A stretch of 34,414 nt of DNA, from assembly GCA_017624275.1 (NCBI GenBank), contig JAGANG010000086.1, positions 1 to 34,414 of the forward strand, written 5' to 3'. Under the pieces are notes generated by a model, which was not told the origin of the DNA, made no database searches, and was given only the letters and a program-made list of their open reading frames with translations. Numbering within the stretch: the first letter of the stretch is position 1; the number at the start of each line of letters is the position of its first letter. This document shows, piece after piece, positions 1-34,414 of this stretch. Made by a program: the position numbers and the translations under genes. The DNA is from Spirochaetales bacterium (GTDB lineage: Bacteria; Spirochaetota; GWE2-31-10).

Positions 1-729
1 ATTCTGATTGAACATCAATCGACAATCAATCAAAATATGCCCTTTCGGTTTCTGGAATACATCGCAAGGATTTACGAGAAAATCACCACAAAAGACGAAA
101 AATTCGGGCGTAAACTTGTGAAGCTTCCGATTCCGGAATTCTATGTTTTTTACAACGGCAAGGATGACTATCCGACAGAAAGCATTATGAAACTGTCAGA
201 CGCATTCATACAACTTGACAGCGAGCTAAGAAATCAGCTTGAAAATGCAAATTATCCGCTTGAAATATCCGTGAAAGTGATTAATATTAATGTGGATAAG
301 GAAAACCCGATTTTGAAGCGTTGTGAAGCATTGAAAGAATATTCAGAATTTATTGAGCAAGTACGTTTCAATATTGAAAACGCTGTTTCAGAACCGCTTA
401 CGACTGCGATAAAAGAGGCAATCAAGAAAGGCTTTCTTTCAGATTATTTGAATCGAAAATCAACGGAGGTACAAAATATGTTACTGGCAGAATATGATTA
501 TGATACAGACATTGCCGTTCAACGACGAGAATCCTTTGAAGATGGATTTTCTGCCGGCGAAGAATATGGACGCAAAGAAGGCATTTCTATCGGGCTGTCG
601 CAAGGTATATCTCAAGGTGCACAACAAGCCAAACTTGAAACAGCGAAAACTTTATTAGCTTTCGGTGATTCGATTGAAAAAGTATCAAAAGTTACCGGGC
701 TGTCACCGGAGGAAATAGAAAAACTTTAA
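1..729 (+). CDS. Rpn-family PD-(D/E)XK nuclease/putative transposase, 3' part
   Basis: The frame is open from base 1, so the gene begins upstream and the ATG at 37 is internal. The first codons read LIEHQST and continue into NMPFRFLEYIARIYE. This matches the conserved core of Rpn (recombination-promoting nuclease, YhgA-like) proteins, where the E and Q belong to the PD-(D/E)XK active site; the upstream Asp is outside the window. The middle contains the family's IPEFYVFYNG segment. The C-terminus has the usual Gly/Glu-rich tail (EDGFSAGEEYGRKEG, then repeated GISxG) and a short helix-turn-helix-like end, VTGLSPEEIEKL. Known Rpn proteins are Mg2+-dependent DNA endonucleases that raise RecA-independent recombination, and they are often present in many copies in treponemes. 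The family call is firm; activity of this copy cannot be judged without the N-terminus. Confidence 0.85.
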   Translation: MLIEHQSTINQNMPFRFLEYIARIYEKITTKDEKFGRKLVKLPIPEFYVFYNGKDDYPTESIMKLSDAFIQLDSELRNQLENANYPLEISVKVININVDKENPILKRCEALKEYSEFIEQVRFNIENAVSEPLTTAIKEAIKKGFLSDYLNRKSTEVQNMLLAEYDYDTDIAVQRRESFEDGFSAGEEYGRKEGISIGLSQGISQGAQQAKLETAKTLLAFGDSIEKVSKVTGLSPEEIEKL

Positions 730-734
730 CCCCA

Positions 735-781
735 TAAAAAAGGAGCGGAAAGTTTTCTATTGAAAAGTATTATCCGCTCCT
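735..781 (-). terminator. Rho-independent terminator of the LRR lipoprotein gene
   Basis: A 9-bp stem (AGGAGCGGA at 741-749 with TCCGCTCCT at 773-781) is followed on the minus strand by a run of T (735-740 read in reverse). It lies between two convergent genes. The T-run is on the minus side, so it mainly ends the lipoprotein transcript; the stem may also slow transcription of the Rpn gene. Confidence 0.8.
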
Positions 782-799
782 CACTATTAACCCTTAAAT

Positions 800-2944
800 C
801 TATTGTTTATACCAATAATACCAACCGTTATCAGTAAAATAAGTTGCATTTTGTTCCGGGTCTGTCACATCAAATTCTGTACCACCGGTATAATCTTCAT
901 TACGTGTATAATACCAAGTACTTGTATCTTTAAATGTTACATTTGCTAAATTAAAACAACCGGTAAAGACATCATCTCCAATTTTAGTCACACCGCTACC
1001 GATTATTATAGTTTCTAATCTATCACAATCTTCAAATACATATCCATCGATAGTTGTAACACTATCGGGTATTATTACACTTGTTAAGTAAATACAACGA
1101 GTAAATGCCCTAAAGCCGACAGATGTCACACTGTCAGGAATTGCCACACTTGTTAAGTCACAACCATTAAAAGCCCAATCTCTGATAGTTGTAACGCTAT
1201 TAGGAATGGTAACATTTCCGGTAACAGCAGGACAACATGAAATCAATTCTGTTTTATCTTTGTTAAATAAAATCTTACCATCATCAGATGCGGAATAATT
1301 TTCATTATTTTCACTGACAACAAAACTTGTTAAACCACAATCATAAAATGCACTAGCCGCATAAGTAGTTAGGCTGTCAGGAAGTACTATACTTGTCAAC
1401 ATAGGACAGGCATAAAATGCACAACTGCGAATTTCTTTTACACCATTACTTATGGTTACATTTGCTAAATTATAGCAAAAAGTGAACGTTTGAGAAGTAA
1501 TAGTAGTCACACTGCCGGGGATTGTTATGCTTGTCAAATTTAAACAATAGCTGAATGCATACATATCAATAGTAGTCACACTATCAGGTATAATAATATC
1601 TCCGATAACATCCGGACAACAAGAAATTAATTCTGTCTTGTCTTTGTTGTATAGAATCTTACCGTCATCAGATACTGAATAATTTTTATTGTTTTCACTA
1701 ACAGTAAAAGCTGTTAAATTCATACAATTACTAAACGCACCGTTACCGATAGTTGTTACACTGTCAGGAATAATTAAACTTTCTAAACTTTCACAGCTGA
1801 AGAAAGCTTCTTCCGGGATTTCAGTCAGTCCTGTTGTTCCGCTTAAATCTAAGTTGATTAAAGCTACTGTATTATCTCTTAATGCTTCACACATAATTGA
1901 AAAGATTTCAGATGTCATTTCTCCTGTTACTACAAGTGTACATGAACTACGTAAGTTTGAAATAAAGTATGGCAACGCCATTGTAGTTATATTTTTAACA
2001 ACACCGCCACCGTTTCCGTTCTCTCCGTCTTCACCGTCTTTTCCGGCTTGTGCAAGCAACGTCCATTTTTCACCGTCGTAAATGTATGAGCTGCCGTCTG
2101 TTGTATTAAAATATGCCCAATATTTTTCAGGATTTGCCGGCGGTGTCGCAGATGAACCTTGCCAGATGAAACTGTAGTTTTTGTCATCAGAATTTTGTGA
2201 TGTTATATTTTTATCACCAAGCTTGTTTTCTTTTCCCGCTTCTACAGATACAGTTTCCCATAATGTGCAGTAGTCGCCTTTCATTATTACAATTTGGTAA
2301 TCCGCTCCGGCCGGCACATCAGAAATTGTGAAAACACCGGCGTCAGTTGTCACTGCCAAATATGAAGTCCCTGCGATTACAACTGTAATTCCCAAATTGC
2401 CGTTTTCTTTACCGTCAATCGTTACTTTACCGCAGATAGAACCTGTAGCTGTTAAGTTTAAGTCTGTAGCTGTTACTACTTGGTTTGCCTGCACGACTAC
2501 ATTTGTAAGTACAGCTTTTTCGGTAGAACCGTCAGATGATGCGTAAATTGTGTAAACGCCTTCTTTTACGTTATCAAACGAATATTCGCCGCTTTCTGAT
2601 GTAACTACATTTTTCATTACGGCTACATCAGAACGTGAGCGACTGCTTATTTGTGAGTCGTAAGCTACAATTCCGTCAGAGGAAACAAGGGTTACTTGTA
2701 TTCCTGCATGGTTTGCAGTGTTTGTGTAAGTTGCCTTGCCGACAATTTTACCGGTAGTCACAACGTCGTCTTCGTTGTCTTCATTCCCGGTATTTTCGCC
2801 GTTTTGATTGCCTTGATTTTGGTTTTCGTTGGTCTGTTGATTGCTGTTATTCGAGCCTACATCTGTCGGCTGGTCACAGCTGAACAACATCACCAAAAGC
2901 ATAAAGATTATACTTATGCTTTTCATGAAATAGTTTCTTCTCAT
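800..2944 (-). CDS. BspA-like leucine-rich-repeat surface lipoprotein
   Basis: 714 aa. The N-terminus is a lipoprotein signal: positive MRRNYFMK, a hydrophobic core, then lipobox LFSC with the lipidated Cys at about residue 23. A low-complexity Asn/Gln/Glu/Asp linker follows (about 30-60). Next come two carboxypeptidase-regulatory-like beta-sandwich domains (about 65-155 and 168-245), a Trp/Tyr-rich linker, and a collagen-like GKDGEDGENGNGGG stretch near residue 310. The rest (about 340-690) is a series of about 23-residue LRR_5 repeats of the form IPDSVTTIxxxAFxxC. One block (SENNxNYSxSDDGKIL, then NKDKTELISCCP) occurs twice, so part of the gene was duplicated internally. BspA-type proteins in oral and gut bacteria bind host matrix or other bacteria; the ligand here is unknown. 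The start is set by AAGGAG 9 nt before the ATG. The gene stands alone and ends at a strong terminator. Confidence 0.88.
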   Translation of the reverse strand: MRRNYFMKSISIIFMLLVMLFSCDQPTDVGSNNSNQQTNENQNQGNQNGENTGNEDNEDDVVTTGKIVGKATYTNTANHAGIQVTLVSSDGIVAYDSQISSRSRSDVAVMKNVVTSESGEYSFDNVKEGVYTIYASSDGSTEKAVLTNVVVQANQVVTATDLNLTATGSICGKVTIDGKENGNLGITVVIAGTSYLAVTTDAGVFTISDVPAGADYQIVIMKGDYCTLWETVSVEAGKENKLGDKNITSQNSDDKNYSFIWQGSSATPPANPEKYWAYFNTTDGSSYIYDGEKWTLLAQAGKDGEDGENGNGGGVVKNITTMALPYFISNLRSSCTLVVTGEMTSEIFSIMCEALRDNTVALINLDLSGTTGLTEIPEEAFFSCESLESLIIPDSVTTIGNGAFSNCMNLTAFTVSENNKNYSVSDDGKILYNKDKTELISCCPDVIGDIIIPDSVTTIDMYAFSYCLNLTSITIPGSVTTITSQTFTFCYNLANVTISNGVKEIRSCAFYACPMLTSIVLPDSLTTYAASAFYDCGLTSFVVSENNENYSASDDGKILFNKDKTELISCCPAVTGNVTIPNSVTTIRDWAFNGCDLTSVAIPDSVTSVGFRAFTRCIYLTSVIIPDSVTTIDGYVFEDCDRLETIIIGSGVTKIGDDVFTGCFNLANVTFKDTSTWYYTRNEDYTGGTEFDVTDPEQNATYFTDNGWYYWYKQ

Positions 2945-2974
2945 TTTCTTTACTCCTTAAAGTTGATTTATTTT

Positions 2975-2994
2975 AACTTCCCGTACGGAAAGTT
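2975..2994. promoter_or_regulatory. 20-bp near-perfect palindrome upstream of the lipoprotein gene
   Basis: AACTTCCCGTACGGAAAGTT matches its own reverse complement at 18 of 20 positions. It lies about 30 bp upstream of the lipoprotein start codon. The word AGTTGATT occurs on both sides (2961-2968 and 2991-2998). It could be an operator or a 5'-UTR hairpin; nothing in the sequence tells which. Confidence 0.4.
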
Positions 2995-3035
2995 GATTCC
3001 TTGTTTTCAAACCACTTGGGTTTAAAGTTCCTTTC

Positions 3036-3204
3036 GCAAGCAAAGCTTGCATTAAAAAATCGTTTTGGGTTCAAAACGTGTAAATCTTTAGGAGAGGGGA
3101 ACCATCTCAAAGTTGCGAATAACGATGAAGTGCATTTATGCACGAATGAAGTGTTTTCGTAAGAAAACACCGAGCAAAAGCACCGAAGGTTCCCCCTCTC
3201 CTAT
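3036..3204. repeat. Modular hairpin element 1 with long closing stem
   Basis: Two small hairpins come first (GCAAGC/GCTTGC at 3037-3050, CGTTTTG/CAAAACG at 3061-3078). A 15-bp closing stem then pairs 3089-3103 (TAGGAGAGGGGAACC) with 3188-3203 (one bulged C). Inside it are two perfect hairpins: GTGCA-TTTA-TGCAC (3130-3143) and GTGTTTTC-GTAA-GAAAACAC (3151-3170), joined by GAATGAA. The same kind of module occurs at 3264-3310 and 16637-16770 with altered but still complementary stems. No gene is supported here; open frames across it are by-products of the repeats. Confidence 0.6.
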
Positions 3205-3263
3205 AACCTCTCCATTCCTCGGCAAGCTTGGTTTTCTTTTATCTTCCGGTTACTGAGCAACGG

Positions 3264-3433
3264 TGAGTACGTGTAACGTACGAACGAAGTATTTAACGTC
3301 AGTTAAATACCGAGCAAGCTTGTCGAAGTAATCCGTGTGGCTCCTGTCATCCTGAACTTGTTTCAGGATCTCCTCTTGCCTTCCGGTCACTGCGAACTTG
3401 TTTCGGAATCTGGATGCTGAAATAAATTCAGCA
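3264..3433. repeat. Modular hairpin element 2 plus dispersed CCTGAA/TTCAGG repeat
   Basis: Contains GTACGT-GTA-ACGTAC (3267-3281) and GTATTTAAC-GTCA-GTTAAATAC (3289-3310), joined by GAACGAA. Next is the widely dispersed bacterial intergenic word around CCTGAACTTGTTTCAGG (3351-3367). A second hairpin, TGCTGAA/TTCAGCA, lies at 3415-3433. These are non-coding hairpin repeats between the lipoprotein gene and the heptamer locus. Confidence 0.55.
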
Positions 3434-3722
3434 TGACAAACTGCCAAAAAGGCATAAAAAAAGAGCGATCGGAAAAAATCCGAAACCGCTCTGTTTCATT
3501 AAATACATTATTAAAATATTGAATATTATTTTTATTTAATACACTTGTTGGCTGTTGGCTGTTGGCTGTTGGCTGTTGGCTGTTGGCTGTTGGCTGTTGG
3601 CTGTTGGCTGTTGGCTGTTGGCTGTTGGCTGTTGGCTGTTGGCTGTTGGCTGATTTTGCCAAACAGCGTTTGGTTGTCAAGAGAAATATCATTATAATTA
3701 AGCATATTTTTGTAATTGTCAT
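3387..3722 (-). CDS. Possible small exported protein carrying the heptamer array (frame may vary)
   Basis: 111 codons in the current frame. AGGAG lies 6 nt before the ATG, and a good promoter lies about 60 bp upstream. The first 22 residues (MTITKICLIIMIFLL, then TTKRCLAKS) resemble a signal peptide. The array then encodes a seven-residue repeat, SQQPTAN, five times. In the present frame translation runs through the terminator hairpin into repeat DNA. In both other frames a TAA occurs within about 20 bases of the array. Gain or loss of one heptamer would therefore give a short product that ends at the array. I do not recognise a family. Promoter, RBS and terminator argue for a transcribed unit, but an untranslated RNA or chance reading through a repeat is possible. 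Confidence 0.35.
   Translation of the reverse strand: MTITKICLIIMIFLLTTKRCLAKSANSQQPTANSQQPTANSQQPTANSQQPTANSQQPTSVLNKNNIQYFNNVFNETERFRIFSDRSFFMPFWQFVMLNLFQHPDSETSSQ
3455..3492 (-). terminator. Rho-independent terminator of the heptamer transcription unit
   Basis: Read on the minus strand: AGAGCG, a partly paired inner stem (TCGG/CCGA), then CGCTCT followed directly by a run of T. Arms are 3487-3492 and 3462-3467. It lies about 55 bases past the heptamer array on the same strand as the promoter at 3785-3814, so the two bound a transcript of about 320 nt. Confidence 0.75.
3547..3651. repeat. Perfect tandem array, 15 copies of GTTGGCT
   Basis: 105 bases made of exactly 15 identical 7-bp units (AGCCAAC on the minus strand). 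There are no variants, which suggests recent expansion or active slippage. Because 7 is not a multiple of 3, each gain or loss of a unit changes the downstream frame, while the array itself stays open in every frame. Confidence 0.97.
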
Positions 3723-3784
3723 GACTTTCTCCTTTTTCCTGTTTATATTTACTCGCCTTTATTCGAGTTGCAAAATTGCGGTGT

Positions 3785-3814
3785 ATTATATACGGAAAAA
3801 CTTTTTAAAGTCAA
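3785..3814 (-). promoter_or_regulatory. Sigma-70-type promoter for the heptamer unit
   Basis: On the minus strand, TTGACT (3809-3814) is followed after 18 nt by TATAAT (3785-3790). The predicted start near 3778 leaves a leader of about 56 nt before the ATG at 3722. This is one of the best promoter matches in the window. Confidence 0.75.
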
Positions 3815-3844
3815 GGTTACGGATTTTATCCCGGAACAGAATCA

Positions 3845-3863
3845 AGGTCTGTCGTCTATTTCG
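3845..3863 (+). repeat. REP-like repeat, half copy
   Basis: AGGTCTGTCGTCTATTTCG matches the right half of the palindromic repeat seen whole at 27688-27739. Degraded hairpin-element sequence follows to about 3910. Confidence 0.6.
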
Positions 3864-3988
3864 TTATAGATACTTCGTTTCACTTGATGTTTTCTTAAAT
3901 ACCGAGCTAAAGCCGGTGATAAAATTGCGAACCAATTTTGAGAATAACAGCTTCCGTCAGGACAAATAATCAATCAAACTAATCGACC

Positions 3989-4020
3989 AAAAAAAACAGC
4001 CGGAACTTTTACATTCCGGC
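3989..4020 (-). terminator. Rho-independent terminator of the candidate small RNA
   Basis: A perfect 7-bp stem, GCCGGAA (4014-4020 reversed) with TTCCGGC (3999-4005), an 8-nt loop, and a T-rich tail on the minus strand. No minus-strand gene lies upstream, so the transcript it ends must arise within 4021-4250. Confidence 0.8.
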
Positions 4021-4192
4021 CACTCTCTAGGAAATAACTTTGCATTTAATTTTAAGAATTCTTTGGAGAGGAAAAATTCAAATAATTTTTCAAGCAAAGC
4101 GTTTTTTATACTCATTCAGAATATGAGCTTCAATTGCGAATTTTCCGCGGCAACAGAAAATTCTATTTTGCTAATCACCCTAGAGAAAAATC
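3989..4192 (-). ncRNA. Candidate structured small RNA upstream of alaS (antisense orientation)
   Basis: On the minus strand a -10-like TATAAA (4199-4204) is followed by a region closed by an 8-bp stem (4179-4186 with 4024-4031, TCTCTAGG/CCTAGAGA). Inside are three further hairpins: GAATTTTC/GAAAATTC (4138-4163), CTCAT/ATGAG (4111-4127) and GAAAAATT/AATTTTTC (4071-4091). Immediately after the closing stem comes a rho-independent terminator, GCCGGAA/TTCCGGC (3999-4020), then eight T. The length (about 170 nt before the terminator) and the long-range closing stem recall 6S RNA, but I could not confirm a central bubble. No open reading frame explains the region. A hairpin (AATACCC/GGGTATT, 4227-4244) sits just upstream of the -10 box. 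Structure and terminator are visible; identity is inferred. Confidence 0.45.
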
Positions 4193-4434
4193 AATAAGTT
4201 TATACATGGAATTTGCCAAAAATTCTAATACCCTTTTGGGTATTTTAGGTACTTTTTTGTTTTTTTGCTCTTTTTTTTACTAAAATATACATATAGGTGA
4301 ATAATAGATAATTCATATTGAAATATTTTGTAATGATAAAATCTTTATTTCTAATATTAGAATATTGAAAATATTATTTCAAAATATTTAACCAAAAAAA
4401 CCTTATTCTTTTAAACAAAAAGCTAACTGAAAAA

Positions 4435-4463
4435 TTGACGGTAATCTTTAATTTTTCTATAAT
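4435..4463 (+). promoter_or_regulatory. Sigma-70-type promoter of alaS
   Basis: TTGACG (4435-4440), exactly 17 nt, TATAAT (4458-4463). Transcription should start near 4470, giving a leader of about 25 nt before the GTG start. The rest of 4205-4434 is very AT-rich, with no other feature I can support. Confidence 0.8.
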
Positions 4464-4495
4464 GCGAATAATTTTTTGACTTTGGAGAATATAAA

Positions 4496-6283
4496 GTGGA
4501 CTTTAGAGAACTGAGAAAAAAATACATCAGCTTTTTTGAAAGCAAGGGGCATAAGCAAATTAGAGCAGCTTCATTAATTCCGGAAAATGATCCGACCGTA
4601 CTTTTTACGACTGCAGGAATGCATCCGTTGGTACCTTATTTAACAGGTCAAGTTCATCCGGAAGGAAAACGTCTTGTAGATTACCAAAAATGTATCAGAA
4701 CTGGTGACATTGATGATGTAGGTGATTCTTCTCATCTTACATTTTTTGAAATGTTGGGGAATTGGTCTTTGGGCGACTATTTTAAAAAAGAAGCTATTTC
4801 ATGGTCATTTGAATTCTTGACAAAAGAACTTGGTTTTTCTGTAGATCAATTGCATGTCACTGTTTTTGAAGGTGATGAAAATGCAGAACGTGATGACGAA
4901 TCTGCAAAAATTTGGGAATCACTCGGTATCAAAGCAAACCACATTCACTATAAACCAAAAGAAGACAACTGGTGGGGACCTGCCGGAAATACAGGGCCAT
5001 GCGGTCCGGATACGGAAATGTTTATCGATACTGGTAAAGAAGCTTGTTCTGATAAATGTGGTCCGGGATGTCGTTGCGGAAAATACATAGAAATCTGGAA
5101 TGATGTTTTTATGCAATTTAATAAAGATGAAAACGGTAAATATGCTACGCTTTCTCAAAAAAATGTTGATACCGGAATGGGAATCGAAAGAACTGTTGCT
5201 ATGATGAACGGCAAAAAAACTGTTTATGAAACAGAAAGTTTTACACCGATTATTGCAAAAATCGAAGAATTATCCGGTAAAAAATACGGTGAATCTGAAG
5301 AAATTACAAAAGCAATCAGAGTTGTAGCTGACCATATCAGAACTTCTACATTTATTATCGGTGATGAAAAAGGTATTTCACCTTCAAATGTAGGGGCAGG
5401 ATATGTTTTACGCCGTTTAATTCGTCGTGCCGTAAGATTCGGAAAAACATTGGGAATATCAAATATTTTCCTTTCAAAAGTTGCTGCTGTCGTTGTTGAT
5501 TTAATGGGAGAATTTTATCCTGAATTAATAGAAAACAAACAACGTATTTTTGACGAACTCGAAAGAGAAGAAACAAAATTCGAAGCTACATTACAAACCG
5601 GGCTGTCTGAGTTCAATAAAGTTGCCGCAAAACTTGCTGAACACAATCAAAACTCTATTTCTGGTAAGACCGCATTCAAACTTTATGATACTTACGGTTT
5701 CCCTTTAGAATTAACATTGGAATTAGCAAAAGAAAAAAATATGATTGTCGATACTGACGGTTTTGCTGCACAATACGAAAAACATAAAGAAGAATCTCGT
5801 ACTGCACAAAAAGAGAGTTTCAAGGGTGGACTTGCCGACCACAGTGAAGAAACTACAAATCTTCATACGGCAACTCACCTACTCCATGCAGCTTTACGAA
5901 AAGTTTTGGGAGAACACGTTCAACAAAAAGGTTCAAATATTACGGTAGAAAGATTACGTTTCGATTTTTCTCATCCTCAAAAAGTTACTGCAGAAGAATT
6001 GAAAGAAGTTGAACGCCTTGTAAATGAGCAAATCCAAAAAGATGTTCCGATTACAATGGACATCATGGCATTAGATGATGCAAAAAAACAGGGTGCTTTG
6101 GCGTTCTTTACTCAAAAGTACGAAGAAAAAGTCAAAGTTTATACTATGGGCGATTTTTCTAAAGAAGTTTGCGGCGGTCCTCATGCCGAACATACAGGTG
6201 CTTTAGGAAAATTTGTAATAAAAAAAGAAGAAGCTTCTTCTGCCGGTGTGCGTAGAATCAAGGCTGTTCTTGTAAAAGAGTAA
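4496..6283 (+). CDS. alaS: Alanyl-tRNA synthetase, short spirochaete form
   Basis: Charges tRNA-Ala with alanine in the cytoplasm. 595 aa. The class II core starts at once (DFRELRKKYISFFESKGHKQ, then the NDPTVLFTTAGM motif). The editing domain keeps both zinc-binding pairs: H457/H461 (HTATH) and C559/H563 (CGGPH). The C-terminal DHHA1/C-Ala region of the usual 870-aa enzymes is absent. Short AlaRS of about 590-605 aa is the known state in Treponema and Borrelia, so this is not a truncation. The start is GTG at 4496, set by GGAG 8 nt upstream and by alignment to the family start. It has its own promoter and is followed by a hairpin, so the genes behind it may be partly independent. Confidence 0.96.
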   Translation: MDFRELRKKYISFFESKGHKQIRAASLIPENDPTVLFTTAGMHPLVPYLTGQVHPEGKRLVDYQKCIRTGDIDDVGDSSHLTFFEMLGNWSLGDYFKKEAISWSFEFLTKELGFSVDQLHVTVFEGDENAERDDESAKIWESLGIKANHIHYKPKEDNWWGPAGNTGPCGPDTEMFIDTGKEACSDKCGPGCRCGKYIEIWNDVFMQFNKDENGKYATLSQKNVDTGMGIERTVAMMNGKKTVYETESFTPIIAKIEELSGKKYGESEEITKAIRVVADHIRTSTFIIGDEKGISPSNVGAGYVLRRLIRRAVRFGKTLGISNIFLSKVAAVVVDLMGEFYPELIENKQRIFDELEREETKFEATLQTGLSEFNKVAAKLAEHNQNSISGKTAFKLYDTYGFPLELTLELAKEKNMIVDTDGFAAQYEKHKEESRTAQKESFKGGLADHSEETTNLHTATHLLHAALRKVLGEHVQQKGSNITVERLRFDFSHPQKVTAEELKEVERLVNEQIQKDVPITMDIMALDDAKKQGALAFFTQKYEEKVKVYTMGDFSKEVCGGPHAEHTGALGKFVIKKEEASSAGVRRIKAVLVKE

Positions 6284-6306
6284 TCATAATTATTCGCTTT
6301 ATTTAT

Positions 6307-6342
6307 ATCAGAGTATATTTTTATACTCTGATTTATTTATTT
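6307..6342 (+). terminator. Hairpin terminator after alaS
   Basis: An 11-bp stem (ATCAGAGTATA at 6307-6317 with TATACTCTGAT at 6322-6332), a short T loop, then a T-rich but interrupted tail. Probably a partial terminator between alaS and the peptidase gene 30 bases on. Confidence 0.6.
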
Positions 6343-6362
6343 TATAGCAAGGAGAAAATTGC

Positions 6363-7589
6363 ATGGATATTTATCAAAGTTTTATAGATAATTCTGAAGA
6401 ATTTATAATCGGGTTGCAAACAAGACTTACGGCAGCACAAGCTATGGCTCCGGAAAACGGAGGAACCGGGGAATATACTAAAGTTAATATTTTAAAAAAT
6501 ATTCTTACCGGATTAAACTTTGAAGATTTTGAAGAAATTCATGCTCCGGATGATCGAGTTCCATGCAGTTTTCGCCCATCACTTATTGTCACTTTAAAAG
6601 GAAAAAACAGAAACAAATCATTATGGATTATTTCTCACTTGGACGTTGTTCCGCCGGGAGATAAAAATTTATGGCACACAGACCCATTCAAAGCCATTGT
6701 AAAAGACGGGAAAATTTACGGTAGAGGTACTGAAGATAATCAACAAGGTATCGTTGCTTCACTTGTGGCAGCCAAAGCGTTACTTCACAATAAAATCACT
6801 CCGGAAATCGACGTTAAACTTTTGTTTGTAGCCGATGAAGAAGTCGGAAGTAAATACGGCATAGATTGGATTTTAAATAACAGAAGCGATTTATTTCGAA
6901 AAGATGACTTAATTTTAATACCCGACGCTGGCGACCCGAAAGGTGAATATATCGAAATCGGAGAAAAATCTATTCTCTGGTTAGAATTTAATATTCAGGG
7001 AAAACAATCTCACGGTTCTCGCCCTGATTTGGGAATAAATGCAACACGTGCTTCTTCTAAATTAATGGTAGAATTAGATCGATTATACGAAGTTTTTTCT
7101 AATAAAAATGAGCAATTCGACGTTCCGTATTCTACATTTGAACCTACAAAACGTACGTCTTCCGTATCAAATATAAACACTATTCCGGGCAGTGAAACTC
7201 TTTGCTACGATTGCAGAGTTTTACCGGTATATAAACTTGATGATGTACTGGCTCAAATTGATTCTGCCGTTGAAAAAATAAAACAAGAAACTCACACAGA
7301 GATTACTTATACAATCATGCAGCGTGTCGACGCACCTCAAGAAACACCTGTAAATGCATCCATTGTACAGCAATTAACTGCTGCCATAGAAAAAAAATTA
7401 GGATTCAAACCTAAAACTTACGGAATCGGAGGCGGTACCGTTGCGGCATATTTCCGTCAAAAAGGTTACGACGCAGCATTATGGACTACACTGGACGGAA
7501 CAATGCACGGCCCGAATGAATATTCTTCAATTGAAAATACACAAAAAGATGCTTCTGTTTTTGCAGAATTAATGAGCAATGCCAAATAG
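6363..7589 (+). CDS. M20-family metallopeptidase/deacylase (ArgE/DapE/YgeY type)
   Basis: 408 aa cytosolic zinc hydrolase. Family residues are all present: H92 and D94 in SHLDVVPPGD, D125 in GRGTEDNQQG, the E159-E160 pair in ADEEVGSKYG, the later Asp in IPDAGDPKG, and the C-terminal His in TMHGPNEY. The SHGSRPDLG segment belongs to the dimerisation domain. M20 enzymes cleave N-acyl amino acids or short peptides; the substrate cannot be read from sequence, and annotations for this subgroup vary (dipeptidase, acetylornithine or succinyl-DAP deacylase). AGGAG lies 8 nt before the ATG. The stop codon overlaps the RBS of the next gene, so the two are probably co-transcribed. Confidence 0.88.
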   Translation: MDIYQSFIDNSEEFIIGLQTRLTAAQAMAPENGGTGEYTKVNILKNILTGLNFEDFEEIHAPDDRVPCSFRPSLIVTLKGKNRNKSLWIISHLDVVPPGDKNLWHTDPFKAIVKDGKIYGRGTEDNQQGIVASLVAAKALLHNKITPEIDVKLLFVADEEVGSKYGIDWILNNRSDLFRKDDLILIPDAGDPKGEYIEIGEKSILWLEFNIQGKQSHGSRPDLGINATRASSKLMVELDRLYEVFSNKNEQFDVPYSTFEPTKRTSSVSNINTIPGSETLCYDCRVLPVYKLDDVLAQIDSAVEKIKQETHTEITYTIMQRVDAPQETPVNASIVQQLTAAIEKKLGFKPKTYGIGGGTVAAYFRQKGYDAALWTTLDGTMHGPNEYSSIENTQKDASVFAELMSNAK

Positions 7590-7600
7590 GAGAAAGTTTT

Positions 7601-10379
7601 ATGAAATATAAATTAATCAATAATCATTGCGGATTACTTAATCATGAAACATCGGCATTTCAAATAATGAAAAATGAAATTAACGATGCAATAAACAAAG
7701 AAACTCCTACTGATTTTTTTCATCATTGCCAATTTTAATTTCTTTGATGCATTTAAAAAACTTTTACCGGAAATAGAAATATTAAATAATGCCGGTAAAC
7801 TCGGAAAAATTCGAATTTTAATATCTTCTGAAGAAAGCATAACTCCTAAAGATTTTCTTTTCGATTTAAGAAATGATGCTATTACTTTAGGAAAAAGTGA
7901 CTTTCAACAGATAAAGAAACTCTATAATAATAAAAAAATATCTTTCAGAATAAATTATAAAGATAAAATCAAAACACTTATGTATATCGTAAAAAACGAA
8001 AATAAATACAAAGTTTACTGCGGTAACACAAGTTTAACTTCCGAAAAAATAGGAAAAGCTCACATCAGTTTATTAACTGAAGTTACCGGAAAATCTCAAA
8101 TTAAACAAAAAAAATTCCTACTCTTTTTCAAAAAATTGTGGATGATTTCTGATACACATATTAATAATATCAGAATAATTTGTTATTTAAACGCCTATGC
8201 AAATCTTGAACTGATGCATTTGCCTCTTCGTCGTTTTATATCTTCATTTTTGAAAAAGAATAAAAAAGAATATCTGGTAAAAAATATCGGTCGCAATGAC
8301 TCACCTATCATTGATTTTCAAAATAATGCTTTTTATGCTTGCGTAGAACGAATGGAAAACTACGGAAGCGTTATGTTGTCAAATTCTATAGGTATCAGTG
8401 AAAACCGTCTTACGGCACGAGTAATAAAATTTTATTATCTGCGTAACAGAAATATTCTTATAATCGCCTCTGAAGAGCGAATTCTGATATGGAAAAAACT
8501 TTTAAAAGAAGAAGGAATGTTTAGAGACGGAATTACATTTCTTGACAGAAAAAATCTCCAATCTCCTGATTTTGACGACTCACAATATGTAGAAAACGAT
8601 TTTATCATTGTCGACGAGGCTGAATATTTCAGTACGGCAAAAGACATAAACAACAGACGTAAACATTTTCAAAAAATTCTTAATCAAAATCCGGAAGCAA
8701 AGTTAATGATGATTTCCAAAAACATCATCAATGACTCACTGCTTGATTTAGTATACATTGTAAATACTTTCATAAGAGGTAGTTACAAGAATATTCTCGA
8801 AGAAATCGGAATAAATGAAAAACTTGCCAAATTGGAAAATGATATTTTGAATAAAACGATGAATAATGATTCTATCGATACTATTCAAAACATTCTGGAT
8901 TTATTTTTGGTACAACAAGAGTTAAAACTTTTTGATTTTAATTCAACAAAAGTTTATGAAGTCGGACAAGAAGCAAATCGTCCGCAAATCATAACTGTCA
9001 AATACACATATTCTCATGAAATTTTCACAGCCATATTTGAAAATCTGTTACCGACAATCATGAATTTGAACTTCGAATATACAAAGTTAAAATTTATTAA
9101 ATACCATGATGAACCTAGTTTGATTCATTGGTACAAGTGGAAAATGTTGAGAAAAATCGATTCCAGTTTGTTTGCTTTTACTGCGACTTGTGAAAATTTC
9201 TGTGCAAAAACTCAATTCGTTTCCGGGTTGTTGCGTGGAAATAAAGACAACATGGACGAGGGATTAAAATATTTTACAAGTTATCAAATCGGTAATATTT
9301 TAAAATCATTTGAAGATACAACCTTAAAAGAAAAGAATGAAATTATAGGACGTTTAGAAGCCGATTATATTGGAACTACCAAATTATTGGAAAATATCAA
9401 CAACATAAAATACCTAGGAAACAAAGACGAAAAAATAACAGCATTGTTAAAAATAATTAACAGCGAAAACAAACCGGCTATAATTTTTTCCGAATCTGAT
9501 GACACATTAAGATATTTACAAAAACGACTACTTGAATACAGAAGCAAAAAAATCGAGGTAATTCCCGGTGAAAATGCATCGTATGACGGTGAGGATATGA
9601 TTAAAGTTGAGAATTCTGATATAGAAAAAATCTGTCAGGATTTTGAAAATGATGAAATTGAAATTCTTTTGGTAAATGACAATATTCCCGAAGAAATAAA
9701 ATTGCCCCATGCAAAAGTAATAATCAATTTCGATTTACCTAATATTCCGTTTATTCTAAGTAAAAGAATCAACAAGACAACATCTGACCCTAAAATTAAT
9801 AAGATTAAAATTTATAATTTTCAATCAGATAAACGTGTAGATAAAGAAATTGAACTATTCGAAAAAATGAATCTTGATGTTTCGGATATTATTTCTTATT
9901 TCGGGATTGATTACGTTCAATGGTGTCGTAATATTAAAAACATTACTGATATCTCAAATGACAATATTCAAACTTTGTTGCTAATGACAAAAGAATATAA
10001 AGATTTTCTAGCTAAGAAAAATATTGATGATGTGACATACAAAATGCCGCAAAAATTGCCTTATGACGATATTTCTTTGCGACAGTTTATAAAATATTTG
10101 GATATTTCTGAGGAAACTTTGAAATTGACAGAGAATAAATTTAAAAAGCCTATTTATACAATTTTAAAATCTGACCAAGAGTCTTTTTATATTATTTATC
10201 TGACATCAAGAGGACTAAAAACATACAGTAATATTCATTTCTCTGAAACTGAGGTAAATCGTGAGATTACAACGGACGAAGCAGAAAAAATTACTGATAT
10301 TATAAAAAATGAAATAAAATCTGAAAATGATTTTATAGAAGTAATAGGAATTATTGTATACACAAAAAACTCCTACTAA
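7601..10379 (+). pseudogene. PLD-SNF2 helicase-like gene, frameshifted, catalytic motifs degenerate
   Basis: A start at 7601 with AGGAGAAAG overlapping the previous stop gives MKYKLINNHCGLLNHE, then stops at 7736. The rest continues in another frame (FFDAFKKLLPEIE) without interruption to 10379. The switch is at a run of seven T (7714-7720); six T would restore one protein of about 925 aa. The N-terminus resembles a phospholipase-D-like domain (..KIKTLMYIV....VYCGNTSLT), but the HxK motif reads KxL. A SNF2-like helicase follows. Its Walker A position reads GISEN instead of GxGKT, Walker B is kept (IIVDEAEYF), and the motif VI region reads LSKRINKTT without the usual QRxGRxxR. The protein therefore looks catalytically dead or repurposed. 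hisC follows with good spacing. The open part alone is 7980-10379. Family by pattern recognition; loss of motifs is directly visible. Confidence 0.65.
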
Positions 10380-10403
10380 TTTTAGAAAAAAGGAAAAGAA
10401 ATT

Positions 10404-11462
10404 ATGTTTGCTGAAAGAATAAAAGCTTTAAATCCTTATGTCCCGGGGGAGCAACCCAAAGACAGAGTTTATATAAAATTAAATGCTAATGAAAATCCTT
10501 ATCCGCCGTCTCCACGTGTGCAAGAAGCATTAAATGAATTTGATTCTTCAATTTTGCGACGATATCCGGATCCGGATGCTAATGAATTACGAAAAGCATT
10601 TGCTTCACTTGTGGGGGTAACTCCGGATATGGTTTATGCCGGAAACGGTTCAGATGAAATTCTTTCATTTATATTTTATACTTTTTTTGACAGCAAACTT
10701 CCTGTTGTTTTACCACAACATACTTATAGTTTTTACCCGGTATATGCCAGTTATTACAATATTCCTTTGCATAAAGTTCCGCTAGAAGATGATTTTTCTA
10801 TTTCAATAGACAAACTTTTGAAAGTTGAAAGTTGCGGAATAATCTTTGCAAATCCAAACGCACCTACGGGACGTTTTATGTCATTGGCTGATTTGCGAGA
10901 ACTTTTGACAAAATATGATTCCGATAAACCTGTAGTCGTTGATGAAGCCTATATTGATTTCGGTGCAGAAACTGCAATTCCTTTGTTAAAAGAATTTCAT
11001 AATCTTATAATTATCAGAACATTTTCAAAAAGTTATTGTTTTGCCGGAGCCAGACTCGGTTTTGTGATTGCAGCACCGGATGTCATCAATACTTTTATAA
11101 CAGTAAAGAATTCATTCAATCACTTCCCTATTGATTCTATTATTCAAAAATTGGGAATTGCAACTTGTAATGATTATACTTATTATCAAGAAATTAACGC
11201 AAAAATTGCAAAGACCAGAGATTGGTTCAGCTGTGAACTGGAAAAATTAGGATATGACGTAATTCCGTCAAAAACAAACTTTGTTTTTGTTAAAAAAACC
11301 GGCTTGTCAGGAGAAGAAATTTATAAAGAAGTTAAAAAATCCGGTATTTTAATTCGTCACTTTAATCACAGTGGAATCGAGAATTACGTAAGAATTACAA
11401 TAGGAACGCAAGATGAAATGGATTTATTACTCAATGCAATGAAAAACATTTCATCTAACTAG
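10404..11462 (+). CDS. hisC: Histidinol-phosphate aminotransferase family enzyme
   Basis: 352 aa PLP-dependent fold-type I aminotransferase. Visible are the N-terminal substrate-arm motif KLNANENPYPPSP, AGNGSDEIL (cofactor phosphate region), IIFANPNAPTG, VVDEAYIDF with the PLP-ring Asp, the Schiff-base K209 in RTFSKSYCFAG, and R217 in ARLGF. HisC converts imidazole-acetol phosphate to histidinol phosphate with glutamate; homologues may also transaminate aromatic keto acids. No other his gene lies in the window, so a wider role is possible. AGGAAAAG precedes the ATG at 10404. Same strand and close spacing suggest it belongs to the peptidase operon. Confidence 0.92.
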   Translation: MFAERIKALNPYVPGEQPKDRVYIKLNANENPYPPSPRVQEALNEFDSSILRRYPDPDANELRKAFASLVGVTPDMVYAGNGSDEILSFIFYTFFDSKLPVVLPQHTYSFYPVYASYYNIPLHKVPLEDDFSISIDKLLKVESCGIIFANPNAPTGRFMSLADLRELLTKYDSDKPVVVDEAYIDFGAETAIPLLKEFHNLIIIRTFSKSYCFAGARLGFVIAAPDVINTFITVKNSFNHFPIDSIIQKLGIATCNDYTYYQEINAKIAKTRDWFSCELEKLGYDVIPSKTNFVFVKKTGLSGEEIYKEVKKSGILIRHFNHSGIENYVRITIGTQDEMDLLLNAMKNISSN

Positions 11463-11465
11463 AGG

Positions 11466-11651
11466 TTGAAATGCAAAAAAAAAAATATAGCTCAAGAAAA
11501 TGATATTCGAGAAATAGATTTTTTGTTTTCCTCGCAATCAACAAATAAAAAAGCAACAGCTCATTTTCCGTCTGCGACTTCAAAACTAAACGAATGCAGA
11601 TTTTCCGATTTACAAAAACCGGAACGCAAAAGTGACACAATGCAAGAGTGA
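11466..11651 (+). CDS. Possible 60-aa protein between hisC and the EamA gene, start broken by a poly-A run
   Basis: AGAGG (11461-11465) is correctly placed for the ATG at 11471. From there the frame enters a run of eleven A (11475-11485) and stops after ten codons. With ten A the ATG would join a frame that stays open to 11651 (AQENDIREIDFLF.. to ..KSDTMQE). In the given sequence that frame can only be entered from a TTG at 11466, directly against the RBS. The product is hydrophilic, with no domain I recognise. The stop lies 13 bases before the ATG of the transporter, which fits translational coupling. The protein may be real with an indel in the A-run, or the region may simply be spacer. Confidence 0.35.
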   Translation: MKCKKKNIAQENDIREIDFLFSSQSTNKKATAHFPSATSKLNECRFSDLQKPERKSDTMQE

Positions 11652-11664
11652 ATTACGTTATAAA

Positions 11665-12525
11665 ATGAACAATAAAACTAAAGCTATACTATTGATGCTT
11701 CTTTCTTCATTATCATTTGCAATAATGGCGTTCTTCGTAAAACTTTCCGGAGATATTCCGCTATTTCAAAAAGTTTTTTTCAGAGATTTAGTAGTTGTAA
11801 TATTTACACTTTGCGGACTCGCATCGATAAAAGTCTCACCTTGGGGAAAAAAAGAAAACAGACTTCAATTGTGGTCACGGGGAATTTCCGGTTTTATCGG
11901 AGTAGCATTTTATTTTTACTCGGCAAGTCATCTGTATTTATCAGATTCAACAATCATTAATAAACTTTCTCCCTTTTTTACTACATTGTTTGCTGTTTTA
12001 TTGCTAAAAGAAAAAATCAAGCCACTACAAATTTTTGCTCTAGTCTTATCACTATTCGACGGAATACTTGTTGTCAAACCGGAATTTTCAATGTCCGTAT
12101 TTCCAGCATTTTGCGGAATAATAGGTGCAATAGTCGCCGGTTTTTCGTATGCGATGGTAATCAGTCTGACAAATCGTGAAGAGCCGTTAGTTGTAGTTTT
12201 TTATTTTTCAAATACTTCGGTCTTGTGTTCATTCTTTTTAATGCTGGCAAATTTTCAAATTCCTACATTACAAAATTTAATAATCTTAATTTGTACCGGA
12301 ATATTTGCTACCGGCGGACAAGTACTTTTGACTTATGCTTATAAATACGCCAAAGCATCATCAATTTCTGTTTACAGCTATTCAATAATTATTTTTTCAG
12401 GATTACTGGGCTTTATTTTCTGGAAAGAAATCCCCGATTTTCGTTCTGTAATCGGCGGACTTTTCATTATTATATCCGGATTTGCATTGTATATTGCGCA
12501 ATACTTGCAAAAGAAAAACAGATAA
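11665..12525 (+). CDS. EamA/DMT-family membrane transporter
   Basis: About 287 aa, almost wholly hydrophobic, with ten predicted helices in two EamA repeats. The first opens at LLMLLSSLSFAIMAFFVKL. Typical signatures are FYFYSASHLYLSDSTIINKL and LLLKEKIKPLQ in the first half, and FWKEIPDFRSVIGGLFIII at the end. The family exports or imports small metabolites (amino acids, nucleotides, sugars); the substrate cannot be told. A GTG 33 bases further upstream is also in frame, but the ATG at 11665 gives the usual DMT start and avoids overlap with the preceding ORF. It ends 9 bases from the convergent kinase gene, with no obvious terminator. Confidence 0.88.
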   Translation: MNNKTKAILLMLLSSLSFAIMAFFVKLSGDIPLFQKVFFRDLVVVIFTLCGLASIKVSPWGKKENRLQLWSRGISGFIGVAFYFYSASHLYLSDSTIINKLSPFFTTLFAVLLLKEKIKPLQIFALVLSLFDGILVVKPEFSMSVFPAFCGIIGAIVAGFSYAMVISLTNREEPLVVVFYFSNTSVLCSFFLMLANFQIPTLQNLIILICTGIFATGGQVLLTYAYKYAKASSISVYSYSIIIFSGLLGFIFWKEIPDFRSVIGGLFIIISGFALYIAQYLQKKNR

Positions 12526-12534
12526 TTTTTTTAT

Positions 12535-14832
12535 TTATCGATTGATTTTTTTTATTACTTCAAAAATCTTGCCGGAAAGTTCATTTAATGAATAAGGTTT
12601 TGTAAGAAATCCATTATATCCGCAGCAATTAGCAAGTTCTCTTTTTTCACTTGCACCGGACATAAAAATTACGGCTATATCATCACGCAATTCTTTTAAT
12701 TTATTAAAAACTTCCAATCCGGACATTTCAGGCATTATTAAATCTAAAAGAACAATAGAAATCTGATTATTATTACGAAAAATTTCTATTCCGTCGCTTC
12801 CGTTATCTGCAAGTAAAACTTTATATCCGCATTTATTTAACATTTGTCCGGTAACTTTAAGCAACATTTCATTATCATCAATAACCAAAATTGTTTTCCC
12901 CGAATCCAAATCCACAATAAGATCTTCGTCCTTATCTGCTTTTTTTTCCATAATCGGTAAATAAACACGAAAAATACTGCCCTTATCAGGTTCTGATTCT
13001 GCACTCAACCAACCGTTATGACGCTTTATCAAATTCTTGCAAATAGTTAAACTCATATTTTTGCCTTTTGTATTTTCATCAACGTATGATGAATCCAAAA
13101 TCGCCTTTAACTTCTCATAATCAATACCGATTCCGCTGTCTTGAATCTCTACACAATAATATTCCGTTCCGTTTCCATTATCTACAATTTTTCTGGCAAG
13201 ATTAATTTTCAAATCACCTTGCCATAAGTCTCCGTTTTTCCGTTGAACAGTCATTGCATTAATCGCATTTAATATTAAACTCAAAAATATTTGTTCTAAT
13301 TGATAAACATTTCCTTGGATAACAGCTTTTTCCGTATTCAAATTATCAGTAAAATTCAAAGCTATTTCCGGCGGAATCGATGGCGACAAAATCGACAAAA
13401 TATTATTAAGTAAATCTCGTAAATCAACTTCAGATATTTCACTTTCATTCCAATTAGATACAAAAGAAAGTTTCTTAATCAAATTGCAACTTCGCTTAGA
13501 AGCTTTTTCTATTACTTCAAGCATATCTTTCAATTCAGCTTTTTCTTCCGGTAAAGAATCAAGCTCAAACTTTGCTAAAAAATTAGCTCCCATAATTTCG
13601 CACAATAAATTATTAAAATCGCATGTAATATTACGAAGTATTTTTTTGGTATCTTCAATTCTGAAATTATCTAAAAGTTCATTTTCCTTTATTATAAAGT
13701 TCGTTATATCATCCAGTCTGATAATTCCGCGAACTTCACCTCGATACTCAAACGGATTTAATGTAACTGCATAATATTTGTCATTATCACAACATTGAAA
13801 GGTTTGCACTTTATGATTTTTTAAATTGTTAAATAACAAATCTGTAATATTTTCCGTAAACGGCAAAATTTCAGATAACGGAAATAAATTTGCCGACTCA
13901 CAATCTTTTTTCGTGAACATATGCATTTGTTCATTCTGTTGAATAACTATAAGTTCTTCATTTACAATCACAAGCATTGCCGGAACAAGATTAAAAACTG
14001 TATTCATATATTCTTGAGCTGCATGTTCACATTCTTCCGTATAAATACGCTTCTTTACTTCCTGTTGCATTTCTTCGTTACTAAGTTCAAGCTGACGAAT
14101 TAAAAACGCTTTATGCTGAAAACTTTTTGTCAAATCCATCATTAAATCATTAAATTCTTGAATCAAAAGTCCTATTTCATCTTCCGATGAAAGTGAAGAA
14201 ACTAAAGTTGCACTAACATAACCGGATTTTCTATATTGCTGAATATGTTTAATTAACATTTTAAGAGGATGAATAACTGAAACTTCTAAGAATAGAAAAA
14301 TCACAAGTGAAGAAAAAACAATAATAAAAAGCAATGTAAAAAGAAAATCACTGAAATAAGAAAATCGCTTTTCTTTGATTGCTTTATCTGAAAATATAAC
14401 TTCTATATTACCTTTTTTTTGATCATCAACAACGATTTCTTCCTTTGCAATGTTTATAATCCGTGGGTCATATTGAAACTTTGGCTCAACTTTTACACTT
14501 ACAGGCAACCAATCTTCATTACGTTCAAAACGTAACATCAAAGATTTTTTTGTATCATAAAGTGTAATTGATTGAATCGATAAATTCGCATCCATTTCAT
14601 TATGAAAAAATTGCTCAACATATCCTTTCCGCTTATCATCCGGCTCAAAAGAATACAAAATAGAAGAAACAGTTTGCAAACGAGTCAAAATTTCCTGTTC
14701 ATTAATGCTTATTTGACGCAATTCTTTTGTACGATTGGAATAAATAAAAAGGTATAAGAAAAATGAAAACGTTAATATTATTGTTAATATTAATGTCACT
14801 AATGTCTTAATTGAAATGGATTTTATATTCAT
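12535..14832 (-). CDS. Membrane hybrid histidine kinase with receiver, lacking the phosphoacceptor His
   Basis: About 765 aa. TM1 (about 12-33) and TM2 (about 160-185) enclose a periplasmic sensor region. A HAMP domain (about 186-240), coiled coil, PAS-like domain (about 280-385), DHp, HATPase_c (to about 625) and a C-terminal receiver (about 645-765) follow. The DHp motif normally reading AHDFNN reads TCDFNN, so the phosphorylatable His is Cys406. The N-box (NAINAM) and G1 (DSGIGI) remain, but the G2 GLGL motif is NMSL. The receiver is intact: DD pair in VIDDNE, D699 in LLDLIMP, K in LTKPY. It is therefore probably a pseudokinase or a receiver docking protein. AAAGAG supports the ATG at 14832; in-frame TTGs lie just upstream. 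No partner regulator is adjacent. Confidence 0.9.
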   Translation of the reverse strand: MNIKSISIKTLVTLILTIILTFSFFLYLFIYSNRTKELRQISINEQEILTRLQTVSSILYSFEPDDKRKGYVEQFFHNEMDANLSIQSITLYDTKKSLMLRFERNEDWLPVSVKVEPKFQYDPRIINIAKEEIVVDDQKKGNIEVIFSDKAIKEKRFSYFSDFLFTLLFIIVFSSLVIFLFLEVSVIHPLKMLIKHIQQYRKSGYVSATLVSSLSSEDEIGLLIQEFNDLMMDLTKSFQHKAFLIRQLELSNEEMQQEVKKRIYTEECEHAAQEYMNTVFNLVPAMLVIVNEELIVIQQNEQMHMFTKKDCESANLFPLSEILPFTENITDLLFNNLKNHKVQTFQCCDNDKYYAVTLNPFEYRGEVRGIIRLDDITNFIIKENELLDNFRIEDTKKILRNITCDFNNLLCEIMGANFLAKFELDSLPEEKAELKDMLEVIEKASKRSCNLIKKLSFVSNWNESEISEVDLRDLLNNILSILSPSIPPEIALNFTDNLNTEKAVIQGNVYQLEQIFLSLILNAINAMTVQRKNGDLWQGDLKINLARKIVDNGNGTEYYCVEIQDSGIGIDYEKLKAILDSSYVDENTKGKNMSLTICKNLIKRHNGWLSAESEPDKGSIFRVYLPIMEKKADKDEDLIVDLDSGKTILVIDDNEMLLKVTGQMLNKCGYKVLLADNGSDGIEIFRNNNQISIVLLDLIMPEMSGLEVFNKLKELRDDIAVIFMSGASEKRELANCCGYNGFLTKPYSLNELSGKIFEVIKKINR

Positions 14833-14959
14833 CAACAAGCTCTTTTTAATAAAAAAATAAATTTATTTTAATATTGGCTTACTTAAATAACACTTTTTTA
14901 TTAAAAAGTAAAATATTAAACTGTATTAATATAAAAAAAATAATCTTATTTTTGTAGAT

Positions 14960-15004
14960 AAAAAAAATCTCCTGAAAACCTGCTAAAATAGTTTTCAGGA
15001 GATT
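14960..15004 (-). terminator. Strong rho-independent terminator of the HExxH gene
   Basis: A perfect 14-bp stem (14966-14979 with 14991-15004, AATCTCCTGAAAAC/GTTTTCAGGAGATT), an 11-nt loop and a run of T on the minus strand. It separates the HExxH gene from the kinase gene; 14840-14959 is AT-rich and should hold the kinase promoter, which I cannot place. Confidence 0.9.
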
Positions 15005-15026
15005 TGTCTGAACATTTTAGAAGAAA

Positions 15027-15839
15027 TTATTCCAAATCTTCAATCATTTTTTCAACTTTTTCCAATTTTTCATTCAATGTTTTAATCGTTTTTTCTATTT
15101 TTTCTTTTTCCTTTTGTAACTTTTTCTTGGGATCCTGCAATGTTTCTCTTTCATCTTCTTTCATTGTAGAATCTTTCATTTGAACACGAACCGCATCGGG
15201 ACTGCTTTCTTCTTCCATCAATGCCTGAACTGCTTCTTCACGTGCAGAACTACCTTTAATAGAAGAAATCATTTTCATATTATCAAAACCGACTTCCGGT
15301 GGTAAATCCAGCTCACTTATTTTCATAATAGTTTTGGCTGTATTATGCTGCAATTTTAACTCTCTATCTACGTAGTCATCAAAAAATAAATTATTTTTAA
15401 CACAAAGTAACGCAACATCTTTCAATAAAAGCCCCAATTCTTTCATTTGTTGAGCATTATTTTTTAAATAATTATCTTTTATTTTTTGTGTCAACGTCAA
15501 AAATTCCGGATTATTACGAAATGGATTTTGATAAATTTCCAATTCTTCTGCTTTTTTTAATAAGGTATGAAAAATTTGCCAAAATCGAGCATTATGACAA
15601 CGATTTGTTAATAACGGTCCATATTTTACATGATGAATATGATGTGCAAATTCGTGAATTCCGGTATATATAAGTCCATTATCTTCATTAAAATTTTTAT
15701 TATGAATAATAATCTCTTTTGTTTCCGGTTTATATAATCCGTGAACTTTTTTACTTGTTTTCCCACTGAAAACCAACAAAAAGTCTCCGGCATTAGGTTC
15801 TAGCATTAACAATTTTTCTTTTAATTGATCTACATTCAT
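15027..15839 (-). CDS. HExxH zinc-peptidase-like protein with C-terminal coiled coil
   Basis: 270 aa. A zincin motif HEFAHH gives H62, E63 and H66. A third possible ligand, H82 in CHNARFW, is placed like the HxxxFW of SprT/YgjP-type (DUF45) metalloproteins. The last ~40 residues are a Lys/Glu-rich coiled coil (KEKEKIEKTIKTLNEKLEK). No signal peptide, so it is cytosolic. The start was chosen at 15839: AGGAAGG lies 5 nt before it, and the promoter predicts transcription starting at about 15853, downstream of the alternative ATG at 15857. The gene is monocistronic with its own terminator. Peptidase activity is inferred; role and substrate are unknown. The specific subfamily is not certain. Confidence 0.6.
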   Translation of the reverse strand: MNVDQLKEKLLMLEPNAGDFLLVFSGKTSKKVHGLYKPETKEIIIHNKNFNEDNGLIYTGIHEFAHHIHHVKYGPLLTNRCHNARFWQIFHTLLKKAEELEIYQNPFRNNPEFLTLTQKIKDNYLKNNAQQMKELGLLLKDVALLCVKNNLFFDDYVDRELKLQHNTAKTIMKISELDLPPEVGFDNMKMISSIKGSSAREEAVQALMEEESSPDAVRVQMKDSTMKEDERETLQDPKKKLQKEKEKIEKTIKTLNEKLEKVEKMIEDLE

Positions 15840-15859
15840 TTTTACCTTCCTCGGCATGA

Positions 15860-15888
15860 TTAATAGGATAAAAGAATTAAGTTGTCAA
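15860..15888 (-). promoter_or_regulatory. Sigma-70-type promoter of the HExxH gene
   Basis: Minus strand: TTGACA (15883-15888), 17 nt, TATTAA (15860-15865). Consensus -35 box and ideal spacing. Confidence 0.75.
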
Positions 15889-15924
15889 TTATCCGAAAGT
15901 TCTCATTTATACTAAAACGGCATA

Positions 15925-15941
15925 AGGGTCTGTCGTCTATT
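15925..15941 (+). repeat. REP-like repeat, right half, overlapping the RAYT stop codon
   Basis: AGGGTCTGTCGTCTATT, identical to the right half of the full copies at 27688 and 29144. Its CTA (15937-15939) is the TAG stop of the transposase gene on the other strand. Confidence 0.8.
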
Positions 15942-16401
15942 CCATTGAGTAATACTCTTTTTCCGTAATATCTTCCCATACCTGGTAAAAAGGATAATCC
16001 GCAGCACGTTTTACAAGCCCGGCTCGGACAGCGTTTTCCTCGATGTACACAAAAACACGCACTAAATCCGTCAAATCTTCAATAATTCTACTGAAAAATC
16101 TGTCTTTCCATGCACTTCCCTCCGAGTCGAAAGTTCTGTTTATCCATTGAGTGAAACGTTGCTTTATATATTTCATGATTTCAGACAGATTTTCATCCTC
16201 GCCGGGCTGAATCTCCATGTGAAAATGTGTGTCGAGAATGCAGATATTTTTGATTTTCATTTTAAACTTTTCCGCTGCTGCGTGGATTAACGTCAACAGG
16301 TATTTTTTGATTCTGTCGCACATGATAATTTGGACGATTCGGTGAAATTTGTTGCATACGTGATAATACGCATTCTTTTTTAATTGTCGTGGTTTTCGCA
16401 T
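15937..16401 (-). CDS. REP-associated tyrosine transposase (RAYT, Y1_Tnp/IS200-like)
   Basis: 154 aa, close to the family's usual 140-170. HUH motif H59-x-H61 in DTHFHMEI; catalytic Tyr119 in VYIEENAVRAGLV; also WKDRFFSRIIED, typical of RAYTs. HUH transposases nick single-stranded DNA through a 5'-phosphotyrosine link. RAYTs are single-copy genes associated with REP palindromes, which they bind and can cleave. The gene lies between inverted copies of the GGGTCTGTCGTCTATT repeat (15925-15941 and 16558-16573), and further copies are spread through the window. Key residues are present, so it may be active. Its start context is weak. The preceding stretch 16402-16556 shows no gene. Confidence 0.85.
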   Translation of the reverse strand: MRKPRQLKKNAYYHVCNKFHRIVQIIMCDRIKKYLLTLIHAAAEKFKMKIKNICILDTHFHMEIQPGEDENLSEIMKYIKQRFTQWINRTFDSEGSAWKDRFFSRIIEDLTDLVRVFVYIEENAVRAGLVKRAADYPFYQVWEDITEKEYYSME

Positions 16402-16557
16402 TTTTATGCCTCCACAATGTTTTAATGCGTTTTAGGGGCAATTCTATTGCACGATTGATTATTTTTTTACAAGTTTTCACATTTTATTTAATTTTAGAGG
16501 TATGTTGAGTTGGGAAAACTGAAATTGCATAGGTGCCGGACGTTCATGCGGAAACAG

Positions 16558-16606
16558 AATATACGACAGACCTCAATCCCAATATAGGATACTTATCTGG
16601 CACCAT
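16558..16606 (-). repeat. REP-like repeat, diverged full copy in inverted orientation
   Basis: On the minus strand it reads TGGTGCCAGATAAGTATCC, then ATTGGGATTGAGGTCTGTCG, then TATATTC. This follows the consensus order of TAGGTGCCAGACC, TATTCC, AATAGG, GGGTCTGTCG and TCTATTC with several changes. It lies upstream of the RAYT gene, facing the copy at its 3' end. Confidence 0.65.
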
Positions 16607-16636
16607 AGTAACGCCATTACATCAAAAACGATACTT

Positions 16637-16788
16637 AAATACCAAAATAGAATTAATGGTGAGTTCATCATGAACGAACAATGATGAGTTCGTAGAACGA
16701 ATGAAATGTTTTCGCAAGAAAACATCAGGTGAAACGGAGTATTTAACGCAGTTAAATACCAAAATAGAATTAGGGTCTGTCGTCTATC
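16637..16788. repeat. Modular hairpin element 3 ending in a REP-like half copy
   Basis: Hairpins: GTTCA/TGAAC (16656-16668), GTTC-GTA-GAAC, ATGTTTTC-GCAA-GAAAACAT (about 16709-16728), and GTATTTAAC-GCA-GTTAAATAC (about 16738-16758). Linkers are GAATGAA-like, as at 3130-3310. TACCAAAATAGAATTA occurs at both ends (about 16637 and 16757). The right end runs into TAGGGTCTGTCGTCTAT (16771-16787), a REP-like half copy placed just past the mfd terminator. No gene is present between 16402 and 16835. Confidence 0.6.
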
Positions 16789-16795
16789 CAAAAAC

Positions 16796-16824
16796 AAAAA
16801 AAGACTGCCCATATACAAGCAGTC
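16796..16824 (-). terminator. Rho-independent terminator of mfd
   Basis: GACTGC (16803-16808) pairs with GCAGTC (16819-16824); on the minus strand the stem is followed by seven T. It lies 12 bases past the mfd stop. Confidence 0.8.
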
Positions 16825-16835
16825 CCTATTAAATT

Positions 16836-19800
16836 CTAAAACTTATTAAGCGTTTCTACAATCACACGCCCCTTATCTTCCAATGAAAGATTCTCATCAA
16901 CACGTAAAAACACACAATCAGGATGTTCTCCTTTAAGAAATACCTTACCCTTTGAAGCGGACATCAATCCCATAAGCTTCATCACATCAATTTTTTTACC
17001 TGCAGAAAACTTTATTCGGATTACATCGATAGTCTCAATCTTGGTTTCCGTAATTCGTTCTGTCATTTCCGATATTCCCATCTTGCGACAAATAATACGA
17101 ATCTGACCCAAATAAAGCAATCGTTCAACTTCTTGCGGTATACGTCCATAACGGTCAGAAAGAAGTCGTCTGATTTCTTCCAAATCTTCATCACAGACAA
17201 CGCCGGATATTTTCTTATATATTTCGATTTTATCCTTAGGATCCAAAATATAACTATCCGGTATAAAACCGGTATATTTTATATCAAGGTACAATTCTTC
17301 CGGCTCTGTCAAATCTTCAAGTAATTCAGGATTATCAGATTTTTTCTGGATTTCACGCACGGCATCAGACAACAACTTACAATACATACTGAATCCTACT
17401 GCAAGAATGTCTCCGTGCTGTTCAGGACCTAATAAATTTCCCGCACCTCGAATTTCCATATCTTTCATTGCGACTTTAAATCCACTTCCCAATTCTGTGT
17501 ATTCTGAAATTACTCGCAACTTTTTCATCGCATCTTCACTGACTGCTCGTTTTCCCTCATAAAATAAATACGCATAAGCTTTAAGATTTGAACGTCCTAC
17601 TCGTCCTCGCAATTGATACAACTGTGCCAATCCGAAACGATCCGCTCTGTCTATAAAAATAGTATTTGCCCGAGGAATATCTATTCCTGATTCTATAATT
17701 GTAGTAGTCAATAAAATATCATACTTGTATTCAATAAAATCATGAATTATATCTTCAAGCTCTTCAGGATCCATTTGTCCATGTGCCACGACTACTCTTG
17801 CCTGCGGAACAACTTGCTCCAAATATTTTGCCATTTCATAAATTGTTTTTATACGATTATAAAGGAAGAAAACCTGACCGTTACGTGCCAATTCATTTTC
17901 TATCCCCATTTTAAGAATCTCTTGATTAAACTCCATTACATAAGTTTCTACCGGTAATCTTTCCCTCGGCGGCGTATTAATTACCGACATATCACGAATT
18001 TTTGCCATAGACATATGTAACGAACGAGGAATCGGTGTTGCCGTCATTGAAATACTGTCAAGGTTCATTCTGAGTTGTTTCAATTGCTCTTTATGTTTTA
18101 CGCCAAATCGATGCTCTTCATCAATAATCAATAAACCAAGATTTTTATATTTAACATCTTTTGATAACAATCTATGCGTACCGATTACAATATCAAGCTC
18201 GCCTGCAAGTAAATCTGCAAGTATTCGTCGTTGCTCTGCCGGAGTTCTGAAACGTGAAAGCATCTCAATTTTTATCGGGTAATCAATCAAACGCTCTTTA
18301 AAATTATTATAGTGCTGCTCTGTCAAAATTGTAGTAGGAACAAGAATCGCAACTTGTTTACCACTCATTACAGCTTTAAATGCAGCACGAATTGCAACTT
18401 CTGTTTTTCCGAAACCGACATCACCACAAATCAATCTGTCCATAGGACGTGAAGATTCCATATCTCGTTTTACTTCTTCTATTGTAAGAATTTGATCTTC
18501 GGTTTCGTCATACGGAAATTTTGCTTCAAATTCCTTTTGCCAAGGCGTATCCGGTGCAAATGCAAATCCACGTTGATTCAATCGATAAGAATAAAGACGT
18601 ACTAATTCTCCTGCCAATTTATTAACAGACTCTTTTACTTTATTTTTGTCTTACTCCAGTTTTTACCGCCGATTTTGTCAAGTCTGGGTTTATCTCCGAC
18701 ATCACCGGAAATATACTTTTGAATAAAATTCATCTGTTCTATAGGAATAAAAACCTTATCATCATCAGCATAAATAATCCCGATGTAATCTTTTTCTACG
18801 CCTTGGCTTTTCACACGTTCAATTCCGGTAAATTGACCTACTCCGTGGTGAATATGAACTACATAGTCGCCCGGTTTTAAATCAATAAATGAATCAATTA
18901 CTTCAGTTCTGCGTGTATTAAAATGTTTTGAAATCTTCGTCCGTTTACCAAATATTTCACAATCATTCATACAAATGACTTTTTGATTTTGTGCTACAAA
19001 TCCGCCGGACAACGCAATAGGAAGAATAAAAAGTTTTCCTTTACAATCTACAGTCAATGCATCTTCACTTACCAACGGTTTAAAATCTTGGAAAAGAACG
19101 GATAATCTGCCGCATTGAGTTTCCGTCACTACAAAAATACAAACGTTGTATCCTTCATCTAAATATTTTTTTAAATCCTCTTTAAATATATTTAAATCTC
19201 CGGAATAAACATTAATTCCGTGCATGGGGAAATGAACCAAATTGCTATTGTTTATCTGCTGAAAATAATCGACATGAATTACCTTTCCCGCCTTATTTAC
19301 CAATTCATCTAACGTAAACAATTGTTCTTCCGGCGAAAATTTAGGACGATATTTATTATATGACGCATTGAAATTTGCCGTAAAATCATCAAACAATTCA
19401 CTTTCACGCCGTTGTAAAACATCAAAATCATTAAATATAAGAAGCGGCTCTTCCATATAATCCAAAAGCGAATATTTATCATAAAACAATCGCTGATAAA
19501 AATGTTCTCCGTCAAAAGGTAGAAAACTCTTTAATTGCTCTTCAAGATGTTTGCAATTATCTTCGTCTCCGCCTATATCTAAAATAGAAATTAATGCTTT
19601 TTCCAATATTTTATTATCATAAAGAATCTCTCGAAAAGGCGGCAGTGTAATTTCTTCCAATGTATCCTGACATTTTTGAGTATCCGGATTAAATAAACGA
19701 ATCTTTTCAATTTGAGTATCAAAAAAATCCAAACGCACCGGACTGGATACCGAAGAATAATAAATATCTATAATTTCACCGCGAATAGCAAATTCGCCCG

Positions 19801-20320
19801 GATACGTAACTTGTTTTACTCGTTCATAACCGGCATTTACAAGAAATCGCCCCAAATCTTCATGCTCGTAACATTCACCTACACGAATCGTTTTAAAATA
19901 TTCCGCAATAACGTTCTTGGGTACCATAGTAAATAAAACAGCTTCCAATGAAGTAATCACAGTAACCCGCTTTCCGCTCAACATTGCACGAATCACTTCC
20001 ATTCGTTTTGAAGCAATTTCACCGGAAACAACTCCCAATTGATACGGAGTAAGAGAAAGCGTCGGAAAATAATAAACGCTTTGTGCTTGGAGAGTTTGAA
20101 AATCAGAATAGACAAGTTTTGCTTCTTCATCATTACGACAGATTACAACAGTAGAACGTTCAGACTTACTGCCAGCTCTTTTTGCCATATACGAAAAAAA
20201 ACTTCCTGCTATACCTGTAACATGCAATACAGAATCATCATTACCCAAGACAAAATCCTGTAACCTTTTCAATTCCGAAAGTTTTAAAAATTTTTCATCC
20301 AACCATTTATTTACTCGCAT
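16836..20320 (-). pseudogene. mfd: Transcription-repair coupling factor, interrupted by a one-base frameshift
   Basis: Mfd removes stalled RNA polymerase from DNA lesions and recruits UvrA. Together the two pieces code for about 1160 aa, the normal length. The 5' piece (18635-20320) has the UvrB-like N-terminal region and the polymerase-interacting domain (GDYVVHIHHGVGQFTGIERV). The 3' piece (to 16836) has the RecG-like translocase: Walker A GDVGFGKTEVA, DEEH box IIDEEHRFG, TATPIPR, GRVGRS, and the C-terminal TRCF domain. The break is at a run of five T on the plus strand (18643-18647). The current frame ends NWSKTKIK-stop; one more A on the coding strand gives NWSKTKNKVKESVNKL, which joins the pieces exactly. 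Either a sequencing error or a recent mutation. AGG precedes the ATG at 20320; the gene is divergent from the secreted-protein gene, 41 bases apart. Confidence 0.9.
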
Positions 20321-20361
20321 ATTACTAAACCTTTTCCTTTTGCAGTCCGATATTTTGGATT

Positions 20362-21300
20362 ATGAAAAAGACTATATTATTTACATTATTTGCATTATTG
20401 ACAATTTCAGCTTATTCTCAACCGATATCAGTGAATATAGAATTCACTCATCCGAAAATCTTCAAAATGAACGAAGATATATACATTGACGTGAAACTTT
20501 CGAATAAGGAAGAAACACCTTATTCTTCATTGATAGCACAAGATAAAAGATACTCATTCGACTTTGAGCTTACGTCACTTCAGAATAAGCAACAAAAACA
20601 TTCGGCGGAATATAGCAATTTTTTCAACAGGGTGCAACCCGTTTTCCATTCGGTAGTACGCCTTGAAGAAAACGAAGGTTATACTTACAGAGTTTTGTTA
20701 AATGATTATTTTGACATGAATATTACGGGACAATACATTTTGAAATGTGTTTATTACCCTGAAATGAAACTCAGCAATTCTGTAAACAATACTGTAGTAA
20801 AATCTAACAGCATAACTTTAAATATCTTGCCTACAAATTCTGATGAATATTTTATTCAAGAACAAATCGCATCAGAGCAAGAAAAATCATTAGTAATGGA
20901 AAAGAAAGCTCCGGACGAAGTTGTAGACTATATGTTAAAAGCAAGAATCAACGGCGAATGGGAAAAATTCTTCCTGTACATTGATTTAGATAAAATGATA
21001 AGTGCAGATATTACATTCGGAAAACGCTATAAAAAAGCTGATTCCGATAAACAACAAGAAATCTTAAGAGAGTACAAAGAATACTTAAAGAAAGACAAGA
21101 TTAATGAAATCAGTTATCTGCCTTGCCAATTTGAAATTATAAAAACAGAATACACTGCCGGCAGCGGAAAAGTTGATGCTTTTGTAATGTTTAAAGAACA
21201 CGACTATATAGACAAAAAATATTACACTTACTTCCTTAAAAAACAGGATGATAAGTGGAAGATTACCAACTACACGGTATCAAACACTTCCGGTCACTAA
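20362..21300 (+). CDS. Secreted/periplasmic protein of unknown function
   Basis: 312 aa. A Sec signal peptide (MKKTILFTLFALLTISAYSQ) is probably cleaved after AYS or AYSQ; there is no lipobox Cys. The first half (about 25-150) has the pattern of an Ig-like beta-sandwich (IYIDVKLSNKEETPY.., then GQYILKCVYYPEM), as in proteins that bind or sense surface ligands. The second half (about 180-310) resembles an NTF2/DUF4878-like alpha+beta domain (DYMLKARINGEWEKFFLYID, then YYTYFLKKQDDKWKITNY). I do not recognise a named family. No good RBS is visible; its promoter must lie inside the first codons of divergent mfd. Confidence 0.7.
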   Translation: MKKTILFTLFALLTISAYSQPISVNIEFTHPKIFKMNEDIYIDVKLSNKEETPYSSLIAQDKRYSFDFELTSLQNKQQKHSAEYSNFFNRVQPVFHSVVRLEENEGYTYRVLLNDYFDMNITGQYILKCVYYPEMKLSNSVNNTVVKSNSITLNILPTNSDEYFIQEQIASEQEKSLVMEKKAPDEVVDYMLKARINGEWEKFFLYIDLDKMISADITFGKRYKKADSDKQQEILREYKEYLKKDKINEISYLPCQFEIIKTEYTAGSGKVDAFVMFKEHDYIDKKYYTYFLKKQDDKWKITNYTVSNTSGH

Positions 21301-21332
21301 AATATTTTAGTAACCGTAAAAAAAGGATTTTA

Positions 21333-21356
21333 CCGACAGGTGTAAAAATCTGTCGG
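21333..21356. other. Intergenic hairpin after the secreted-protein gene
   Basis: CCGACAG (21333-21339) and CTGTCGG (21350-21356) form a perfect 7-bp stem with no T-run. It may protect the 3' end of the transcript. Confidence 0.4.
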
Positions 21357-21386
21357 CAAATTAAATAAACTCTCCTAATTTTTTTA

Positions 21387-21430
21387 GAAACGCCCTTTCC
21401 TCCCCGGTAAAAAAGGCGTTTCTTTTTTTT
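21387..21430 (+). terminator. Rho-independent terminator of the secreted-protein gene
   Basis: GAAACGCC (21387-21394) with GGCGTTTC (21415-21422), then eight T. It lies two bases from the end of the convergent popT gene. Confidence 0.85.
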
Positions 21431-21431
21431 A

Positions 21432-22316
21432 TTATTCAGCTGTTATTTTTCCCATAAAATACGCAGCAATCGCACATGCGACCATTAAAATTATACCGAT
21501 TACAAGAAAACCGATTGATACATTCTTATAAGCTTCTGATTGATAAATAATCGCAAAAGGCGATGCCAATATTAAACCGAAGATTCCGCAATATGTAGAA
21601 ACTCCGTGACGATGAAATAAATAATTGATTAATTTTGCAACTCCGAATATCCCGATAATTACACCGATACCAAACGGTACTAAAACGACACATTGCGAAA
21701 GAAGTGCGTTGATATCAAAAGCCTTCAATGCATCAAAGAAAATTTTTATTCCGTTGAGTATTCCGTAATAATAACCGATTATCATCAATACCATCGACCC
21801 ACTCACTCCGGGAATAATCATTGTCGCAGAAGCTAGAACACCGACCAAGAATAAAACAATTGCAGTCAACACACTGGGCTGAATAGTATTTAAAGCGTCA
21901 TCATTACCTTTTAAAAGAGGTAAAACAATTACAACTGCCATAAATAAGAAAAAACATAAAATATCGACTATGTTAATCTTCTTTCTGCTTTCAATTCTTT
22001 TTTCATTCAGCTTTCCCCACAACATCGGCAATCCACCGAGAATCAGTCCGATAAAAGCCATACATGTCGGTAAAGTATAATTTTTCAATAAATATTCCAC
22101 TACATATGTAAAACCGACAATCCCGATTCCCATTCCGATTACTAACGGAATCAGGAACAGTACATTTTTACAAAAGTTCTTAAATAACCCGGTCAAACTT
22201 TCAATAATGCGGTCATACATTCCGAGAGTTACCATCATCGTGCCACCGCTTACTCCGGGAATAATGTTTGCAATACCTATTATCATTCCGCAAAATATAC
22301 GTTTTAAAATATCCAT
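21432..22316 (-). CDS. popT: DUF368 undecaprenyl-phosphate translocase (PopT type)
   Basis: About 294 aa, polytopic (8-10 helices), with the two family motifs: GIANIIPGVSGGTM near the N-terminus and ATMIIPGVSGSMVLMIIGYY in the second half, an internal repeat. DUF368 proteins flip undecaprenyl phosphate (C55-P) back across the cytoplasmic membrane for reuse in peptidoglycan and surface-polymer synthesis, in parallel with DedA proteins. The ATG at 22316 is chosen because AGGAG lies 6 nt upstream; a TTG directly before it is in frame. The gene is divergent from the Rnf operon. The symbol follows the characterised family; orthology was not tested. Confidence 0.85.
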   Translation of the reverse strand: MDILKRIFCGMIIGIANIIPGVSGGTMMVTLGMYDRIIESLTGLFKNFCKNVLFLIPLVIGMGIGIVGFTYVVEYLLKNYTLPTCMAFIGLILGGLPMLWGKLNEKRIESRKKINIVDILCFFLFMAVVIVLPLLKGNDDALNTIQPSVLTAIVLFLVGVLASATMIIPGVSGSMVLMIIGYYYGILNGIKIFFDALKAFDINALLSQCVVLVPFGIGVIIGIFGVAKLINYLFHRHGVSTYCGIFGLILASPFAIIYQSEAYKNVSIGFLVIGIILMVACAIAAYFMGKITAE

Positions 22317-22450
22317 CAAAATCTCCTTGGTAGTTTTTCAGGCAACATATATGAAAATCTTTTTTTAGACAAGCCAATTTGTCCGTTTACAAACTTAAAT
22401 CTTCCCATAAGTCAAATGAATAATTGAAAAAAACACTTTTTTATAGTATT

Positions 22451-22480
22451 TTGTAAATCTTTTCAGGCACAGACTATAAT
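22451..22480 (+). promoter_or_regulatory. Probable sigma-70 promoter of the rnf operon
   Basis: TTGTAA (22451-22456), 18 nt, TATAAT (22475-22480), giving a leader of about 35 nt to the rnfC start. It is the only good match in the divergent region 22317-22521. Confidence 0.6.
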
Positions 22481-22521
22481 CGAAATTTTCATAATAAATA
22501 TTTTTATTCATGGGGGTAAAA

Positions 22522-23850
22522 ATGAAGCTAAGAACTTTCCAAGGCGGAATACATCCGTTCGACGGAAAAGAATTATCAAAAAACAAACCAATAACAAATC
22601 TTTCACCTAAGGGTGAAATGGTGTTTCCGCTTTCTCAACATATCGGAGCACCGGCAGTCACTCTGGTAAAACCCGGAGATTCAGTTCTGGTAGGTCAGAA
22701 AATAGCTGAAGCACAGGGCTTTATCAGTGCATGTATTATCAGTTCGGTTTCAGGAATCGTAAAAGCAATAGAACCACGCCTTACTACTTCCGGAGCAATG
22801 GCTGAATCTATAGTAATAGAAAATGACAACGAATACAAAAAAATTGCCGGATTCGGAGTCGAAAGAGATTATACAAAATTATCAAAAGATGAAATTCGTA
22901 CTATTATCAAAAATGCCGGAATCGTAGGAATGGGAGGAGCAGCATTCCCTACTCATGTAAAACTTACTCCGAAAGATGAAAACGGTATCACACATGTAAT
23001 AGTAAATGCTGCCGAATGTGAACCTTACTTAACATCCGATTACAGAATGATGTTGGAAGAACCGGCAAATCTTATTACCGGATTAAAAATTATATTGAGT
23101 CTCTTTGACAATGCAAAAGGTGTAATTGCCATAGAAAATAATAAACCGGATTGCATAGAAACTCTTGATAAATTATTAACACCGGAAGACAAAAATAAAA
23201 TCTGCGTTATGCCGTTAAAAGCTAAATATCCTCAAGGTGCCGAAAGAAACCTTATTTACGCCGTTACCGGTAAAAAAATAAATTCTAAAATGCTTCCTGC
23301 CGATGCCGGCGTGATTGTAAATAATGTAGATACAGTGATTTCCGTTAAAAATGCGGTTTGCAATAACATTCCGTTAATCAGACGAATTATTACTGTTACC
23401 GGAGACGCTGTCGTAAATCCTCAAAATTTCTGCGTGCCTACAGGAATGTGTTACCAAGAATTAATCGATGCTGCCGGCGGATTTAAATCAACACCCGAAA
23501 AAATTATTTCCGGCGGACCGATGATGGGAACTTCATTATACAATACAAATGTTCCGGTAACTAAAAACTCATCCGCAATTTTAGCACTTACAAAAGATGA
23601 AGTCGCCGAAAAGCCAGAAACGCCTTGTATAAGATGCGGTCGTTGTGTTTCTGTTTGCCCGAGTCGCCTTATTCCTCAAAGGTTACAAGAATATTCAAAT
23701 CGATTCGATAATGAAGCCTTTGAAAATAACTACGGAATGGAATGTTATGAATGCGGAAGCTGTACATTTATATGTCCGGCAGGTCGCAAATTAACTCAAT
23801 CATTCAAAGAAACTCGCAAAAGTATTATTGCTCAACGAAAAAAGAAGTAA
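22522..23850 (+). CDS. rnfC: Rnf complex subunit C (NADH/FMN and Fe-S subunit)
   Basis: Membrane-associated subunit that exchanges electrons with NAD(H) in the ferredoxin:NAD+ oxidoreductase. 442 aa from the ATG at 22522. This start is preferred because GGGGG lies 5 nt before it and it gives the usual MKLRTFQGGIHP opening; an ATG at 22510 is in frame. The glycine-rich nucleotide-binding segment GMGGAAFPTHVKL and NAAECEPYLTSDYRMM are NuoF/RnfC signatures. Two [4Fe-4S] motifs lie near the C-terminus: CIRCGRCVSVCPS and CYECGSCTFICPAG. It lacks the long Ala/Lys-rich tail of proteobacterial RnfC. First gene of a tight six-gene operon in order C-D-G-E-A-B. Confidence 0.95.
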   Translation: MKLRTFQGGIHPFDGKELSKNKPITNLSPKGEMVFPLSQHIGAPAVTLVKPGDSVLVGQKIAEAQGFISACIISSVSGIVKAIEPRLTTSGAMAESIVIENDNEYKKIAGFGVERDYTKLSKDEIRTIIKNAGIVGMGGAAFPTHVKLTPKDENGITHVIVNAAECEPYLTSDYRMMLEEPANLITGLKIILSLFDNAKGVIAIENNKPDCIETLDKLLTPEDKNKICVMPLKAKYPQGAERNLIYAVTGKKINSKMLPADAGVIVNNVDTVISVKNAVCNNIPLIRRIITVTGDAVVNPQNFCVPTGMCYQELIDAAGGFKSTPEKIISGGPMMGTSLYNTNVPVTKNSSAILALTKDEVAEKPETPCIRCGRCVSVCPSRLIPQRLQEYSNRFDNEAFENNYGMECYECGSCTFICPAGRKLTQSFKETRKSIIAQRKKK

Positions 23851-23863
23851 CAGGAGAAAAAAT

Positions 23864-24880
23864 ATGAGTGAACAATTATATCATGTATCATCTTCCCCTC
23901 ACATTCGCAGTCAAGTTACTACGGCTTCGATAATGAGAGATGTTACATTTGCATTATTACCGTCATGTTTATTCAGTGTATATTGGTTTGGTTTGCGTGC
24001 ATTAGTAGTACTGGCTATTTCCGTAATAAGCTGTCAAGCCGCCGAATTATTATATTTTCGTCTTGCAGGCAAAAAAAGAGTCGCCTACGAATGCAGTGCC
24101 ATTGTTACCGGACTTTTACTCGGAATGAATCTACCGTCAACAATTCCATTATGGATTCCTGTTGTCGGCGGTTTTTTCGCAATCATTGTAGTAAAAGAAT
24201 TATTCGGCGGATTGGGAAACAATTTCATGAACCCTGCCCTCGCCGCACGCTGTTTTTTATTAATAAGTTTTGCCGGACCGATGACTTCGTTTTCTGTCAA
24301 AACAGCATCTTCAAATATTTGGTTAGGTGCGGCATCGGTCGACGGACTTTCTTCCGCTACGCCGCTTGCTGTAATAAAAAATGCCGGTAATTCTACCGAA
24401 GCATTGCCTAGTTTATTCGATATGTTCTTTGGTTTTACAGGCGGAGTTATCGGAGAAACAAGCATTTTATTTTTATTACTCGGTGCCTTATATCTTGTAA
24501 TTCGTAAAGTTATCAGCTTGAAAATTCCGCTTACTTACATTTTATCTTTCAGTGTTTTTATATTAATCAACAATTTAGTAAAAACAGGGACTCCGGATTT
24601 TATCGGAATTGCTCGCCAATTATGCGGCGGAGGTTTGGTACTGGGAGCATTCTTTATGGCTACGGATTACGTAACCTGCCCGATTACTCCTATGGGAAAA
24701 ATCGTATTCGGAATATGTTTGGGAATAGTTACAGCAGTATTCAGACTTTTCGGAAACAATGCTGAAGGTGTTTCTTACGCAATTATTTTCTGTAATATGC
24801 TCGTTCCGTTAATTGAAAAATTAACAATTCCTGCTGCATTCGGACTTTCTAAAAAAGGAGGCAATGCAAATGGGAAATAA
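23864..24880 (+). CDS. rnfD: Rnf complex subunit D (flavin-carrying membrane subunit)
   Basis: 338 aa integral membrane protein. The ATG at 23864 has CAGGAG 8 nt upstream; an earlier in-frame start would overlap rnfC. The N-terminus SSPHIRSQVTTASIMRDVTF and the GLGNNFMNPALAARCFLL helix are typical of RnfD/NqrB. The FMN is bound covalently to a Thr; here this is T166 in DGLSSATPLAVIK. The motif is usually SGAT or TGAT; here it is SSAT, a small deviation with the Thr kept. ATDYVTCPITPMG near the C-terminus is also conserved. It overlaps rnfG by 11 bases. Confidence 0.95.
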   Translation: MSEQLYHVSSSPHIRSQVTTASIMRDVTFALLPSCLFSVYWFGLRALVVLAISVISCQAAELLYFRLAGKKRVAYECSAIVTGLLLGMNLPSTIPLWIPVVGGFFAIIVVKELFGGLGNNFMNPALAARCFLLISFAGPMTSFSVKTASSNIWLGAASVDGLSSATPLAVIKNAGNSTEALPSLFDMFFGFTGGVIGETSILFLLLGALYLVIRKVISLKIPLTYILSFSVFILINNLVKTGTPDFIGIARQLCGGGLVLGAFFMATDYVTCPITPMGKIVFGICLGIVTAVFRLFGNNAEGVSYAIIFCNMLVPLIEKLTIPAAFGLSKKGGNANGK

Positions 24881-25547
24881 AAATGCTACCGCAACAATTC
24901 TTATTGATGCCTCTTTATTATGTTTAATAACACTATTTGCAGCATTGTGTCTCGGTGCAGTATACGAAATCACCAAAAAACCGATAGAAGCTGCAAGTAA
25001 AAAAGCAGAAAACAAAGCATTAGTAGCCGTAATTCCAGGTGCTCATAACTTCAATGCTATTCCAAAAGAATTTTCTATTGTAGATCCGGAAGACGTACTA
25101 CGTGAAAATAATTTTGAGAAAATCAAAATAGAAGACACTAAAATTGCATTTGATGAAAATGAAAACGGAATCGGTTATGTAATGCGTATCAATTCTTCTC
25201 TCGGCTACAGCGGCGATATCGTGTTTTTGTTAGGATACAGATTTGACGGAACTACTACCGCAATTGAATTCTTAGAAGTCAGCGAATCTCCCGGATTGGG
25301 ACTTAATATAAAAGAAGATTTCTTTAAAAATGATTTCAAAAATAAGAAGGTCGAATCTTTTAAATATATTAAAAATCGTGATAAGAACACTCCTAAAAAT
25401 GACGGTGATGTTGATGCATTAAGCGGAGCAACAATTTCTACACATGCAGTAGTAGAAGCTGTCAATGCCGGAATTTGTTACGCAAAAAGTTTAACTGCAA
25501 AACAAATCGGTTTCAGTGATGTTCAAAAAAATCAGGAGGAAAAATGA
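24870..25547 (+). CDS. rnfG: Rnf complex subunit G (covalent FMN subunit)
   Basis: 225 aa with one N-terminal membrane helix (LIDASLLCLITLFAALCLGAV) and an extracytoplasmic FMN-binding domain. The covalent flavin Thr is T188 in DALSGATISTHAVVEAV. ESPGLGLNIKEDFF is the other family signature. Two ATGs are in frame; the one at 24870 is 8 nt from AGGAGG, whereas the one at 24864 is too close. The 3' end overlaps rnfE by 4 bases (ATGA), which suggests translational coupling. Confidence 0.95.
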   Translation: MGNKNATATILIDASLLCLITLFAALCLGAVYEITKKPIEAASKKAENKALVAVIPGAHNFNAIPKEFSIVDPEDVLRENNFEKIKIEDTKIAFDENENGIGYVMRINSSLGYSGDIVFLLGYRFDGTTTAIEFLEVSESPGLGLNIKEDFFKNDFKNKKVESFKYIKNRDKNTPKNDGDVDALSGATISTHAVVEAVNAGICYAKSLTAKQIGFSDVQKNQEEK

Positions 25548-26236
25548 ACAAATATGCAGAACGTATATACAACGGACTGATAAAAGAAAATCCGACATTT
25601 GTATTAATGCTCGGAATGTGTCCTACCCTTGCAGTTACTACTTCCGCCGTCAACGGAGCCGGCATGGGATTGACTACTACAGCCGTTCTTATAATGTCAA
25701 ACTTTATGATTTCACTTTTACGTAAGGCAATTCCCGAAAAAGTACGAATGCCGGCGTTTATCGTCATAGTAGCGTCATTTGTTACTATTGTACAAATGAT
25801 ACTCAAAGCGTATTTTTATTCACTAAATGAAGCTCTGGGAATTTATATTCCGTTAATCGTTGTAAACTGTATCATTTTGGGACGTGCGGAAGCGTATGCT
25901 TCAAAAAATACCCCGTTTCTATCAATATGTGACGGTATAGGAATGGGATTGGGATTCACAGCCGGACTTACAATTATCGGAATGTTCAGAGAAATTCTCG
26001 GTGCCGGACAAATCTTCGGCATTACAGTATTACCGCAGGCATTTCCTCGTTTTACAATATTTGTAATGGCTCCTGGAGCATTCTTTGTATTGGCTGCACT
26101 TACAGCTATCCAAAATGCAGTTAAAATGAAGAAAAAAGGCGTAAAAGCATTATCAGAAACTGAAAATTGTGCTTCATGCAGTTTAAATTGCGGTTGCAGC
26201 GGTTTCTGCCCGGAAAAAGATAAGGAGGCTAAATAA
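25544..26236 (+). CDS. rnfE: Rnf complex subunit E (membrane subunit) with cysteine-rich tail
   Basis: 230 aa, six helices. Family motifs: NPTFVLMLGMCPTLAVTTSA (with the Cys proposed to help bind an intramembrane iron centre with RnfA), VNCIILGRAEAYASKN and DGIGMGLGFTAGLTIIG. After the last helix there is a tail ending ENCASCSLNCGCSGFCPEKD, with Cys spacing CxxCxxxCxCxxxC. Such a cluster-like tail is not part of the classical proteobacterial RnfE and may bind an extra metal centre (inference). GGAGG precedes the start, which overlaps rnfG. Confidence 0.95.
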   Translation: MNKYAERIYNGLIKENPTFVLMLGMCPTLAVTTSAVNGAGMGLTTTAVLIMSNFMISLLRKAIPEKVRMPAFIVIVASFVTIVQMILKAYFYSLNEALGIYIPLIVVNCIILGRAEAYASKNTPFLSICDGIGMGLGFTAGLTIIGMFREILGAGQIFGITVLPQAFPRFTIFVMAPGAFFVLAALTAIQNAVKMKKKGVKALSETENCASCSLNCGCSGFCPEKDKEAK

Positions 26237-26820
26237 TGTTACTGCAAAAATTGGGACTTATTCTTGTCAGCAGTGCGTTGATAAACAATGTCGTATTAAG
26301 TCAATTTCTCGGACTTTGTCCGTTCTTGGGAGTTTCAAAAAATACAAAAACAGCCGCCGGAATGGGTGCTGCCGTAATTTTTGTTATTACAATTTCAAGT
26401 ATTTTTACATGGCTTATTTTTAACTACATACTTGTTCCGTTGGGATTAAACTATTTGCAAACCATTGTATTTATAATGGTAATCGCTGCACTTGTTCAGC
26501 TTGTAGAAATGATTTTAAAGAAAACAAGCCCGGCATTATACAAAAGCTTAGGAGTTTTCCTTCCGTTGATTACTACAAATTGTGCTGTATTAGGTGTAGC
26601 ATTGTCTAATGTACAAAACGGTTTCGGACTGCCCAAAAGTGTTGCTTACGGATTTTGTTCGGCTTTGGGATTTACAATAGCAATTGTTTTAATGGCCGGG
26701 ATTCGTGAAAAAACAGAAAACTGTGAATCTATTCCAAAAGTTTTCCGGGGTACACCTTGTGTATTATTGATTTCCGGTCTCATGGCAATCGCATTTACCG
26801 GTTTTGCCGGAATAGTCTAA
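26236..26820 (+). CDS. rnfA: Rnf complex subunit A (membrane subunit)
   Basis: 194 aa, six helices, the topological mirror of RnfE. NNVVLSQFLGLCPFLGVSKN holds the conserved Cys, with ITTNCAVLGVALSNV in the second half. The start overlaps the rnfE stop (TAATG). RBS: AAGGAGG inside the end of rnfE. Together with RnfE and RnfD it forms the ion path of the complex; whether Na+ or H+ is used here cannot be read from the sequence. Confidence 0.96.
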   Translation: MLLQKLGLILVSSALINNVVLSQFLGLCPFLGVSKNTKTAAGMGAAVIFVITISSIFTWLIFNYILVPLGLNYLQTIVFIMVIAALVQLVEMILKKTSPALYKSLGVFLPLITTNCAVLGVALSNVQNGFGLPKSVAYGFCSALGFTIAIVLMAGIREKTENCESIPKVFRGTPCVLLISGLMAIAFTGFAGIV

Positions 26821-26832
26821 AGGAGGAAAAAT

Positions 26833-27633
26833 ATGACATTCTTTTTTCCTATTTTGAAAGCAATGCTTGTAGTCGGCATTACCGGACTTATAATCGGCAT
26901 AATTTTAGGAATTGCAGGAAAACTTTTAGCTGTAAAAGAAGATCCCAGAGTTCGAGGTGTACGTGACCTTTTACCCGGAAGTAATTGCGGAGGTTGCGGA
27001 TTTACCGGATGTGATGCATTAGCAGCTGCCATTGTAACCGGACAAGCTCCGATTTCAGCTTGTGCCGCCGCATTTTCAAATCATGAACGAATTGCAAATG
27101 TTATCGGACAAACAGCCGAAAAAGCGGTTCGTAAAGTCGCAATCGTCCATTGTGCCGGAACTTGTGACAAAACAAAATTAAAATACAACTATCACGGACT
27201 GGCTGATTGCAGAAAAATCTCAGTAGTTCCGGGGCAAGGTTCAAAACTTTGTACAAAAGGCTGTTTAGGATTTGGCTCATGTGCAAATGTTTGTAATGAA
27301 AATGCAATCAGTATTATAAACGGTGTTGCTGTCGTAGATAGAAATTTATGTGTAGGCTGCGGAGCTTGTGCTAAAGTATGTCCTAACGGATTGATTGAAA
27401 TAATTCCGGAAACATCAAAATACACTGTGCAATGTTCATCTACCGAACACGGGAAATACGTACGTGTTGCCTGTGAAATCGGTTGTATCGGCTGTAAAAT
27501 CTGTGTTAAAAACTGCGAGGCTCAAGCAATAACAGTAGAAAATAATCTGGCAAAAATAAATCCGGAACTTTGTACCGGCTGCGGAAAATGTGCAGAAAAA
27601 TGCCCACGCCACATTATTTTTAAAATGGTTTAA
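26833..27633 (+). CDS. rnfB: Rnf complex subunit B (ferredoxin-oxidising Fe-S subunit)
   Basis: 266 aa. An N-terminal membrane helix is followed by the Rnf-type [4Fe-4S] domain (GSNCGGCGFTGCDALA). A cysteine-rich segment follows (CTKGCLGFGSCANVC), then ferredoxin repeats: LCVGCGACAKVCPNG, CIGCKICVKNCEAQ and LCTGCGKCAEKCPRH. It takes electrons from reduced ferredoxin. The many clusters match RnfB of anaerobes rather than the shorter proteobacterial form. AGGAGG precedes the ATG. Last gene of the operon; a perfect terminator follows. Confidence 0.95.
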   Translation: MTFFFPILKAMLVVGITGLIIGIILGIAGKLLAVKEDPRVRGVRDLLPGSNCGGCGFTGCDALAAAIVTGQAPISACAAAFSNHERIANVIGQTAEKAVRKVAIVHCAGTCDKTKLKYNYHGLADCRKISVVPGQGSKLCTKGCLGFGSCANVCNENAISIINGVAVVDRNLCVGCGACAKVCPNGLIEIIPETSKYTVQCSSTEHGKYVRVACEIGCIGCKICVKNCEAQAITVENNLAKINPELCTGCGKCAEKCPRHIIFKMV

Positions 27634-27645
27634 TAGTTTTATTTT

Positions 27646-27679
27646 CCTCGATGTGTTTTTACATCGAGGATTTTTTTTT
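27646..27679 (+). terminator. Rho-independent terminator of the rnf operon
   Basis: CCTCGATGT (27646-27654) and ACATCGAGG (27661-27669) form a perfect 9-bp stem, followed by A and nine T. The right arm and T-run recur at 28460-28476 as part of a duplicated segment. Confidence 0.95.
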
Positions 27680-27687
27680 ATTATTTA

Positions 27688-27739
27688 TAGGTGCCAGACC
27701 TCTATTCCAAAATAGGTTTAGGGTCTGTCGTCTATTCTC
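27688..27739 (+). repeat. REP-like palindromic repeat, full copy
   Basis: About 52 bases: TAGGTGCCAGACC, TCTATTCC, AAAATAGG, TTTAGGGTCTGTCG, TCTATTCTC. An outer stem CAGACC/GGTCTG and an inner stem CTATT/AATAG can form. It lies 8 bases past the rnf terminator, the usual extragenic place for REP sequences. Confidence 0.85.
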
Positions 27740-27771
27740 TGAAATCTGTCGTAAAAAAATCCCACCGAGGT

Positions 27772-28110
27772 TTAGTCTTTTAACACGTAATCAATTTCTT
27801 CTTCTATTTTATTCAGAACAGATTTCGGAAGAGTTGAAAGTTTTTCATCAAGTCGAAACTTATCTACAACAATTATTTGATGAATTAATGCCACAGAATC
27901 CTTAGATAAACCAGATTCTTTCCTTGAAAGAAAAATATTTCCTTTTAAATCTTTATTAGCAATATTTGAAGTTAATGGAATAACAACTGTTGTGTTTAGA
28001 TTCTCTAAGTTTGCTTTAGCTGATTGAATGATAATAACTGGACGACGAAAACCAGGTTCACTTCCAAAGGGAATACCAAAATCCAACATAAAAATATCAC
28101 CACGTATCAT
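27772..28110 (-). CDS. MazF/PemK-family toxin (endoribonuclease)
   Basis: 112 aa, standard length. Starts MIRGDIFMLDFGIPFGSEPG, then FRRPVIIIQS (the conserved RPVlI strand), NTTVVIPLTSNI, and the C-terminal DSVALIHQIIVVDKFRLDEKL, all typical of MazF-type mRNA interferases that cut mRNA at short motifs. It follows the antitoxin gene with a 14-base overlap, so the two are translated together. Toxicity and the cut site are not readable. A REP-like repeat follows the gene. Confidence 0.9.
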   Translation of the reverse strand: MIRGDIFMLDFGIPFGSEPGFRRPVIIIQSAKANLENLNTTVVIPLTSNIANKDLKGNIFLSRKESGLSKDSVALIHQIIVVDKFRLDEKLSTLPKSVLNKIEEEIDYVLKD

Positions 28111-28288
28111 TTTTTACAGACTCCCATACGGTTTGTAAACTTGATTCACGCATTTTTTGAAGAGAATCTTTTGTTTCATTTTGTGCTTTATTTGCTTTTT
28201 GAGTAAGATATTCTAAAAAATCAATTAATTCATTGTAATAGTTTTCTGGCAAGGCTTTTATTCTTTGTTCCAAAACATCATAAGGCAT
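28097..28288 (-). CDS. Antitoxin of the MazF/PemK-type toxin
   Basis: 63 aa. MPYDVLEQRIKALPENYYNE then LIDFLEYLTQKA resembles the short DUF2281-like helical antitoxins often found before MazF/PemK or RelE-type toxins in treponemes. The rest is charged and probably disordered, as expected for a toxin-binding tail. It lacks an obvious AbrB/MazE DNA-binding motif. GGAGG lies 7 nt before the ATG. Role inferred mainly from position, size and overlap with the toxin gene. Confidence 0.75.
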   Translation of the reverse strand: MPYDVLEQRIKALPENYYNELIDFLEYLTQKANKAQNETKDSLQKMRESSLQTVWESVKNDTW

Positions 28289-28309
28289 AAAACGTTCCTC
28301 CTCTCTTCA

Positions 28310-28324
28310 AATATAGCATATATT
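28310..28324. promoter_or_regulatory. Palindrome in the toxin-antitoxin promoter region
   Basis: AATATA-GCA-TATATT, perfect 6-bp arms, about 20 bp upstream of the antitoxin start codon and overlapping a TATATT -10-like box on the minus strand. A likely autoregulatory operator. Confidence 0.45.
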
Positions 28325-28430
28325 AAGAAATCTGTTATAAAAAAAATCCCGCTTCCTTTGGTTCAACTATGTTCTTACAACTTTTAATTTATACTCATCT
28401 GAATATTTAGACATAAAAAATAACTTTATT

Positions 28431-28454
28431 TGTCCAACTTTAGGGGACACTTCA
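28431..28454 (-). mobile_element. Solitary IS3-family (IS150-like) terminal inverted repeat
   Basis: The minus strand reads TGAAGTGTCCCC then TAAAGTTGGACA. This resembles the IS150-group end, whose pattern is TGnACTG..CCCC.AAAGTTGGACA. The outer tip abuts base 28455, where the ~80-bp duplicated segment starts. No transposase gene is present, so it is a remnant or a coincidence of position. Pattern recognised from memory; not searched. Confidence 0.45.
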
Positions 28455-28484
28455 TTTTTACATCGAGGATTTTTTTATTATTTA

Positions 28485-28534
28485 TAGGTGCCAGACCTCT
28501 ATTCCAAAATAGGTTTAGGGTCTGTCGCTATTCT
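28485..28534 (+). repeat. REP-like palindromic repeat, second full copy
   Basis: Same as 27688-27739 except that TGTCGTCTATT is TGTCGCTATT. Part of the long direct repeat. Confidence 0.85.
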
Positions 28535-28547
28535 CAATAATAATTTT

Positions 28548-29048
28548 TTATCCAAAAATAATTTTAAATAATTGTAGATACCCGGCAGATAAAGCCGCAA
28601 CAATTATTCCTAGTATAGTTCCGATAAAAGCCCCTATTATATGATGTCTCGGATTTTTATATTCTTTATCCATGTCTTCCGTACCGGGAATTCTGAACTT
28701 TTTGACATTTCTAAATATCAACAAATCCATAATAAATAAATCATAAATATTCACGAAAAAAAATAATATGAAAACATGTTTAAAAACTTCAGTAACAGTT
28801 TTTGCACCAGAAAGATAAGCAACAACACATAAAATCAAAGCGAATACAAATATTGACAAGATTTTAATCGATAAATGTTTTTTTTCTTTAGCTTTTATAC
28901 AATCTTTGTATTGAGGTAAACTTTCAACTCTTTTTCTGATTTCTACGGGATAAGACATTATTTGCCCTAACGGATTTTTATATAGCGGTATAAAAATCAT
29001 AAAGGAAAATAATATAGAAAATATTATGCATTCAATAAATAAAATCAT
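28548..29048 (-). CDS. Small membrane protein of unknown function
   Basis: 166 aa with four clear helices: FIECIIFSILFSFMIFIPLY at the N-terminus, ILSIFVFALILCVVAYLSG, VFILFFFVNIYDLFIMDLLI, and IGAFIGTILGIIVAALSAGY. Between helices 3 and 4 is a charged loop, FRIPGTEDMDKEYKNPRHH, which looks like a conserved motif of uncharacterised membrane proteins in gut bacteria. No signal for transport or enzyme function. GAGG lies 5 nt before the ATG. It stands alone between REP-like repeats. Confidence 0.65.
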   Translation of the reverse strand: MILFIECIIFSILFSFMIFIPLYKNPLGQIMSYPVEIRKRVESLPQYKDCIKAKEKKHLSIKILSIFVFALILCVVAYLSGAKTVTEVFKHVFILFFFVNIYDLFIMDLLIFRNVKKFRIPGTEDMDKEYKNPRHHIIGAFIGTILGIIVAALSAGYLQLFKIIFG

Positions 29049-29143
29049 TAATTCCTCTTTAATTCATTATTAATTTCTTCATTTTATGAATACACATTTA
29101 TAAAATTTTCTGCAACATTCAAAATATCAAAAAAAATTATACC

Positions 29144-29227
29144 CCAGACCTCTATTCCAAAATAGGTTTAGGGTCTGTCGTCTATTCTCAATAATCATAG
29201 GTGGCAGACCCTAATTCTAAAAAAGGA
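29144..29227 (+). repeat. REP-like repeats: one near-full copy and one left half
   Basis: 29144-29189 reads CCAGACCTCTATTCC, AAAATAGG, TTTAGGGTCTGTCG, TCTATTC. After an 8-base spacer, TAGGTGGCAGACCCTAATTC (29198 onward) is a second left half. The rest of 29049-29318 is AT-rich; the mscS promoter must lie there, but I cannot place it. Confidence 0.8.
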
Positions 29228-29318
29228 TAAAAAATTACACTCAAATATCAAATGCTTTTTCTTTTAAAATCTTCTATTAAATGATACTTTGCTGCAAAAA
29301 TATTTACGGAGGTTCATT

Positions 29319-30194
29319 ATGAACGAAACATTGGAAGAAGTAACCAAAGCAGCAAGCAACGCCAATAAAACTTTTGCTGAACAAACAACTTCATTTGTAA
29401 GCTGGATTAAAAATTTTCTTACATGGGATAACATTTTTAAAGCTGTAGGAGCTATAATTTTAATTTTTATAATCTATTTAATTTATAGATTCATATTAAA
29501 AGCAATAAAGAAAATTCCTACAGAAAAAACGACTCCGCAACGTTCTATGGTTATGATTCGTATTGCAAAGTATTCGTTCTATATAATCGAGCTAATGTTT
29601 ATTTTAAGCTTATTCGGAATAAAACTTTCGGCTATTTGGGGAGCTGCCGGAATCGCCGGTGTTGCTATAGGTTTTGCGGCACAAACATCTGTCAGCAATC
29701 TAATCAGCGGTTTGTTCGTGATTACCGAAGGAGCTTTAAAAATCGGCGATACAATTATTGTTGACGGGATAACGGGTGTTGTGGATTCAATCAATCTGAT
29801 TTCCGTTCGTGTTCATACTTTTGACAACCAAATGGTTAGAATACCGAATTCTACTATTATAAATGCAAATCTTACCAACAATTCTTATCACGCTCAACGT
29901 CGTATTACTCTCGGTGTTTCTGTCAGTTATGATACCGACATGGCAAAAGCATTAGAAGTACTTTCAAAAGCTCCGGATTTATGTCCGACAATTTTGAAAG
30001 ATCCTGCCCCGGCTGTTTGGTTTGATGGTTTCGGTGACAGCGGTATAAATATAGTTGTAGCCGGTTGGTTTAATACTAAAGACGCATTGAAAACAAAAAA
30101 TGATTTGTATATTGCAATCAAAAAAGTTTTAGACGATGCAAAGATTGAGATTCCTTACAATCGCTTAGATGTTAAAGTTTTGGAAGAATCGTAA
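29319..30194 (+). CDS. mscS: Small-conductance mechanosensitive channel (MscS family)
   Basis: 291 aa, near the E. coli length. It opens under membrane tension to release solutes in hypo-osmotic shock. The pore helix is IWGAAGIAGVAIGFAAQTSV, followed by NLISGLFVITEGALKIGDTI and the beta domain (VRVHTFDNQMVRIPNSTIIN). Upstream are two further helices. The ATG at 29319 is set by GGAGG 6 nt before it; an in-frame start 30 bases earlier has no RBS. Monocistronic, with its own terminator. Confidence 0.92.
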   Translation: MNETLEEVTKAASNANKTFAEQTTSFVSWIKNFLTWDNIFKAVGAIILIFIIYLIYRFILKAIKKIPTEKTTPQRSMVMIRIAKYSFYIIELMFILSLFGIKLSAIWGAAGIAGVAIGFAAQTSVSNLISGLFVITEGALKIGDTIIVDGITGVVDSINLISVRVHTFDNQMVRIPNSTIINANLTNNSYHAQRRITLGVSVSYDTDMAKALEVLSKAPDLCPTILKDPAPAVWFDGFGDSGINIVVAGWFNTKDALKTKNDLYIAIKKVLDDAKIEIPYNRLDVKVLEES

Positions 30195-30217
30195 AACTTT
30201 GTTTTTCTTACTTATAG

Positions 30218-30250
30218 TCAGTCCGGATTCTTCACCGGACTGATTTTTTT
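30218..30250 (+). terminator. Rho-independent terminator of mscS
   Basis: TCAGTCCGG (30218-30226) with CCGGACTGA (30235-30243), followed by seven T. Confidence 0.92.
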
Positions 30251-30258
30251 ATAGAAAT

Positions 30259-30284
30259 TAGTGACAGCCCTATATTCTAAAATA
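30259..30284 (+). repeat. REP-like repeat, diverged left half
   Basis: TAGTGACAGCCC, TATATTC, TAAAATA follows the left half of the repeat with changes. It lies 8 bases past the mscS terminator, as the copy at 27688 does past the rnf terminator. Confidence 0.5.
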
Positions 30285-30304
30285 AAATATTATAATTAGA
30301 AATT

Positions 30305-32344
30305 TTACCTCATTTTTATTTCATGTAATTGTTCAACTAAATGGCGAGAAGCATTTGAATTTGTAGTGTCATATATCCAGTTATGATTAAAAGCCTTTAT
30401 TGTGTTTTGATTTCCAGAAGAACCAATTACCAAACTGTAAAAACAAGTATTTTTCTTTTTTTCTTCTTCAATCGAATTAACTAAATCTGTTGGTAAAGTG
30501 TCCATAACAAAATCAGAAATCATTAAAACATCAGCATTTTTATAAACATTTCTTTGAAGCATTTCCAAAGAATGTTTTAACGCTGGTGTGGCGTCAGTTC
30601 CACCGTTAAAAGATTTTCGCAAAAAAGAAACAAGCTTTCCAATAGAAGCTCCTTCAGAGAAATCACTTAAATCCAATGTTTCAATTCCTGTTGAAAATGA
30701 AATCAAATAACACTTTCGTTCTTCTTCTATTGCAATTTTTGATAAAGCAAATGTTACAGTTTTTGCAATATTTTCGGGAGTTCCCTGCATAGAACCACTT
30801 GTATCCACACAAACAATAATTGGGCCTTTAGGTTCTTTTTTTTCTACAGAAACTTCTTCTTGTTCAGTTTCTTGTTTTTTTAATTCTTCTTTTGTTCTAT
30901 AGTTATAAGAAAGAAGTTGTTTTTGGGCAAATTTCAGTTGAAATAACTTTTTTGTTGCAGGATTTCTTAACAACGCAAGTTCACTTGGCAAAACACAAGA
31001 AATATCATTGGAATATTTTAATCCGTTGATTTCACCACGATAAGCATTTTTAGGTTTCCATTCAGATTTAATAACAACTTTATCGCGTAGTTCTTTTTCA
31101 AATGTGGATTGTGCTCTACTTTGTTTTCCAAGGATTTCGGCTAATTCTTGTAAAGATTCATCATTTTCAAGCAATTTTGCAAAAGTGTCTAGAATTTCAA
31201 ATCCACTAGTTTCAAAAGTTCCTTCGCTTAAATCCCACAATCGTCCGAGATTCTTGATAAAAGGCATCAGGAGACTTTCAAGTTTCATAAACTTATAGAT
31301 TTTTGAATAAAGCTTTTCTAAGAATTCTTTTCGCATTGAATCAATCTGCGCTAGTTCCCATTTTGATTTTCTTTCAACAAGATTTTGCTCTAAATCCAAA
31401 ATGATATTTCTTTTAAGGATTTCCAGCTTATCAGCAGATTTCCATTTGAGGAATTCAATTTCGTCACCTTTTTCGTTCTTAGACTTTACCATCTTGACCT
31501 CTTTTACGAACTGATTATGATAAAAGTCAAAATTTACAGTACTTGCTTCGATAGCACCTCTTTTCGAATCACTTATAGATGGAAGCCGTTTATAGTGACA
31601 TTCCATCTTTGAAGAGTCTTTTATAAGATCACTTGCAATATCTTCTGCGGCTTGAAGTTTTTGCTGTTCAATAAAAATCGCCTCTTCTCTGAAAGGATCT
31701 TCTTTCACTAAGTATTTATTTACTTTCTCAAGCCATTCAAGAATGTCAGTCTGAATATTTTCTGAAAGTCCTGTATGCTTTCTTTCATATTCCAAAATAT
31801 TGTTTTGTGAAGAAATTTCTTTTAGAATTGAAGCTCCGAGCTCTGTGTACTTATTCTTTGGAAACTCAATTCTAACATCTTCTGGAATATTTGGATTTGT
31901 ATATTCTTCCATTGCATCAACAAACTGTTTCTTTTCAGATTCGGGACCTAATGCTGATGATGTAAGATTTTCAAAGCGACGTTTTTTCTTTGAATCTTGT
32001 CGGTAACGTTTTATATTAGTGAGCAAATCGTATTCTATCTTGGAAAGATTTGATGATACGGTTGAGAGTATTGAAGTCAGAACTGAATCAGATAAATCTT
32101 CTTCTTGATGAGCTATAGTATTCCTAGAAAGTCGCATTGATTCCCACCAAACTGGTTTGTTTGGAAAATAGACCTTTTTAATACATTCTCTGAATTGCTG
32201 AACTTTTATTTGAATTAGTGCACGAGCCTCTTCAGAGATAGAGTGAATATCTTTAATTCCATTTGGATATTTATTCATGATATCTCTAATAGGCATAAGT
32301 GCTTTATGACAATATTTTCGAGACTGTTTTTCTCTCTTCGCCAT
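30305..32344 (-). CDS. viaA: ViaA-like VWA-domain protein, partner of a RavA-type ATPase
   Basis: 679 aa, longer than E. coli ViaA (about 480). The C-terminal VWA domain (about 505-679) has an intact MIDAS: DTSGSM with D514, the Thr in FNGGTDATPAL, and the Asp in ADVLMISDFVMD. The sequence follows ViaA closely in this part (GPIIVCVDTSGSM, RKCYLISFSTGIE). The N-terminal ~90 residues contain KYPNGIKDIHSISEEARA, a segment also found in the 94-aa protein encoded directly upstream. The middle is helical and charged. ViaA is the metal-binding partner of the MoxR-family ATPase RavA; in E. coli the pair affects Fe-S respiratory enzymes and aminoglycoside sensitivity. The start lies 4 bases past the upstream stop. 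Last gene of the operon. The symbol marks family membership, not proven function. Confidence 0.85.
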   Translation of the reverse strand: MAKREKQSRKYCHKALMPIRDIMNKYPNGIKDIHSISEEARALIQIKVQQFRECIKKVYFPNKPVWWESMRLSRNTIAHQEEDLSDSVLTSILSTVSSNLSKIEYDLLTNIKRYRQDSKKKRRFENLTSSALGPESEKKQFVDAMEEYTNPNIPEDVRIEFPKNKYTELGASILKEISSQNNILEYERKHTGLSENIQTDILEWLEKVNKYLVKEDPFREEAIFIEQQKLQAAEDIASDLIKDSSKMECHYKRLPSISDSKRGAIEASTVNFDFYHNQFVKEVKMVKSKNEKGDEIEFLKWKSADKLEILKRNIILDLEQNLVERKSKWELAQIDSMRKEFLEKLYSKIYKFMKLESLLMPFIKNLGRLWDLSEGTFETSGFEILDTFAKLLENDESLQELAEILGKQSRAQSTFEKELRDKVVIKSEWKPKNAYRGEINGLKYSNDISCVLPSELALLRNPATKKLFQLKFAQKQLLSYNYRTKEELKKQETEQEEVSVEKKEPKGPIIVCVDTSGSMQGTPENIAKTVTFALSKIAIEEERKCYLISFSTGIETLDLSDFSEGASIGKLVSFLRKSFNGGTDATPALKHSLEMLQRNVYKNADVLMISDFVMDTLPTDLVNSIEEEKKKNTCFYSLVIGSSGNQNTIKAFNHNWIYDTTNSNASRHLVEQLHEIKMR

Positions 32345-32348
32345 TTTA

Positions 32349-32633
32349 TTAACCCTTTTTGTATGCTTTTATTTCATCAATATTCCTAAAAATATATGAT
32401 GCCATCTCTTGAAGTTCTTTATCTGGAATATCCTCCAAAGAATGAATCAGTCTGTTGTGTATTCTTTGGAGATTAGATACAAGCTTAAATTCTTTACAAT
32501 TCGATATAGCTTGGATTGTTATTTGTAACCAGGCTTTCTGTTCTTCAGAAAGAGCAGATACATCTGATATTCCATTAGGATACTTTTGCTGCAGGATAGA
32601 AATTCTATCCTGTATGCTAAGTTCTTTGTTCAT
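32349..32633 (-). CDS. 94-aa protein sharing the N-terminal domain of the adjacent ViaA-like protein
   Basis: Contains ILQQKYPNGISDVSALSEEQ, then AWLQITIQAISNCKEF. In the ViaA-like neighbour the matching segment is IMNKYPNGIKDIHSISEEAR, then ALIQIKVQQFRECIKKV. A second weak match is HNRLIHSLED against RNTIAHQEED. So it is a stand-alone version of that domain. It lies between the RavA-like and ViaA-like genes with gaps of 10 and 4 bases, so all three are surely co-transcribed. Predicted helical, no signal peptide, no known family. Inference: it binds the ATPase or competes with the ViaA N-terminus for it. Confidence 0.75.
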   Translation of the reverse strand: MNKELSIQDRISILQQKYPNGISDVSALSEEQKAWLQITIQAISNCKEFKLVSNLQRIHNRLIHSLEDIPDKELQEMASYIFRNIDEIKAYKKG

Positions 32634-32643
32634 ATTTCAAATC

Positions 32644-34414
32644 TCAAAATTTTCGCCAATCACGAATAACACACATAGTATACTCATGATCCTTTGTAGT
32701 GTGATCTTGGTGCCCACGGTCATCAAATGTCATGTACATTGCAGCTAACTTATCTTCAGTTTCAGAACAAGACCAATATTCTTTTCCATCAAGAATTTCA
32801 CCATTTACAGCTTTCAAAGATTCATTGATGACATCTTTGTTTTCCCAAATCTTTTGTAACAGTTCAATTTTTGGAACAATCCAGCCTTTTGAATAATCAT
32901 CTGCGACTTTAGTACTATAATCAATGCAGCACTGTTTCATCTCAGTCCATTTCTTACTGTATTGGTTTACTCCAATGGCATATTTTGATTCATCTGCAAT
33001 ACAAACAACTGCAATTACATTTTCTTTCTGTTCATCAGAAAGATTCTTTATTTCTTTTGCAGTAAAAATACTTCCATCGTTAAGGATTACATCACCAATA
33101 GATAATTCAGGTTCAAGGTCATCACTATAATAACGATCTTTTTGCTTATCCAATTCAACCTGTTTATCTTCAAGGTCTTTTATTGAGTCATCGATTTTTG
33201 AAGTAATACTTGTATTATAGCTCTGGTCTGCAAAAAGGTTTGCTTTGAATGGTACAGCGTCTTTCGCTTTTTGATCTTTTAATTTATCAATTTCACTATT
33301 AATGAAATTACTGATTGGAGTATAATTATTTTTGGTAAAAATCTTCTGTAAAGTTGAATGCGAAATATCAGCAAACTTTTTTGGTTTGACATGAGTTTTT
33401 TCTGGATTTTTATTTACTGTAAAATTCCAGTTACAAGCAATGGCATCTCCATTCTTAGAAAAATTAGCATAAGTTTGGTGTGTCTTAGCAGAATTATAAA
33501 CATCATGATGATTATTGTATGGACTATGTCTTCCTTTATCGACGGTTACATACCATATTTCCGAAGTTCCATTTCTAGTACATTCAAAACATTTCTGATT
33601 ATCGATAGTCACTATTTTGTCTGATTCTGGTTCAGTTACTTCTTCAAACCATTCTTCATCAACTTTAGCGGTAAAATCTTCAATCTGTTCCTGAATATCT
33701 TCTATAGCTGAATCACATGGAATACCATTTTCTTTAAGGCACTTCTCAACAATTTCTTTTGCCTTCTTCTGCTGTTTCTCAGTTCCCCAGATACAGTTTT
33801 CAATAAGAGAACAATCCATCAAATCAACTTCATTTCTGTCATTCAAGAAAGCAGATGTTTTAAGAATATGGGCTATTTTCTTCCAGCGGCGGTCCCCGAC
33901 TTCAAAGAGTTCTCCATTCTTTTTATCTTCTTCTGATAATTTTTCGTTTTGCAAAGTCAATTCTTTTCGGATTGCAGAAATAACATCTATTGCAGCATCT
34001 GAAAGTTTTACTTTATCAATTTGTTCTCTCCAGTTTTCTAAATCTTCATTACTAATAAGAAGATTCTTGTCATTTTCAGAAATAGTAAAATCTGTTGAAT
34101 TAGAATCATCAATCATTTCAAAGAATGAGTCTTCATTCTGAATAAAATCCACAACAAGTCGCAGAATGAATCTGTCGTAAAGTGCTTCTAATCCTTCATT
34201 TTTTGTAGGAAGTTCATTTGAAGCAGCAAACAAAGCCTTTAATGGAACATCTTCTACTTTGCCACCGTTATGAAATTTTCGCTCGTTAATAATCGTAAGC
34301 AATGTATTTTGAATGGCAGGACTTGCATTCCAAATTTCATCTAAAAATGCAATATCCGCTTGTGGCAAAAATCCATCTGTAATGCGTTTGTACTCTTCTT
34401 TCCCACTTTCGCCA
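32644..34414 (-). CDS. ravA: RavA-like MoxR AAA+ ATPase fused to a C-terminal DUF1566-like domain, 5' end outside window
   Basis: The frame is open to the window edge, so the N-terminus with Walker A is missing; the TTG at 34368 is not a start. The visible part begins YKRITDGFLPQADIAFLDEI (Walker B), continues to LLTIINERKFHNG, then sensor 1 ALFAASNELP and LEALYDRFILRLVVDFIQ. All closely follow E. coli RavA. The middle (helical, then a Trp/Tyr/His-rich segment) is unlike the E. coli LARA domain. The last ~150 residues read SIGDVILNDGSIFTAKEI, IGVNQYSKKW, KGWIVPKIELLQKIWENKDV and EYWSCSET. This pattern is usual in secreted treponemal DUF1566/FGE-like proteins. Such a fusion to a cytosolic ATPase is unexpected. 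RavA powers the RavA-ViaA system. Confidence 0.85.
   Translation of the reverse strand, partial: GESGKEEYKRITDGFLPQADIAFLDEIWNASPAIQNTLLTIINERKFHNGGKVEDVPLKALFAASNELPTKNEGLEALYDRFILRLVVDFIQNEDSFFEMIDDSNSTDFTISENDKNLLISNEDLENWREQIDKVKLSDAAIDVISAIRKELTLQNEKLSEEDKKNGELFEVGDRRWKKIAHILKTSAFLNDRNEVDLMDCSLIENCIWGTEKQQKKAKEIVEKCLKENGIPCDSAIEDIQEQIEDFTAKVDEEWFEEVTEPESDKIVTIDNQKCFECTRNGTSEIWYVTVDKGRHSPYNNHHDVYNSAKTHQTYANFSKNGDAIACNWNFTVNKNPEKTHVKPKKFADISHSTLQKIFTKNNYTPISNFINSEIDKLKDQKAKDAVPFKANLFADQSYNTSITSKIDDSIKDLEDKQVELDKQKDRYYSDDLEPELSIGDVILNDGSIFTAKEIKNLSDEQKENVIAVVCIADESKYAIGVNQYSKKWTEMKQCCIDYSTKVADDYSKGWIVPKIELLQKIWENKDVINESLKAVNGEILDGKEYWSCSETEDKLAAMYMTFDDRGHQDHTTKDHEYTMCVIRDWRKF

Follow-up and report, generated by a model that had tools for sequence, protein, structure and literature searches.

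Near one end of the window, by which we mean the whole 34,414-nucleotide stretch of spirochaete DNA analysed here, three genes on the minus strand encode a RavA-like ATPase, a protein of 94 aa and a ViaA-like VWA protein (Table 1). An earlier note had described this layout from the DNA letters, and the open reading frames were found where it placed them, with 10 bases separating the ATPase and small genes and 4 bases separating the small and VWA genes. The contig end (34,414) falls inside the ATPase frame, the full size of which is 779 aa in a near-identical database protein (1 difference across 589 shared residues). Scans of the window for tRNAs and Rfam families returned no matches, and sigma70-consensus promoters in positions 30000-34414 numbered 12, below the shuffle mean of 18.1.

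Table 1. Genes, domains and motifs of the RavA/ViaA-like operon, in window positions.
Feature	Position	Strand	Remarks
VWA gene (ViaA-like, extra N-terminal HEPN-like domain)	30305-32344	minus	679 aa; Pfam and NCBIfam
Part of VWA protein matching ViaA profile, residues 309-661	30362-31420	minus	MIDAS-like DTSGS, GGTD, ISD
HEPN-like N-terminal domain, VWA residues 1-115	32000-32344	minus	
Intact RNTIAH (RX4H) motif, fused domain	32108-32125	minus	
Small gene, free HEPN-like domain	32349-32633	minus	94 aa; BLASTP and profile matches
Free-copy motif position, HNRLIH	32442-32459	minus	histidine replaces RNxxxH arginine
RavA-like MoxR AAA+ ATPase gene	32644-34413	minus	589 of 779 aa; 5' part beyond contig end
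C-terminal extension of ATPase, weakly Lcl_C-like	32647-33108	minus	
Exchangeable tip domain of ATPase	33373-33645	minus	predicted all-beta, where RavA has LARA

The homology claimed in the earlier note between the 94-aa protein and the N-terminus of the VWA protein was borne out by a pairwise BLASTP comparison (30% identity over 82 aa, E=1e-10), by a search of the same genome with the 94-aa protein as query (E=1.1e-7), and by a profile of 21 small proteins, which matched the VWA N-terminus at 1.1e-11. The free protein aligns to VWA residues 22-103, and the domain occurs both fused and free. PDB sequence searches with the small protein and with the VWA protein identified no relative of either; in a fold comparison, HEPN-type chains ranked top for the shared module at moderate Z. 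On this ground and that of its RNxxxH motif, the module is described here as probably HEPN-like, with a predicted RNase activity.

Pfam and NCBIfam scans identified a VWA domain with ViaA kinship in the third protein, and in the ATPase a MoxR/RavA-type AAA+ domain, an AAA lid and a weak Lcl_C tail. The ATPase has the RavA-type core with lid and helical arm, and Walker A and Walker B patterns were found in ATPase P0028. Against the NCBIfam models, the VWA protein scored 258.6 bits with ViaA (equivalog cut-off 500) and the ATPase 194.9 bits with RavA (cut-off 681), the latter comparison being unfair to a truncated protein; judged by these scores, the two proteins are relatives, not equivalogs, of RavA and ViaA. 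A stop near the end of the VWA frame was seen in one Treponema MAG (L003, 8125-8269).

The ATPase tip domain is exchanged inside an otherwise shared operon. At the DNA level, positions 33383-33642 find no match in the related locus L035 while both flanks match, and the tip types are 16-19% identical to each other in operon copies that are otherwise 73-95% identical. In the predicted ATPase structure, of which we used the arm and tip alone (the AAA core has pLDDT <50 at residues 152-301), an all-beta domain would occupy the place of LARA on the arm, with block pLDDT values of 82-92 across residues 441-540. Pfam includes a LARA model; the LARA family was not among the 13 Pfam rows of ATPase P0028 up to E=5, and the tip alone gave no named VIA match. 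Distant homology between the two tip types was considered and rejected: an hhalign probability of 95.9 for whole segments fell to 2.2 once the shared flanks were trimmed, and the types are accordingly treated as unrelated by sequence; they may share a fold. One further locus (L038, 6527-8830) encodes an ATPase with the second tip type twice in tandem, near genes for a CBASS-type phospholipase and an E2 protein. The Lcl_C-like tail at the C-terminus of the ATPase varies little (mean pairwise identity 0.916 over 101 rows), for which reason we rejected a diversity-generating retroelement acting on this lectin-like domain, the variable part lying elsewhere; a PDB sequence search with the tail identified no relative. 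An N-terminal ATPase extension of about 90 aa (P0028 residues 1-90) was present in 8 of 120 among the homologues listed, and in L041 it exists as a separate ORF (5703-5954).

Upstream of the trio, seven relatives (L003, L035, L036, L037, L039, L040, L041) share the gene order CARF, sigma-like gene, ATPase, small gene and VWA gene, with extra genes inserted between the sigma-like gene and the ATPase in L036 and L037; in L042 a single gene separates the CARF and sigma genes from a convergent ATPase-VWA pair. The window's contig stops too early to reach these positions, and no member of the CARF family was found in the window genome, an 84%-complete assembly. The L003 CARF protein matches PADLOC PDLC01820 (CARF2--CARF) over its full length at E=4.2e-84, and TIGR02221 matched all four CARF proteins scanned (E 2.9e-13 to 2.3e-8), below its cut-off; a PDB sequence search with a CARF query gave no match. 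For the sigma-like proteins, which were seen in relatives only, profile A2 returned sigma factors (SigA/SigB/RpoS) in 35 of 39 PDB rows, the best at E=2.3e-4; the first row (2.4e-7) was an unrelated chain in which no stretch passed; TIGR02937 matched three of four at E 1e-3 to 0.02, below cut-off. Among 392 spirochaete genomes, 21 carry the CARF family, comprising 8 of 10 genomes with a full-length VWA relative vs 13 of 381 others (Fisher p=7e-10, a value that excludes the window genome and serves as a guide only, the species being related).

The CARF-sigma pair also occurs with other partners. In 8 of 11 further CARF stretches (L052-L062), a gene adjacent to CARF is recognised by the sigma profile (the neighbours in L056, L058 and L061 are not), and the genes that follow differ among the eight, e.g. 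a helicase in L054, and Cas10-Cmr2 and RAMP genes in L055. In two stretches (L052, 5399-12001; L059, 2271-6755) the pair is followed by VWA, PP2C and protein kinase genes in place of RavA-ViaA; these resemble the TerY-P triad, and PADLOC matched only the kinases among them. The L055 arrangement (2713-9086) belongs to genome G190, which carries its RavA-type operon on another contig; a dependence of the operon on Cas10 was considered and is not supported.

Upstream regions read by eye suggested a promoter-like motif, TCAACT followed by CTAWTA after 16-17 bases; since it was spotted in the same loci, the counts and scores that follow are not blind tests. Across both strands of 861 kb of locus DNA, the strict motif has 9 sites vs 1 for the control, and each of the 9 belongs to a CARF locus. 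Five precede the CARF gene itself (L003, L035, L040, L041, L049), two the ATPase gene (L036, L037), one the VWA remnant of L049 and one, in L061, the gene after the CARF neighbour; the CARF neighbours of L049 and L061 were not recognised as sigma factors. With a weight matrix built on the five sites upstream of CARF genes, 10 of the 31 other regions reached p of about 0.01 or better (ATPases of L036, L037, L038 and L039; CARF of L052 and L054; the following gene of L052, L054, L059 and L061), and none of the five ATPase regions of L042-L046 did. No TCAACT was present in the CARF-upstream regions of L056, L057 (two), L058 and L061, which lay outside the matrix test, and no motif in the CARF loci of G184, G152, G156, G374 and G381. 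Genome-wide, the motif is not enriched: the 13 CARF genomes hold 15 sites, where the backwards control has 28, and 13 other genomes hold 22. Its position alone is informative, 9 of the 15 sites sitting in CARF loci. This suggests that the sigma factor, if it recognises the motif, serves mainly its own module.

The two forms of the HEPN-like module differ in their motif. The fused copy has RNxxxH in 132 of 133 VWA rows (the remaining row has a gap) and keeps it in all 13 loci examined, including the very divergent L044-L046. These observations bear on a first alternative, in which the operon is a variant of the RavA-ViaA chaperone, its tip binding different clients, its HEPN-like modules serving as non-catalytic docking domains and the small protein acting as an adaptor. 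Docking alone would not require RNxxxH, and the constancy of the motif counts against this alternative; the linkage to CARF and the tip exchange between closely similar operons also fit conflict better, and we consider it unlikely. Free copies keep RNxxxH in 9 of 34 rows (L036, L037, L039, L040, L041 and P0022-P0025). In the other 25, which include the window's close relatives, the arginine is replaced by histidine, with the final histidine also lost in 7 of the 34 rows; the window's own RIHNRLIH could be read as RX6H. Retention in the nine would suit a second alternative, a composite active site in which the free and the VWA-borne domain each supply half of a single RNase and the small protein has no inhibitory role. 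Against it stand the 25 substituted copies and three operons whose fused domain lacks any free counterpart, and it seems to us distinctly improbable. We regard the 94-aa protein as likely to be a free HEPN-like partner that holds the RNase in check, or an inhibitor. The interpretation in the earlier note, an adaptor or inhibitor of the ATPase-VWA interaction, is partly supported; its adaptor idea belongs to the chaperone alternative.

The trio recurs among spirochaetes, as a survey of the 392 genomes indicated (best three or fewer candidates per genome scored in the VWA search, twelve or fewer in the small-gene search). A full-length VWA relative was found in 11 genomes, including the window's, with the frame in two pieces in G352 and G287 and one internal stop in G070. 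Eight of these 11 have the small gene, always directly upstream of the VWA gene, and it is missing from G152, G327 and G181; at the same twelve or fewer best candidates per genome, no match was found in the rest of the 392, nor any other match in the eight apart from the VWA gene itself. Neither outcome that the earlier note named as a refutation, a lack of significant profile similarity or the loss of the small gene from related operons, was observed. In G327 a free Lcl_C-like gene replaces it. Locus L043 (7726-8061) has a free Lcl_C-like gene of 111 aa between ATPase and VWA genes, in the usual slot of the HEPN-like gene. The small gene is also missing from the more distant relatives in G044 and G178, where ATPase and VWA genes occur, with RNxxxH. 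The window shares the operon with a genome outside its order at 86% DNA identity, and it has apparently passed from one spirochaete order to another. A mis-binned contig was rejected as the explanation: the host gene at 7980-10379 has 83% identity to its counterpart in a same-genus genome and was not found in five family-f19 genomes searched. A counter-sign came from the gene at 29319-30194, which is 62% and 57% identical to two f19 genomes vs 56% to the same-genus genome, values far short of that for the VWA protein (84%). In the window's own order, L049 is a decayed locus, with a CARF gene less than 5 kb from a 74-aa VWA-gene remnant and two copies of the promoter-like motif (2816-7606). No confirmed relative was found among viral contigs. 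The patchy spread (11 of 392 genomes) and the cross-order identity would suit a mobile addiction (toxin-antitoxin) module carried for its own sake with no antiviral role, which we consider very improbable given the CARF-sigma control and one-domain exchange, to our knowledge unusual in such modules, and the same-family CARF-sigma pair adjoining Cas10-Cmr2 in G190.

RavA-ViaA has been studied as a stress and respiration chaperone, and its LARA tip serves as a binding site for a metabolic enzyme and for lipids. The Escherichia coli system likewise pairs a MoxR AAA+ ATPase with a VWA partner; unlike it, the operon described here has a HEPN-like N-terminal domain on the VWA protein, a free HEPN-like gene, an Lcl_C-like ATPase tail and an exchangeable domain at the place of LARA, and its relatives carry CARF-sigma upstream. 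A Pfam scan of operon proteins, covering part of the neighbours, gave one non-significant VMAP match in a small protein (VMAP-M14, E=0.043). MoxR-vWA-VMAP ternary conflict systems (Kaur et al. 2020, PMC7159879) and the CARF-linked units UAS-55, -64 and -66 (PMC10910872), as the passages available describe them, share the MoxR ATPase, the vWA protein, effector domains, variable parts and the CARF link; here, by contrast, the ATPase is RavA-like, the effector HEPN-like, no VMAP was recognised in that scan, and variation arises through tip exchange instead of a retroelement on a lectin-like domain. Nucleotide sensing is also coupled to a sigma factor in the Calp system of type III CRISPR (CalpL protease, CalpT anti-sigma and CalpS sigma; PMC11229360). 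That system has SAVED-Lon where we find CARF; in the loci described here no anti-sigma was recognised, and the effector genes come directly after the sigma-like gene as part of the same unit. RtcR-like regulators similarly tie CARF to transcription via a sigma factor (PMC4012209). In those, CARF and an NtrC-like AAA+ activator that works on sigma-54 are fused; the CARF of the loci described here is a protein of its own beside a sigma70-like one. UAS-58, described in one phrase as 'two-component RNAPol + CARF' (PMC10910872), may be the same CARF-sigma pair; it is listed as a CRISPR-linked unit, in a passage that mentions no RavA, ViaA or HEPN. Among the titles and abstracts searched, none described a combination of HEPN and ViaA or linked RavA-ViaA to a CARF-sigma70 pair, and the sole paper found to name both 'ViaA' and 'HEPN', as far as its accessible text goes, has HEPN in its reference list only.

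Taken together, we propose, with about even confidence, that the operon is an antiviral defence: a CARF-sigma switch would turn on a RavA/ViaA machine, and this machine would gate a predicted HEPN RNase that its free HEPN-like partner likely restrains. Every functional step of this proposal is conditional. The CARF protein would sense a cyclic oligonucleotide made in infection and free or stabilise the sigma factor, which may in turn transcribe its own operon. The ATPase tip would recognise a ligand tied to infection, a role that would account for its exchange, and ATP-driven remodelling through the VWA protein could part the fused HEPN domain from its small partner, leaving it to dimerise and cut RNA. 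We offer more tentatively an extended form, an inducible suicide RNase, whereby CARF-sigma plugs into swappable effector operons (RavA-HEPN-ViaA, kinase-phosphatase-VWA and others) and recognises its own promoter before each module, and the RavA tip, swapped as a cassette from one strain to another much as a restriction enzyme's target-recognition domain is, would let each copy sense another phage signal and free HEPN from its dead twin. If the proposed defence role is correct, the RavA tip would represent a general recognition slot and RavA-ViaA would join the MoxR-vWA conflict systems, and a CARF and sigma70-like pair before varied effector modules would constitute a transcription switch for cyclic-oligonucleotide signalling.
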